From Candidatus Kinetoplastibacterium blastocrithidii (ex Strigomonas culicis) (lineage in GTDB: Bacteria > Pseudomonadota > Gammaproteobacteria > Burkholderiales > Burkholderiaceae_B): a stretch of DNA of 64,000 nucleotides. The translations under genes were made by a program, and so were the position numbers. The notes under the pieces were generated by a model. That model had not been told where the DNA came from. It worked only from the letters and a program-made list of their open reading frames with translations, and searched no databases. This document shows positions 1 through 64,000 of this stretch, piece by piece. Position 1 is the first letter of the stretch; the number at the start of each line of letters is the position of its first letter. Location of the stretch: contig NC_019814.1 in the NCBI RefSeq assembly GCF_000319245.1, positions 682,001-746,000 of the forward strand, given 5' to 3'.

Positions 1-959
1 GGAAAAGTAGATCTAAACCAAATAAATAAAGAAACTATAAAAAAAGTCTTTAGCCATAACCAAAGCCATCCAGGCATTAGTGTAAATGGAATAAAATTTA
101 ACGGTGATACCCATCCACCTAAAAACATTATAGAAGCTAGACTAGACAATAAAATCATATTTGCATATTCTGCAAGAAAGAATATAGCAAATGTAACACC
201 TGAGTATTCTACCATATGACCTGCAACAATCTCAGATTCTCCTTCTACAACATCAAATGGATGTCTATTTGTTTCAGCAACAGCAGATATAATATATATT
301 ACAAACAAAGGAAATAAAGGTAACCAATTCCAAGAAAGGAAAGGAAATCCTTTATCAAAAAACCAACCCTTATTCTGAGAAAAAACTATATCACTTATGT
401 TTAAACTTTTAGAAACCATCAAAACAACAACCATTATAAAACTTACAGCCAATTCATAAGATATCATCTGTGCCGATGCTCTTAAAGATCCTAATAGAGC
501 ATATTTAGAATTGGAAGCCCATCCTGCTATCACAACACCATAAACACCTATAGAAGTAATCGCCATGACATATAAAAGTCCAGCATTAACATTTGCTAAA
601 ACAATTTCTGGCCCAAATGGAATTACAGCCCAAGCAGCCAGAGCAGGCATTAAAGTTATGACTGGTGATATCAAAAATAGAATTTTATTAGATTGTGCTG
701 GTATAACTATTTCTTTAGTAAGTAATTTGATTACATCAGCAAATGGCTGTAAAAGACCATTATAACCGACTCTTGTAGGTCCTAAACGCACATGCATAGC
801 TCCAATCATCTTTCGTTCCCAATATGTTAGATATGCAACACAAAGTATTAGAGGAAGGACTATACATATTATCTTTATAAGAATGCTTATAACTGCAAAT
901 AAATTACAACCAAGAAAGCAAATTAATTTATCTTCTAGGAATGACCATGGATTCGGCAT
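1..959 (-). CDS. nuoH: NADH-quinone oxidoreductase subunit H (NuoH), 3' end cut by window edge
   Basis: This is the membrane subunit of respiratory complex I that lies at the junction between the peripheral arm and the proton-pumping arm and helps form the quinone site. About 319 codons are visible, so roughly the last tenth of the usual ~350 residues is missing beyond position 1. Visible family features are the N-terminal membrane helix followed by [20 protein letters not shown], then the acidic stretch around [16 protein letters not shown] that borders the quinone cavity, and several hydrophobic helices. The ATG overlaps the nuoG stop codon by one base (TAATG), showing translational coupling. 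Nothing unusual is seen in the visible part. Confidence 0.97.
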
Positions 960-3307
960 TATAAACGCTCCACATTAAGAGTACAAAATGAACTTCCTAA
1001 TAAAGAGGTATTTTCGAATCCTGCAGAAACATGAATGACATTATCGGGAACACAATCATCGATTAATACCTTCATTCTTATTTTACCATCATCACTTGAA
1101 ATCATGACCTCTTCACTTTCATTCAAGTTAAGCAAAATCATGGATCTTCTGTTTATTCTAAGAAATGGAGCTTTAGACGATGAAGTCTCTTGTAAAGGAT
1201 CAGAGTGTCTAACTATACAATCAGATCTATAAATAGGCAAATCAGCAATTCTTTCAAAACCTTGTTTTATATTCCCTAGACCCATTCTTGAGTTTATAGA
1301 ATTTGACAGCCTATCCTTAAAACCATCATCTAATATATGTTTTCTTAAAGAATCAAAACTATCGTACTTAAAACCAGGCAAGCCCAACATAATTGATAAC
1401 GTACAAATCACTCTCCATGCAGGTCTAGTTGATCCTAATGGAGCAACAACACTCCTAAAATTCTGAAGAATACCTTGAGAATTTATAAATGAACCTGAAG
1501 TTTCAGTAAATGGAGATATCGGTAACATTACATTTGCCCACTTCATCGCCTGAGAAGCATATGATACAAAAGCTACATTAAACTCAGATTCAGATAACGA
1601 CTTTATAGATAGTGCTCCATTATCTGTATCTAGAAATGGATCAAAATGCATTATCAAATATGATTTGAGAGGCTTTTGAAACATTTGCAAAACATTTTTA
1701 CCACCATTCTTAGGTATAAAATCAGCTATGTAACCACCTAAAGCATTAGCTCCAAATGTCAAAAACCCCAATTTTGCTCCCACTAACGTAGAAATTCCAT
1801 ATGAATTTGCAAATGCAGTAGACGCATCTGGCATATAAACTGCTGTATTTCCCAATAATATTGCATGTTTACCAACGCAAGTAAGACTATTTGCTATATT
1901 TTTAATTTTATCATCTATATCTGCATCTTTTAAATCAACAAATTCATTAGGTATTTCTTTGCATTGAATTCTAGAAATTTCTATATATAACTTTGCTAGA
2001 GTCTCCGATAACGCAGAGGGCTTAACACTAATCCTACCACTTATATTCATTAATTGATCAGAAGCGTAACTATCTATAATAAAAACTTTTGCTCCATTCT
2101 TAGAAATCTGTCTGAGTCTTTGGGTCAGTAGAGGATGATCCGTTCTTAGGAAGGATCCAATTATTACTACAACATCTAAATCATCTATTTCCTTTAAAGA
2201 CAAACCAAGCCAAGGAACACCATCTAAAGACCTATCAAAATTAAGATCTGTTTGCCTAAGTCTGAAATCTGTATTGTTAGAACCAAACATATGCAACATT
2301 CTAGCAAATAGAAAGTATTCTTCTAGTGTAGAATACTCCGAAGCCATGGCTCCAATCTCATGAGCTCCATAAGATTCCTTTATCCTGATTAATTCAGCAG
2401 ACACTTTAACTAAAGCATCCTGCCAAGACACTTCATGCCACTTGCCATTATCATCCTTTATCATAGGAGCCGTAAGCCTATCCTTACTATTTAATCCATC
2501 ATATGAAAAACGATCTCTATCACTAATCCAACATTCATTAATACTATCATTCTCAAAAGGAACAACACGCATAACCTTATTTCTTTTAACCTGAATAACT
2601 ATATTAGACCCAAAACTATCATGTGGACTAATTGATTTACGTCGCGCTAATTCCCAAGTTCTTGCAGAAAATCTAAATGGTTTAGATGTTAGAGCACCAA
2701 CAGGACAAATATCTATCATATTCCCAGATAATTCCGACTCTATAGAAGAGCCAAGAAAAGATGTTATTTCTGATTTTTCTCCACGATTTATCATTCCAAG
2801 CTCAATTATGCCTGCAATTTCCTCACCAAAACGAATACATCTCGTACAATGTATGCACCTACTCATCTCTGAAGCAGATATTAATGGACCAATATTCTTC
2901 TGAAATACAACTCTCTTCTCTTCCTTATATCTTGAATGAGAAGATCCATAACCAACAGCTAAATCTTGTAATTGACATTCACCACCTTTATCACATACTG
3001 GGCAATCAAGTGGATGATTAATTAACAAAAACTCCATGACAGATTTCTGTGCATCTTTTACTTTCTCTGAATTGGTGTGAACAACCATCCCATCAGTAAC
3101 AACTGTAGCACATGCAGGCAAAGCCTTAGGAAATTTTTCTACTTCTACCAAACACATACGACAATTAGCTGCAATTGACAATTTCTTGTGATAACAAAAA
3201 TGCGGAACATAACAACCTATACTTTGAGTAGCTTGTATTAATTTACTACCCTTTGGAACACTTATTTTTTTACCATCAACAATTATATCAACCATTTGCT
3301 TTTCCAT
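959..3307 (-). CDS. nuoG: NADH-quinone oxidoreductase subunit G (NuoG)
   Basis: This is the largest peripheral-arm subunit of complex I, carrying iron-sulfur clusters that pass electrons from NADH towards quinone. It has 782 residues, within the beta-proteobacterial range. An N-terminal 2Fe-2S ferredoxin domain has cysteines near 38, 49, 52 and 66. A His-Cys 4Fe-4S motif follows ([17 protein letters not shown]), then a CIHCTRC site with the later CPVGAL cysteine, and finally a molybdopterin-oxidoreductase-like domain from about residue 220 that is non-catalytic in this family. It follows nuoF after a 3-base gap. Met5 is an alternative start. All cluster ligands I can find are kept, which supports a working enzyme. 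Confidence 0.97.
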
Positions 3308-3310
3308 AAC

Positions 3311-4678
3311 CTACAAATACTTTGACACTAAACATGAATTATTTTCAATGTGATACTCAAACTCATGCTTAAAATGCTTTAAAAAACTAATTACTGGCAT
3401 GGATGCAGCATCACCCAAAGCACAAATAGTACGACCAATAATATTATTAGAAATTGAGTCAAGTAACTCTATATCTTCAAAATTACCTTTGCTATTCTCT
3501 ATACGATCTAATATTCTATATAGCCAACCGGTACCTTCTCGGCAAGGAGTACACTGTCCACAACTTTCTTCGTAATAAAAGTAAGATAATCTTAGCAGGG
3601 ACTTAACCATACAACGTGTCTCATCTAACACAATTATCGCTCCAGATCCTAACATTGATCCAGCCTTAGAAATAGAATCATAGTCCATATCTAGGTCCAT
3701 TATAATATCAGCAGGCAGCACTGGCGAACTAGACCCACCTGGTATAACAGCTTTTAATTTATTACCATTTCTAATACCGCCAGCTAATTCTAAAATTTTT
3801 GAAAAAGGAGTTCCTAGTGGAACTTCATAATTTCCAGGAAATTTAATATCTCCACTAATAGAAAAGATCTTAGTTCCAGCATTATTCAATTTTCCTATTT
3901 CTAGATATTTATCAGCTCCATTCAGTATTATCCAAGGAACAGCCGCAAATGTTTCTGTATTATTGATAGTCGTAGGTTTGCCATATAAGCCACTACTGGC
4001 AGGAAATGGAGGCTTAAAACGTGGCTGACCTTTTTTCCCTTCCAGCGATTCTAATAAGGCTGTTTCCTCGCCACAAATATAAGCGCCGTAACCATGAGTA
4101 GCATATAACTGAAAGTTAAAATCTTGACCTAATATCCTGTCTCCAAGGAAACCAGCTTCTCTAGCTTCAGAAATAGCGAATTCGAAGCGTTTGTATACAT
4201 CAAAAATTTCACCATGTATGTAGTTATAGCCAATGCTTATTCCCATAGCATAAGCTGCTATTATCATGCCTTCTATAACTATATGAGGATTAAACCTCAA
4301 TATATCACGATCCTTAAATGTACCTGGCTCTCCCTCATCAGAATTACACACAAGATACTTTTGATCTCCACTACCAGATGGCATGAAACTCCATTTCAAG
4401 CCAGTAGGAAAACCAGCACCACCACGACCACGCAAACCAGAAGATTTTATTTGTTTTATAACCTCTTCTGGAGATATTTTCTCTCTTAATATTTTTTCAA
4501 TGGCTTTATAACCACCTCTATCTAAATAATCACATAATTTCCAATTATTACCACTAATACCATTAAAAATTTGAGGAGAAATATGTCTTCCATGAAAACA
4601 GGTAGAACTCAAAATATCATTGTCTAAATAGGGGATCAAACCATGATCAAAGTTTTTTAGAAAATCAGATACGGACAT
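3311..4678 (-). CDS. nuoF: NADH-quinone oxidoreductase subunit F (NuoF), NADH and FMN binding
   Basis: This is the flavoprotein subunit of complex I where NADH is oxidised. It binds FMN, NADH and one 4Fe-4S cluster. The 455-residue product carries the glycine-rich nucleotide-binding stretch [13 protein letters not shown] near residue 85, the [13 protein letters not shown] segment near 200, and the C-terminal cluster motif [15 protein letters not shown] near 370, with the fourth cysteine in the later TICALGD region. Gaps to its neighbours are only a few bases (nuoE ends at 4684), so it is clearly cotranscribed. Length and motifs are ordinary for the family, with no sign of decay. Confidence 0.97.
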
Positions 4679-4683
4679 AAAAA

Positions 4684-5175
4684 CTACTCTCCAGATTCTT
4701 TTTTAAGAGCATCTATAAGAAGATCTACTTTCTCTTCTGTCATTTTAATACAAATATGTTTATTATTTATTAAAATGACAGGAGCATCACCACAAGCTCC
4801 AGCACACTCACCCTCTAGCAAAGTGAAATTAAGGTCAGAAGTAGTCTCGTGAAAATCTATACCAAGCTTATTTTTCAAATAATTTGCTATCATTGCACCA
4901 CCTCGAAGTGCGCAAGGCAAATTTGTACAAACTGAAATCCTATTCTTACATTTATGTTCTGTATTAAACATATTATAAAATGTAGCTACTTCTTGAGCTA
5001 CAATAGGAGGTATCCCTATATATTTAGCCACTTCTTCTATAATTTCTGGAGACAACCAAGAGTTCTCTTCTTGAGCTATGGCTAAAGCTGCTATTAATGA
5101 TGATTGACGCTTATCTTTTGGATATTTAGACAATTCCAAGTCAATTTTCTGATAAGATTGTTCTGTAAGCAACAT
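4684..5175 (-). CDS. nuoE: NADH-quinone oxidoreductase subunit E (NuoE)
   Basis: This small peripheral complex I subunit carries a 2Fe-2S cluster in a thioredoxin-like fold and pairs with NuoF. The 163-residue product has an N-terminal helical region ([20 protein letters not shown]) and the four expected cluster cysteines, in [11 protein letters not shown] around residues 85-90 and [11 protein letters not shown] near 125. The ATG at 5175 is the only sensible start; I see no good ribosome-binding site, so coupling to the upstream nuoD 40 bases away may matter. All ligands are present. Confidence 0.96.
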
Positions 5176-5214
5176 AAGTTGTATATTTATTTAATAAAGA
5201 TAAAAATATTAGAA

Positions 5215-6471
5215 TCAACGATCTATTTCGCCAAATACAATATCCTGAGTACCTATGATAGTAACAACATCAGCAAGCATATGACCACTAACCATTTCCT
5301 CTAATGACTGCAAATGAGCGAAACCTGGAGCTCGAATTTTAACTCTATAAGGCTTGTTAGCACCATCTGATAAGATATATATTCCAAACTCACCTTTAGG
5401 ATGCTCTACTGCTGAATACGCCTCACCAATAGGAAGATGAAAACCCTCAGTAAAAAATTTAAAATGATGGATCAACTCTTCCATTCCAGATTTTATATCT
5501 ACTCTTTTAGGAGGAGAGAACTTACAGCTTTCTATCATAACAGGTCCTGGATTGTCTCTAAGCCATTGAATACACTGCTTTATAATTTTGTTGCTCTCCC
5601 TCATCTCTGCAATCCTAACTAAATAACGATCGTAACAATCACCATTTATGCCTATAGGCACATCGAAATTTAAATCAGAATACACCTCATATGGCTGAGT
5701 CTTCCTGATATCCCACTCAACTCCAGATCCGCGTAACATTGGACCAGAAAATCCTAATTCTATAGCCCTATCTGGACTTACAACCCCAATACCAACAAGA
5801 CGCTGTTTCCATATGCGATTATCCGTTAAAAGAGTCTCATATTCATCAATACAATCAGGAAACCTAATTGTAAAATCCTCTATAAAATCTAGTAAGGACC
5901 CCTCCCTGTTTTTATTCATATTACTGAAATCTTTACTACTGCGTACTTTCTTTGATGACTTCTGATATTTAGGCATATTATCAGGCAAATCTCTATAAAC
6001 CCCCCCAGGTCTATAGTAAGCAGCATGCATTCTTGCCCCGGAAACAGCCTCATAACAATCCATTAAATCTTCTCTCTCACGGAAAGCATAAAGGAATACA
6101 GCCATTGCTCCAACATCAAGCGCATGAGATCCTAATGACATTAAATGATTTAGTATCCTAGTAATTTCGTCAAACATAACACGAATATATTTAGCCCTCA
6201 AAGGAACATCTATGCTTAACATCTTCTCTATAGCCATAACATAAGCATGTTCGTTACACATCATGGATACATAATCAAGCCTATCCATATAAGGAAGTCC
6301 TTGAATATATGTTTTACTTTCTATTAACTTCTCAGTAGCTCTGTGTAACAATCCTATATGAGGATCAGCTCGGCAGACAACTTCTCCATCCAACTCCAAA
6401 ATCAAACGCAACACACCGTGAGCAGCTGGATGTTGAGGACCAAAATTTAATGTATAAGTTTTAATGTCCAT
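5215..6471 (-). CDS. nuoD: NADH-quinone oxidoreductase subunit D (NuoD)
   Basis: This is the 49-kDa-type subunit of complex I, related to the large subunit of NiFe hydrogenases, and it forms the quinone-reducing pocket with NuoB. It has 418 residues, the usual length for a separate NuoD (not a NuoCD fusion). Seen motifs are the N-terminal [15 protein letters not shown] with the quinone-site histidines, [14 protein letters not shown], and the terminal [12 protein letters not shown]. The gene follows nuoC after about 15 bases. The order A-B-C-D-E-F-G-H matches other proteobacteria with split nuoC and nuoD. Confidence 0.97.
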
Positions 6472-6486
6472 TATATTTTTATTATA

Positions 6487-7119
6487 TTACTCATTATAGT
6501 ACGAATTTTCACGAATAATCCTAGGCGTTATCTCCCTTGCTTCTATGGTTACTCCTTGATATATAATCTTCTTTTTATCATTATCATAGCGCATCTCAAC
6601 ATTCCCAGATAAGGGGAAATCTTTTCTAAAAGGATGTCCGATAAACCCATAATCAGTTAATATTCTACGTAAATCAGGATGTCCATTAAAAACAATACCA
6701 AATAAATCGAAAGCCTCTCGTTCAAACCATGAAAAACCCGGCCAACAACTAACTAATGATTGTATAGCAGGGCAATCATCATCAGAAGCCCAAGTTTTAA
6801 GTCGTAAACGCCAGTTATTTTTTATAGATAGAATATGAGCAGCTACAGCAAAACGCTTACTACTTGCTCTAGGAACAAGATCATGAGTATCATTTAAATT
6901 AGACTTTCCCCAGGAAAAATAATCAATACCACATAGATCTATACATGAATCAAAACAAAATCTACTATCATTTTTCAAAACACTACAAATAGACAACCAA
7001 TCCTCATCAAGAACATTCATGGTTAATTCGTTATACTCACATATTAAACTAACGCGCTCACCAAACATTTCCAGCAAAGAATTCTTAAGAACGTCCAATT
7101 TGTCCATATTATCAAACAT
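6487..7119 (-). CDS. nuoC: NADH-quinone oxidoreductase subunit C (NuoC)
   Basis: This is the 30-kDa-type peripheral subunit of complex I that bridges NuoD and the rest of the arm; it has no cofactor. The recognisable family block is the C-terminal half, FEREAFDLFGIVFNGHPDLR followed by RILTDYGFIGHPFRKDFPLSG. The open frame extends upstream to a TTG at 7137, but the ATG at 7119 (or one at 7107) is more likely; I chose 7119 because a weak GAG lies a few bases ahead. The first 60 residues are poorly conserved in the family, so the exact start is uncertain. The protein is about 210 residues. Confidence 0.93.
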   Translation of the reverse strand: MFDNMDKLDVLKNSLLEMFGERVSLICEYNELTMNVLDEDWLSICSVLKNDSRFCFDSCIDLCGIDYFSWGKSNLNDTHDLVPRASSKRFAVAAHILSIKNNWRLRLKTWASDDDCPAIQSLVSCWPGFSWFEREAFDLFGIVFNGHPDLRRILTDYGFIGHPFRKDFPLSGNVEMRYDNDKKKIIYQGVTIEAREITPRIIRENSYYNE

Positions 7120-7160
7120 AATCTCAATAATTAACAATGATCTAAAACATACTTGCGATA

Positions 7161-7631
7161 CTACCTATCAATCCTATTTGTTGATCTAATTTTATTTTGC
7201 AACTGCAAAATACCATAAATCAAAGCCTCCGCAGTAGGTGGACATCCAGGCACATAAATATCAACAGGAACTATTCTATCACAACCTCTAACTACGGAAT
7301 ATGAATAATGATAATAACCTCCACCATTAGCACATGATCCCATAGATATAACCCATTTTGGTTCAGGCATTTGATCATACACTTTTCTAAGTGCTGGAGC
7401 CATTTTATTGCAAAGAGTACCAGCAACTATCATCAAATCAGACTGTCGGGGACTTGGTCTATAAAAAGTTCCGAATTGATCTAGATCATAACGAGCAGCA
7501 CTAGCATGCATCATTTCTACAGCACAACAAGCCAAACCAAAAGTCATAGGCCATATCGAACTTGTATTAGCCCACTTCAATACCTTATCTGCACTAGTAG
7601 TAATAAAACCTTTCTTTAAAATACCTTCCAT
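7161..7631 (-). CDS. nuoB: NADH-quinone oxidoreductase subunit B (NuoB), N2 cluster
   Basis: This complex I subunit binds the terminal 4Fe-4S cluster (N2) that hands electrons to quinone. The 156-residue product has the adjacent cysteine pair in [12 protein letters not shown] at residues 35-36, the third cysteine in [17 protein letters not shown] near 100, and the fourth in [11 protein letters not shown] near 130; all four ligands are present. The size matches the beta-proteobacterial form. It sits between nuoA (about 43 bases upstream) and nuoC in the same transcript. Confidence 0.97.
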
Positions 7632-7674
7632 AGCTATAATAATCTCTAAGCAATTGCACTACGTTATGTTAAAA

Positions 7675-8034
7675 CTATTCCCAGTCTATAGCACCTTTCT
7701 TCCATTCATAAAAAAAACCAACAAACAATATAAATAGAAACAGCATTACAGAAATAAATCCTTCAATACCTATCATGTCTTGCACTATAGCCCATGGAAA
7801 TAAAAAAGCAATTTCCAAATCGAATAAAATAAAAAGAATAGCAACTAGATAATATCGTATATCGAACTGCATTCTTGCATCTCCAAAATTCTCAAAACCA
7901 CATTCATACGGAGATGCTTTTTCCTCAGTATATTTTTTAGGACCTAAGAAATAACCGACTAAAAGCAAACCAAGACCTATACCTATAGACACTAGAATGA
8001 ATAGCAAAACTGAAAAATATTGTTGTAAATTCAT
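7675..8034 (-). CDS. nuoA: NADH-quinone oxidoreductase subunit A (NuoA)
   Basis: This is a small membrane subunit of complex I and the first gene of the nuo operon here. From the ATG at 8034 it has 119 residues and three hydrophobic helices, with the family block [20 protein letters not shown] between the first and second, and [13 protein letters not shown]. The open frame can be extended to a GTG at 8043, but the ATG gives the family-like start MNLQQYF. A perfect 15-bp inverted repeat lies about 20 bases upstream of the ATG, and a TATAAT at 8104-8109 (minus strand) could be the -10 box of the operon. Confidence 0.95.
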
Positions 8035-8055
8035 AAAAATCACTTTTAGCCGTCA

Positions 8056-8088
8056 AATATATGATTGTAACATTTACAATCATATATT
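8056..8088 (-). promoter_or_regulatory. Perfect 15-bp inverted repeat in the nuoA leader
   Basis: AATATATGATTGTAA (8056-8070) is followed by a 3-base spacer and its exact reverse complement (8074-8088). It lies 22 bases ahead of the nuoA ATG and downstream of a plausible -10 box (TATAAT, 8104-8109 on the minus strand), so the RNA would carry a 15-bp hairpin just before the ribosome-binding region. No U-run follows, so it is not a simple terminator. It could stabilise the mRNA or be a dimeric operator; the sequence alone does not decide. Confidence 0.6.
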
Positions 8089-8128
8089 CCTTTAAAAGAT
8101 GCAATTATAAACTAAATAAACACAAAAT

Positions 8129-8155
8129 AAAAACCACCCTCAAGGGGTGGTTTTT
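8129..8155 (-). terminator. Rho-independent terminator after the porin gene
   Basis: The arms AAAAACCACCC (8129-8139) and GGGTGGTTTTT (8145-8155) pair perfectly. On the minus strand a T-rich tail runs past the stem, as expected about 30 bases beyond the porin stop codon. The structure is nearly symmetric and could also stop plus-strand transcripts. It insulates the porin from the nuo operon. Confidence 0.88.
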
Positions 8156-8183
8156 ATTTTAATCAGCGATTAGCTCAAAAAAA

Positions 8184-9371
8184 CTAAAAACGATGACGCA
8201 AACCTACACCAACAACTTTGCTTTTTGCGCTGTATAGGAAAGCATAATCTGAAGCACAAGATCCATATGCATAAAGATTAGTACGTTTAGATAGGTCATA
8301 AGTATACCCAATACTATAAATATTCATAGTATCGTTATCCCCAGTTAACCTTGCTCCATTTGGCTTTGGATTGGCTGAAACACACTGCCATGAACCAAAG
8401 ACATTACCAGAGTTACCTATAGGAGCACTCAATCCAACCATATATGAATTAGCAGAAAACCCATTTGCAAATTCTGTAACTAGACGACTTAATCCAATCA
8501 AATCACGGAACCCAGCTACGTTAAGAGCACCAACCCATCCATCTATAGTTCTTGCGTACGCCATAGAAACTTTGGCAATTTCAAAGTCATAAGAACCACC
8601 AATAACATAAGAACGAGGACTTACATCAAAGTAAGTGTCACGAGCTACACGTCTCTTAGAACCATCTACCGCATCATAAGAAAAAGCAGCAGTCAAAGGA
8701 CCATTGCTATAACGAATACCCGCTGTTATAGCCCTATCATTCTCTGCTGTCCTCCAATTAGACGCCTCTTCTGCAGAAAATGCATTATTAACAGTAACGC
8801 AATTAGTATCAGCAATTCTAGTATCTATACAAAAAGAATAACCAATGCCAAAATCAAACCCATTATAAGAAGGAGTTTGATACATGACCATATTATCATA
8901 GCGAAGAGCATTTGTAGGACCTATGCCCATGCCCATACTAGCCTGCTCAAATCCAGAATGAAAAGGATCTATGCCAGTAAAATATTTACTGGATATATTT
9001 GTCTGACGACCTAAATCTACTCGACCCCAAGAATCACTAGACAAACCGACTGTGGCTTGTCTTCCGAAAACACGACGTGTTTGCAAACCGTCACCATTTC
9101 CAGAATTGAAACCACCTTCTAAAACAAATTCAGCACGAAGACCAGAAGACAGATCTTCAGAGCCTTTTAATCCCCAGTGAGATCCACTCTGGGCACCTGA
9201 TACTGGCCCAACACGACTAATCTCATGCCTTACCCCACGAAAATCACGGACCTCAACAGAATTTACATTTATGCCTGTATCAACTGTTCCGTATAAGTTC
9301 ACAGATGTTTCTGCCTGAGCAACACTAGCAAAACTAGCAACTAAAGCAGCAGCGAGCAGAGTTTTTTTCAT
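8184..9371 (-). CDS. Gram-negative trimeric outer membrane porin (OmpC/PorA-like, Bordetella-type)
   Basis: This is a 16-strand beta-barrel general porin that would form diffusion pores in the outer membrane. From the ATG at 9371 the protein has 395 residues and begins with a clean signal peptide, MKKTLLAAALVASFASVAQA, followed by the mature start ETSVNLYGTVD, typical of beta-proteobacterial porins. The FGRQATVGLSSDSWGRVDLGRQ segment near residue 100 and the terminal VGVGLRHRF with a C-terminal phenylalanine (the BAM recognition signal) are family hallmarks. The open frame continues 17 codons upstream, but GGAG lies just ahead of the chosen ATG and only this start gives a signal peptide. It is a single gene between its terminator and tRNA-Leu. 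Confidence 0.95.
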   Translation of the reverse strand: MKKTLLAAALVASFASVAQAETSVNLYGTVDTGINVNSVEVRDFRGVRHEISRVGPVSGAQSGSHWGLKGSEDLSSGLRAEFVLEGGFNSGNGDGLQTRRVFGRQATVGLSSDSWGRVDLGRQTNISSKYFTGIDPFHSGFEQASMGMGIGPTNALRYDNMVMYQTPSYNGFDFGIGYSFCIDTRIADTNCVTVNNAFSAEEASNWRTAENDRAITAGIRYSNGPLTAAFSYDAVDGSKRRVARDTYFDVSPRSYVIGGSYDFEIAKVSMAYARTIDGWVGALNVAGFRDLIGLSRLVTEFANGFSANSYMVGLSAPIGNSGNVFGSWQCVSANPKPNGARLTGDNDTMNIYSIGYTYDLSKRTNLYAYGSCASDYAFLYSAKSKVVGVGLRHRF

Positions 9372-9733
9372 ATAAAAAATCTCCAATAATTTGAGTGACA
9401 AGAGCGACACATAATTACACACAACACAAATTCCAAATTCAGTAAGTTGAATTTAGAAAAATTGCATCAAAATTTAGCTAGACTGGCCAAAATGTGCAAT
9501 ATAAAAATCAAAGAGCAACATAAAGCATGTTGTAACAACACAACATTATGAAACACTATAAACTTTCACTCACAATGTACAGACCAAGTTAATTAAAAAC
9601 TAGCCAACCTTAATCAGTCTATACGAAATAATGCAAATTACAAATTTATAGATTCTAAACTCTTTACAAAAAAACAACAAAACAACAAATACTTCATCTA
9701 ATAGATGACATCTATATGTTATTTGATTATTTC
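9372..9733. other. Intergenic region upstream of the porin
   Basis: About 360 AT-rich bases separate the porin start from tRNA-Leu(GAG). No credible gene is seen on either strand. The part nearest the porin must hold its promoter and a fairly long leader, but I cannot name the boxes with confidence. A small palindrome-like TGTTGTAACAACA occurs near 9530, and a weak hairpin (TAGATGACATCTA, near 9702) lies just past the tRNA 3' end with a T-rich stretch after it on the minus strand, possibly a tRNA terminator. Confidence 0.5.
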
Positions 9734-9818
9734 TGGTACCGACGGCGAGAATCGAACTCGCAAGGCTCTCGCCACTACCCCCTCAAGATAGCGTGTCTAC
9801 CAATTCCACCACGTCGGC
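9734..9818 (-). tRNA. tRNA-Leu (anticodon GAG)
   Basis: The minus strand reads GCCGACGTGGTGGAATTGG at the 5' end and folds as a class II tRNA with a long variable arm. The anticodon stem-loop CTATC-TTGAGGG-GGTAG gives anticodon GAG. The T arm GCGAGTTCGATTCTCGC is normal and CCA is encoded at 9734-9736. The first acceptor pair is G-U. The position between the porin/nuo region and secG matches other beta-proteobacteria. Confidence 0.95.
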
Positions 9819-9896
9819 TTAATAAACAGATAACATGGATTCTACCACAACCAGTCTCATTAAATAATCAAATTGTAACCGTGAATATGATTTTAT

Positions 9897-10229
9897 TTAA
9901 TCAACCTTTATTAATAAATCATCTACATTAGACAATAAAGTATCATTACCTATACTTTCCATTATACTACGATTGGAAGTATTGACAGAAGACTTATAAT
10001 TCAAACATGCCAAACTAAGAGTACTAGCAAAAAATACTATCGCAAACCATTTAGTGCTTTTGGATAAAAAATTTGCTGATCCAGAAGGACCAAAGACACT
10101 AAATGCGGATCCTGTTCCAAACGAACTACCAATATTAGATCCACTTCCACTCTGAAGCAAAATAAGTAGCACTACAGCCACTGCAGATATAACCTGAAAG
10201 ACCGTTATAAAAAAATAAAATAAAGACAT
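9897..10229 (-). CDS. secG: Protein-export membrane protein SecG
   Basis: This is the small auxiliary subunit of the SecYEG translocon in the inner membrane. The 110-residue product has two membrane helices (about residues 5-25 and 58-78) joined by the glycine/serine-rich loop that includes SGSGSNIGSSFGTGSAFSVF, the most conserved part of SecG. TGGAG lies close ahead of the ATG. It lies 21 bases downstream of tpiA, and tpiA-secG linkage is common in proteobacteria. The polar C-terminal tail is unremarkable. Confidence 0.93.
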   Translation of the reverse strand: MSLFYFFITVFQVISAVAVVLLILLQSGSGSNIGSSFGTGSAFSVFGPSGSANFLSKSTKWFAIVFFASTLSLACLNYKSSVNTSNRSIMESIGNDTLLSNVDDLLIKVD

Positions 10230-10250
10230 CTACAGCTCCATATTAAACAA

Positions 10251-10994
10251 CTATAATTTTGTAATGCCTAAAAAATCATCAGTTACAAGTGAAGCGTTAC
10301 CAACTAGAGCTCCATCTATATCAGGCATAACAAAAAAACTTGCAGCATTACTTGCTTTAACACTGCCTCCATACAATATCCTAATACTGTCAGCTCCTAC
10401 TTGATGTAACATTCCTCTTATAAAAGCATGTATATCCTGAGCGTATTCAGGACTAGCTGCCGATCCAGAACCAATCGCCCAAACAGGCTCGTATGAAAAA
10501 ATCATTCTAGAAACGCTTTTGCCACCAAGCTCAAGTATACTAGAAACCTGGCTTTCAATAACACTAAACGTTTTTTTTGAATTGTATTCGTCAAGCGTCT
10601 CACCAAAACATACAACCGGAGTAATGTCTAAAGATAATGCAGCAGAAGCTTTTCCCGCAATGTCAAGGTTAGTCTCTTTATATAAAATCCTACGCTCCGA
10701 ATGTCCTACTAAAACTAAACTACAACCAAATTCTTTAAGCATAGCTGCGGAAACCTCACCTGTATAAGCGCCAAAATTATACATGCTAATATTCTGAGCC
10801 CCCCAACAAATCTTAGTGCCATGCAATATGGTTAGAACTTGCGATAGATAGGGGAAAGGAGCTAAAATACCAAAATCACAATGTAGTGAATGGTCTACAT
10901 TTCGTAATTTGCTGAGTAAAATAGTATTTTCTAAGATACTACCATGCATTTTCCAGTTTCCTAGAACAAGACGATTGGATTTTTTAATTATCAT
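10251..10994 (-). CDS. tpiA: Triosephosphate isomerase
   Basis: This TIM-barrel enzyme interconverts dihydroxyacetone phosphate and glyceraldehyde 3-phosphate in glycolysis and gluconeogenesis. The 247-residue protein shows the active-site lysine region LGNWKMHGS near the N terminus, the catalytic histidine in VGHSERR near residue 95, the catalytic glutamate in YEPVWAIGSG near 165, and the phosphate-binding ILYGGSVKASN near 205. All catalytic residues are in place. It precedes secG and follows the oxidoreductase gene after about 37 bases, so the three genes probably share a transcript. Confidence 0.96.
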   Translation of the reverse strand: MIIKKSNRLVLGNWKMHGSILENTILLSKLRNVDHSLHCDFGILAPFPYLSQVLTILHGTKICWGAQNISMYNFGAYTGEVSAAMLKEFGCSLVLVGHSERRILYKETNLDIAGKASAALSLDITPVVCFGETLDEYNSKKTFSVIESQVSSILELGGKSVSRMIFSYEPVWAIGSGSAASPEYAQDIHAFIRGMLHQVGADSIRILYGGSVKASNAASFFVMPDIDGALVGNASLVTDDFLGITKL

Positions 10995-11031
10995 AAATAT
11001 AATATTTGTTTATAGAATTAACAAAAATATG

Positions 11032-12009
11032 TCACATAACCAGAATGATCTTACCAACATGTTCTCCAGACTCCATAAGCTTATGGGAATCAATGACATT
11101 CTCAAATGGAATATATGAATAAGTCATTGGCCTTATCTCCCCTCTAGAGAACAAAGGCCAAACAACTTGACGCAATGATCTGGCAATCATATGTTTAAAT
11201 GCAACAGATTGTGGCCTTAGCATGGAACCAATCACAATAAGGCCTTTTTTTAAAATATATCCAGAGTTTATTGAGCTAAAAGCCCCACCTAATAATGCAA
11301 TAATTAACAATCTGCCGCCTCTAGATAAAATACTTAAATTACGGTCGAAATAATCTCCAGAAACCATATCCAAAATCACATTAACGCCATTACATTTAGT
11401 TATTCTATTAATCTCAGATACAAAATCTTCTGATCTGTAATTAATACATTTTATTGCGCCTATCGATTCAACAAAATTAACTTTTCTATCACTGCCAGCA
11501 GTTGCATAAACATTACATCCCAATGATTTAGCTAATTGTATAGCCATAACACCAACACCACTAGACCCTCCATGCACAAGCAAGGATTCTCCCTTTTTTA
11601 TTTTTCCTTTATCTACTAAATTACTCCAAGATGTAAATAACGCCTCTGGCAAACCTGCAGAATCTTCTAGACTTACATTAAGCGGTATAGGTAAACAATG
11701 CTTGACATTAGCTATACAATATTGGGCATAACCACCACCAGATACCAGCGCGCATACCTTGTCGCCGATAGAAAAACCACCTAGATGAGCATCGCCACTT
11801 ACAATTTCTCCGGAAATTTCAAGACCTAGGATATTAGAAACCCCAATAGGAGGCTTATAGAAGCCTTGGCGCTGAAAAATATCTGGCCTATTAACACCAG
11901 CAGCAGCAACCTTAATTAGGACTTCTCCTCTCCTGATTTCTGGAATAGAACGGTTGACCATAGAAAGAACATCAGGACCACCAAATTTAGTAATTTCTAT
12001 CGCTTTCAT
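11032..12009 (-). CDS. Zinc-independent NAD(P)H quinone oxidoreductase (PIG3/QOR family)
   Basis: This medium-chain dehydrogenase/reductase family member probably reduces quinones with NADPH. The 325-residue product has the N-terminal GroES-like domain (AAAGVNRPDIFQRQGFYKPP near residue 35) and the Rossmann motif LVHGGSSGVGVMAIQLAK near 140. Cysteine and histidine zinc ligands of alcohol dehydrogenases are missing, which points to the quinone oxidoreductase branch. The substrate cannot be told from sequence. It is first in the probable qor-tpiA-secG transcript; this neighbourhood also occurs in Bordetella-like genomes. Confidence 0.85.
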   Translation of the reverse strand: MKAIEITKFGGPDVLSMVNRSIPEIRRGEVLIKVAAAGVNRPDIFQRQGFYKPPIGVSNILGLEISGEIVSGDAHLGGFSIGDKVCALVSGGGYAQYCIANVKHCLPIPLNVSLEDSAGLPEALFTSWSNLVDKGKIKKGESLLVHGGSSGVGVMAIQLAKSLGCNVYATAGSDRKVNFVESIGAIKCINYRSEDFVSEINRITKCNGVNVILDMVSGDYFDRNLSILSRGGRLLIIALLGGAFSSINSGYILKKGLIVIGSMLRPQSVAFKHMIARSLRQVVWPLFSRGEIRPMTYSYIPFENVIDSHKLMESGEHVGKIILVM

Positions 12010-12102
12010 TTGATAAATAAAACAAACTTATAAAAACGAGGTTATGAATTATCTTATAAAACCAAAAATAACTCAATAACAAAGACCCACAAAAAATATA
12101 AT

Positions 12103-12190
12103 TGGCGGAAGCTCAGGGATTCGAACCCTGGGACCCTTTCAGATCTCTGGTTTTCAAGACCAGTGCAATCGACCACTCTGCCAAACTTCC
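12103..12190 (-). tRNA. tRNA-Ser (anticodon UGA)
   Basis: The minus strand begins GGAAGTTTGGCAGAGTGG and folds as a class II tRNA. The anticodon stem-loop CTGGT-CTTGAAA-ACCAG gives UGA. The long variable arm and T arm CAGGGTTCGAATCCCTG are normal. The discriminator is G, as expected for tRNA-Ser, and CCA is encoded at 12103-12105. Confidence 0.95.
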
Positions 12191-12360
12191 TAGACTATTA
12201 TTATATAATATAATAGTGAAATGTTGCTACATAACAGCTTATTTGTATAAAAAAAATAATATTTTCTGCATATCCATTAAATTCTCTTGGATATATTATA
12301 AAGCAATGATATATTTAAAAATCCTATAATAATAGATAGAACATATTATTTTATGCGTTT

Positions 12361-12445
12361 GCACCCATGGCGAAATTGGTAGACGCAAGGGACTTAAAAT
12401 CCCTCGCCGAAAGGCATGCCGGTTCGACTCCGGCTGGGTGCACCA
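12361..12445 (+). tRNA. tRNA-Leu (anticodon UAA)
   Basis: The sequence starts GCACCCATGGCGAAATTGG, and the acceptor arm pairs with CTGGGTGCACCA at the 3' end. The anticodon stem-loop AGGGA-CTTAAAA-TCCCT gives UAA. The D arm GGTAGACGC and long variable arm fit tRNA-Leu. It ends 3 bases before the convergent pnp stop codon, and it is divergent from tRNA-Ser(UGA) across about 170 AT-rich bases that hold TATAAT-like -10 candidates. Confidence 0.96.
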
Positions 12446-12448
12446 ATC

Positions 12449-14554
12449 TTATTCAAAATCATTTAGTGATTTTGCTGACAATCTAAGTCTACCTTTATCA
12501 TCAGACTCTATTACTTTCACCTTTATTCTTTGACCTGCAGATAATACTTCATTTATATTTTGAATGCGATGATTTGCTATTTCTGAAATATGCAAAAGGC
12601 CATCTTTTCCAGGGAAAAGTTGTACTATAGCACCAAAATCTAATATGCGATTAACCTTGCCTTCGTAAACTCCACCTATCTCCACTTCTGCTGTTAACTC
12701 AGTTATCCTATTTTGAGCCTCTTGAACATCATTTTCATTAACTCCAGATATAGTAACCAAACCATCATCAGAAATATCAATCTGCGTAGAAGTTTCTTCA
12801 GTTATACAACGTATTGTTGCTCCACCCTTACCTATAATATCTCTAATTTTCTCTGGATTAATGCGAATACTCAAAACTTTAGGAGAAAAAGAAGATAGTT
12901 CAGCGCGAGAAGAATTGATGCTATCTTTCATTTTACTTAGGATATGGAATCTGCCATCCTTGGCCTGATCTAAAGCTATTTTCATAATATCCCTGGTAAT
13001 TCCATGAATTTTAATATCCATCTGTAGTGCAGTAATACCATTTACTGTTCCTGCAACTTTAAAATCCATATCACCAAGATGATCCTCATCACCTAGAATA
13101 TCTGTCAGTATAGCGAATTTACTATCCTCTAGTATAAGACCCATCGCTACCCCAGCAACATGATTTCTAAAAGGCACTCCAGCATCCATCATAGCTAGGG
13201 ATCCACCACACACTGAAGCCATAGATGATGATCCATTAGATTCAGTTATCTCAGACACCAATCTTATTGTGTACTGAAACTCCTTGGGATCAGGCAAAGA
13301 AGACAATAAGGCTCTTTTTGCTAAACAACCATGTCCTATTTCTCTTCTTTTAGGAACACCTATCCTTCCAATCTCTCCTGTTGCAAAAGGCGGCATATTA
13401 TAGTGAAATATAAACCTATCGCGATACTCTTCATTCAAGGATTCTATGATCTGCTCGTCTTGTTTTGTTCCTAATGCAACAACAACAAGCGCTTGTGTTT
13501 CCCCTCTAGTAAACAAAGCACTACCGTGAGCACGAGGTAAAATACCCAGTTTTATATCAATAGGACGAACAGTACGAGTATCCCTACCATCAATTCTTGG
13601 CTCTCCATTTAATATTTTCTCTCTAACAATCTTTGATTCTAGATCAAATAATAAGCCATCTATTTCAGTATCACCCGGGATAGTATTCCTAGAATGCACA
13701 TAATCATTCCTAATAGAACTCTTAACGAAAGATCTTATCTCTTCTAGTTTTAGATGTCTTTCTTTCTTTTCGCGATAACTATAAGCTAATGATAATTTTT
13801 CTAAAGCAATTTTTGAAATATAGGAGATTAAACTACTATCTTTTACCGCAGGAATCCATTCTATACTGTCTTTGCCTGCCAATGAAACAAGATCATTAAT
13901 ATTATCAATGACGATTTGCATGTTTTTGTGGCCAAACATAATGGCATCTAAAATAGAATCTTCTGAAAGCTCATTAGCACTTGACTCGACCATCAAAACA
14001 GCATCTACTGTTCCTGCTACAATTAGATCCAATTCTGAAGACTTTATCTGAGTCTTAGTTGGGTTTAAAACATACATACCATCTATAAATCCAACACGAG
14101 CAGCTCCGATAGGCCCATGAAAAGGAACACCAGAAAGAGATAAAGCAGCAGCAGAGCCTATTATGGAAGGAATGTCGGGATCTATGTCAGGATCAACCGA
14201 TAAAACATGCACAACAACGTGTACGTCATTATAAAAACCATCAGGGAATAAAGGTCTTAGCGGCCTATCAATCAATCTTGAGATCAATATCTCCTTTTCT
14301 GATGACTTTCCTTCTCTTTTAAAGAAACCTCCTGGAATTTTTCCAGCAGCATAAGATTTTTCAATATAGTCCACAGTTAATGGGAAAAAACTTTGCCCAT
14401 CCTTAACTTCTCTACTAGCAACAACAGTAGCTAGAATTACAGTATCACCCATCGAAACCAATACAGATCCAGATGCTTGTCGAGCTATCTCGCCAGTCTC
14501 AATGGTAACTTTATGTTGTCCATATTGGAATGTTTTAGTCATTTTATTAAACAT
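12449..14554 (-). CDS. pnp: Polyribonucleotide nucleotidyltransferase (PNPase)
   Basis: This is a trimeric 3'-5' phosphorolytic exoribonuclease of the RNA degradosome. The 701-residue protein has two RNase PH domains separated by an alpha-helical domain, then a KH domain ([15 protein letters not shown] near residue 565) and an S1 domain ([20 protein letters not shown] near 630). The catalytic aspartates lie in [11 protein letters not shown] near residue 495. I chose the ATG at 14554 because AAGGA stands about nine bases ahead; Met5 lacks one. It follows rpsO across a strong hairpin terminator, the classical rpsO-pnp arrangement, so part of pnp expression likely comes from read-through. Confidence 0.97.
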
Positions 14555-14570
14555 GACAAATATTCCTTAC

Positions 14571-14602
14571 AAAAAACCGTGGTTAGTTTCACTGACCACG
14601 GT
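14571..14602 (-). terminator. Terminator/attenuator between rpsO and pnp
   Basis: A 12-bp stem (14576-14587 with 14591-14602, one G-T pair) closed by a three-base loop is followed on the minus strand by a run of T at 14571-14575. It sits directly after rpsO and before pnp, where E. coli also has an intercistronic terminator. The ribosome-binding site of pnp lies just beyond the T run. Confidence 0.88.
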
Positions 14603-14618
14603 GCTTTAATATAAATAA

Positions 14619-14888
14619 TTATTTACGCAAACTTAACCTGTCTATTAAAGATCGATATGAATCAGGATTACGGTCTTTTAAATAAACTAATAACTTCCTA
14701 CGTCTACTAACCATTTTTAACAAACCACGACGCGAATGGTGATCCTTAATATGTTTTTTAAAATGATGTGTTAGCTCATTAATGCGAGCCGTTAATAGAG
14801 CAACTTGAACTTCTGGGGAGCCAGTATCACTGCTGCTACGCTGAAATTGAGATACTATATCGCTCTTTTTTATATCTGATACAGACAT
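14619..14888 (-). CDS. rpsO: 30S ribosomal protein S15 (bacterial uS15)
   Basis: S15 binds 16S rRNA early in assembly of the 30S platform. The 89-residue product is the standard length and keeps the RNA-binding blocks ([16 protein letters not shown] near residue 21, and [21 protein letters not shown] near residue 50). AAGAGG lies five bases before the ATG. In E. coli S15 represses its own translation through a leader pseudoknot; the leader here also has hairpin potential with an SD-complementary loop. It is followed by a terminator and then pnp. Confidence 0.97.
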
Positions 14889-14893
14889 TTATG

Positions 14894-14934
14894 CCTCTTA
14901 AAGGAACATGCTTTAAAACTGAGGTGTTTTAAAG
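14894..14934 (-). promoter_or_regulatory. Candidate S15-responsive leader of rpsO
   Basis: On the minus strand CTTTAAAAC (14926-14934) and GTTTTAAAG (14911-14919) form a 9-bp stem with loop ACCTCA. The loop's CCTC is complementary to GAGG in the rpsO ribosome-binding site (14894-14897). An alternative 6-bp hairpin pairs TTAAAG (14911-14916) with CTTTAA (14898-14903). The pairing is seen directly; regulation by S15 is inferred by analogy with known rpsO leaders. Confidence 0.45.
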
Positions 14935-15219
14935 TGATTAAAATAAAAATAACCTTAAGTTTTAATTATATACAATTTATTAAACAACAAAATATAAAAT
15001 AACCTAAAACTTACATCTTATTATAAATATTTATAATTTAGCAATTATTTATGCAAAATATTAATTGCAACAATCAATCAATATTAAATGTATACAAACA
15101 AGCATTAAATCTTTTTAATAGAAAACAAAAAATGAAAATGCAAATAATTAGAAAATTCTAGAAAGTAAATTATAAGTATAGTTATGATACAAGGAGCACT
15201 ATGGTAATTACTATTAATC
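14935..15219. other. AT-rich intergenic region between rpsO and ilvC
   Basis: Between the rpsO leader and the ilvC terminator I see no gene, RNA or repeat. It should hold the rpsO promoter on the minus strand; a TATAAT near 14970 is a possible -10 box, but no good -35 box is visible. Confidence 0.5.
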
Positions 15220-15257
15220 AAAAAACAGCACATACCCAAATAATAGGATAAGTGCTG
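15220..15257 (-). terminator. Rho-independent terminator after ilvC
   Basis: On the minus strand CAGCACTTATCC and GGGTATGTGCTG form a 12-bp stem with one mismatch and one G-T pair around an 8-base loop, followed directly by six T residues (15220-15225). It lies 26 bases past the ilvC stop and ends the ilvIHC transcript. Confidence 0.85.
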
Positions 15258-15283
15258 CAAAAACAAAGACAAAGAACTCTATA

Positions 15284-16845
<1,562 letters not shown>

Positions 16846-16856
16846 ATACAATCACC

Positions 16857-18575
16857 CTATAAATCTTCAGGACCGAGCAGCATTTCAGTCAATCCACGAC
16901 CAGCTTTTACCATAGGCCAAACATTCTCTGTACGATCAGTAATAAAATCCATAAATACTAAACGATCCCTATGCTTAGTAAAAGCTTCTCTTAATGCGGG
17001 CTCAATATCAGATGGCTTTTCAATACGAATGCCGATATGCCCATAAGACTCAGCAAGCTTAACAAAGTCCGGTAAAGACTCCATATATGATTGTGAATAT
17101 CGAGACCCATAATCAATTTCTTGCCACTGACGAACCATCCCCAAGAATCGATTATTAAGGCAAATTATTTTGGGAGTTAGATTATATTGGAGACAAGTAG
17201 ACATCTCTTGTATATTCATTTGAATAGATGCTTCTCCAGTTACAACTGCTATATCAACATTTGGGTTAGCCTTTTGTACACCCATAGCATATGGAAGACC
17301 AACACCCATAGTTCCCAATCCGCCAGAATTTATCCAGCGTCTAGGGCTACGAAACCCATAATACTGAGCCGTCCACATCTGATGCTGACCAACATCAGAT
17401 GTTACAATAGCATTACCACCAGTCACCTCCCACAATTTTTCAATCACAAACTGAGGCTTAATAACATTATCAGAATTGGAATATTTCTTACTGTTTTTAG
17501 CGCGCCATTCTTTAATCTGATCCCACCACTTTTTAGTTGATGCCTGCTTAGCAGCAATAGATCTTAGGTAATCAACTTGCTCAATGATATTAACCAAGAC
17601 ATCTTTAACATCTCCAACTATAGGAACGTCAACTCTAACGCGTTTAGAAATAGAAGATGGATCTATGTCTATATGAATTATTTTCCTAGAGTTTTGATTG
17701 AAATGTTTTACATTACCAACAACTCTATCATCAAAACGCGTTCCAACAGCAAGAACAACGTCACTATTCTGTAGTGCAAAATTGGCCTCATAAGAACCAT
17801 GCATGCCAGGCATACCGAGACACTGTGGATCATCAAAAGCCACTGCCCCTAAACCCATCAAAGTGTTAACACAAGGCGCCCCCAACTTTAGCAACAAGTC
17901 CCTAAGTTCACTGGATGCATTAGATAGAACCACCCCTCCACCAATGTATACTATGGGACGCTCAGCCGAAAGGAGTATCTGAGCTGCCTTTCTTACTTGA
18001 CCTTGATGACCCTTAATTACAGGAGCATAAGATCGCATTAAAACTGCTTCTTTAGAAGGAGAATACTTGCACCTTGCTGCAGTAATATTTTTAGGAATAT
18101 CTATTAATACTGGGCCAGGTCTACCCGTTGTTGCTATATAGAAAGCACGTCGTATAGTATCAGCAAGATTTTTTACATCTCTAACTAAAAAATTATGTTT
18201 GACACAAGGACGAGTAATGCCTATAGTATCACATTCCTGAAAAGCATCCTCTCCAATCACTTCACTAGAAACCTGTCCGCTAATAATGATCATTGGAATA
18301 GAATCCATATATGCCGTTGCTATCCCCGTGATAGCATTAGTGGCTCCTGGGCCACTGGTAACAATACAGACGCCAATTTTCTGAGACGACCTAGAGTAAG
18401 CATCAGCAGCATGAACCGCAGCTTGCTCGTGCCTTACGAGAATATGTTGAAATTTATCCTGTTTAAAAATCGCATCATAAATGTACAAAACTGCTCCGCC
18501 TGGATAACCAAAAACATGTTCAACTCCATGCTCTGCCAAACAATGTACAAGTACATCAGCTCCATTCATTTCCAT
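16857..18575 (-). CDS. ilvI: Acetolactate (acetohydroxyacid) synthase catalytic subunit
   Basis: This thiamine-diphosphate and FAD enzyme condenses pyruvate with pyruvate or 2-oxobutyrate, the first common step of branched-chain amino acid synthesis. The 572-residue protein has the N-terminal domain with HVFGYPGGAVLYIYD and the catalytic glutamate in VRHEQAAVHAADAYSR near residue 49, a central FAD domain, and the C-terminal ThDP domain. In the metal motif the usual GDG reads GEA, a variant I recall from beta-proteobacterial homologues, so not a defect. It could equally be called ilvB. It heads the ilvI-ilvH-ilvC transcript. Confidence 0.96.
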   Translation of the reverse strand: MEMNGADVLVHCLAEHGVEHVFGYPGGAVLYIYDAIFKQDKFQHILVRHEQAAVHAADAYSRSSQKIGVCIVTSGPGATNAITGIATAYMDSIPMIIISGQVSSEVIGEDAFQECDTIGITRPCVKHNFLVRDVKNLADTIRRAFYIATTGRPGPVLIDIPKNITAARCKYSPSKEAVLMRSYAPVIKGHQGQVRKAAQILLSAERPIVYIGGGVVLSNASSELRDLLLKLGAPCVNTLMGLGAVAFDDPQCLGMPGMHGSYEANFALQNSDVVLAVGTRFDDRVVGNVKHFNQNSRKIIHIDIDPSSISKRVRVDVPIVGDVKDVLVNIIEQVDYLRSIAAKQASTKKWWDQIKEWRAKNSKKYSNSDNVIKPQFVIEKLWEVTGGNAIVTSDVGQHQMWTAQYYGFRSPRRWINSGGLGTMGVGLPYAMGVQKANPNVDIAVVTGEASIQMNIQEMSTCLQYNLTPKIICLNNRFLGMVRQWQEIDYGSRYSQSYMESLPDFVKLAESYGHIGIRIEKPSDIEPALREAFTKHRDRLVFMDFITDRTENVWPMVKAGRGLTEMLLGPEDL

Positions 18576-18970
18576 TATTTATTTTCCCTTCAATACAAGT
18601 TCGGCCCCAAAAGATTCTCATATCTATAGCAAAGATAACCAAACAGGAATTGTTTTTTTAAACGCCAGATGTTTTTATGAAAATAGTAAGACCATTAATA
18701 ACTTCGGGATAAAAAATAAACACCAGTTTGTCTTAGGGCATCGAACAACCGTCAATGACGTACAAGATCGAAATGAAAGCCCTGGCAAATGCTCATGACA
18801 TAACCAAAAGCAACTTTTGCAATAATATACAAAATTCCACAAATCAACACTCTGTTTTATGATAAAAAACAGGAAGATATAAAAAAGCAACGATTCGCCG
18901 CATTAGATTAGATTATAAACTATTTCCTAAAAAATGGATAAGATAATTTGTCAAAAGATTGTCACTTGTG
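18576..18970. other. Intergenic region between ilvI and yaaA, possible gene remnant
   Basis: About 395 bases without a recognisable gene. The middle (about 18720-18800) is less AT-rich than other spacers here, which may mark a decayed gene. A 71-codon open frame on the minus strand (18675-18890) has no family features, an odd composition rich in Phe, Cys and Leu, and no visible start signal, so I do not call it. The ilv promoter should lie in the part nearest 18576. No leader peptide rich in Ile, Val or Leu codons was seen. Confidence 0.4.
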
Positions 18971-19729
18971 CTATTTTTTTCTAAAAAATAAACATTCATT
19001 ATTAGAAGCGATATCATCGTATTCGTAGCCATCATAAGAGAATTTTTTTAAATCATTGATGCTCCCTATCTTATTAGTTATAACATATCTAGCCATAAGG
19101 CCTCTTAGCATTTTCGCATTAACTCCAATAATTTTCCATCTGTCGATTTTATATTCTTGAAATACACAATTAACTATACTAGCATTAACTTTGTTTAGAT
19201 CTATAGCATTAAAATACTCATTAGATGATAAATTTACTAAGAAGTTTAGCTTCTTCTTTTTTATTTCGTTATTAATAAAATCTGTAATAGCACTACTCCA
19301 GAATGCATACAGATTCTTAAAATCTAAAATTTGTATTTTTGAGCTCATTTCTAATCTATATGGCTTTATAAAGTCTAAAGGACGTAAAATACCAAACAAT
19401 CCACTTAAAATTAACAAATGATCTTGAGCCCAAAAGAAATCTTCCAAGTTAAAATTAGATATATTCAGAGCCCTATAAACACTCCCCTTAAAGATAGATA
19501 ATGCATGGAATTCTGATAATGCATTCCAATTTGAATAATAAGCAAAAACAGATCTAGCCAAATTCACTTTTATTTTCAAAATATCAGACAACTCAATCAA
19601 AGATCTTTCTCTTAATTCTTTTACTAACATAAGACTTTCTTTAAAGAAAAATGGCCTTGTATTCCACTTTATCATGGAAGTAGTATTAGTTAGATTAAGG
19701 GACTTAGAAGGGGAAATCAGCAATAACAA
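18971..19729 (-). CDS. yaaA: YaaA family peroxide stress protein (DUF328)
   Basis: YaaA limits iron-driven oxidative damage in E. coli and its structure suggests DNA binding. The 252-residue product has the N-terminal LLLISPSKSLNL, RARSVFAYYSNWNAL-like core and the LSGLFGILRPLDFIKPYRLEM block typical of the family. The start is a TTG at 19729; GAGGAG stands eight bases ahead and no ATG fits the family N terminus. It stands alone, with an rRNA-free AT-rich gap on one side and tRNA-Ser(CGA) divergent on the other. It is basic and AT-biased but appears complete. Confidence 0.9.
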   Translation of the reverse strand: MLLLISPSKSLNLTNTTSMIKWNTRPFFFKESLMLVKELRERSLIELSDILKIKVNLARSVFAYYSNWNALSEFHALSIFKGSVYRALNISNFNLEDFFWAQDHLLILSGLFGILRPLDFIKPYRLEMSSKIQILDFKNLYAFWSSAITDFINNEIKKKKLNFLVNLSSNEYFNAIDLNKVNASIVNCVFQEYKIDRWKIIGVNAKMLRGLMARYVITNKIGSINDLKKFSYDGYEYDDIASNNECLFFRKK

Positions 19730-19879
19730 TCTTCAAACTCCTCATTGTTAGATAATCCTAGATAAAAAATAGTCTTCATCTTATGATAATAATCTTAAAA
19801 ACTTAATTGACTATACATAAACAACATATTAGTATCGGACAATAAAGTATAGTTTCAAAATGATTTCACATATAACACA

Positions 19880-19970
19880 GGAGAGATGGCAGAGCGGTCT
19901 AATGCACCTGACTCGAAATCAGGAGTATGCTATTTGTGTACCGTGGGTTCAAATCCCACTCTCTCCGCCA
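19880..19970 (+). tRNA. tRNA-Ser (anticodon CGA)
   Basis: The sequence begins GGAGAGATGGCAGAGCGG and ends CTCTCCGCCA with CCA encoded. The anticodon stem-loop CCTGA-CTCGAAA-TCAGG gives CGA. The long variable arm and discriminator G agree with tRNA-Ser. It lies 10 bases from the convergent serS stop codon. Confidence 0.95.
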
Positions 19971-19980
19971 ACTTGGTTAA

Positions 19981-21324
19981 CTAGCATGATGGCTCCATTA
20001 TTTCCATGCCACCCATATATGACCGTAAGACACTTGGAACAATTACACTACCATCTGATTGCTGGTAATTTTCAAGAATAGCAACTAGAGTTCTTCCAAT
20101 GGCTAAACCAGATCCATTTATAGTATGCAAATAGCTGGTATTTCCATTTTTATCACGAAAACGAGCTTTCATTCTTCTCGCTTGGAATGCTTCACAGTTT
20201 GAAACAGATGAAATCTCTCTCCAGTTACTTTGTGAAGGCAACCAAACTTCTAAATCATATGTTTTTGAAGAACAAAACCCCATATCGCCAGAACAAAGCA
20301 AGACTACTCTATATGGAATATTTAATGACCGCAAAACCAGTTCAGCATGCCCTAATACCTCCTCTAAAGCATCATATGAAAAGTCTGGGTGAACTATTTG
20401 CACCAACTCAACTTTATCAAACTGATGCTGACGAATCAGACCTCTAACATCACGCCCACCACTGCCTGCTTCTGATCTAAAGCATGGGGTGCATGCAGTT
20501 AGCTTAATCGGGAGACTATCCACTGGTATTATAGATCCAGAAACAGTGCTAACTAATGTTATCTCTGATGTTGATATAAGATACTGATCATCATTAGAAT
20601 CATTATTATCTACATTGTCATTTTGCTTAAATTCTCCTTGCCGCACTGAAAACATGTCTTCCTTGAATTTTGGCAATTGACCACTTCCAAAAAGAGTATT
20701 CGAATTGACTATACATGGGGTATAGCATTCTTCATATCCATGATTCTTAGTATGAAGATCTAACATGAATTGAGACAGAGCTCTATGCAATAATGCTATC
20801 TTTCCCTTCATAAATGAAAAACGAGAACCAGTCATTCTTGAGGCCAAATCAAGATCTAAACCAAGAGACTCCCCTAAAACCACATGATCTTTAGGAATAA
20901 AACTGAAAGGATTTGGCTCATTATTAATAGACACTCCATTAGGAAGCCATCTTCTAATCTCAGTATTATCTGAAGAATTTAATCCTATAGGGACGCTTTT
21001 ATGAGGGATATTAGGTATAGAATATAAGAAATCATTTATATCTTTATTTAAAGAAGATAATTTGTCCTCAAGATTTTTAAGAGCAACCGGTATGACTTGG
21101 GATTCAATAATCAGATCCCCAACATCTAATCCTTTAGCTTTAAGCTGACCAACCTGCCTTGCCAAATGATTTCTTTTAGACTGTAATATCTCTGTTTCTT
21201 GTTGTATATTTTTTCGACAACTATCTAAATATTCAAACTTTGAAGAATCCAGAAAAAAACCACGTGTTTTTAATAAATCAGCTATCTGATCTAATTCTTT
21301 ACGTAAAAGACTTGTATCTAACAT
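19981..21324 (-). CDS. serS: Seryl-tRNA synthetase
   Basis: This class II synthetase charges tRNA-Ser. The 447-residue protein has the N-terminal antiparallel coiled-coil arm (about residues 30-100) that holds the long variable arm of tRNA-Ser, followed by the catalytic core with motif 2 (CFRSEAGSGGRDVRGLIRQH near residue 272) and motif 3 (GSGLAIGRTLVAILENYQQ near 402). A short poly-Asn/Asp insertion (DNVDNNDSNDD near residue 235) looks like AT-driven low-complexity expansion in a surface loop. It lies downstream of rarA, with lolA and ftsK further upstream, as in many proteobacteria. Confidence 0.97.
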   Translation of the reverse strand: MLDTSLLRKELDQIADLLKTRGFFLDSSKFEYLDSCRKNIQQETEILQSKRNHLARQVGQLKAKGLDVGDLIIESQVIPVALKNLEDKLSSLNKDINDFLYSIPNIPHKSVPIGLNSSDNTEIRRWLPNGVSINNEPNPFSFIPKDHVVLGESLGLDLDLASRMTGSRFSFMKGKIALLHRALSQFMLDLHTKNHGYEECYTPCIVNSNTLFGSGQLPKFKEDMFSVRQGEFKQNDNVDNNDSNDDQYLISTSEITLVSTVSGSIIPVDSLPIKLTACTPCFRSEAGSGGRDVRGLIRQHQFDKVELVQIVHPDFSYDALEEVLGHAELVLRSLNIPYRVVLLCSGDMGFCSSKTYDLEVWLPSQSNWREISSVSNCEAFQARRMKARFRDKNGNTSYLHTINGSGLAIGRTLVAILENYQQSDGSVIVPSVLRSYMGGMEIMEPSC

Positions 21325-21369
21325 TTTTCTCTACAAATAATAAAAAATTAAAAAATATCACTATCGAGA

Positions 21370-22704
21370 TTACTTACTATTTTCTTCTATATCCAATCTC
21401 TTTAAGAAAGCAATTTTTTGTTTTATCTTATGCTCTAAACCATAATCAGTTGGAAAGTAAAATTGCTCCTTAACTTCATCTGGAAAATAATCTTCTGATG
21501 GAACATAAGCATTAGGAAATTCATGGGCATACTTGTATTCTCTATAAACCCCCGATTTTCTTGTAAACTCTTTTGAAGAATTGCGCAGGTGGCCAGGAAC
21601 AGCCCTACTAGAATCAGTCTTAACGTAGTTGCATGCTAAGTTAAAAGCATTATATACAGAATTTGATTTAGCAGCACAAGACATATAAACAACAGCATTT
21701 GCTAATGCAAGCTCACCCTCAGGTGAGCCTAGGCACTGATATATTCTTCCACAATTTGCACTAAAATCAATTGCTCTAGGATCTGCCATGCCTATATCCT
21801 CTACAGCAATACGCATTAAACGCCTAGCTATATACATTGGATCCGCTCCGGATGTTAATAAACTAGCTAGCCAATACAATGCTGCATTTGGATCCGATCC
21901 TCTTATAGACTTATGTAAAGCGCTAACTTGATCGTAAAAAAAGCCACCACCTTTGTCGAACATTCTACAATCTCTTGAAAAGTTAGCCTTTAACCAAGAT
22001 GAGGTTATTAAATTGATTTTAGAAACTAAAGCTGACTCAAAAACAATCTCAGTCAGATTTATAACACGTCTAGCGTCTCCATCTGCCATCGATATAATAT
22101 TCAAACAAGCATTTTCATCAATATAAATATTCTTGTGTTCTGCGTATTCTTTATTCAAAATTATAATGGCCCTAGATAAAAGCATAGATAAATCTTCTTT
22201 ACTAAGATGATTTAAAATATAGACCTTTACTCTTGACAATAAAGAAGAATTAATCTCAAAAGAAGGATTCTCAGTAGTAGCCCCTATAAGAATTAACAAA
22301 CCATTTTCTACATGTGGGAGAAATGCATCTTGCTGAGATCTATTAAAACCATGTATCTCGTCTATAAATAAAATAGTCTTCTTGCCATTAAGCTGTGCAT
22401 TCTTTGCAAAAACAATAGCATCTCTTATATCTTTAACTCCGCTGAGGACGGCAGATATTGATAAAAACTCAAAATCAATATCATTAGAGAACAATCTTGC
22501 TATAGTAGTTTTTCCTGCTCCTGGAGGCCCCCACATTATCATCGAGTGCAATTTTCCACTATCTATTGCGATTCTTATTGGCTTGTTTATCCCTATAAGA
22601 TGAGATTGACCGATAACATCATCTAAATTTTTTGGCCTCAGCCTTTCAGCTAAAGGAATGCATTTATTGCCAGATTGATTGAAATAACTTGCATCAAAAT
22701 TCAT
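21370..22704 (-). CDS. rarA: Replication-associated recombination protein A (RarA/MgsA)
   Basis: RarA is a AAA+ ATPase related to clamp loaders that acts at stalled replication forks. The 444-residue protein carries Walker A GPPGAGKTTIARL near residue 60, Walker B ILFIDEIHGF near 108, sensor 1 GATTENPSFEINSSLLSR near 138, and the family C-terminal tetramerisation region. It sits between lolA (10 bases) and serS (45 bases), the common ftsK-lolA-rarA-serS order of gamma- and beta-proteobacteria, so the genes are likely one transcript. All ATPase motifs are intact. Confidence 0.95.
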   Translation of the reverse strand: MNFDASYFNQSGNKCIPLAERLRPKNLDDVIGQSHLIGINKPIRIAIDSGKLHSMIMWGPPGAGKTTIARLFSNDIDFEFLSISAVLSGVKDIRDAIVFAKNAQLNGKKTILFIDEIHGFNRSQQDAFLPHVENGLLILIGATTENPSFEINSSLLSRVKVYILNHLSKEDLSMLLSRAIIILNKEYAEHKNIYIDENACLNIISMADGDARRVINLTEIVFESALVSKINLITSSWLKANFSRDCRMFDKGGGFFYDQVSALHKSIRGSDPNAALYWLASLLTSGADPMYIARRLMRIAVEDIGMADPRAIDFSANCGRIYQCLGSPEGELALANAVVYMSCAAKSNSVYNAFNLACNYVKTDSSRAVPGHLRNSSKEFTRKSGVYREYKYAHEFPNAYVPSEDYFPDEVKEQFYFPTDYGLEHKIKQKIAFLKRLDIEENSK

Positions 22705-22713
22705 AAATATTAT

Positions 22714-23328
22714 CTACATATCAAGCAAATCTACATTTGGAGGGAGAATAAAACTAAATAAATCCTCTGATAAATCATCATTAATCAATATATTAGATAA
22801 ATCTATTACAAATTTCTGATCAAAAACATCAAATAAATGGATCTTGGATATAAATCTATCATCAAAGCCGAAATCTATAACCCTAAAACCACTACTCAAA
22901 TTATTAGTTGTCGCCGACAACCAATACAAATCATCACGATTATAAGAATATTTAATATCAACAAATTCTTCTAAATTGTCAGAAGACAGCATGTCCATAA
23001 AAAAAGATAAGGGCGTTTCATCAATATTTCTTGCTATTGCCTGACATAAATCAGAATCATACTGGTATATCTTTTCGCCGTCAGATACAACTAATTGCCT
23101 ACTATTACTGACAATCTCCCATCTAAATTTTCCTGGCTTTTTAAATCTTAAAAATCCATTTTGTGAAGACTTGACAATACCTTGAGGGTCTAATATAGAC
23201 TGTCTAAACTCACATGAAAAACTTCTTACTTCCTTTAGAAAATCTAATCTGTTGTCTGTATTCTCAGATTTTGCATGACAGCAAAAAATGATAGTAAAAA
23301 CACATAAAAATCTAATTAAATTATTCAT
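22714..23328 (-). CDS. lolA: Outer-membrane lipoprotein carrier protein LolA
   Basis: LolA is the periplasmic chaperone that ferries lipoproteins from LolCDE to LolB at the outer membrane. The 204-residue protein begins with a signal peptide (about 17-20 residues, cleavage near CCHAKS) followed by the mature region with [13 protein letters not shown] and KPGKFRWEI, the most recognisable family segments. It overlaps the end of ftsK by 8 bases, so translation is coupled. The sequence is more divergent than the other genes of this cluster but keeps length and core blocks. Confidence 0.9.
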
Positions 23329-25765
23329 CTTTCTGATCTGATATATTTACTAAAATCTCACGATTTCCATTAGAACGCATGGAGGAAACAATACCTGCCT
23401 TTTCCATTTGCTCCAATAAACGTGCAGCTCTATTGTAACCAATTCTTAAATGACGTTGCACCAAAGAGATAGACGCCCTACGGTTTTTCAACACTATATC
23501 ACAAGCCTTATCATACATAGGATCATTTTCATAACTTTCTATTCCTGTTACAGAATTAATACCATCTGAATCTGCTAAAGACTCTCCGTAATTAAGAATT
23601 TCATCTATATAATTAGCCTCTCCTTGAGACTTCAATGATTCTACCACTCGGTGCACCTCATCATCACTAACAAAAGCTCCATGTATGCGAACAGGAAAAC
23701 CGACCCCAGGGGGCAAGTATAACATATCGCCCTGCCCCAATAAGCTTTCCGCACCTGCTTGATCTAAAATTGTGCGTGAATCTATTTTTGATGAAACTTG
23801 AAATGCTATGCGTGTTGGTATATTAGCTTTTATAAGACCAGTAATAACATCAACACTAGGACGTTGTGTAGCTAAAATTAGATGTATGCCAGCTGCTCTT
23901 GCTTTCTGTGCAAGCCTAGCTATTAATTCCTCTATTTTTTTTCCAGATGTCATCATAAGATCAGCCAACTCATCTATAACTACAATTATAGATGACATTA
24001 ACTCTAAAGGCTCCGGATCATTCTTATTAACAGATAAAGGATTATAAATAAACTCATTAGACAAAGAGGCCTCCTTTATTTTTTCATTATAGCCAGATAA
24101 ATTGCGGACACCCATCTTGCTCATCAAATAATATCTTTTATCCATTTCACTCACACACCAACGTAGAGCATTTGCCGCTTTCTTCATATCCGTAACAACA
24201 TTGGTCAAAAGATGCGGTATGCCCTCATAAACACTCATTTCCAACATTTTAGGATCTATCAATATCAATCTAATATTAGAAGAACTATATTTATATAATA
24301 AAGATATTAACATAGCATTTATACCAACTGATTTGCCTGATCCTGTAGTTCCTGCCACTAATAAATGAGGCATTCTAGATAAGTCAGCTACTACAGGATT
24401 ACCTGCAATATCCTTACCCAAGGCTATTGTTAAAGTAGACTTAGCTAAATTATACACAGAGGAGTTTAATATCTCTGACAAACATACAGACTGACGACTT
24501 CTATTAGGAAGTTCCAACCCCATTAGATTCTTGCCAGGTATTGTTTCAACTACCCTAATACTAGCAACACTCAATGATCTAGCCAAATCTCTAGCCAAGC
24601 CAACTATCTGACTCCCCTTAATTCCAATTGCTGGCTCAATTTCATATCTAGTAATTACTGGACCAGATTTTGCAGATATTACTCTTACGGATACACCAAA
24701 ATCTGCCAGTTTCTGCTCTATCAATTTGGATACTAACTTTATATCCTCGGAGGGTGGTTGTATATCATTATATCTCGATGAGTCTAGTAAATTTAATGAT
24801 GGCAGTTTCTCATTTTTCCTTTTAACTATGTTTTTTTCGGTTTTATTAGGCACATGCTCTATAAAGCTATCTATCACATCAGATAAATTACTTGATATAT
24901 CTTTATTGTCAACAATATTTTTATGATTATCTATAATCAATAATTCCTCATTATTATTGCGACCTGTGTTATCCTGCTCTTTGTAGCGCGCATTCCTCCT
25001 CCTATGAAAAAAATCATAAATACAATAGGTACATCGATGGATAATTTTCCTAATAAAACTAAAAATATACAAAAACAAACAATTCAATCTTTTTATGAAA
25101 CTATCAAGTAAGAAGCCTATTTTCTCAAAAAACAATAACCAAGAAAAACAAAAAAACAAGCTAAAACCAGTAAGCACCATAACCATTAAAAAAAGAATAG
25201 AGCCTGTCATTCCTATTAAAAATACCAAATAATCAGAGAAACAATTACCTATAATACAACCAGATCTACATATTTCCAAAAATCCTTGGCTAATATGATT
25301 TTCTATATCTTCAGAAAATATTGCCTCCAATCCTAGCGTTCCGAAAAGCAGTAATAGAAAACCTATTATATTTTCAAAATAAAAATAAACCCCAAAAAAA
25401 ACAGATGATTGATCACTATTGCGAAAGTAAACAACTAGTCTAGAATAAATAATAAATAACCAACTAAACAATAAATAAACAAACCAAAAAGATGAAAAAC
25501 CAAACAAATGAAGCAATATTTCTGACACATAAGCACCAAAAACCCCACCTTTATTAATTATCGAATTATGTAAAATCTGACCGTGAAGAACAAAATTATC
25601 ATTAGAATCCCAAGATAATAGGCTCAGAACTAACCAGGATAACGAAACCATAAGAAATATTAATACCGCTTCACAAAATAATGCAGAATTTTTTATAAAA
25701 AATGGTAATCTAATACTACTTAGCGCACGTATTTTTCTAGAAATAAAATTAAATAAACGAACCAT
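23321..25765 (-). CDS. ftsK: DNA translocase FtsK
   Basis: FtsK anchors at the division septum and pumps chromosomal DNA to resolve dimers with XerCD at dif. The 814-residue protein has about four membrane helices in the first 220 residues, a short linker, and the RecA-like motor domain with Walker [17 protein letters not shown] near residue 475 and Walker [13 protein letters not shown] near 590. A C-terminal winged-helix gamma domain ([20 protein letters not shown] near 755) that recognises KOPS sites is present. The linker is much shorter than in E. coli, as in many beta-proteobacteria. It starts divergently from trxB, 50 bases apart. Confidence 0.96.
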
Positions 25766-25815
25766 ATTGACAACATTAATTTGATATATATTGGATTAGG
25801 ATAAAGGAGCTACTT

Positions 25816-26775
25816 ATGAGTATAACTAAAAAAACAAAATTATTAATAATTGGATCTGGACCAGCTGGATATACCGCCGCATTATATGCTGCTCGTGCCA
25901 ATCTTGACCCTATCATTATTACAGGACTAAATCAAGGTGGTCAATTAATGAATACTACGGAAATAGAAAACTGGCCCACTGCCTATGTTAACACTAGTGG
26001 AGCAGATCTTATGGATCTTTTTCTATTAAATGTTAAAAAATTTAATACAGAAATAATCCTAGATAACATTGTGAATGCTAATCTATCAAGAAGGCCATTT
26101 GTTCTTACCGGCGATAGCGGAACTGATTACATATGTCAATCAGTTATTATAGCTACAGGCTCATCACCAAAGAAACTAGGAATCAAGTCTGAAGACAAAT
26201 TCCTTGGCAAAGGAGTTTCTTACTGCGCCACTTGTGATGGTATGTTTTATAAAAATAAAGACGTGATAATTGTCGGAGGAGGAAACACGGCTATAGAAGA
26301 TGCTCTATATTTATCTAATATATGTCAAAACGTAACATTAGTACACAGACATGAAAAGTTTAGAGCTGAGCCTATATTACTGGATCGAATCAATAACAAG
26401 GCCAGAAAAAAAACAATATCAATCAAAACATTTTTTACTCTTAGCAAAATAGAGGGAGATAAAGACAAAGTTACAAATGTCGTACTATCTAATTCTAAAA
26501 ATGGCTCGTCAGAAAACATCAGGACAGATGGGATTTTTATAGCTATAGGACACAATCCTAATACAAATATATTTAATGGCCTAATGAAAACAGAAGAAGG
26601 GTATATCATTACTCAAAAAAACGACAAAAATTTCCAAACAATGACCTCCATTGAAGGAGTATTTGCAGCAGGAGATGTTCAGGACAACATATATAGACAA
26701 GCAATTACCAGCTCAGGAACTGGCTGTATGGCTGCACTAGATGCTCAAAGATGGCTTGAAAAAAATGAAGTCTAA
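25816..26775 (+). CDS. trxB: Thioredoxin-disulfide reductase
   Basis: This FAD enzyme reduces thioredoxin with NADPH. The 319-residue protein has the FAD Rossmann motif IIGSGPAGYTAALYAARA near residue 11, the redox pair CATC near residues 137-140, the NADPH motif VGGGNTAIEDALYLS near 157, and the terminal FAD motif GVFAAGDVQD near 285. AAAGGAG stands six bases ahead of the ATG. It is divergent from ftsK, and the following Smr gene overlaps its end. It would serve ribonucleotide reduction and disulfide control. Confidence 0.97.
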   Translation: MSITKKTKLLIIGSGPAGYTAALYAARANLDPIIITGLNQGGQLMNTTEIENWPTAYVNTSGADLMDLFLLNVKKFNTEIILDNIVNANLSRRPFVLTGDSGTDYICQSVIIATGSSPKKLGIKSEDKFLGKGVSYCATCDGMFYKNKDVIIVGGGNTAIEDALYLSNICQNVTLVHRHEKFRAEPILLDRINNKARKKTISIKTFFTLSKIEGDKDKVTNVVLSNSKNGSSENIRTDGIFIAIGHNPNTNIFNGLMKTEEGYIITQKNDKNFQTMTSIEGVFAAGDVQDNIYRQAITSSGTGCMAALDAQRWLEKNEV

Positions 26776-27400
26776 GTATATAAAATTATCTACTGTCCAA
26801 AATTACTATAAATTCCATAAAAAGTTAAACATGCTTAGTGATGAATTTCAAGTCTCTGAGAGATTGAAAAACATATCTACTGCATTAAAGCATACCGCAC
26901 GCACAGAAGATAGCGCGAAAAACTATTTTAAACACGAGCATCATGATCAACTTCAACACGATCATAAAAGTAATTGTATTTATAATTATGATATAATCGT
27001 TAGCGAATTATCTGATGAGCTATCTGTGGATCATCTATTATCTGATGATGGTAGATCTTACATAAGACCAAATTTAAATAAAAATATAGTAAAATTCCTA
27101 AAAAATGGAAAATGGAAGATAGAAGCCAAACTTGATTTGCATAATCTATGCATAGCGGGAGCTAGATCTGCATTTATAAACTTTATGAAACACTGCATAA
27201 AAAACGGTGTTAGGTGTGTCTCTATTATTCATGGTAAAGGATATGGGTCTTCCCCAGAGAACGGACCGATATTAAAGAACAAAGTGCGCTCTTGGTTAGT
27301 GCAGACAGCAGAAATTCGAGCATTTTCTGAGGCTTTAGAGCATAATGGTGGATCTGGAGCTTTGGTTGTGCTTTTACATAAAACCAAAAATGAAAGCTAA
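26765..27400 (+). CDS. Smr-domain protein (MutS2 C-terminal-like, putative endonuclease)
   Basis: The C-terminal ~85 residues form an Smr domain, with LDLHNLCIAGARSAFINFM and the conserved IIHGKGYGSSPENGPILKN motif. Smr domains bind or nick nucleic acid; the stand-alone YdaL/SmrA-type proteins of proteobacteria are poorly characterised (SmrB acts in ribosome rescue). The N-terminal half is charged and low in conservation, including a His/Asp-rich stretch. The ATG at 26765 overlaps the trxB stop by 11 bases; another in-frame ATG exists at 26741. The product is about 211 residues. Function beyond nucleic-acid interaction is not known from sequence. Confidence 0.88.
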   Translation: MKSKYIKLSTVQNYYKFHKKLNMLSDEFQVSERLKNISTALKHTARTEDSAKNYFKHEHHDQLQHDHKSNCIYNYDIIVSELSDELSVDHLLSDDGRSYIRPNLNKNIVKFLKNGKWKIEAKLDLHNLCIAGARSAFINFMKHCIKNGVRCVSIIHGKGYGSSPENGPILKNKVRSWLVQTAEIRAFSEALEHNGGSGALVVLLHKTKNES

Positions 27401-27404
27401 TATA

Positions 27405-27737
27405 ATGAAATTCACTTACCTAACCATAGCAATAATAACTGAACTATTCGCAACAGTAGCATTAAAGAATTCCATTGGCTTTACTCGCCTATGGCCATCA
27501 TTATTTACATGTTTTTTTTATATTATATCTACATATTTTCTATCATTAACATTAGAAGAAATACCGGTGGGCATAGCTTACGCTATTTGGTGCGGCGTTG
27601 GAATCATACTAGTCTCATTAATAGGAGTATTATTTTTCAATCAAACATTAGATGCCCCAGCTGTAGCAGGAATAGTACTTATTGTATTAGGAGTAGTTAT
27701 AATGAACGTATTTTCTAAGGTCAATATAGAAAACTAG
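27405..27737 (+). CDS. Small multidrug resistance (SMR/EmrE family) transporter
   Basis: This is a four-helix inner-membrane protein of 110 residues that works as an antiparallel dimer exchanging protons for cationic drugs, quaternary ammonium compounds or guanidinium. The essential membrane glutamate is in the first helix (AIITELFATVALKNS) and the PVGIAYAIWCGVG motif is in the third helix, both diagnostic. I chose the ATG at 27405 because it gives a standard N terminus; an ATG 15 bases upstream is possible. It starts 4 bases after the Smr gene. Its natural substrate is unknown; a symbiont might use it for metabolite or guanidinium export. Confidence 0.92.
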   Translation: MKFTYLTIAIITELFATVALKNSIGFTRLWPSLFTCFFYIISTYFLSLTLEEIPVGIAYAIWCGVGIILVSLIGVLFFNQTLDAPAVAGIVLIVLGVVIMNVFSKVNIEN

Positions 27738-27791
27738 AAATATGTTTTCAGTATCAACCTCAGTTTTTAAATTAATAAATTATATTGCGCT

Positions 27792-29225
27792 CTATATAAT
27801 AATGTAACCAGTAATTAAATAATAAACAGCCACAACGGCACCGATCATTGCTACAAGAAAAATCAACCATTCTGATTTATTAAAAACTGTTTTAGATTGC
27901 TCTGATTTTGTCATTGCAAATAAAACTGTTCCAGGGCCATAAAGAACAGAAGACAATAATAAATACTTCAAGCCCCCTGCATATAGTAACCAGGTAGCGA
28001 AAACAGTAGCCATGAAACCATAAAATAAATCAAATGCTCTCTGTTTTTTTTCATAAATGCTATAAGACTCTCCCGTTGTTGCTAGCTTAAGACCATAAGC
28101 TGCTACTAATAAATATGGTATTAAATTCATAGAACTTGTAAGTTCAATAGCCAATGTAAATGCCTCTCTTGCCAGCATAGTCACTATCAAGAAAACCTGT
28201 ATAGTTATACTTGTCATCCAGAGTGATGCGGATGGCACACTATTCTCATTTTCTTTTTTTAAAAAAGAAGGCATAGTTCCTGATACTGCAGCTGTATATA
28301 AAACTTCAGCGGCAAGAAGAGACCAAGAAAGGTAAGCACCTAAAACAGCTACCAATAAGCCTATTCCTATAAGAATTGCCCCCCATTCTCCAACAACCGC
28401 TTGTAATACACCTGCCATAGATGGATTTCGTAATAAGGCTAGTTCAGATCTATCCATAACCCCATATGACAATATGGTAATTAAAACAAGCAATAACAAG
28501 ACACCAAGAAAACCTAATAAAGTAGCAATACCAACGTCTTTCCTATTTTTAGCATAACGAGAATAAACACTTGCTCCTTCTATGCCAAGGAATACGAAAA
28601 CAGTTATTAACATTGTGCCTCGAACCTGCTCAAAAATACTACTAAGGTTGAAGGAGCCACCTCCCCACATATTATTAATAAAAATCTCTGACCTAAAACC
28701 AAAACATACTAAAACAATGAATATAACTATTGGAATAAGTTTAGATACGGTAACTATATTATTAATAAAATCAGCCTCTTTTATTCCTCTTAACACTAAA
28801 AAATGAAAAGACCATAATATACTAGAGGACAAAATAACAGCTGCTAAAGTAGTGCCATCTCCAAAAATAGAGAAGACAGAACCTATTGTTGAATTTATTA
28901 TTAACAAATAGGTTACATTGCCCAAACAAGTACCAGCCCAATATCCCAACGCAGATGAGAATCCCAAATAGTCACCAAATCCAGCCTGAGCATACGCGTG
29001 AACACCAGAATCTATATCTGGCTTTCTGCAAGATAATGACTGGAACACAAATGCTAACATCAACATCCCAAGACCAGAAATAGTCCAAGCAATCAACGCA
29101 CCAAACACTCCAGTAACTTGAGCAAAGTTCTGAGGCAAAGAAAAAATCCCAGCTCCAATCATAGAACCCACGACCATAGCGGTCAAGGTCATGACAGAAA
29201 GTTTCTGGGCATTGGAATTACTCAT
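27792..29225 (-). CDS. arcD: Arginine/ornithine antiporter (ArcD-type, APC superfamily)
   Basis: This is a 12-helix inner-membrane amino acid antiporter of the basic amino acid/polyamine group. The 477-residue protein shows the family signature in helix 1 (VVGSMIGAGIFSLPQNFA near residue 19) and the ArcD-like RKPDIDSGVHAYAQAGFGDY block near 68. CGGAG lies ahead of the ATG. Relatives exchange arginine for ornithine or histidine for histamine; the exact substrate is inferred. There is no arginine deiminase gene nearby, so it stands alone and may move basic amino acids between symbiont and host. The gene is intact. Confidence 0.78.
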   Translation of the reverse strand: MSNSNAQKLSVMTLTAMVVGSMIGAGIFSLPQNFAQVTGVFGALIAWTISGLGMLMLAFVFQSLSCRKPDIDSGVHAYAQAGFGDYLGFSSALGYWAGTCLGNVTYLLIINSTIGSVFSIFGDGTTLAAVILSSSILWSFHFLVLRGIKEADFINNIVTVSKLIPIVIFIVLVCFGFRSEIFINNMWGGGSFNLSSIFEQVRGTMLITVFVFLGIEGASVYSRYAKNRKDVGIATLLGFLGVLLLLVLITILSYGVMDRSELALLRNPSMAGVLQAVVGEWGAILIGIGLLVAVLGAYLSWSLLAAEVLYTAAVSGTMPSFLKKENENSVPSASLWMTSITIQVFLIVTMLAREAFTLAIELTSSMNLIPYLLVAAYGLKLATTGESYSIYEKKQRAFDLFYGFMATVFATWLLYAGGLKYLLLSSVLYGPGTVLFAMTKSEQSKTVFNKSEWLIFLVAMIGAVVAVYYLITGYIII

Positions 29226-29880
29226 ATAAATACTCCGCGTATAACAATATTCTTATTAAAAATTAAACTTGTACTATACAATTTACAAATTAATCATATT
29301 ATAATGATGACGTATATTATTATTTTATATTTTTTATTTATTAATAAAAAATATAAAAGAAATAATTTGTAGCAACGTACAGAAGTGTATACCATTTAAA
29401 TAACTAAAGTACTATTTTTAACAAATTATTATTAAATAGAATATCTTTTAAAAGCCATTAAAAACATTAACAAGATTATGTTTAGCCGACAAGGTCTTTT
29501 TTATAGATATATGAAAAAACATAAACTATCAAAAATAATAACCCTCATAGAAAATACAAAAATAACATGCATTCTGTAGCATCCTGAATTTCATAATGAT
29601 CTTAAAAATAAAGAGCCCATAAGAATATTTATAATCCCAACTTACCAGAATCCAATACATTCTTTAATTTATCAATGCACTTAACTATCTCTGAATAATT
29701 ATTTATAGATCACTTGTGGTCTAAAAACAGCTTATAACAAACTAATTATTCATAACGATCAACATACTGTTTCTTATAAAATAATAAAACACCTAACATT
29801 GATAATATAAACCAGCCAAAACCATAGAATATCACTATATTTAAACAATTAATAAATTAGCATCAGAACTATAATAATAG
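29226..29880. other. Large AT-rich spacer between arcD and dnaJ with possible gene remnants
   Basis: These 655 bases hold no complete gene. On the minus strand two short coding-like stretches stand out. One at 29746-29835 is a 29-codon frame from a GTG with a single membrane segment (GFGWFILSMLGVLLFYKKQY). The other at 29629-29709 ends in EIVKCIDKLKNVLDSGKLGL and is preceded by a stop codon. Neither has a ribosome-binding site. They may be the remains of one small membrane protein gene. The rest looks like decayed, near-random AT-rich sequence. Confidence 0.4.
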
Positions 29881-31002
29881 TTAACTAAAAAATTCCTTTA
29901 CTCTATCAGTCCAAGACTTACTTTGTGGAGAATGATGACCACCACCATCTTTTAGAGATTGCTCAAATTGACGAAGAATATTTTTCTGATCATCTTTTAA
30001 CTTAACAGGAATTTCTACCGCAACATGACAATATAAATCACCATAATGAGAAGAACGAACATTGCGTATTCCTTTTCCTTTTAACCTGAAAGTCTTACCA
30101 GACTGAGTACCCTCAGGTATCGAGATCTCTGCCTTGCCATTTAATGTTGGAACTTGTATAGAACCTCCTAAAGCAGCACAAGTAAAAGGAATTGTTAATT
30201 CGCAATGAAGGTCGTCACCATCTCTTTTAAAGATTTTGTGAGGCTTTATATGTATCTCAACATATAAATCACCTGGATCACCACCATTTATTCCGATATC
30301 CCCATTGCCAGAAAGACGTATCCTCATGCCATTATCAACCCCAATAGGAACTGATACTTGCAAAGTTTTATTACATCTTACCCTACCTACTCCTTTGCAA
30401 CCTAAACAAGGATCTGTAATTTCTTCGCCATTACCTTGACAAACGCCGCATGTCTGCTGAACGCTAAAAAAACCCTGTTGAATACGTATTGATCCATTTC
30501 CGTTACATGATCTACATTTCTTAATACTAGAACCCTCTCTGACACGCTTGCCTTTGCAATTGCCGCAAATATTCCACCCAGGAATATTGATTTCCGTATC
30601 AAATCCAGTAGATGCTTGCTCTAAAGTAATATCAAGTTTATATTTAAGATCTGCTCCTCTATTCCTGCTATTATCACTCCCCCTCATGCCAGAAGAGCCA
30701 AATATATCTCCGAATATATCTCCGAAAGCATCAGCAAATCCACCACTAGAACTATAAGCATGATTCATGCTTTGCTGCTCTGACCATGAATGGCCAAAAC
30801 GATCGTATGCAGCTCGTTTTTCTTTGTCTTCTAAAACCTCATATGCCTCTTTAAGCTCCTTAAATTTTTCTTCAGCCTCTTTATTATTTGGATTGCGATC
30901 AGGGTGATATTTCATGGCTAATTTTCTATATGCCTTTTTTATATCTTGCTCAGTTGCATTCCTTGTCACACCTAAAATATCATAAAAATCTTTTTTTGCC
31001 AT
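29881..31002 (-). CDS. dnaJ: Chaperone protein DnaJ
   Basis: DnaJ delivers substrates to DnaK and stimulates its ATPase. The 373-residue protein has the N-terminal J domain with HPD (YHPDRNPNN near residue 33), a Gly/Phe/Ser linker, a zinc-binding domain with four CxxC pairs (about residues 147-205) and the two C-terminal beta domains. The first zinc repeat reads CGNCKGKR, departing from the usual CxxCxGxG ending, though all eight cysteines are kept. It lies downstream of dnaK across a terminator hairpin. It looks functional. Confidence 0.97.
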
Positions 31003-31055
31003 ATGTCTTTATAATATCTCTCGAATGAGAAATATTTAGAAATTAGTTAATAATT

Positions 31056-31092
31056 AAAAAAGCCCGACAATCAAAAAAATCAACTATCGGGC
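31056..31092 (-). terminator. Terminator/attenuator between dnaK and dnaJ
   Basis: GCCCGA (31062-31067) and TCGGGC (31087-31092) form a GC-rich stem, extended by weaker pairs, and six T residues follow on the minus strand (31056-31061). It lies about 22 bases past the dnaK stop and about 50 ahead of dnaJ, so it may lower dnaJ expression relative to dnaK. Confidence 0.82.
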
Positions 31093-31113
31093 AACTATGT
31101 TATATGCAGAAGT

Positions 31114-33039
31114 CTATTGATCTCGTTTTACTTCTTTAAAATCAGCATCAACAACATCTTCCTCGCTAGATGATTTAACATTTTCATCTGGAGATGATTT
31201 ATTATCATGATTATCTTGCATACTAGAATAAATCCTCTCACTAAGCTTTTGAGAAGATGCCGCTAGGGCTGATATTTTAGAGTCGATAACGGACTTATCA
31301 GAGCCTTTTAAGGACTCCTCCAGCTCTTTAATGGCAGTATCTATACTATCTTTATCCGCAGAATCTAACTTGCTACCATGCTCATCTAATGATTTTCTTG
31401 TGGAGTGTATCAAACTATCCGCTTGATTTCTAACCAAGGCTAATTCAGCAATGCGATGATCCTCCTCAGCGTTTATCTCTGCCTCTTTAATCATCTTTTG
31501 AATCTCTTGTTCAGATAAGCCAGAATTAGCCTTTATTGTGATTTTATTTTCCTTACCAGTTCCCTTATCCTTAGCAGAAACATGCAAAATACCATTGGCA
31601 TCAATATCAAATGTTACTTCTATTTGCGGTATTCCACGTGAGGATGGAGGTATGCCTTCTAAATTAAACTCCCCGAGAGCCTTATTCCCAGAAGCTATTT
31701 CTCGTTCTCCTTGATAAATTTTTATTGTAACAGAAGGCTGATTATCTTCAGCAGTAGAAAAAACTTGAGAAAATCTTGTTGGAATAGTTGTGTTTTTCTG
31801 TATCATCTTTGTCATTACACCACCTAGAGTCTCTATGCCAAGAGATAATGGTGTAACATCAAGCAACAAGACATCCTTGCGCTCTCCAGACAATACAGCC
31901 CCTTGTATAGCAGCACCAGCAGCCACTGCTTCATCAGGATTAACATCTTTCCTAGGCTCCTTGCCAAAAAACTCTTTGACCTTATCTTGAACCTTAGGCA
32001 TGCGAGTCATTCCACCAACCAAAATCACATCATCTATATCTGATGTTGATATGCCAGCATCTTTAATTGCTATTTTACAAGGCTCTATTGTTCTATTTAT
32101 CAAGTCCTCCACTAAGGATTCCAATTTAGAGCGAGAAATTTTCATATTTAAATGCTTAGGACCTGATGAATCAGCAGTTATATACGGCAAATTTATCTCT
32201 GTTTGTTGTGATGAAGATAACTCTATCTTACATTTCTCAGCAGCTTCCTTCAATCTTTGCAAAGCAAGAACATCTTGCGATAAATCTAAACCTTGATCTT
32301 TTTTAAACTCGTTTATTATATGCTGTATAATTCTTTGATCAAAATCCTCACCACCTAAGAACGTATCTCCATTGGTTGAAAGAACCTCAAACTGTTTATC
32401 GCCATCTATTTCAGCTATTTCAATTACAGATACATCAAATGTACCACCACCAAGGTCATATACTACTATCTTTCTATCAGACTTTTCTGATTTATCTAAA
32501 CCAAAAGCTAGCGCTGCAGCAGTCGGTTCGTTTATAATCCTCTTAACGTTAAGCCCTGCTATCCTGCCAGCATCTTTTGTCGCTTGTCTTTGACTATCGT
32601 TAAAGTATGCTGGCACAGTTATAACAGCATCAGTTACTTCTTCTCCTAAATAATCCTCTGCTGTTTTTTTCATTTTGCGCAATATCTCAGCAGAGACTTG
32701 TGGAGGAGCTATTTTATTGCCTCTAACGTCTATCCAAGCGTCGTCATTATCAGCCTTAACTATAGAGTAAGGCATTAAATCTATATCTTTTTGTACTTCT
32801 TTCTCAGCAAATTTACGCCCAATCAAACGCTTGCTCGCATAGATAGTATTCTTGGAGTTAGTAACAGCCTGCCTTTTTGCAGAAGTTCCAACGAGAACTT
32901 CTCCATCTTCCATATACGCTGCTATTGAAGGAGTTGTCCTAGCTCCTTCAGAATTTTCTATTATTCTAACCTGGTTACCATCCATAACAGCAACACAGCT
33001 ATTTGTAGTACCAAGATCGATACCAATAGTCTTTCCCAT
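31114..33039 (-). CDS. dnaK: Chaperone protein DnaK (Hsp70)
   Basis: DnaK is the ATP-dependent Hsp70 chaperone. The 641-residue protein has the N-terminal ATPase domain ([16 protein letters not shown] at residue 5, phosphate loops including [15 protein letters not shown] near 195 and [10 protein letters not shown] near 340), the substrate-binding domain, the helical lid, and the C-terminal tail [12 protein letters not shown] recognised by partners. A sigma-32 type promoter stands about 50 bases upstream. It is followed by a terminator and dnaJ, and preceded by grpE. It is intact. Confidence 0.98.
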
Positions 33040-33090
33040 AATATATTTGCCTTAATAAATTATATAATATAAATAATATCTCTTTAACGT

Positions 33091-33120
33091 GATATTGGGG
33101 CCTAATGCATACTTTTCAAG
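33091..33120 (-). promoter_or_regulatory. Sigma-32 (heat-shock) promoter of dnaK
   Basis: On the minus strand a -35 element CTTGAA (33115-33120) and a -10 element CCCCAATAT (33092-33100) are separated by 14 bases, a close match to the E. coli RpoH consensus CTTGAA-N13-15-CCCCATnT. A transcript starting just downstream would have a leader of about 46 bases before the dnaK ATG. Confidence 0.82.
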
Positions 33121-33177
33121 AGCACTAATAAACATTGCATCATTTAAAAAAACTACTAGTTGGAAATGTGGATATTA

Positions 33178-33753
33178 TCAAATATCTATATTTCCAACTG
33201 AAACAACGACTAAAGCTGGCCTTAAAACTCGATCAGAAATAGCATAACCTTTCTGTAATAATTGCACTATAGTATTAGGTTGATTATCAGACTTAACGGA
33301 AGATATTGCCTGGTGTATATTTGGATCAAACTTATCGCCTACTAATGGACTAATTTCTTTTAAAAAATTTCTTTCAAAAACAGCATCAAGTTGCTTTAAG
33401 GTTATCTCTACACCCTCTATTAAGGACTCAATAGTCTGATTTGGCTGCAATAATGCAGCTTCTAAACTATCCTTCACTGGCACTAGCCCTTCAGCAAATG
33501 ACTCAATTCCAAATTTTCGGACTTTAGAAATATCGTCATTAGAACGTCTTTTAATATTCTCTATCTCAGCATAGCTACGTAAAATACTCTCATTTTGCTC
33601 TTTTATTAAAATATTAGCATCTTCTAGCTTTTTACTAAGATCGGCGATTTCCTTTAGCAAATCTTCTGATAAAGATTCATCTTCTGATTTGATTTCTTTA
33701 TTTTCTATAACTTCAGGAGAAACATTTTCCTCCGGAATCTTTAAATCTATCAC
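33178..33753 (-). CDS. grpE: Nucleotide exchange factor GrpE
   Basis: GrpE releases ADP from DnaK. I start it at a GTG (33753) rather than at the longer open frame (33837), because AAAGGAG stands six bases ahead of the GTG and the extension would add an unlikely hydrophobic N-terminal stretch. The 191-residue product has an acidic N terminus, a long coiled coil (about residues 30-90) and the C-terminal beta-wing domain with KFDPNIHQAISSV and VLRPALVVVSVG. It precedes dnaK by about 140 bases and follows hemH. Confidence 0.94.
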   Translation of the reverse strand: MIDLKIPEENVSPEVIENKEIKSEDESLSEDLLKEIADLSKKLEDANILIKEQNESILRSYAEIENIKRRSNDDISKVRKFGIESFAEGLVPVKDSLEAALLQPNQTIESLIEGVEITLKQLDAVFERNFLKEISPLVGDKFDPNIHQAISSVKSDNQPNTIVQLLQKGYAISDRVLRPALVVVSVGNIDI

Positions 33754-33826
33754 TGTAAACTCCTTTGATGTTATTAACCAAAAACTAAAGCGTATTATAT
33801 AAACAAATAGATATATAAATAAACTA

Positions 33827-34897
33827 TTACCATCCATTCAAACTTAACTTGACTAAATCTGATAATTTATTTATCCATAACTGATTGTCATTTAAAGAAG
33901 GTATCATATTAAATTCTTTGCCTCCAGCACCAATAAATAATTGGCGATAAATATAATCAACCTCCTCAAGAGTTTCTAAGCAATCAACAATAAAACCTGG
34001 GCATATAATATCAACCCTTGTTAATCCTTCTTTTGCTAGGCTCTGCAACCTATCTGACGTATAAGGACTAAGCCATCTAAAATAACCAAAACGACTCTGA
34101 AATGTCATCTCAATTTGATTCCCATCAATACCTAATTTTCTTTTTAATTCTAAATATGTTTCTAGACAATCACTATAGTAAGGATCTCCTAGCGTTACGG
34201 AACTACATGGTATTCCATGAAAGCTAACAATTAATTTTTTCGATTGCCCATTATCCCTCCAAAAACTATTAATACTAGCAACTAAAGAATCTATATAAAA
34301 ACTAGATATATTAAATTTTTTTAAAAAACGAAACTCTGGTATGTTTCTAAACCTTGTCAAATAATCAGTAGCAAATCTTATAGCACTCCCTGTTGTGCTA
34401 GATGAATACTGTGGATACAATGGAATTATTAATATCTTTGAACAATTTTTATTATGCACCAGAGAATTAATAGCATTTTTTATGGATGGATCACCATATC
34501 TCATGCCAAGTTCAATTTCAACATTAAAGCCGCTATTTTTCATAGCTTCCCTAAGCTTAACAATCTGTCTATTGCTATGAACAATCATAGGAGATCCCTC
34601 TTTAGTCCATATTTCCTTATAAAGCTTACTTAGCTTGAATGGCCTGAATATTAATATAAAACAGTATAAAATAGGAATCCAGAAATATCTTGATATCTCA
34701 ATAACTCTATTGTCAGATAAGAACTCTCTTAAATAACTGCGAATATCCCTAATAAAGAAGGTCTTAGGCGTCCCCACATTTACCAACAAAACCCCGACAT
34801 TATTTTTATTGCCTATGTGTTTTAATCTTGTCTTGCTATTATCTATTAATATTTTTTCACTCTTAACTCTCCTATTAGAAAAAAAATTAAAAATCAT
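33827..34897 (-). CDS. hemH: Ferrochelatase (protohaem ferro-lyase)
   Basis: This enzyme inserts Fe2+ into protoporphyrin IX, the last step of haem synthesis. The product is about 356 residues with LLVNVGTP near the N terminus, the active-site histidine in VSFHGIP near 225 and the conserved glutamate in DCLETLEEVDYIY near 303. I chose the ATG at 34897 because GGAGGG lies five bases ahead; a second ATG at 34909 overlaps that region. Haem supply is a known contribution of trypanosomatid symbionts, which fits the proposed host type. The neighbours are grpE and, across a 278-base gap, nadK. Confidence 0.95.
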   Translation of the reverse strand: MIFNFFSNRRVKSEKILIDNSKTRLKHIGNKNNVGVLLVNVGTPKTFFIRDIRSYLREFLSDNRVIEISRYFWIPILYCFILIFRPFKLSKLYKEIWTKEGSPMIVHSNRQIVKLREAMKNSGFNVEIELGMRYGDPSIKNAINSLVHNKNCSKILIIPLYPQYSSSTTGSAIRFATDYLTRFRNIPEFRFLKKFNISSFYIDSLVASINSFWRDNGQSKKLIVSFHGIPCSSVTLGDPYYSDCLETYLELKRKLGIDGNQIEMTFQSRFGYFRWLSPYTSDRLQSLAKEGLTRVDIICPGFIVDCLETLEEVDYIYRQLFIGAGGKEFNMIPSLNDNQLWINKLSDLVKLSLNGW

Positions 34898-35175
34898 GAA
34901 GCCCTCCATTGCTAATAATTCTATTTAATTATCTCGATAATACTTACCATGTCGATAAAAAAGTGATATCTATAGCGACATAAATAAACGATAATAGACA
35001 ATTATTTATTTGATAATTCAAAATCTACAAAAATACACATAATTAGCACTATTTTAAAAAATGATAAAATAGAATAAACAAAACTTGTAATACATAATAA
35101 GATATTTATATATAAGTTATATTTAATAACATAGTATGACTTTAAGTGATATCTAAAATTAACGAAAGACAATAT

Positions 35176-36075
35176 ATGAATTTCCCAATAATTGCTCTAA
35201 TTGGCAGGTATCAAGATGCTAGGCTAGACGAGCCATTAAGAGCTATTGCCGAGATGCTTTCTAAAACAGGAAGGAAAATCATTATAGAATCTGCTACCGC
35301 CTCTAATACTAATATATATGACTACGCGATAGCTAACATTGATACTATAGGAAAAACAGCATCTCTAGCAATAGTAACAGGAGGTGATGGCACAGTATTA
35401 GGTGCGGCAAGGTATTTATCACCTTATGGACTACCTATCCTAGGAATTAATCATGGAAGATTAGGATTCATTGCTGATATATCTATAGATGAGACATATA
35501 ATGCATTAATTAATGTAATGGATGGATTTTATACCTTAGAAGAAAGATTAGTAATAGAAGGCAGCATATGTCGAGACAATAAAAAAATGTACTCAGATTT
35601 TGCTCTAAATGATATTGTTATACATCGTGCTGGCATTGGCGGAATGATAGAAGTTAAAGTTGATCTTAATGATATTTTTATGTATACAATCAGATCAGAT
35701 GGATTAATAGTTGCAACTCCAACAGGATCAACTGCATATGCTCTAGCATCAAATGGCCCAATCATACATCCTAAGCTTAATGCAATAGTACTGGTTCCTA
35801 TCGCCCCTCAAACTCTATCAAACAGACCTATAGTAGTCCCTTCCTGTGGATCACTAACAATGACATTGCTAACAGTCGGGAGAAAAGAGATAGAAGCTAA
35901 TGTGCACTTTGACATGCAAACTTGGTCTGAATTGCAACCTGGTGATCGTATAAATATACAGAAAGCCAGACATGTTGCAAAATTTATCCATCCAAACGGG
36001 TATAATTTCTTCTCTACTCTTCGTAGAAAGTTAAACTGGAATGTTATGCCAAAATCATCAGACAATATTGAATAA
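35176..36075 (+). CDS. nadK: NAD kinase
   Basis: NadK phosphorylates NAD to NADP. The 299-residue protein carries the diagnostic GGDG motif (VTGGDGTVLGAARYL near residue 70), NHGRLGFIADI near 98, and the DGLIVATPTGSTAYALASNGP block near 175. The open frame can be pushed to a GTG at 35146, but the ATG at 35176 gives the family-like start MNFPIIALIGRYQD. It is the first of nadK-recN-bamE-dapB on this strand; related genomes commonly carry hrcA just before it, and here there is only AT-rich spacer. Confidence 0.96.
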   Translation: MNFPIIALIGRYQDARLDEPLRAIAEMLSKTGRKIIIESATASNTNIYDYAIANIDTIGKTASLAIVTGGDGTVLGAARYLSPYGLPILGINHGRLGFIADISIDETYNALINVMDGFYTLEERLVIEGSICRDNKKMYSDFALNDIVIHRAGIGGMIEVKVDLNDIFMYTIRSDGLIVATPTGSTAYALASNGPIIHPKLNAIVLVPIAPQTLSNRPIVVPSCGSLTMTLLTVGRKEIEANVHFDMQTWSELQPGDRINIQKARHVAKFIHPNGYNFFSTLRRKLNWNVMPKSSDNIE

Positions 36076-36080
36076 ATATT

Positions 36081-37736
36081 ATGTTGAAAACATTATCTAT
36101 TAAAAATTTTATAATTGTAAAAGAAATGGAAGCTAATTTTGATAATGGCTTCACTGTGTTTTCTGGGGAAACCGGGGCCGGCAAATCTATTCTTATAGAT
36201 GCACTATCATTAGCACTTGGGAATAGACCAGAAACTAATGTATTGAGAGAAGGTGCTTCTTATACTGAAATAATAGCAATATTTGATAATAATGAAAAAT
36301 CATCATTATGGCTAGAGAAACATGGCATCAAAATTAAGTCAGAAATAACAATACGTAGAATAATAGATAAACAATCTCGCAGCAAAGGATATATAAATAA
36401 TACGCAATCTACAATGGCTAATCTTAGATCTTTAGGATCTCTACTTGTGAAAATATATGGCCAGTACGCTCATCAAGATTTACTTAATAGCGAATCTCAG
36501 CGCACAATTCTAGATTCTTATGGAGGACATGAGTTTCTATTACAACAAACTAAGTATTATTGGAAATTATGGAGATCAGCTAAAAAACATTTGGAAAGCT
36601 CTCTACAGCATGAATCTAATCTGCAAAATGAGCTAGATCAATTGCATTGGCAAGAAAATGAAATAGAGCTAATCAAATTCTCAGACGATGAGTTGCTTGA
36701 TATCTATTCAGAATATAAGAAATTATCTAATATAGAGAATATAGTAGAAACTTGTAACTCTGTTATTAAATACCTTGATGATAGTAATGTATCAGCACAT
36801 AGATTAATGAATAAAAGCATAAGTCTAACACAACAAATCATTGATTCTGACCCTTCACTTTTAAAAATATACGAGGACTTACTTTCTGCACAAATAACTG
36901 TAAAAGAAGTAATATCAGATCTAAATAGCTATATGAGTAAAATAGAGATCGATCCAAATCGTCTTAAATTGCTAGAATCTAGAATTTCTGATATAGAAAC
37001 ATTATCAAAGAAACTAAAAACAATCCCACAAAACATTAATAACTTACACAAAAAAATACAGAACAGAATCAAAGATATAAAAAATGCTAATATTGATGTA
37101 TTTAGAGAGCAAGAAAAACTAGCTAAAGAAAATTACATAAATTATGCAACTCAATTATCAAGACAAAGAGAAAAAACTGCTATAAAATTAAGCGAAAAAG
37201 TTACTGGAGTAATAAAAACACTAGCCATGCATGATAGATTCTTTAAAATAGAAATAACAAATGCAAATGAATCATCTCATGGCATTGATAATGTCAGATT
37301 TCTAGTTTCTGATCAACTATCCACACCAAAACCAATTATAAAAATTGCTTCTGGCGGAGAGATGTCAAGAATCTACTTGGCAATATCAGTAACCACTAAC
37401 TATAACAATACCCCAACTATAGTATTTGACGAGATTGATATCGGTATAGGTGGATCAGTAGCAGAAAATGTAGGCAAGCTTTTAAAAAAAATTAGCAAAT
37501 CTCATCAAATAATGGTTATAACTCATCTTCCACAAGTAGCTTCGTATGGGGATAATCATTTCTTGGTTGACAAATATAAAGAAGACAGGACTATTGTTTC
37601 TAAAGTAAGTTTACTATCTAGCAATGAAAGAACTGAAGAAATAGCAAGGATGTTAGGCGGCATAGAAATAACAGAAACAACTATAAACCATGCAAAAGAA
37701 ATGTTAGTTAATACCAAAAATAATAACCAAGATTAA
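36081..37736 (+). CDS. recN: DNA repair protein RecN
   Basis: RecN is an SMC-like ATPase that helps join broken DNA during double-strand break repair. The 551-residue protein has Walker A FSGETGAGKSILIDALSLALG near residue 28, a central coiled-coil arm, the ABC signature IASGGEMSRIYLAI near 430, and Walker B TIVFDEIDIGIGG near 455. It begins 5 bases after nadK, in the common nadK-recN order. Its survival contrasts with the loss of the double uvrA in this window. Confidence 0.96.
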   Translation: MLKTLSIKNFIIVKEMEANFDNGFTVFSGETGAGKSILIDALSLALGNRPETNVLREGASYTEIIAIFDNNEKSSLWLEKHGIKIKSEITIRRIIDKQSRSKGYINNTQSTMANLRSLGSLLVKIYGQYAHQDLLNSESQRTILDSYGGHEFLLQQTKYYWKLWRSAKKHLESSLQHESNLQNELDQLHWQENEIELIKFSDDELLDIYSEYKKLSNIENIVETCNSVIKYLDDSNVSAHRLMNKSISLTQQIIDSDPSLLKIYEDLLSAQITVKEVISDLNSYMSKIEIDPNRLKLLESRISDIETLSKKLKTIPQNINNLHKKIQNRIKDIKNANIDVFREQEKLAKENYINYATQLSRQREKTAIKLSEKVTGVIKTLAMHDRFFKIEITNANESSHGIDNVRFLVSDQLSTPKPIIKIASGGEMSRIYLAISVTTNYNNTPTIVFDEIDIGIGGSVAENVGKLLKKISKSHQIMVITHLPQVASYGDNHFLVDKYKEDRTIVSKVSLLSSNERTEEIARMLGGIEITETTINHAKEMLVNTKNNNQD

Positions 37737-37813
37737 TATTAGTCATTAAACTCTATATCAACAAAAGAGTCAAAAAATATATTTTCTATAACCCTTAAGA
37801 AGGTCGCAAGCTT

Positions 37814-38149
37814 ATGCTCACATATCTTAAAACTGGTAAATTTATCTTTTATTTAATAATAGCTACATTAATAAATGGTTGCCAATACAACGGGCTAGAC
37901 TTAGCTAATTTGCCTTATTACCCAGATATAGAACAAGGTAGAATTATTGATATTAAAAAAACTAAGCTCCTTAGGGAGGGATTAACCTCTGATCAAGTTC
38001 AAATATTGCTCGGCAAGCCAATTATTATCAAAGAAGACACCTGGGAATATATCAACTATTATAAAAAATCTAATGAGGAACCAAAAATTACAAAGCTAAC
38101 TCTACTGTTTGTGGATAATAAGCTAAAAATATGGTATAAAAAACCATAA
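37814..38149 (+). CDS. bamE: Outer membrane assembly lipoprotein BamE (OmlA/SmpA)
   Basis: BamE is a small lipoprotein of the BAM complex that inserts beta-barrel proteins such as the porin in this window. The 111-residue product has a lipoprotein signal (hydrophobic segment ending INGC near residue 23, with the modified Cys) and the BamE fold seen in EGLTSDQVQILLGKPII and later YKK-type beta strands. It lies between recN and dapB. In related beta-proteobacteria fur commonly sits beside this gene; only a 77-base gap remains here. Confidence 0.9.
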   Translation: MLTYLKTGKFIFYLIIATLINGCQYNGLDLANLPYYPDIEQGRIIDIKKTKLLREGLTSDQVQILLGKPIIIKEDTWEYINYYKKSNEEPKITKLTLLFVDNKLKIWYKKP

Positions 38150-38187
38150 TTATTTTACTGTGAATTATTAAAAAATAAGGAACTCTT

Positions 38188-38964
38188 ATGCGTTTAGCTG
38201 TATCTGGATCCAGTGGAAGAATGGGATCTGCTATAATTAAGACATTGTTAAAAAATCCAGAGCTACAATTATTGACGGCTTTAGATTCCTCGAACAGCAA
38301 GTATTTAGGACAAAAAATAGAAGACTGTAATATCTCATTAACAGATGATTTAGACACATTAAAAGAAGCTGACTGTTTAATAGATTTCACTAGGCCAGAG
38401 GCGACGATGAAATATTTATCATACTGCCTAAAACATAATGTCAATATGGTAATAGGAACAACTGGATTCAGTGAAGATGAATTAAAGGTTATAGAACAAG
38501 CATCAAAAACCATAGCTATAATGCATGCATCAAATACAAGCATTGGCGTGAATGCCACAATTAAACTTATAGAACTGGCATCGAAAATATTAAAATCTGG
38601 CTATGATGTTGAGATATTTGAGGCTCATCATAGTGAAAAAGTTGATAGTCCATCTGGAACATCCATTACAATGGGGGAGGCAATAGCAAAAACATGGGAG
38701 GTTTCTCTTCCTGAGGTTGCAACATGGTCTAGGCATGGCTATACAGGCCCGAGAAAAAAAGGCACGATCGGATTTTCAGTAATGAGAGGTGGAGATATTG
38801 TGGGGGATCATTCGGTTTATTTTTGCGGACAAGGAGAACGAATAGAGATCACTCATAGATCAACAAGCAGGGAAAATTATATCAATGGAGCTATTCAAGC
38901 CGCCCTTTTCCTTAAAAACAAGAAAAATGGTAAATTCAATATGAACGATGTTTTATCTTTATAA
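38188..38964 (+). CDS. dapB: 4-hydroxy-tetrahydrodipicolinate reductase
   Basis: DapB makes tetrahydrodipicolinate in the diaminopimelate/lysine pathway, needed for peptidoglycan and for lysine. The 258-residue protein starts with the NAD(P) motif VSGSSGRMGSAI, and has the catalytic block EAHHSEKVDSPSGTS near residue 150 and the GTIGFSVMRGGDIVGDH stretch near 195. It has an RBS-like AAGGAA ahead of the ATG. It is convergent with murB, 10 bases apart. Lysine provisioning is one of the activities expected of trypanosomatid symbionts. Confidence 0.97.
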   Translation: MRLAVSGSSGRMGSAIIKTLLKNPELQLLTALDSSNSKYLGQKIEDCNISLTDDLDTLKEADCLIDFTRPEATMKYLSYCLKHNVNMVIGTTGFSEDELKVIEQASKTIAIMHASNTSIGVNATIKLIELASKILKSGYDVEIFEAHHSEKVDSPSGTSITMGEAIAKTWEVSLPEVATWSRHGYTGPRKKGTIGFSVMRGGDIVGDHSVYFCGQGERIEITHRSTSRENYINGAIQAALFLKNKKNGKFNMNDVLSL

Positions 38965-38974
38965 AAAATAATAT

Positions 38975-39997
38975 TTAATAATAGACTAGCGGCTCTATCT
39001 CTAATTTAATGCCGCTTTTATTATAAACATCGTTAATAATTAATGCAGCCAGTCCTATAACATCATCAAATTTAGCTAAGCCTTGGTTTAAAAGAATCAA
39101 GGCGTTTTTTTCATAGACAGCAACTGAACCATAATTCTTTCCTCTCCATCCACAATTATCTATTAACCATCCAGCCGATAACTTATAAGCATCTTTTCTT
39201 TGCTCCCAAAAAACTAAATCCGGAAAGAAATGAAGAGCATTCAGAAAGCTCTCTTCCGATATTATAGGGTTTTTAAAAAAACTTCCAACATTACCAAATT
39301 CTTTGATATTTGGTAGTTTGGATCGACGTATATCAAAAATTGCTTCTATAAGATTATTAATATTCTTTGAGTCTTCTAATGATTTGCGTGTGGAATAATC
39401 GTTTATTTTAAAATACTCTAAATTAGGATTCCATATCTTTGATAAAATTACACGTACAGATAAAATAATGAAGTTCTTATATGTTTTTTGTTTGAAAATA
39501 CTATTTCTATATGCAAAAAAACATTCTCTGGCTAATATCTCTACTATTTCCCCTTTTAATAAATCCCATGCTATTATGCTATAACAATAATTTGAAAATT
39601 CTATTCCATATGCGCCTATATTTTGTACAGGAGCAGCTCCTACTGTGCCAGGTATAAAAGCTAAGTTTTCTAAGCCATACCATCCCATATTAAGACAATG
39701 TATTACAAAATTATGCCAAAATTCACCAGCATACGCTTCTATTAGAACATCGTTACCAAAATCAGATATCATTCTAATACCTGAAAAATTAACCTTAATA
39801 ACGAGAGATTCTATGCATTCTGGTAAAATTACATTACTACCGCCTCCTAAGATAAAAATATCTTTATAATCACCGAGAGTGCTAGTTATAAATTTTAGAT
39901 CTTCAAAATTACGCACAACAAAGAAATAATCCGTAAAAGAATTAAGTTTAAATGTATTAAGATCTTTAAGATTTTGCTGCTTTGATTCTAATTTCAT
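38975..39997 (-). CDS. murB: UDP-N-acetylenolpyruvoylglucosamine reductase
   Basis: MurB reduces UDP-GlcNAc enolpyruvate to UDP-MurNAc in peptidoglycan synthesis. From the ATG at 39997 it has 340 residues, the E. coli-type length. FAD binding shows in ILGGGSNVILPE near residue 55 and IPGTVGAAPVQNIGAYGIE near 115; the catalytic serine is in GNVGSFFKNP near 235 and the catalytic glutamate in the C-terminal LEIEPLVYY. The open frame extends 21 codons upstream without support. With dapB and ftsK it shows that the cell wall pathway is kept. Confidence 0.95.
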   Translation of the reverse strand: MKLESKQQNLKDLNTFKLNSFTDYFFVVRNFEDLKFITSTLGDYKDIFILGGGSNVILPECIESLVIKVNFSGIRMISDFGNDVLIEAYAGEFWHNFVIHCLNMGWYGLENLAFIPGTVGAAPVQNIGAYGIEFSNYCYSIIAWDLLKGEIVEILARECFFAYRNSIFKQKTYKNFIILSVRVILSKIWNPNLEYFKINDYSTRKSLEDSKNINNLIEAIFDIRRSKLPNIKEFGNVGSFFKNPIISEESFLNALHFFPDLVFWEQRKDAYKLSAGWLIDNCGWRGKNYGSVAVYEKNALILLNQGLAKFDDVIGLAALIINDVYNKSGIKLEIEPLVYY

Positions 39998-40069
39998 ACA
40001 CGACACTATATGGATAAAATATTGTATTTTTACAATACAATTAATTCCTAAATATAACAAGATTATATC

Positions 40070-40099
40070 TTGTGTAAATTACTAATTATATGTTATAAT
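40070..40099 (+). promoter_or_regulatory. Sigma-70 type promoter of the tRNA-Gly/tRNA-Cys unit
   Basis: A -35-like TTGTGT (40070-40075) and a perfect -10 TATAAT (40094-40099) are 18 bases apart and lie about 28 bases upstream of the tRNA-Gly 5' end, the expected place for a tRNA promoter. Confidence 0.65.
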
Positions 40100-40126
40100 T
40101 CAAAAAGTTGAGTGACATTAGCATTT

Positions 40127-40202
40127 GCGGGAATAGCTCAGTTGGTAGAGCGCAACCTTGCCAAGGTTGAGGTCGCGAGTTCGAGACTCGTTTCCCGCTC
40201 CA
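40127..40202 (+). tRNA. tRNA-Gly (anticodon GCC)
   Basis: The sequence begins GCGGGAATAGCTCAGTTGG and ends TTCCCGCTCCA, with CCA encoded. The anticodon stem-loop CAACC-TTGCCAA-GGTTG gives GCC. It is followed 32 bases later by tRNA-Cys, and both probably come from one transcript. Confidence 0.97.
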
Positions 40203-40234
40203 TTAAATTTCTCAAAAGCACAATTATAAATTAA

Positions 40235-40308
40235 GGCGCGATGGCAGAGTGGTCATGCAGCGGACTGCAAATCCGTGTACGGCGGTTCGATTCCGCCTTG
40301 CGCCTCCA
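40235..40308 (+). tRNA. tRNA-Cys (anticodon GCA)
   Basis: The sequence begins GGCGCGATGGCAGAGTGG and ends TTGCGCCTCCA with CCA encoded. The anticodon stem-loop GGA-CTGCAAA-TCC (extended by flanking pairs) gives GCA. The T arm CGGCGGTTCGATTCCGCC is normal. Confidence 0.97.
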
Positions 40309-40402
40309 TACAGCATAGCAAGATATTTATTTATATTTTATGACAAAACTAGCAAATCATATTATATAATTAATTACCCTAAATAACTTTAATTTGTACG
40401 AT

Positions 40403-41467
40403 ATGTCATTATTCTTTAAATCATACCCAATTGTACGACGCATACTATTTTCTTTGAGCCCTGAAAAAGCACATGAAATAACTCTTAAGGCCCTTAATTG
40501 TTTTTACAAATTCCGATTGACAAGGAATATTCTTAGTTACTCTCCTTATTTGCCAAAAGAAATTATGGGAATTAAAGTAAACAATCCTATTGGGCTAGCT
40601 GCAGGCTTAGATAAAAACGGGGAATGCATCGATCCTCTAGGAAATTTAGGTTTTGGCTTCATAGAAATAGGGACAGTAACACCAAATCCACAACCAGGGA
40701 ACCAAAAGCCAAGGATGTTTCGTTTGCATAAGTCAGAAGCGCTAATAAATAGATTAGGATTCAATAATAACGGAATAAATGAGCTTATATGTAATGTAAG
40801 AAAAAGCAAATGGCATAAAAATGGAGGCATTATAGGAATAAATATTGGAAAGAATGCAAAAACCCCAATAGAACTTGCCATAGAAGACTATTTGAAGTGC
40901 CTAAATGCTTCCTATACGTATGCTGACTATATAACTATAAATATATCATCCCCGAACACAGAGAAATTACGATCTCTACAAGAAAAAGAACATCTTGATA
41001 GATTGTTATATAAACTAGTAGAAACAAGTAAATCATTGTCAGATACCCATCAAAAAAACACTCCACTTGCATTAAAAATATCTCCTGATTTGGATTTAGA
41101 TGATATTGACATAATATCCGATGCGCTTGTTAGACATAAAATTGAAGGAGTTATAGCAACTAATACTACATTGTCACGAAATAATGTAACTAATGATCTT
41201 TTCTCAAATGAAAAAGGAGGACTATCTGGATATCCTCTACACGAGTTATCACTAAATATTATAAATAGAATCAAGAAAAATGTTGGTAATAATGTAACGA
41301 TTATAGGCACTGGAGGAATATTATCTGCAAAACAAGCTTTAGAAAAAATGGAAGCTGGTGCTGATGCAGTTCAAATATATACTGGTCTCATATATAAAGG
41401 ACCTATACTAATTAAAGAATGTATAAATGCAATTAAAGAAAATCAATTTTATGATAACATCACTTAG
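40403..41467 (+). CDS. pyrD: Dihydroorotate dehydrogenase (quinone), class 2
   Basis: PyrD oxidises dihydroorotate to orotate in pyrimidine synthesis and passes electrons to quinone at the inner membrane. The 354-residue protein has the class 2 N-terminal helical extension (RRILFSLSPEKAHEIT), GLAAGLDKNG near residue 60, FIEIGTVTPNPQPGN near 80, the catalytic serine in ISSPNTEKLRSLQ near 178, and the FMN phosphate site IGTGGILSAKQALEKMEAGA near 300. The frame can start at a TTG (40394), but the ATG at 40403 is preferred. It shares the quinone pool with complex I and the ubiquinone synthesis gene ubiH. Confidence 0.96.
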   Translation: MSLFFKSYPIVRRILFSLSPEKAHEITLKALNCFYKFRLTRNILSYSPYLPKEIMGIKVNNPIGLAAGLDKNGECIDPLGNLGFGFIEIGTVTPNPQPGNQKPRMFRLHKSEALINRLGFNNNGINELICNVRKSKWHKNGGIIGINIGKNAKTPIELAIEDYLKCLNASYTYADYITINISSPNTEKLRSLQEKEHLDRLLYKLVETSKSLSDTHQKNTPLALKISPDLDLDDIDIISDALVRHKIEGVIATNTTLSRNNVTNDLFSNEKGGLSGYPLHELSLNIINRIKKNVGNNVTIIGTGGILSAKQALEKMEAGADAVQIYTGLIYKGPILIKECINAIKENQFYDNIT

Positions 41468-41502
41468 TTTCTAACATTAAGATCTTCATTATATCTGATC
41501 AA

Positions 41503-41868
41503 ATGCTTCTTTACCCAAATAAAGACAAGTTTCTAATCAATAAAGAAGATTGCTATCTAATACTTTGTTTCTGTGCCGAATGGTGCGCCACATGTAGGCA
41601 ATACAAACAAAAACTGTCAATTTTATCAGAACAGCTAAAAAAACATACATTCTATTGGATAGATATAGAAGATAACTACGAACTTGTCGGAGATGAGGAC
41701 ATAACAAACTTTCCTACTCTACTCGTGCAAATAGATGAGAAAACTGTATTCTATGGAAGTATAGATTCTAACATCGATTATTTGAATATGATAATAAGAA
41801 CAGTAACCAACAACAATAAAAACATAGCAACAAAATTACCAAACATTTGGAAAATACTAGAAGAATAA
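41503..41868 (+). CDS. Thioredoxin-family protein (WCATC active site)
   Basis: The 121-residue product has a thioredoxin fold with the redox motif FCAEWCATCRQYKQKL near residue 28, followed by a cis-proline region FPTLLVQI near 66. There is no signal peptide, so it should act in the cytoplasm. The CxxC dipeptide (Ala-Thr) differs from classic Gly-Pro of thioredoxin, which usually changes redox potential; the partner is unknown. It lies 35 bases downstream of pyrD and is convergent with rhlE. Confidence 0.85.
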   Translation: MLLYPNKDKFLINKEDCYLILCFCAEWCATCRQYKQKLSILSEQLKKHTFYWIDIEDNYELVGDEDITNFPTLLVQIDEKTVFYGSIDSNIDYLNMIIRTVTNNNKNIATKLPNIWKILEE

Positions 41869-41892
41869 GAGATTATATTGAATCTAATTAAA

Positions 41893-43236
41893 TTAAAGTC
41901 GTCGCCCTGTTCCTCCAAGTAATAATGCTATCTTGCTCATAATTTTGGCACTTAAAATAGATTTGTCGTTAATAGGATCAAAGCCATGGATAATATTGTT
42001 GCTTCCCTTATCATCAAGAATAATTGGGGTTCTGGATCTATTGTATGTTGCTGGAGCCTTGCTTTTATAACAAATCTCTAATCTAGGAATAATGCTTTTA
42101 GTAAGCTTCTCTATTCCTAATAAATAAATCTCTTCTTCTGAGTAATATAAAGAGACAGCAATCCCTTCGTTATTTGCTCTCCCCGTACGACCTATTCTAT
42201 GAACATAGTCTTCAGCATTATGAGGGATGTCGAAATTTACAACATGGGAAATACCTGCTATATCTAGCCCACGAGCAACAACATCAGTCGCAACCAAAAC
42301 ATCTAAATTGCTAGATTTAAAATCATTAAGAATTCTTATTCTTTCTTTCTGGGTTCTATCTCCATGGATACAATCAGCACTTATTTTGTTTGAGGATAAA
42401 TAGCTAGCTAACTTATTTGCTCCAATTTTAGTATTGGTAAATACTATAACATGCTTCATTTCAGTACTACGTATTAAAAACAATATAGCATCATACTTCT
42501 CATTACTAAGTACTTTATAAGAAATCTGCTTAACTGTATCTGCTATAGAATTTGGAACAGTGACATCAGCCTCCACTGGGTCTTTCAGATATGTTAAACC
42601 TAATTTTCGAACATCTTCACTAAATGTGGCAGAAAATAATAAACTCTGCCTTTTTTTAGGAAGCATTCTAACTATTCTGTCGACATCTGGAATAAAACCC
42701 ATATCAAGCATACGATCGGCCTCATCTAAAACTAATATGTCAACATTAACTAGAGATACATTTCTCTGGATTATATGGGCAATTAATCTACCTGGAGTAG
42801 CTACTAATATTTCACATCCCTTATGCAATAAGTCCTTTTGATGTTCTAAATCAACCCCCCCAAATAGTACTAGACTACGTAAATTAGTATTCTTGCTATA
42901 AAGTTTTACACATTCATAAACCTGATCTGCCAATTCTCTAGTAGGAACTAGTATAAGGGAACGCAATAAATGACGTGCTGGCGAAATACTGTTATTTGCA
43001 AAAGGCACTAATCTATTGATTATTGGCAAAACAAAAGCAGCAGTCTTTCCAGTTCCTGTTTGAGCAGCACCAATAAAATCAGCGCCTGATAAAATATTTG
43101 GAATAGCAGATTCCTGAATCAGTGTTGGTTTGACATATCCAATCTCATCAAGAACACTCACTATTGAGAAGTCTAAGCCGAACTCTCTAAAAGAGCTTGT
43201 TTTTATATCTTTATCAAAAAAACTGATTTGATTCAT
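41893..43236 (-). CDS. rhlE: DEAD-box RNA helicase (RhlE type)
   Basis: This ATP-dependent RNA helicase probably acts in ribosome assembly or RNA decay. The 447-residue protein has the Q motif near residue 30, Walker A AAQTGTGKTAAF near 58, the DEAD motif VLDEADRMLDMGF near 172, SAT in LLFSATFSEDVR near 200, and the C-terminal helicase core with HRIGRTGRA near 345. The short basic C-terminal tail of RhlE proteins is reduced here. Which subfamily member it is (RhlE rather than SrmB or DbpA) is judged from overall pattern only. Confidence 0.88.
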   Translation of the reverse strand: MNQISFFDKDIKTSSFREFGLDFSIVSVLDEIGYVKPTLIQESAIPNILSGADFIGAAQTGTGKTAAFVLPIINRLVPFANNSISPARHLLRSLILVPTRELADQVYECVKLYSKNTNLRSLVLFGGVDLEHQKDLLHKGCEILVATPGRLIAHIIQRNVSLVNVDILVLDEADRMLDMGFIPDVDRIVRMLPKKRQSLLFSATFSEDVRKLGLTYLKDPVEADVTVPNSIADTVKQISYKVLSNEKYDAILFLIRSTEMKHVIVFTNTKIGANKLASYLSSNKISADCIHGDRTQKERIRILNDFKSSNLDVLVATDVVARGLDIAGISHVVNFDIPHNAEDYVHRIGRTGRANNEGIAVSLYYSEEEIYLLGIEKLTKSIIPRLEICYKSKAPATYNRSRTPIILDDKGSNNIIHGFDPINDKSILSAKIMSKIALLLGGTGRRL

Positions 43237-43725
43237 TAAAATACTTGGTATATAAACATAATAGAATTATAAATAGTTGAAATGTATAGATAGACTGTTT
43301 GATATGATCTTTAAAAAAATTAATCTTGTAAACAAAATAACAAGCAAAAGTAAAAAAATAACTCAAAACAGTAAATTAACACATTTCTACGCTGAATGAA
43401 TTATATAATTCATTCTACAGAAATAAAGGTCATGATCTCAAAAATTAAATCCAAAAAGATAAATTATCACGCAAGACTGAAAAAATAGCGCAATAAGCGC
43501 AATAAAAAATTAAACTTGTTAAGGAAAAACAACAGACTATTGCCTGTCGTAAAACACTTTACCCTTTTAGGCAGTTAATTAGAAAATTCTACAATTCAAA
43601 TTAGATAAATAATTGCTAGTTTTAATAAGAATAATATTTGTAACAATTAAACATTTAATATTTTGCTATATAAATTATGATTGCTTATCATGATAGCTAT
43701 ACTTCTAACTTAATTTACCTAATAC
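43237..43725. other. AT-rich spacer upstream of rhlE and pepP
   Basis: These 489 bases hold no gene I can recognise. Three local structures stand out: a perfect 22-bp palindrome at 43394-43415, a tandem 9-base repeat GCGCAATAA at 43488-43505, and a hairpin with outer arms TGCCT/AGGCA enclosing an inner GTAAA-ACAC-TTTAC stem, at about 43540-43573. The region should carry the rhlE promoter on the minus strand and the ancestral pepP promoter on the plus strand. Confidence 0.45.
43394..43415. repeat. Perfect 22-bp palindrome
   Basis: GAATGAATTATATAATTCATTC is its own exact reverse complement. It stands about 160 bases upstream of rhlE and 310 bases upstream of the pepP remnant. It could be a dimeric regulator site or a chance AT-rich palindrome; no second copy was noticed in the window. 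Confidence 0.7.
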
Positions 43726-45030
43726 ATGTGTGATTTATATAAATTTATCAGCCGTAGACGTAGTTTTAAACAATTACTAAAGAATTATGAAAACAGCATC
43801 ACAATTATACCAAATTCTATAGAACATATACGCAATAGTAATATATATTATCCTTACAGATCTAATAGTAACTTTTATTACTTAACAGGATTAAATGAAC
43901 CAAATTCGTGCTTGATTATGTTAACAAGCACAAATCAAGACATTCTTTTGCATGCCTCATGACAAAAAAAGAATTATGGGAAGGACCAATAATTGGACGA
44001 GAAACGATAAAAGAACTATTTTCCTTTGATTCCACATATTCTATAAATGATTTTGAAAGCATACTGAGCAAGATAATAAAAAACTGCAAAACAATCTTTA
44101 TAGAAATGGATCGTTTTTGTATAGAAAAAAATCAAATATTTTCTTGTTTAAAGCAAATAATTAAAAAAATAACAACGAACATATTAAATTTATGGAAATG
44201 CAATCAATACTATCTGAAATGAGATTAATAAAAGATGATAATGAAATATCTAAAATGAGACGATCTGCCAAAATTTCTGCTAATGCTCACAAAAAATTTT
44301 GCGTTACTGTAAAGTAGGCATGTATGAATACGAACTAGAGGCAAAGTTGCTTTATGAATTTAATAAACACGGTGCTAAAGAAGTGTCTTGTAAATCAATT
44401 ATTGCTTCTGGCTCAAACTCATGTACGCTTCATTACTCAAGAAATAATTCAATAATTAAAAATGGAGATCTTGTTTTAATAGATGCCTGCTGTGAACTAG
44501 ATAATTATGCCTCAGATATTACTAGAACTTTCCCTGCAAATGGAAAATTTAGCTCTCCTCAACTTGCTTTATATGAAATTGTACTAGAAGCCCAAAAATC
44601 TGCCATAGATAAAACTATAGCTGGAAATAATTTTATACAACCTCATGAAACAGCAGTCAAAATTATAGTTCAGGGATTAATAGATGAAAAAATTCTAAAT
44701 GGAACTGTAGAGGAAATTATAGAAAACGAAACATATAAATACATCTTCCCTCATAACACAAGCCACTGGATAGGAATAGATGTGCATGATGTTGGTAATT
44801 ATTATAAGCTAAATGATGGTCGAAGAATATGGCTAACATTAGTATCTGGCATGTTATTAACAATAGAACCAGGAATATACATACGTCCGTCTCACAATAT
44901 ACCTAGTATATTTTGGAATATAGGTATTAGAATAGAAGATACTTTATTAATAAATGAAAAAGGAAATGAAATCATCTCAAAAAATGCTCCGGTTGATCCA
45001 AGCACAATAGAAAATATAATGCATCTCTAG
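43726..45030 (+). pseudogene. pepP: Xaa-Pro aminopeptidase (PepP), frameshifted
   Basis: The gene encodes a metal-dependent aminopeptidase that removes residues before proline. It is recognisable throughout but needs at least four frame changes: near the T4 run at 43948, the A7 run at 43966, around 44185, and the A6T4 run near 44293. In the third segment MRLIKDDNEISKMRRSAKISANAH is family-typical. The last segment (about 44299-45030) is open and keeps all five metal ligands: the aspartates in DACCELDNYASDITR, the histidine in HNTSHWIGIDVHD, and glutamates in LTIEPGIYI and GIRIEDTLLI. It stands directly before ubiH, as in E. coli and relatives. It could be a true pseudogene, a slippage-read gene, or contain assembly errors. 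Confidence 0.85.
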
Positions 45031-45064
45031 AAAACATAAGAAAACAATATTTACTAAAACTAAG

Positions 45065-46219
45065 ATGAAAAAAGAATTTGACATAGCAATAGTGGGATCT
45101 GGAATCACTGGAAACACATTGGCTATCTTACTATCTAAATTAGCAACAAACCCTTCTAAAATAGCATTAATCCAAAAAACTGAACCTAATGAATTAATAA
45201 ATAGAAGAAATAAACCGGATGTCTTAGCTCTAAGTTACGGCAGTAAATTATTACTGGAAAGTATAAATGCATGGCCAAAGGAATCATCTATTATAAAAAC
45301 AGTACATGTCTCAAAATTTAATCAGTTTGGAAAATTATTATTAAGAAATACTGATCTTAATGTAGATCAACTAGGAAGTATAATTAATTATGATAATCTT
45401 CAAAGAACACTAGATAACTTAGTTATAAACAGCGAGGTCTCGCTGATATATGGAAATGATATTGAGATAGTTAAGAAAGATAACTCTTATCAAACACAAA
45501 TAGATGGATCATTTCTAAAATCTACAATTGTCGTACAGGCTAATGGAATAAATTGCAATGGAATTGAAAAACAATATGATCAAAAAGCATTATTAACAAC
45601 GATTAAAATTAAATCAGTTAATAACAATGATAGATGGGCGTGGGAACGCTTTACCGATACTGGATGCATAACTCTGCTACCAACACCGAATAATCCAGAT
45701 CTGTACTCAGTTGTTTGGTGTGACAAAACGAAAAACATAGAATGCTTAAGAAACATGACTAACAAAGAATTTTCAATATCAATAAAGAAATTCTTTGGTG
45801 ATCTAATAGGAGAAGTCTCTACTGATTGCGAAAAACACGTGATACCATTATCTCTAAAGATAAAAAAACACCTGAATAATTTAAATTTAGTGACAATAGG
45901 AAATGCAGCACAAACTATACATCCTATTGGAGGACAAGGACTAAATTTAGGACTAAGAGATGTTGGCTGTCTATCTAGGTGTTTTGATAAATGGCTCGAT
46001 AACAAGGCAGAGACTATAAGCATATTAAATAAATTCAATAAACAAAGATCTCTAGATAGAATTGTAACAATAGGAATCACTGAGATATTGACCAACGTTT
46101 TCAGCAGTAGAGCAAGTCCAATACAAAAAGTATTTGGCATCTCATTGTCGATAATTAATTTAATAAAACCAGTAAAAAAATCAATCATAAGACAACTTAT
46201 ACTTGGATTGAGAATATGA
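45065..46219 (+). CDS. ubiH: Ubiquinone biosynthesis FAD-dependent hydroxylase (UbiH/UbiF/VisC family)
   Basis: This flavoprotein hydroxylates the ubiquinone ring precursor. The 384-residue product has the N-terminal FAD motif IAIVGSGITGNTLAILLSK, a weak central domain and the family-diagnostic IGNAAQTIHPIGGQGLNLGLRD near residue 280. Position immediately after pepP favours UbiH, but family members hydroxylating different carbons are hard to separate. It supports the quinone pool used by complex I and PyrD. AT bias has driven many Lys, Asn and Ile residues, but no disruption is seen. Confidence 0.88.
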   Translation: MKKEFDIAIVGSGITGNTLAILLSKLATNPSKIALIQKTEPNELINRRNKPDVLALSYGSKLLLESINAWPKESSIIKTVHVSKFNQFGKLLLRNTDLNVDQLGSIINYDNLQRTLDNLVINSEVSLIYGNDIEIVKKDNSYQTQIDGSFLKSTIVVQANGINCNGIEKQYDQKALLTTIKIKSVNNNDRWAWERFTDTGCITLLPTPNNPDLYSVVWCDKTKNIECLRNMTNKEFSISIKKFFGDLIGEVSTDCEKHVIPLSLKIKKHLNNLNLVTIGNAAQTIHPIGGQGLNLGLRDVGCLSRCFDKWLDNKAETISILNKFNKQRSLDRIVTIGITEILTNVFSSRASPIQKVFGISLSIINLIKPVKKSIIRQLILGLRI

Positions 46220-46423
46220 CTATCTAATTATATTTCTTTCAGTACTATGAAAAAATATATTAATAAAAATATGATATATTCTATACATAGCATTTTAATG
46301 ATTGAATGTTTTTTTGAATACTTAATACTCACTATAGCTGTTCATGATAAAATACAAAGCTAGCAATGTGAGTTATAATTTACAATACTGATAGTCAGTA
46401 ATATCAACCATAATTTTTACCAA

Positions 46424-46663
46424 ATGAATAAACAAGATGTTTTCGAAGAATGTATACGTATAAGCCTAGCACGCTATATGAATGACTTAGGAGATTCCAA
46501 ACCTAATGATATATTAAAAATGGTTATCTTATGTGTCGAAAAACCAGTTATAGAAGTAGCTTTAAAAAGAGCTAATAATAATCAGTCCAAAACAGCGGAA
46601 ATGCTTGGGATTACTAGAAGTACTTTAAGGAAAAAACTTCTGCTGCATCACATACAAATATAA
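46424..46663 (+). CDS. fis: DNA-binding protein Fis
   Basis: Fis is a nucleoid protein that bends DNA and activates rRNA and tRNA promoters. The 79-residue product has the C-terminal helix-turn-helix QSKTAEMLGITRSTLRKKL typical of the Fis/NtrC family. The basic beta-hairpin of long Fis proteins is shortened, as in beta-proteobacterial forms. In many relatives it is preceded by dusB, which is missing here (204-base gap to ubiH). It is one of the few DNA-binding regulators kept in this window. Confidence 0.93.
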   Translation: MNKQDVFEECIRISLARYMNDLGDSKPNDILKMVILCVEKPVIEVALKRANNNQSKTAEMLGITRSTLRKKLLLHHIQI

Positions 46664-46742
46664 TTTTTTCAGTATCTCTATGAGATTTTTTATATCTCAT
46701 GAGAGGTTGTTTAATTAAACCTATTTGAAACTCTACATTATT

Positions 46743-48335
46743 ATGAAAATTGAAACTGCTCTTATATCTGTTTCCAATAAAACAGGAATCGTTGAATTTG
46801 CTAAATCTTTAATATCTAGAAAGATTCGTATACTCTCTACTGGAGGAACAGCTAAAATATTAAAAGATGCCGGTTTAGATGCAATAGAAGTGTCAGAATA
46901 TACAGGATTCCCTGAAATTCTCGATGGGCGAGTTAAAACATTGCACCCTAAAATACACGGTGGACTATTGGCAAAACGAGATAAAAAAGAACATATCGAT
47001 ACAATTAAAGAATATGGAATAGATAAAATAGATATCTTAGTTGTTAACCTATATCCATTCAACGAAGCAATATCTAAAGAAGAATGTACATTTTCAAATG
47101 CAATAGAGAATATTGATATTGGTGGACCAGCAATGCTACGAGCAGCATCTAAAAATCATGGAAATGATACTGGCGGCGTAACAGTTATTGTAGATCCCAA
47201 TGACTATGATAGTGTAATTAATGAAATAGATAAAACAGGAAAAACTTCTTACGAGTTACGTTTGGCTTTAGCTACAAAAGCCTTTGCACATACAGCCGCA
47301 TATGATGGATCTATAACAAATTATCTAAGCAGCCTACTAGATAAAGCTCCAAAACATAATAAAACACCTGATAGACAAAAATGGCCAGAAATTATAACAA
47401 TACAAGCAAGAAAACAACAATCGTTACGATATGGAGAAAATCCTCATCAAACGGCATCATTCTATACTGATGAGAAGATTGGTCAAGGGTTGCTAAGCAA
47501 CTATAAGCAGATACAAGGCAAGGAGCTATCATTCAATAATATTTCCGATGCTGATGCAGCATGGGAGTGTGTTAGTAGCTTTGATAAACCCGCCTGTGTA
47601 ATTGTAAAGCATGCTAATCCATGTGGAGTTGCAATTGGTGACAGCATAAAAGATTCTTATGCCAAAGCATTTAAAACAGATCCAATCTCTGCTTTCGGAG
47701 GAATAGTAGCTTTTAATAAAATAGTTGACCTGGAAACTGCTAGAATAGTAATTAACAATCAATTTTTAGAGGTGCTGCTAGCCCCAGATTTTGATGATGC
47801 CGCAATAAAGGAATTATCATCAAAACAGAATATAAGAGTACTAAAAATTTCAATTGGCAATAGCAAAAATAACTTCGATGCAAAGAGAGTTGGTGGAGGA
47901 TGGTTGCTACAAACTCCAGATAGTCATGATTTATGTATAAATGATATTAGTATTGTTACAAAAAGACAGCCAACAAAACAAGAAATTGATGATTTAATAT
48001 TCGCTTGGAATGTAGCAAAATTCGTGAAGTCTAACGCAATAGTTTTTGCTAGCAAAGGCATGACATTAGGGATCGGAGCTGGACAGATGAGCCGCGTTGA
48101 CTCTGCTCGCATAGCATCTATAAAAGCAATTAAATCAAAATTAGATTTAAAAAATTCTGCTGTGGCATCAGATGCATTCTTTCCTTTTCGCGATGGACTA
48201 GATGTGATAATAGAATCTGGTAGTAGTTGTGTAATACAACCAGGAGGCAGTGTAAGAGATGATGAAGTTATAGATGCGGCTAATGAGCATGGAATAGTCA
48301 TGGCTATTACTGGAATAAGGCATTTTCGTCATTAA
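46743..48335 (+). CDS. purH: Bifunctional IMP cyclohydrolase / AICAR formyltransferase
   Basis: PurH carries out the last two steps of IMP synthesis. The 530-residue protein has the N-terminal MGS-like IMP cyclohydrolase domain ([16 protein letters not shown] at residue 8, STGGTAKIL near 35) and the C-terminal transformylase with [14 protein letters not shown] near 230, the catalytic KHANPCGVA near 280 and [16 protein letters not shown] near 445. The frame can start at a TTG (46725), but the ATG at 46743 fits the family. Its stop overlaps the ruvC start (TAATG). The host of trypanosomatid symbionts cannot make purines, so this gene is of interest as a provisioning candidate. Confidence 0.97.
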
Positions 48336-48880
48336 TGAGAATTATTGGTATTGACCCTGGTCTTAGAAAAACAGGTTTCGGAGTAATAGAGCAGAATGGC
48401 AATGTTATGAAATATATAGCTAGCGGCACTATAATAATACCAACCAATGTGCCGTTATCAGAAAGATTAAAAGTAATTTTTGATAATATAAATCAAGTTA
48501 TTAGAGAAACGAATCCACTAGTAGCTGCTATGGAAATTATTTTCATGAACACTAATCCAGCTACAACTTTATTACTAGGACAGGCCAGGGGTGCTGCTTT
48601 GTGCGCTATAGCTAATAATAACATAAAGGTTTATGAATATACGGCACTACAAATAAAGAAAGCTGTTGTTGGCACAGGAAGAGCAGCAAAAAATCAAGTT
48701 CAGACTATGGTCCAAAGACTATTATCCCTAAATGGATTACCATCTCCTGATTCAGCTGATGCTCTATCTTGTGCCATATGCCATTCGAATATAAACCCCT
48801 TTAGATTGATTATGCGAAATTTACAAAATAGTAATACTATAGATAAAGATAAAACGATTAAAAAAGGAAGATTAATTTGA
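48335..48880 (+). CDS. ruvC: Crossover junction endodeoxyribonuclease RuvC
   Basis: RuvC cuts Holliday junctions. The 181-residue protein starts with the catalytic aspartate motif [19 protein letters not shown] (Asp7), has the glutamate in [25 protein letters not shown] near 66, and the C-terminal acidic pair in [11 protein letters not shown] near 138-141. All four catalytic acids are present. It overlaps purH by one base and precedes ruvA by about 13 bases, so the three genes form one transcript. Confidence 0.96.
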
Positions 48881-48893
48881 ATAATGTTAATGT

Positions 48894-49469
48894 ATGATAG
48901 AAAGAATAACAGGTAAATTAATAGAAAAGAGCACGAATAGTGTTTGTTTAGATGTCAATGGAATATGTTATGAAATAGAAATAACATCAAATACTATTAA
49001 TTCTCTTCCAGCTATTAATGAACAAACAACCTTGTTCACGCATCTATTAATACGTGAGGATGCCCACATATTATTCGGTTTTAATAATCCTGAGACTAGA
49101 AATACCTTCCGCCTGCTGATTAAAACAGCGGGAATAGGAGCTCGAACGGCTTTATCTGTTCTTTCAACATTAACAGTTGATGAATTGTCGAATTCTATAT
49201 TAATGCAAGAACCATCCATATTAACTAAGGTTCCTGGAATAGGGCAAAAAACTGCAGAGCGTTTACTACTAGAACTAAAAAATAAAATAAAATCAGAAAC
49301 TGGATTAAATTCGCTACAAGTTCCTCAAAGGCAGTCTGATATTATTAATGCGCTAGTATCATTAGGTTATTCATACAAAGAAACAATCAAGATAATTAAT
49401 CTTGTTCCAGAGGATCTCGCCTTATCAGAGAGTATAAAATATGCGCTTAAATTACTGAGTTCTGGGTAA
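48894..49469 (+). CDS. ruvA: Holliday junction branch migration protein RuvA
   Basis: RuvA binds the four-way junction as a tetramer and recruits RuvB. The 191-residue product has the N-terminal OB fold (MIERITGKLIEKSTNSVCLDV), the helix-hairpin-helix region (LLIKTAGIGARTALSVLS near 78 and LTKVPGIGQKTAERLLLEL near 108) and the C-terminal RuvB-binding domain. It lies between ruvC and ruvB, with 13 and 45 base gaps. It is complete. Confidence 0.96.
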   Translation: MIERITGKLIEKSTNSVCLDVNGICYEIEITSNTINSLPAINEQTTLFTHLLIREDAHILFGFNNPETRNTFRLLIKTAGIGARTALSVLSTLTVDELSNSILMQEPSILTKVPGIGQKTAERLLLELKNKIKSETGLNSLQVPQRQSDIINALVSLGYSYKETIKIINLVPEDLALSESIKYALKLLSSG

Positions 49470-49514
49470 TCCAGTATAGAATTAAATCTACATTAATCTT
49501 ACAGATATTTAAAT

Positions 49515-50576
49515 ATGGTTATTAAGTCTGATCATCTTGCCCAAACAACCAAAATACATAATAAAATATTAGAGCCTACCGCTCCTATTAACGAGGAATC
49601 TATTGAAAGAGCCTTAAGGCCAAAAAATTTCTATGAATATATAGGACAGAAGAGAACCTGCGATCAGCTAGAGATATTTATAAAAGCCGCTCGTAATAGA
49701 AAAGAGTCATTAGATCATACATTATTATTTGGTCCACCTGGCTTAGGAAAAACTACTCTTGCCCATATAATAGCTCATGAAATGGGAGCAACTTTAAGAC
49801 AAACATCTGGCCCTGTGTTAGAAAGACCAGGTGATCTAGCCGCAATACTAACAAATATGGAGAAAAATGACGTCCTGTTTATTGATGAAATACATAGGCT
49901 ATCTTCTGTTGTAGAAGAAATTCTCTACCCGGCTCTAGAAGACTTCCAAATAGATATCCTAATAGGAGAAGGACCATCTGCAAGAAGTGTAAAGTTAGAC
50001 CTTCAGCCATTTACATTAATAGGAGCTACCACTAGAGCAGGCATGCTAACAAATCCATTGAGAGACAGATTTGGAATTGTATCAAGGCTTGAGTTTTATA
50101 CCCCAGAAGATCTTTCTCATATAATTTCTAGAAGCGCCAAGTTACTAAAAACAAATGTCACTATAGAAGGATCAGAGGAGATTGCTCGAAGATCACGAGG
50201 TACGCCTAGAATAGCAAATAGATTATTAAGACGAGTACGTGACTATGCTGAAGTTAAGGCAGAAGGCATTATAGATGCTGCTGTAGCAAATCAAGCTTTA
50301 TCAATGCTAGAAGTGGATCCGAATGGATTAGACCTTATGGACAGAAAATTATTAGAAGCAATTATTTATAAATTTGATGGAGGCCCTGTTGGAATAGATA
50401 GTATTGCTGCATCTATAGGAGAAGAGAAAGATACCATAGAAGATGTTATAGAGCCTTATCTTATACAACATGGATATATACAAAGAACACCTCGTGGCAG
50501 GATAGCAACATCTATAACTTGGAGTCATTTAGGTTTGCAGCATATAAATGCTCCTCAGCAAAAAAATATATTTTAG
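49515..50576 (+). CDS. ruvB: Holliday junction branch migration ATPase RuvB
   Basis: RuvB is the AAA+ hexameric motor that drives branch migration with RuvA. The 353-residue protein has Walker [19 protein letters not shown] near residue 70, Walker [12 protein letters not shown] near 116, sensor [18 protein letters not shown] near 167, and the C-terminal winged helix ([16 protein letters not shown] near 320). It ends the purH-ruvCAB group; glnS follows after 55 bases. Confidence 0.97.
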
Positions 50577-50631
50577 CCTAATATTTGACGAAACATCTTA
50601 AACAAACTTAATTACGATAAACTTTAAAGAA

Positions 50632-52395
50632 ATGACTACTATTGAAAATAACATGTCATCGCAGAATTTCTTGCGTCGAATAATAGAAGAAGACATTGCA
50701 TCAAGAAAACTAGATAAGAGATTATGGTCAGGAATACCAGGGCCAATAAGTTTGCAAAAAAATATCAATGAAATTGATCTTGCTTCAATTAGAACAAGAT
50801 TTCCTCCAGAGCCTAACGGATATCTGCATATAGGGCATGCAAAAAGTATATGCATAAATTTTGGATTAGCAGAACAATATAACGGAGCTTGCCATTTAAG
50901 ATTTGATGATACTAATCCTGATAAAGAAAATATAGAATATGTAGAATCAATAATTGAAGCAGTTAAATGGCTGGGTTTTGGATGGTACAATAACAAACGC
51001 AATAATATATACTTTGCAAGCGATTACTTCAACTATATGTATGAATTTGCAGAAGAATTAATAAAAAATAACTATGCTTATATCGATGAGCAAAATGATA
51101 ATGAAATCAAAGACAATAGAGGAACATTAACTGCCCCAGGTATAGACTCTCCTTGGCGCAATAGACATTTTGAAGAGTCCTTATTGCTATTTAGAAAAAT
51201 GAAGGATGGAGAATATCCGAATGGTAGTCTTGTATTGCGTGCAAAAATAGATATGAGATCACCTAACATAAATATGCGTGATCCTGTTATGTATAGAATA
51301 CGACACTCATCTCATCATCGCACTGGATCAAAATGGTGCATCTATCCGATGTATAGCTGGGCACATCCAATAGAAGATGCATTGGAAGGAATTACCCATA
51401 GCATATGCACATTAGAATTTGAAGATCAAAGATCTCTATATAATTGGTTTTTAGAGAAATTAAAAGAAATAGGAATTTTTGCAGACCCTCTTCCTCATCA
51501 ATATGAATTTTCAAGATTGAATCTAAGCTACGTAGTTACAAGCAAAAGAAAATTATTAACTCTTGTAAAAGAAGGATATGTTGATGGATGGGATGATCCT
51601 AGGCTACCAACAATATTCGGCTTACGTAGAAGAGGATATACTCCTAGATCAATACGACTATTTTGTGAAAGAATATCTGTATCAAAATCAGATTCATTAA
51701 TTGACTATAGTATTCTAGAGCAAGCATTACGAGATGATCTTGATTTAATAGCAACAAGAGCAATAGCAATCTTAAATCCTTTAAAATTAATAATTACAAA
51801 CTACCCTAATAACCACTCAGAAATATGTTATGCTCCTATCAATCATCATGATAAAAATCTTGGCTATAGAAGCTTTTTCTTTCAGAAGGAATTATGGATA
51901 GATGAAGATGATTTTCAGGAAAACCCTCAAAAAAATTATTTTAGATTGTTTCCTGGGAACTTAGTGCGCTTAAAATATGGATATGTTGTTAAATGCACAG
52001 GGTATAAAAAAGATGAAAAAGGAAACATCTTAGAGGTGTACGCAGAATACTTCCCAGATACAAAAAGTGGAACTGATGGCGCTAATAAAATTAAAGTGAA
52101 AGGCAATATAACATGGTTATGTTTAACAGAAGCACAACCTGTAACAATAAATCTATACGAACATCTATTTACAAAGCCAATCCCAGATAATGAAGGAAAT
52201 AATTTTATTAATTATATAAATCCTAACTCTAAAAAAACTATTAGGGCATTATTAGAACCAGATACAATAAATCGAGATGTTAAAACATGGCAATTTGAGA
52301 GACTTGGCTATTTTATTATAGATAAAGACAGTACTAATGAAAATATAATAATAAATCGCATTGTAACCTTGAAAGATTCTTATATTAAAAATTAA
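50632..52395 (+). CDS. glnS: Glutaminyl-tRNA synthetase
   Basis: This class I synthetase charges tRNA-Gln. The 587-residue protein has the HIGH motif in PPEPNGYLHIGHAKSICINFG near residue 60, the KMSKS-like TSKRKL motif near 305, the DRxxx-containing LTLVKEGYVDGWDDPRLPT block near 320, and the C-terminal anticodon-binding beta-barrels (FQKELWIDEDDF). Its stop is directly followed by the minC ATG. Beta-proteobacteria that have GlnRS usually lack the GatCAB route for Gln-tRNA(Gln). It is intact. Confidence 0.96.
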   Translation: MTTIENNMSSQNFLRRIIEEDIASRKLDKRLWSGIPGPISLQKNINEIDLASIRTRFPPEPNGYLHIGHAKSICINFGLAEQYNGACHLRFDDTNPDKENIEYVESIIEAVKWLGFGWYNNKRNNIYFASDYFNYMYEFAEELIKNNYAYIDEQNDNEIKDNRGTLTAPGIDSPWRNRHFEESLLLFRKMKDGEYPNGSLVLRAKIDMRSPNINMRDPVMYRIRHSSHHRTGSKWCIYPMYSWAHPIEDALEGITHSICTLEFEDQRSLYNWFLEKLKEIGIFADPLPHQYEFSRLNLSYVVTSKRKLLTLVKEGYVDGWDDPRLPTIFGLRRRGYTPRSIRLFCERISVSKSDSLIDYSILEQALRDDLDLIATRAIAILNPLKLIITNYPNNHSEICYAPINHHDKNLGYRSFFFQKELWIDEDDFQENPQKNYFRLFPGNLVRLKYGYVVKCTGYKKDEKGNILEVYAEYFPDTKSGTDGANKIKVKGNITWLCLTEAQPVTINLYEHLFTKPIPDNEGNNFINYINPNSKKTIRALLEPDTINRDVKTWQFERLGYFIIDKDSTNENIIINRIVTLKDSYIKN

Positions 52396-53091
52396 ATGAT
52401 AATAAAACCATCTAAAATAGATTGTAAAAGCGCCAATATAGTAGCTCCAAGGCTAATATTACAGGACGGCAGTGATGATTTATACATTTCCATAGAAACT
52501 TATTTAAAAAACTCTGGAGATTTTTTCGTAAATGAATATATCATTATTGATGCTAGACAACTAGTAAAGTCGGTAAATTGGGATCAGTTGATAGGAATAC
52601 TTAAAATCCATAGCATTAGTGTACTTGGAATATTGGCAAATGGAGATAATTTAATTTCAGCTTTAGATAAAGGATTAATAAATATATCATCAGGCAAGGA
52701 AGAGATATATAATTCAAACGACTTAAGTTATCATAAAGACACAAAAAACAACAATAGAAAACTTGGTACATTATTGATAGACAAACCATTACGATCAGGA
52801 CAAAAAATATATGCAAATGAAAAGGATCTTATCGTGATTGGTATGGTAAGTCCTGGAGCTGAAATAATAGCAGATGGTAATATTCACGTCTATGGACCTT
52901 TGCGTGGAAAAGCTATAGCTGGAGCGAATGGTGATACTGATTCTCGCATATTTACCACGCAATTTGATGCTGAGTTATTAGCTATTGCAGGAATATATAA
53001 AATATTCGATAACAACTTAAATGGCGACATGTATAACAAAAAACTATTTGCAAAACTACAAAATGAGAAGATTACAATTAAATTGCTATGA
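52396..53091 (+). CDS. minC: Septum site-determining protein MinC
   Basis: MinC blocks FtsZ polymerisation away from midcell. The 231-residue protein has a divergent N-terminal FtsZ-binding domain and the recognisable C-terminal beta-helix (LRSGQKIYANEKDLIVIG near 133, VSPGAEIIADGNIHVYGPLRG near 151, DAELLAIAGIYKI near 195) that binds MinD. It starts immediately after the glnS stop, so they are probably cotranscribed. The N-terminal domain is the least conserved part, as usual. Confidence 0.92.
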   Translation: MIIKPSKIDCKSANIVAPRLILQDGSDDLYISIETYLKNSGDFFVNEYIIIDARQLVKSVNWDQLIGILKIHSISVLGILANGDNLISALDKGLINISSGKEEIYNSNDLSYHKDTKNNNRKLGTLLIDKPLRSGQKIYANEKDLIVIGMVSPGAEIIADGNIHVYGPLRGKAIAGANGDTDSRIFTTQFDAELLAIAGIYKIFDNNLNGDMYNKKLFAKLQNEKITIKLL

Positions 53092-53174
53092 AAATCAGAA
53101 AAATATTTTATCTACTTATACTGTAGACTGTTGTATTATTATAGTATTAACATTTAAAAGAGGATATAAAAGTC

Positions 53175-53990
53175 GTGACACGTATCGTTGTTGTAACTTC
53201 TGGTAAAGGTGGTGTTGGTAAGACTACTAGCAGTGCTAGTTTTTCTGCTGGTCTGGCCATGAGGGGGCACAAGACTGTAGTAATAGACTTTGATGTTGGA
53301 TTGCGCAATCTTGACCTAATTATGGGCTGCGAAAGAAGAGTTGTATATGATTTTATCAATGTGGTTCAAGAAGAAGCAAACTTAAATCAAGCATTGATAA
53401 AAGACAAGAAAGTCGAGAATCTATTCATTTTGCCAGCTTCTCAAACTCGTGATAAAGATGCATTGACTAAAGATGGGGTTGAGCTAGTACTAAAAAATCT
53501 TAGCAAGATGGGATTTGAGTATATTGTATGTGATTCACCAGCAGGTATTGAAACAGGCGCTTTAATGGCCGCATATTTCGCTGATGATGCAATAGTAGTT
53601 ACTAATCCTGAAATATCTTCTGTTAGAGACTCAGATAGGATATTAGGTCTACTATCGTCAAAATCTAAAAGAGCTATTAATGGCGATGATCCTATTAAAG
53701 AATATCTATTAATTACCAGATACAACCCAAAAAGAGTACTAACTGGTGAAATGCTTTCCATATCAGATATAGAAGATATACTTAGAATAAATCTCATTGG
53801 AGTAATCCCAGAGTCTGAGTCTGTACTGCATGCATCAAATCAAGGACTACCTGCCATTCACATGAAAGAAACTAATGTTTCTATAGCATATGAAGATGTA
53901 ATATCTCGTTACTTAGGCAAAGAAATTGCAATGAAATTTACAGAGCAAGAAAAACCTAATCTATTTAAAAGACTGTTTGGAGGGATATAA
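53175..53990 (+). CDS. minD: Septum site-determining ATPase MinD
   Basis: MinD is a ParA-like membrane ATPase that recruits MinC and oscillates under MinE. The 271-residue protein begins at a GTG, with the deviant Walker [19 protein letters not shown] at residue 5 and the [13 protein letters not shown] switch region near 40. The C-terminal amphipathic membrane-targeting helix is visible in [16 protein letters not shown] lies ahead of the GTG. It is followed by minE after 1 base. Confidence 0.97.
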
Positions 53991-53991
53991 A

Positions 53992-54252
53992 ATGTCATTT
54001 TTATCATTCCTGCTTGGAGAAAAGAAGAAATCAGCAGTCGTCGCAAAGGAAAGATTGCAAATAATACTAGCACATGAACGTTCTACAAAAAACTCACCAG
54101 ATTATTTGCCTAAACTACAACAAGAATTGATCGCGGTTTTATCTAAGTATGTACATATAGATCTTGATGATATCAAAGTCAATGTGGAAAGACATGGTTC
54201 GCTTGATGTTTTAGAAGTAAAAATAGAAATGCAAAAAAAAGAAAACTCCTAA
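53992..54252 (+). CDS. minE: Cell division topological specificity factor MinE
   Basis: MinE stimulates the MinD ATPase and sets the pole-to-pole oscillation. The 86-residue protein has the N-terminal membrane-targeting segment [15 protein letters not shown], the anti-MinCD stretch [14 protein letters not shown] near residue 18, and a C-terminal dimerisation domain ([24 protein letters not shown] near 51 onwards). GGAGG stands ahead of the ATG, inside the minD 3' end. It is convergent with ettA. Confidence 0.96.
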
Positions 54253-54296
54253 GCAAAATGCATCAATATTACCTTGACAAGTCGTAGTGATGAATT

Positions 54297-55964
54297 CTAC
54301 CTTAGTGTTTTATATTTCAATCTTCTAGGATTTATATTCTTATTCTTAGACTTTTTATAACTTTCGTATTCACTATAGTTGCCGTTAAAAAATACGACTT
54401 CAGAATCACCTTCAAATGATATGATATTGGTAGCTATTCTATCTAAAAACCATCTATCATGGCTTATAACTAAAATGACTCCAGGAAATTCTAGCAATGC
54501 ATCCTCTAGAGCTCTAATAGTTTCAACATCAAGATCATTTGATGGCTCATCCAGAAGCAAAACATTGCCTCCTGATAGTAGTGTTTTAGCCAAGTGCAAA
54601 CGCCCTCGCTCTCCTCCGGACAAATCGCTAACAATCTTACTCTGATCCGTCCCTTTTAAATTAAATCTACTTAGATATGCTCTTGAAGATATAGATAATT
54701 TACCAATATTGATAATATCAGATCCATTTGAAATATTTTCAAAAACAGATCTATTATTAACTAGCGACTCTCTTGATTGGTCAACAAAAGCTATTTTTAC
54801 CGTTTTGCCAACTATAATTTTTCCCTTGTCTGGAGATTCAGAACCAATTATCATACGAAACAATGTAGACTTACCTGCTCCATTAGCACCAATAACACCT
54901 ACTATAGCACCTGGAAGAATATTGAAATTTAGATCATCTATTAAGAGCCTATCTTCATAAGCCTTGCTGACACCAACAAAATCAATTACATCTTTACCTA
55001 GCCTATCACCTGCCGGAATAAATATTTCCTGTGTTTCATTCCGTTTTTGGTATTCATATGAAGTTAATTCTTCATAATGATTCAATCTTGCTTTGGACTT
55101 GGATTGCCTACCTTTAGGATTTTTACCTATCCACTCTAACTCTTTTTTTATTGTGCGTAGACGAGCACTTTCTGAACCTTCCTCTGTTTTTAAACGAACT
55201 TCTTTTTGGGCAAGCCAAGAACTATAATTACCTTTCCATGGAATACCATAACCTCTATCTAGCTCTAGTATCCATTCAGCAACATTATCCAAAAAATAAC
55301 GATCATGCGTTACAGCAACAACCGTTCCTTTAAAGTCATGTAAGAAATGCTCTAGCCATTCTACACTTTCTGCATCTAAATGATTAGTAGGCTCATCTAA
55401 TAATAATATGTCTGGCTTAGATAACAACATTCTGCATAAAGCAACCCTTCTTTTTTCTCCACCTGATAAATTTTCAATTTTTGCATCCCAAGGTGGGATT
55501 CTTAAAGCATCAGCAGCGACTTCTATTTGCAACTCAGAATCATCAAATCCACTGGTAGATGCAGCTGAAATAATAGCCTCGAGCTCTGCTTGTTCAGATG
55601 CTAGTTTTTCAAAATCAGCATCTGCTTCAGCATATGCAGCATAAATATCTTCCAAACGTTTTTTTGCTCTTAGAACATCACTCATTCCTAATTCAACAGC
55701 TTCTCTAACCGTTAATTCATTATCTATAAACGGCTCTTGTGGAAGGTATCCTATCTTTAACCCTGGAAGAGCTAAAGCCTCTCCATCTATCTCTTTATCA
55801 ACACCAGCCATTATTTTTAATAATGATGATTTGCCAGAACCATTTAGACCAAGAACACCAATCTTAGCTCCTGGAAAAAAAGAAAGAGATATGTCTCTCA
55901 AAATATATTTATTTGGAGAGACAACTTTACTTACACGGTTCATGGTATATACGTATTTTGCCAT
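54297..55964 (-). CDS. ettA: Energy-dependent translational throttle protein EttA (ABC-F ATPase)
   Basis: EttA is a ribosome-associated ABC-F protein that gates entry into elongation by ATP/ADP state. The 555-residue protein has two ATPase domains: Walker A GVLGLNGSGKSSLLKI near residue 40 and GVIGANGAGKSTLFRM near 360, with signatures NLSGGEKRRVALC near 165 and DLSGGERGRLHLAK near 450. Between them lie the P-site tRNA-interaction linker and the Arm insertion after residue 95. It lacks membrane segments. The start is preceded by an AT-rich spacer of about 215 bases. Confidence 0.95.
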   Translation of the reverse strand: MAKYVYTMNRVSKVVSPNKYILRDISLSFFPGAKIGVLGLNGSGKSSLLKIMAGVDKEIDGEALALPGLKIGYLPQEPFIDNELTVREAVELGMSDVLRAKKRLEDIYAAYAEADADFEKLASEQAELEAIISAASTSGFDDSELQIEVAADALRIPPWDAKIENLSGGEKRRVALCRMLLSKPDILLLDEPTNHLDAESVEWLEHFLHDFKGTVVAVTHDRYFLDNVAEWILELDRGYGIPWKGNYSSWLAQKEVRLKTEEGSESARLRTIKKELEWIGKNPKGRQSKSKARLNHYEELTSYEYQKRNETQEIFIPAGDRLGKDVIDFVGVSKAYEDRLLIDDLNFNILPGAIVGVIGANGAGKSTLFRMIIGSESPDKGKIIVGKTVKIAFVDQSRESLVNNRSVFENISNGSDIINIGKLSISSRAYLSRFNLKGTDQSKIVSDLSGGERGRLHLAKTLLSGGNVLLLDEPSNDLDVETIRALEDALLEFPGVILVISHDRWFLDRIATNIISFEGDSEVVFFNGNYSEYESYKKSKNKNINPRRLKYKTLR

Positions 55965-56179
55965 GGCAATTTATAAATACTATTTAAGAAAAAATTAAGG
56001 AATAAACCACAATGTTCAAACATTGATTAATTATAGTTAATTTAGTTATATCAGTAATGTTATATTTTTTTAAAAAATATTTATTTACTATAAAAATTTT
56101 TAGTAAGATTTAAAAAAATAAAACAATACACAACTAATATAAAACAGTCACTACATAATTCTAGAAGGCACATCTATAA

Positions 56180-56308
56180 CTAAGAACGTTTTACCTTTTC
56201 CAACATCTTAAAAACATTCTTTGGCAAATCCGCAAATAACCTTTTATATGCCTTTCCCAAACAACGACGCTCAAGAGTATTTCGTCTTGTACGTTTACGT
56301 TCTGCCAT
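56180..56308 (-). CDS. Uncharacterised 42-residue strongly basic protein
   Basis: This small open frame is not recognised. It has GGAG six bases ahead of an ATG (56308), a full stop codon, and 15 Lys/Arg residues against 4 acidic ones, starting MAERKRTRRNTLERRCLGKA. The C-terminal half (YKRLFADLPKNVFKMLEKV) looks helical. The composition suggests nucleic-acid or ribosome binding, but no known small ribosomal protein (S21, S22, L34, L36) fits. It is flanked by ettA on the minus strand and, divergently, by the broken uvrA. Arg codons are unusually frequent for this AT-rich region, which argues that it is under selection. Function is unknown. Confidence 0.6.
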   Translation of the reverse strand: MAERKRTRRNTLERRCLGKAYKRLFADLPKNVFKMLEKVKRS

Positions 56309-56464
56309 AATAAACTCCTAAAATATAAAATCCAAAATAAAATAATAGTGTTTTTAATTATAACCTGATTACAACAAAAACTCTTGCTAAATCATACAAA
56401 AATATAAATAGTGATATTGTAATATTCAAGTAATTTATTATACGGGGATAATTAATAACAAATT

Positions 56465-59400
56465 ATGAAATCTAACATAAAAATTACCGGAGCTAAACAA
56501 AACAATCTAAAGAATTTAAATTTAGAGATAGATCCCAATGATTTCACAATAGTTACTGGCGTATCTGGGTCAGGGAAAAGCTCTCTTGTATTCGATACTA
56601 TTTATGCAGAAGGACAACGTAAATATGTAGAAACATTTTCCCCATACTCAAGGCAATTTCTAAATCAGATGAATAAGCCTAATGTTAGAAACATAACCGG
56701 AACATTGCCTGCAATAGCAATATACCAGAAAAATCATATAAGGAATTCGTACTGTACTGTAGGTTCTCTTACAGAAATAAATGACTATCTAAAAATAATA
56801 TTTGCCAATAATTCTAATTTATTTTGCGAGAATTGCAATCAAATAGTAAAAAGAGATACAGCAAATTCCATATTGGAAGATCTAAATAAGAAATTAAAAA
56901 CAAGAAAAAACATTAAGGTTAACATAACGTTCCCAATAGTTATATCACCAAATATAAGAAAAGATATGCTCAGATATCTTTCAAACAAAGGATACCTGGA
57001 TATATATAAAGAGGAATCAATCAGCCATAATGAAACTGATGTTAGTAAGATTTTTATAATACAAGACAGAATAAATTTATCTAAAGAAAACCAAAGTCTC
57101 TGCCATGAAGCAATAGAAACAGCTATGCTCATGGGTAATGGCGAAGTAGTTATATATTATTGCCACAATAAAGAATCTGATGATAAAACACTAAGATACA
57201 ATAACAACCTTAAGTGTAATAATTGCAACTTAGAATACAATGATGTTACACCAAGTAATTTTTCCTTTAGTTCTCCACTAGTGGCTTGTAGTAACTGTAA
57301 TGGTTTTGGTGAGATATTAGAAATTGATATTGATCGTGTAATACCTGACAAGAATAAAGCCTTAAGAGACGGAGCTATAAAACCTTGGTAAACTAATACA
57401 TTTATAACATGCCAACATGATCTTGAGAATTATGCAAATATAGCCTCCATTCCGTTATCCACACCATGGAAAAAACTAACAAATGATCAAAAAAGATGGG
57501 TAATATATGGTGATTATGATGGAGAATATGCTGCAGACAAATGGTATGGAATAAAAAGATTCTTCTCTAATCTAGAGAAGAAGTCTTATAAAATGCATAT
57601 AAGAATTCTACTGTCCAAATATAAGAAATCTTCAGTTTGCATTAAATGTAACGGTAGCAGATTCAATAATAGTTCATTGCTATGGCGTATTGCAAATACA
57701 GAAAATAACTTGAATGAGCACTATGATTGTAGTAGGCCTATACCATATAAAAATAAAGATGCATTAAATATAGCAGATATATTGAAGATGTCAGTTAATG
57801 CAGTGTTGTAACTATTTCTTAAGTTTAAGAGAGATAAAATACTGATTAAGACAGATGATCAAGCAATACAAGAAATAGAAAACAGATTAGAGTTTTTAAG
57901 AAACATTGGACTTGGGTATCTAGCACTGAACCGTAAAGGGAAAAGCCTCTCTGGCGGTGAAATTCAAAGAATAAATCTAACTACTGCCTTAGGATCATCG
58001 CTAATAAACACCATGTTTGTATTTGATGAGCCCTCCAGTGGTCTACATTATAAAGATATAAATAAAGTAATAACATCTATAAAAAAACTTAATGATTACG
58101 GTAATTGCTTAATAGTTATAGAACACAACTTACAGTTAATATTATCTGCAGATAGAATATTGGAGCTAGGACCAGGATCTGGCATAGATGGAGGCAATAT
58201 AATCTTTGATGGAACACCTCATGAATTATATACGGCTGATACAATAACATCAAAGTATGCAAATAACAAACTGATATTTAAAAAAAAATACTCCATTAAG
58301 CCAATTAACTTTAACAAAAATATATTAACAATATCAAAAGCTTACGCGAATAACCTAAAAAACATTTCTATCAAAATACCACTCAACAGATTAGTATGTA
58401 TTACTGGAGTATCTGGCTCAGGGAAAACAACCCTTCTAAAAGAAATTATATATAACGGATTACATAACGTAAGAAATCCTGAATTGCACAGTGAAATATT
58501 CTTTGAAAAAATAGAAGGCCATGAAGTAGTAAATAATGTTAATTTAATTGACAACTCACCGATTACAAGAAGCACAAGATCTAATATCGCTAGCTATATT
58601 GGCGTATTCGAAACAATTAGAATTCTTTTCTCTCAAGCCTCATTATCTATAAAGAGAAATTATTCACCTAGCACGTTCAGTTTTAATAGTGGTCATGGAA
58701 GGTGTCCGACATGCAATGGAAGCGGAATAGAGCATGTAGAAATGCATTTCTTGTCAGATGTATATTTATGTTGCCAAGACTGCAATGGTAAACGCTTCAG
58801 AAAAGAAATATTAGAAGTTTATATAGAATTAAATAATAGGACAGCATCTATAGATCAAGTTCTTAACATGACCGTGATAGAATCTATTGATTTTTTTAAA
58901 GGCATCGAACTAATAACCAAAAAACTATCTTCTGTTGTTTCTATAGGGATAGGCTATCTAAAATTAGGACAAGCATTATCAACAATGTCTAATGGGGAAC
59001 TAAGACGAATAAAACTGATATCTAGTATCATAAATTCATCTAATAATAAACAACAAAAACAAAATAATGATTTGTTCTTAATAGATGAACCTACATTAGG
59101 ATTATATGCAAATGAAATATATATTCTAATAGAATTTTTACGTAATATTATAGATATGGGGCATTCTATAATATTAATAGAACATAATCTAGAAGTTATA
59201 AAGTCATCAGACTGGGTTATAGATTTATGACCTGAAGGCGGTGATAATGGAGGAAGAGTTATTGCTGAAAACTATCCAGAATCGCTAGATAAAAATAATT
59301 TATCTTATACAGGAAAAGCTCTAAATAATAGCAAAATAATCTGTTCCCACAGGGAATATAATACATCCTATAAAAAGAACTTAACAAATGAAAAATATAT

Positions 59401-61982
59401 AGAAATATATAATGCCAAAGAGAACAATCTACAAAATATCGATATCAAAATACCTTTGAATCAGTTTACTGTTATCACAGGAGTTTCTGGATCTGGAAAA
59501 TCTACACTTGCATTTGATATATTATTTAATGAAGGACAGAGGAGATATCTTCTTACCTTGAGCTCTCATGCAAAATCAATCATTCAGAACTCAAGAAAAA
59601 CCAACATTGGCAAAGTAATAAACCTACCTCCTACTATAGCAATAAAACAACATAAAGGGTTAGGAAATTACAAGTCAACAGTATCAAATATATCAGAAAT
59701 ACACAATTTCTTGAGACTTATCTATGCAAAACTTGGTGAACAACATTGTCATATATGCAAAACTTTTATAAGAACTCATACAGTTGATCAAATTACAGTA
59801 AAAATATTACAAGATAATTACAATCAAAACATCATAGTATTCTCACCAATAAGTATAAAAAACCTTAAAAATCATATAGAAAAAAAGGATACTACACCTT
59901 TCTTCTTAAATAATAAACTCATAACTCAACAAAAATTAAGAATACTAAATCTCTCTGATGATATTATTATAGAAAAACTAATAGGAAACATCATAGTTAA
60001 AAACGAAAAAGAAGAAGAACTCCGAGAATTAGTAAATATTGCAGTCAAAACTAGCGATGGTTTTATAAAAGTTATATCAATAAAAAACACAAATATTCAC
60101 GTAATTGATATCGAATCAATATCAGATATACTCATTCAGCAAAAAACTAATGAAAAATTTTTTAATGCAAAATTAGCATGTTTAAATTGCAATACAATAT
60201 TACCTACATTAGAACCACTATTGTTTTCTCATAACTCCAAAAATGGATGCTGTCCAATTTGCAAAGGAACTGGAATAAACATTACCAATAAAAACAATAA
60301 AGAATCTTCAGAAGATATATCTTTATGCAATAAATGTAACGGTAAAAGACTTAATGAAGAAGCATTATCGGTATACTGGAAAGGATACAATATAGCGGAT
60401 ATTCTATCTATGTCAGTTGATAGAGCTATTGATTTCTTTGAAAATGTACAAATCTCATCTAGAGAATCTTTGATTGCTAAAGATATTTTATTAGAAATTC
60501 TCAGCAAATTAAATTTTATGAAAAAAGTAGGCTTAGATTATTTAGAGCTTAATCAACCAGAGCCGACATTATCGGGAGGTGAGTGAATCACAACGAGTAC
60601 ATTTAGCAGCACAGTTAGGCTCTAATACCCAAGGAGCATGCTACATTCTAGATGAGCCAACAATTGGATTGCACCCTATAGATAATAAGAAACTTATAGA
60701 ATCACTTTCCTCTTTAAGAAATAATGGCAATACGATAGTAGTAGTTGAACATGACTATGAAATGATAAAAAATGCATCATACATAATTGATATGGGTCCT
60801 GGAGCCGGACTTCACAGTGGGAAAATTGTAGCACAAGGAAGCTTAAACGACATATTAGACTCTAAAGAATCAGTAATAGCTAAATCTCTAATAAAAAATA
60901 AAACAAAAACCATTTATAAAAAAAGAACAATACACAATAAATCAAAATTTATACAAATAAAAAATGCTAGTTTACATAACATCAATGGAGCATATGCTAA
61001 TTTTCCATTAAACTGCTTAAATGTTGTAACTGGCGTATCTAGATCTGGAAAATCTACACTCATACAAGAAATATTATTTAAAAATGTATATAGAATACTT
61101 GAAAACATTAATAATAAAAATTATATTAACTGTGAGTATATAGAAGGAATTTGCAATATCCATAGAATTATATCAATAGATCAAAGTCCAATAGGGAAAA
61201 CACCAAGATCATGTCCAGCAACCTAGACTGGTTTCTGGGATGGAATACGTAAGAAATTTGCAAATACTACAGGAGCAAAAATAAAAGGATGGAATCATTC
61301 AAGATTTTCCTTTCACTCAAAGGAAGGAAGATGCAAGGAATGTAATGGGCTTGGTACAAAAACAATAGAAATGAGTTTTATGCCTGATGTTACGATTGTA
61401 TGTGAATCTTGTAATGGATTAAGATTCAATAAAGAAACATTAATGATAGAATTCCTAAGTAAGAATATAGGTGAAACATTAATGATGGAAGTAGACCAAG
61501 CTATGGAACATTTTTCTAATTTTCCTTTAATATATAGACCTCTAAAATTTTTACATGACATAGGACTTGGGTACCTTTCTATCGGCCAATCATCTTCTAC
61601 ATTATCGGGTGGAGAATCTCAACGCGTTAAAATCGTGTCAGAACTCATACGAAATGATATGATAATTAATAAGGATTGCAAAAATATACAGCAACACACG
61701 TTATATGTTATGAATGAGCCAACTACTGGATTATCCATCTCCGATATAGAAAGCCTTGTGGCAATGCTACAAGAATTAATAAAATCTGGAAACTCTATCA
61801 TAGCCGTAGAGCATAATTTAGACTTTATTAATCAGGCTGACTGGATAGTTGATATGGGTCCTGGGGGAGGTTCTTGTGGCGGCAACATTGTATTTCAAGG
61901 TCAATTTAAATCACTATTAGATAAATCTGACAAATTAACATCAACACAAGAAGCTGTACAAAATTTTATATTGAAAAAATGA
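56465..61982 (+). pseudogene. Double-length UvrA-like protein (two fused UvrA halves), broken by five lesions
   Basis: This would encode about 1,840 residues made of two tandem UvrA-type halves, a form known from Burkholderiales and other bacteria; it may act in repair or damage-related processes rather than as the canonical UvrA. Four Walker A motifs are visible (near 56560, 58410, 59480 and 61025), with signatures such as LSGGEIQRINL and zinc-finger CxxC pairs. Lesions: in-frame TAA at 57389, TAA at 57809, TGA at 59228, a 4-base tandem duplication (GTGA) near 60579-60586 causing a frameshift, and TAG at 61224. The last domain also has Walker A changed to VSRSGKST and Walker B to NEPTTGL. 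It is surely inactive as one protein. No other uvrA is in the window. Confidence 0.93.
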
Positions 61983-62005
61983 TGGCAAATAAAAACTACA
62001 TTATT

Positions 62006-62788
62006 TTAATAATTTAATATATTGTTCAGAGCAATATTTGCACCAACAAAACCCATTGTTGCGGTTACTGTAACAATAGATCCGTATCCAGAACATGATA
62101 GATTATGAGTAAATCCCCTATCGCAATTTAATGAAGGAATTATTATCTGCTGATTAATCCATAGTGCGGTAATCCCCATGTTAGGTATAGACTTCTTATT
62201 ATTTCTCTTAATAACATGAGTAGGAAATCCATATTTACGCCTAAGGATGTTTCTCATTTTAGACAAAATAGGATCATTAGTTGCTATTGAAATATCACCT
62301 TGCAACAATTTTAAAACATCAGTTTTACCACCTGCACTACCACAAACTATTAAAGGTAATTTATTTCTTACCGAGTATAATGACAATTCTACCTTGATAT
62401 CAACCTGATCTATACAATCAATTATTGAGTTACAATCTGTCTGTATTAAGCTATCAATATTTTCATATGATAAAAAATCTTCTATAGCACGAACATTACA
62501 CTCTGGATTTATTTCTGCAATCCTATCTGACATCACCTCAACCTTTGATTTCCCTATCGTAGAAACTAAGGAATGTGTTTGTCTATTTATATTTGATTCA
62601 GCAATATTATCTAGATCAACCAATGTTATAGATCCAATTCCTGACCTTGCTAGGGCTTCTGCTGCCCAAGATCCAACGCCACCAATACCAACAATAATCA
62701 CATGTGAGTTTTGTAATTTCCGGTAATTTTCATAACCATATAGTTTTATGACGCCACTAAATCTTCTATCCATTTTTGCATTATTCAT
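62006..62788 (-). CDS. tcdA: tRNA threonylcarbamoyladenosine dehydratase TcdA (CsdL)
   Basis: TcdA is an E1-like ATPase that cyclises t6A to ct6A at tRNA position 37. The 260-residue protein has the ThiF/E1 Rossmann motif IIVGIGGVGSWAAEALARSG near residue 32, the LVDLDNIAESNINRQTHSL block near 57, and a C-terminal region with FVGANIALN. I start at the ATG 62788; an ATG five codons later is also possible, and the longer frame to 62860 adds an unlikely hydrophobic extension. It is divergent from pdxH. Confidence 0.9.
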   Translation of the reverse strand: MNNAKMDRRFSGVIKLYGYENYRKLQNSHVIIVGIGGVGSWAAEALARSGIGSITLVDLDNIAESNINRQTHSLVSTIGKSKVEVMSDRIAEINPECNVRAIEDFLSYENIDSLIQTDCNSIIDCIDQVDIKVELSLYSVRNKLPLIVCGSAGGKTDVLKLLQGDISIATNDPILSKMRNILRRKYGFPTHVIKRNNKKSIPNMGITALWINQQIIIPSLNCDRGFTHNLSCSGYGSIVTVTATMGFVGANIALNNILNY

Positions 62789-62956
62789 AATAATTCTTAA
62801 AATAAATAAAAACCAAGTTTTTGGAATAATATGATTGTTACTAATACAATGCAATAGCAATATTATATTTATTGTTAGATTTTCTAAGAAAACGCTATAA
62901 TTGTCACATGAATTGTTATCTTGCTATAGAATAACTTGAAAGGATAAGGCAATAGA

Positions 62957-63592
62957 ATGTTACTATCAAATTTACGACAAGATTATACAAAAGGTAATCT
63001 AATAGAAAAGGATTTAAAAACATCACCTTTTGAACAGTTTGAACTATGGTTTAATCATGTTTTAGAAGAAAAAATTCCAGATCCTAATGCAATGGTTCTA
63101 AGTACAGTTAATAATAAAGAAGAACCATCATCAAGAATTATGTTGCTAAAAGACTTTGACTGCAAAGGATTTGTATTCTATACAAACTATGATTCTCGTA
63201 AAGGTCATGACTTAGAATATAATTCTAACGCATGTTTATTATTTTTTTGGCAATCATTAGAGCGTCAAATTAGAATAAATGGAGTCATAAAAAAAATAAA
63301 AGATCGTGATTCCGATTTATATTATGAAAGTAGACCTCTAGAATCACGTATAGGTGCTTGGGCTTCATTGCAAAGCAAAGTAATGCGAGATAAAGAGGAT
63401 CTAAACAAACGTATCAATTTATATACAGAAAAATTTGGTAACAACCCTACACGACCTAAAAACTGGGGAGGATATATATTAGAACCAAAACTGTTTGAAT
63501 TCTGGCAAGGTGGATCGTCACGTCTACATGATAGGATTACTTATACTAAAGATAGTGACAAAAAATGGAAGATAGAAAGATTATATCCATAA
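62957..63592 (+). CDS. pdxH: Pyridoxamine/pyridoxine 5'-phosphate oxidase
   Basis: PdxH oxidises pyridoxine or pyridoxamine 5'-phosphate to pyridoxal 5'-phosphate with FMN. The 211-residue protein has MVLSTVNNKEEPSSRIMLLKDFD near residue 45, the FMN-site block FFWQSLERQIRINGVIKKI near 95, and the C-terminal FWQGGSSRLHDRI near 185. Spacing and length are normal. It stands just upstream of the flavin reductase-like gene and divergent from tcdA. Vitamin B6 supply is a plausible symbiont function. Confidence 0.95.
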   Translation: MLLSNLRQDYTKGNLIEKDLKTSPFEQFELWFNHVLEEKIPDPNAMVLSTVNNKEEPSSRIMLLKDFDCKGFVFYTNYDSRKGHDLEYNSNACLLFFWQSLERQIRINGVIKKIKDRDSDLYYESRPLESRIGAWASLQSKVMRDKEDLNKRINLYTEKFGNNPTRPKNWGGYILEPKLFEFWQGGSSRLHDRITYTKDSDKKWKIERLYP

Positions 63593-63615
63593 AATAATAT
63601 GCATATTTAATATAC

Positions 63616-64000
63616 ATGAAGCCTGAAATACAAACTCAACAGAAGGAACTTAGACAATTATTAGGTAACTTTGTTACAGGCGTAACAATTATAACTACGC
63701 ATGGCTTAATGAATAGACCATACGGATTAACTATCAATTCTTTTAATTCTTTATCGCTAGATCCCCCGTTAATTCTTTGGAGTCTGTCTATAAAGTCAAC
63801 AAATAAGAATATTTTTCTAAATTGTAGCAACTATGTAATACATATTTTATCTAACGAACAAACTGAAATAGCAAATTCTTTTGCAATAAAAAATCCACCA
63901 GACAGATTCAAAAATATAAAGACAAAATTTTCACCAAGTGGAACAATAATGTTAGATATAGAATATAAGGCTTGGATAGATTGTAAAAACTATAGACACT
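63616..64000 (+). CDS. Flavin reductase-like (FMN-binding) domain protein, 3' end cut by window edge
   Basis: The first 128 codons are visible. They start MKPEIQTQQKELRQLLGNFVTGVTIITT and continue RPYGLTINSFNSLSLDPPLILWSLS, the usual start of a flavin reductase-like FMN-binding domain (as in HpaC and related NAD(P)H:flavin oxidoreductases). Such proteins supply reduced flavin or act as small oxidoreductases; the partner is unknown here. It lies 23 bases after pdxH and could share its transcript. The ATG at 63616 is the natural start. The stop lies beyond the window. Confidence 0.88.
   Translation, partial: MKPEIQTQQKELRQLLGNFVTGVTIITTHGLMNRPYGLTINSFNSLSLDPPLILWSLSIKSTNKNIFLNCSNYVIHILSNEQTEIANSFAIKNPPDRFKNIKTKFSPSGTIMLDIEYKAWIDCKNYRH

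Follow-up and report, generated by a model that had tools for sequence, protein, structure and literature searches.

An open reading frame (ORF) of 42 codons in the genome of Candidatus Kinetoplastibacterium blastocrithidii is, with near certainty as judged from comparative sequence analysis, a real protein gene, and its product appears to define a new family of small, basic and lineage-specific proteins that is a member of none of the named families. The gene was analyzed within a stretch of 64,000 nucleotides of contig NC_019814.1 (hereafter, the window), and its family was found, in the genome samples searched here, only in Burkholderiales. For its function we favor, with a probability of about one half, an uncharacterized and abundant Burkholderiales-specific protein associated with RNA or with the ribosome, whose seat on the ribosome is a prediction.

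The gene, its product and its signals

The ORF occupies exactly the coordinates reported in Table 1, which include the TAG stop codon, and starts with ATG; the bases directly before the start are TTTTAGGAGTTTATT. The 42 residues, the 15 lysines and arginines and the good ribosome-binding site that had been described from the bare sequence were all confirmed. Eight arginines and seven lysines are accompanied by three glutamates and one aspartate, giving a computed pI of 11.3 and a charge of about +10.5 (net charge is +10 to +12 in the three family members computed). The arginine content, already perceived as high in the sequence-only reading, is indeed 19%, in comparison with 4.6% over the 50 ORFs of at least 150 residues present in the window, a set including overlapping ORFs in which the maximum is 7.9%. 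Furthermore, when the gap of 500 bases that separates the ettA-like ABC-F gene from the divergent uvrA-like gene was dinucleotide-shuffled 2000 times, no ORF reached the lysine plus arginine share of 15/42.

Table 1. Features in and around the gap containing the 42-codon gene (window positions).
Feature	Position	Strand	Basis
ABC-F gene resembling ettA	54297..55964	-	name assigned by eye
CDS, 42-aa basic protein MAERKRTRRNTLERRCLGKAYKRLFADLPKNVFKMLEKVKRS	56180..56308	-	ORF, homologues, purifying selection, ribosomal-protein-like codon usage
Shine-Dalgarno AGGAG, six bases ahead of ATG	56315..56319	-	sequence; SD-like motif in 114/119 loci
Sigma-70-like site TTGAAT-17-TATATT, weak	56401..56429	-	4 sites found vs 5.5 expected in shuffles
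Long uvrA-like gene, divergent, broken; neighbor, not judged a functional part	56465..61967	+	tblastn; the end is that of the last match, not of the gene

The synonymous bias expected of a coding sequence is present in the sister genomes: pN/pS is 0.25 across eight genomes of the same genus and 0.19 when pooled over 108 distinct 42-codon coding sequences (Nei-Gojobori style), whereas the value is 0.66 and 1.32 when the same-genus DNA is read in the other two frames. Paired with individual relatives of its genus, the window copy gives values between 0.04 and 0.38. In comparisons with other genera, synonymous sites have reached or passed saturation in five of the eight pairs listed, and the nonsynonymous proportions over all eight are 0.12–0.26. 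The signals for initiation are conserved as well, since a Shine-Dalgarno-like motif shortly precedes the start in nearly all of the 119 distinct loci compared (Table 1), which begin with ATG (114) or GTG (5) when the start is called as the start codon closest to the first position of the model.

The codons of the gene are those typical of high expression. Among 80 named loci (the best 80 of 242), CGT accounts for 36% and CGG for 1% of its arginine codons, in comparison with 9 and 14% in the pieces of uvrA from 71 of these loci. A codon test was performed in nine genomes, each with its own cluster of ribosomal-protein and elongation-factor genes, found by homology to that of the window genome; the background consisted of ORF calls of at least 150 residues from random stretches, or from the window itself for the window genome. 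In eight of them the codon score exceeds 99–100% of the background segments of 41 codons and is equal to or above that of the median ribosomal-protein segment, the exception being genome G057 (63 and 17%, respectively). With the amino acid sequence fixed and codons drawn at random, the probability under the background is 0.00005–0.003 in eight genomes, as against 0.19 in G057; in all nine, the gene falls within the ribosomal-protein distribution. These genomes are related and, therefore, a combined probability would not be meaningful. Protein comparison indicates that the gene also evolves at about the pace of ribosomal proteins: its identity to six other family genomes is 79–83%, with medians of 83–85% for ribosomal proteins and elongation factors, and the corresponding values against G057 are 74 and 68% (this comparison covered seven genomes, with G104 left out). 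We infer that the gene is strongly expressed and its protein abundant.

In many relatives the gene stands alone. An intrinsic terminator is found no more than 120 nt past the stop codon in 44 of the 79 named loci scanned (from the best 80 of 242, the 80th having too little downstream sequence) and in none of 395 mononucleotide shuffles, so that in those relatives transcription can end right after the gene; downstream of the AT-rich window copy no terminator was detected. The best sigma-70-like scores over 127 upstream regions are modestly higher than in mononucleotide shuffles (mean 8.1 vs 6.9), and the site in the window is not significant (Table 1). Control by the SOS response was rejected, LexA-like boxes being present in only 2 of 128 upstream regions.

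Distribution in Burkholderiales and the neighboring uvrA

When 61 genomes, among them that of the window, were searched at the protein level in all six frames, strong matches were obtained in 38 of them (E ≤ 1.1e-13; identity of 68–98% in the relatives), three further genomes with weak matches only being left out of the count. These comprise all eight genomes of the genus, whose members have reduced genomes of about 0.7–0.8 Mb and in which the gene is always intact, 28 of 29 other members of the family and 2 of 24 genomes from other families of the order. The resulting total of 36/37 in the family, obtained from the homologue search that had been proposed for this ORF, speaks for a gene. In a larger sample, 223 of 250 genomes of the family contain a match at E ≤ 1e-5, with one match each among the rows listed, and 41 of 43 genera have a hit; the two without are apparently g55 and g12, which provide 12 and 2, respectively, of the 20 misses listed (7 further misses are not itemized). 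The named hits, taken from the best 80 of 242 loci confirmed from 353 candidate stretches, belong mostly to Alcaligenaceae, such as Bordetella, Achromobacter, Castellaniella, Pusillimonas, Advenella and Pigmentiphaga, with a few others, e.g., Lautropia and Parvibium. A locus in a record titled Bordetella parapertussis (a MAG, L065) encodes a version that does not resemble the ones in the other Bordetella loci, and it contains no uvrA; the title may be wrong.

At the level of the order, strong matches (E ≤ 1.2e-20) occur in 38 of 349 genomes, two more with a weak match not being counted, and are distributed over seven families, namely that of the window genome and six more families of Burkholderiales; the suggestion that the protein is specific to the immediate group of the symbiont was, in the light of these data, too narrow. 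Among these families, f22 has the gene in 25 of 28 genomes and f20 in 13 of the 101 sampled. The f20 version is about 50 residues long, with a similar core (NRTRRSTLERRCISKSAKRLF in L128) and a different C-terminus (loci L127–L131 and L155–L167), such as AECHQRNRKGLG, and its occurrence in 13/101 genomes would reflect patchy loss or transfer. Samples of the class (369 genomes) and of the phylum (200 genomes) gave nothing credible beyond the window genome, with weak fragments in five and two genomes (E of 0.0017 or worse), and a candidate in G061, from genus g55 (E 0.0026), was dropped as it was not recovered by a broader profile. Since the gene is missing from two genera of the family and from the majority of the remaining Burkholderiales (in the order-wide sample of 349 genomes, 311 are without a strong match), the protein is not a universal part of the ribosome. 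An origin as mobile element, or as phage or plasmid cargo, was rejected: phage, plasmid and viral-contig records contained no relative, none of 253 candidate stretches being confirmed.

A common neighbor is a long uvrA gene, which in 66 of the 80 named loci is located upstream in divergent orientation, at a distance of up to 3.6 kb (within 700 bases in 23 of them). Of the remaining loci, six have uvrA in another orientation and eight do not contain it, a count to be read considering that some loci end near the small gene. In six Achromobacter loci (L087, L091, L106, L107, L116 and L118), uvrA lies on the same strand about 2.7–2.9 kb downstream, as if the segment with the small gene had been inverted. 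The association does not hold outside the family: among 19 loci of other families (L034, L037 and L127–L143), in which the neighbors differ, uvrA is unmatched in 18, and in L138 the match is confined to an internal piece located about 3.8 kb downstream. Conversely, the long uvrA is matched in all six genomes tested of g55 and g12, with open frames of 1889–1986 residues in five of them and 676 in G018, and in the 1.5 kb on either side of it no match to the small-gene profile better than E 0.7 was found. In the window, uvrA, of the tandem UvrA type, is interrupted by in-frame stops at 57389–57391, 57809–57811 and 59228–59230 and by a change of frame near 60583. In seven same-genus relatives no stop is present in the aligned part (more than 1000 residues in five, fewer than 470 in two), which suggests a recent decay in this genome, unless the sequence is in error. 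A partnership of the two genes was consequently rejected, because each occurs without the other and, in the window, an intact small gene adjoins a broken uvrA.

Known families and predicted structure

Library searches left the protein without a name. In Pfam, the window protein hit one model, with E 0.2 and well short of the cut-off, and when five relatives were added the hits were two models at E 0.14–0.2, at the level of noise; NCBIfam gave no match, PHROGs only noise (for a single relative, one PHROG with an E of 0.2), and the PDB sequences only two acyl-CoA hydrolase chains at E 0.92, and none with the family profile. No profile of a ribosomal protein and no chain of a solved ribosome was matched in Pfam, NCBIfam and PDB, and Foldseek returned no PDB hits for the AlphaFold2 model. 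The sequence-only reading was thus right in calling it an orphan of no recognized family, insofar as no library profile matches it. A search of the openly licensed literature by title and abstract opening found no publication on the protein; 80 unannotated genes have reportedly been predicted in Bordetella (PMC3098052).

The conserved core consists of an Arg/Lys tail, the motif TLERRCLxKxxKRLF, a short turn and the motif PKxVFKMLEKxKR. AlphaFold2 yields a weak model (mean pLDDT 68.8, pTM 0.32), which places helices, with modest confidence, at residues 2–9, 12–17, 19–25 and 30–41; the last one is significantly amphipathic (0.5% of shuffles reach its moment), whereas helices 12–17 and 19–25 are not. 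Cys16 is replaced by serine in two f20 members (L165 and L166) and, therefore, is unlikely to be a catalytic residue or a metal ligand throughout the family. The masses predicted for the protein without its methionine are about 4975 Da in Achromobacter and 4961 Da in several Bordetella; nothing usable was found in a literature search for MALDI-TOF peaks near these values.

Small, very basic proteins of fewer than 60 residues, each limited to one lineage, are known among the components of bacterial ribosomes, namely bTHX, bS22/Sra and bL37. The 42-residue protein resembles them in size, charge and confinement to one lineage, and differs in that it has no credible match in Pfam, NCBIfam or PDB and its place on the ribosome is only predicted. 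Similarly small and basic are ArfA, a ribosome-related rescue factor whose gene contains a terminator or cleavage hairpin inside the ORF that gives rise to a non-stop message, and RMF, a ribosome-bound hibernation factor of about 55 residues; neither of their Pfam profiles is matched by the window protein or by five relatives. DUF1127 proteins, rich in arginine, have a different motif, and their profile is absent among the Pfam matches listed up to E 10 for the same six proteins. They share with our protein the small size, which is reportedly often below 50 residues (PMC12501420).

Possible roles and their significance

In the reading that we favor, the Arg/Lys-rich N-terminal tail (AERKRTRR) and two or three short helices, corresponding to the two core motifs, would bind structured RNA, most likely rRNA, and the protein would act either as an accessory component of the ribosome or as a constitutive factor that associates with ribosomes or helps to assemble them. 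An abundant RNA-binding protein of translation best explains, taken together, that the gene is found almost throughout the family, is independent of its neighbors, has the codon usage and rate of ribosomal proteins and encodes a product of strong positive charge, and the gene may have been kept during the shrinkage of the symbiont genome to 0.8 Mb because translation was kept. The ribosome or nucleic-acid association anticipated from the sequence alone gains from the charge and from the codon usage and rate, which support it indirectly, the association itself being predicted. Several observations count against this explanation, namely the pN/pS of 0.38 that the window copy gives with its most distant relative in the genus, the weak structural model with no Foldseek hit, the missing codon signal in G057, the gaps in the distribution and the terminator not detected behind the window copy. 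A bolder version, in which the ribosome of Alcaligenaceae (Bordetella, Achromobacter and others), and also that of several further families of Burkholderiales, contains an undescribed bona fide stoichiometric subunit, is only tentatively entertained, with the odds clearly against it.

Charge and an Arg-rich tail would suit any nucleic acid, and high codon adaptation is also compatible with an abundant nucleoid-associated protein that binds DNA and that was perhaps once tied to DNA repair through uvrA, as its frequent divergent position would suggest. We consider this unlikely, since the two genes are uncoupled in other families and in g55 and g12, uvrA has decayed next to an intact small gene in the window, and LexA-like boxes are rare. 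The amphipathic last helix could instead serve protein-protein contacts in a small regulator or adaptor with a target such as RNA polymerase, a sensor kinase or an RNase; DUF1127 proteins are reported to act in this manner on the sensor kinase PhoR (PMC12501420). However, no DUF1127 match was listed and codon usage at the level of ribosomal proteins would be unusual for a regulator, making this explanation quite improbable.

Still lower is the probability that we assign to a factor for ribosome rescue or hibernation. In size and charge the protein is comparable to ArfA and RMF; nevertheless, Pfam offers no match, the codon usage argues for synthesis during growth and, with regard to ArfA, a terminator follows the stop codon in more than half of the named loci, in a scan that covered the 120 nt past the stop, whereas the hallmark of ArfA is one inside the ORF. 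Finally, that no protein gene exists, the ORF being due to chance or embedded in a conserved small RNA, is scarcely credible. The length by itself is not rare, since an ORF of at least 42 residues arose in 627 of the 2000 shuffled versions of the gap, and in Bordetella the conserved small RNA S17 reportedly overlaps a small ORF, a different one of 32 residues (PMC11722255); however, change is far more frequent at synonymous than at nonsynonymous sites, start codon and Shine-Dalgarno are conserved, and Rfam contains no structural RNA match at E ≤ 1.

The 42-residue protein should belong to a core function of the cell, because it is retained across most of the family and in all eight of the minimal symbionts sampled, with the codon usage of ribosomal proteins. 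A core-looking protein of the family to which Bordetella and Achromobacter belong is, nonetheless, covered by no Pfam, NCBIfam or PHROGs profile. Its predicted masses are within the reach of routine MALDI-TOF spectra. If it does reside on the ribosome, translation in this lineage would have a component that, as far as our searches show, is so far undescribed.
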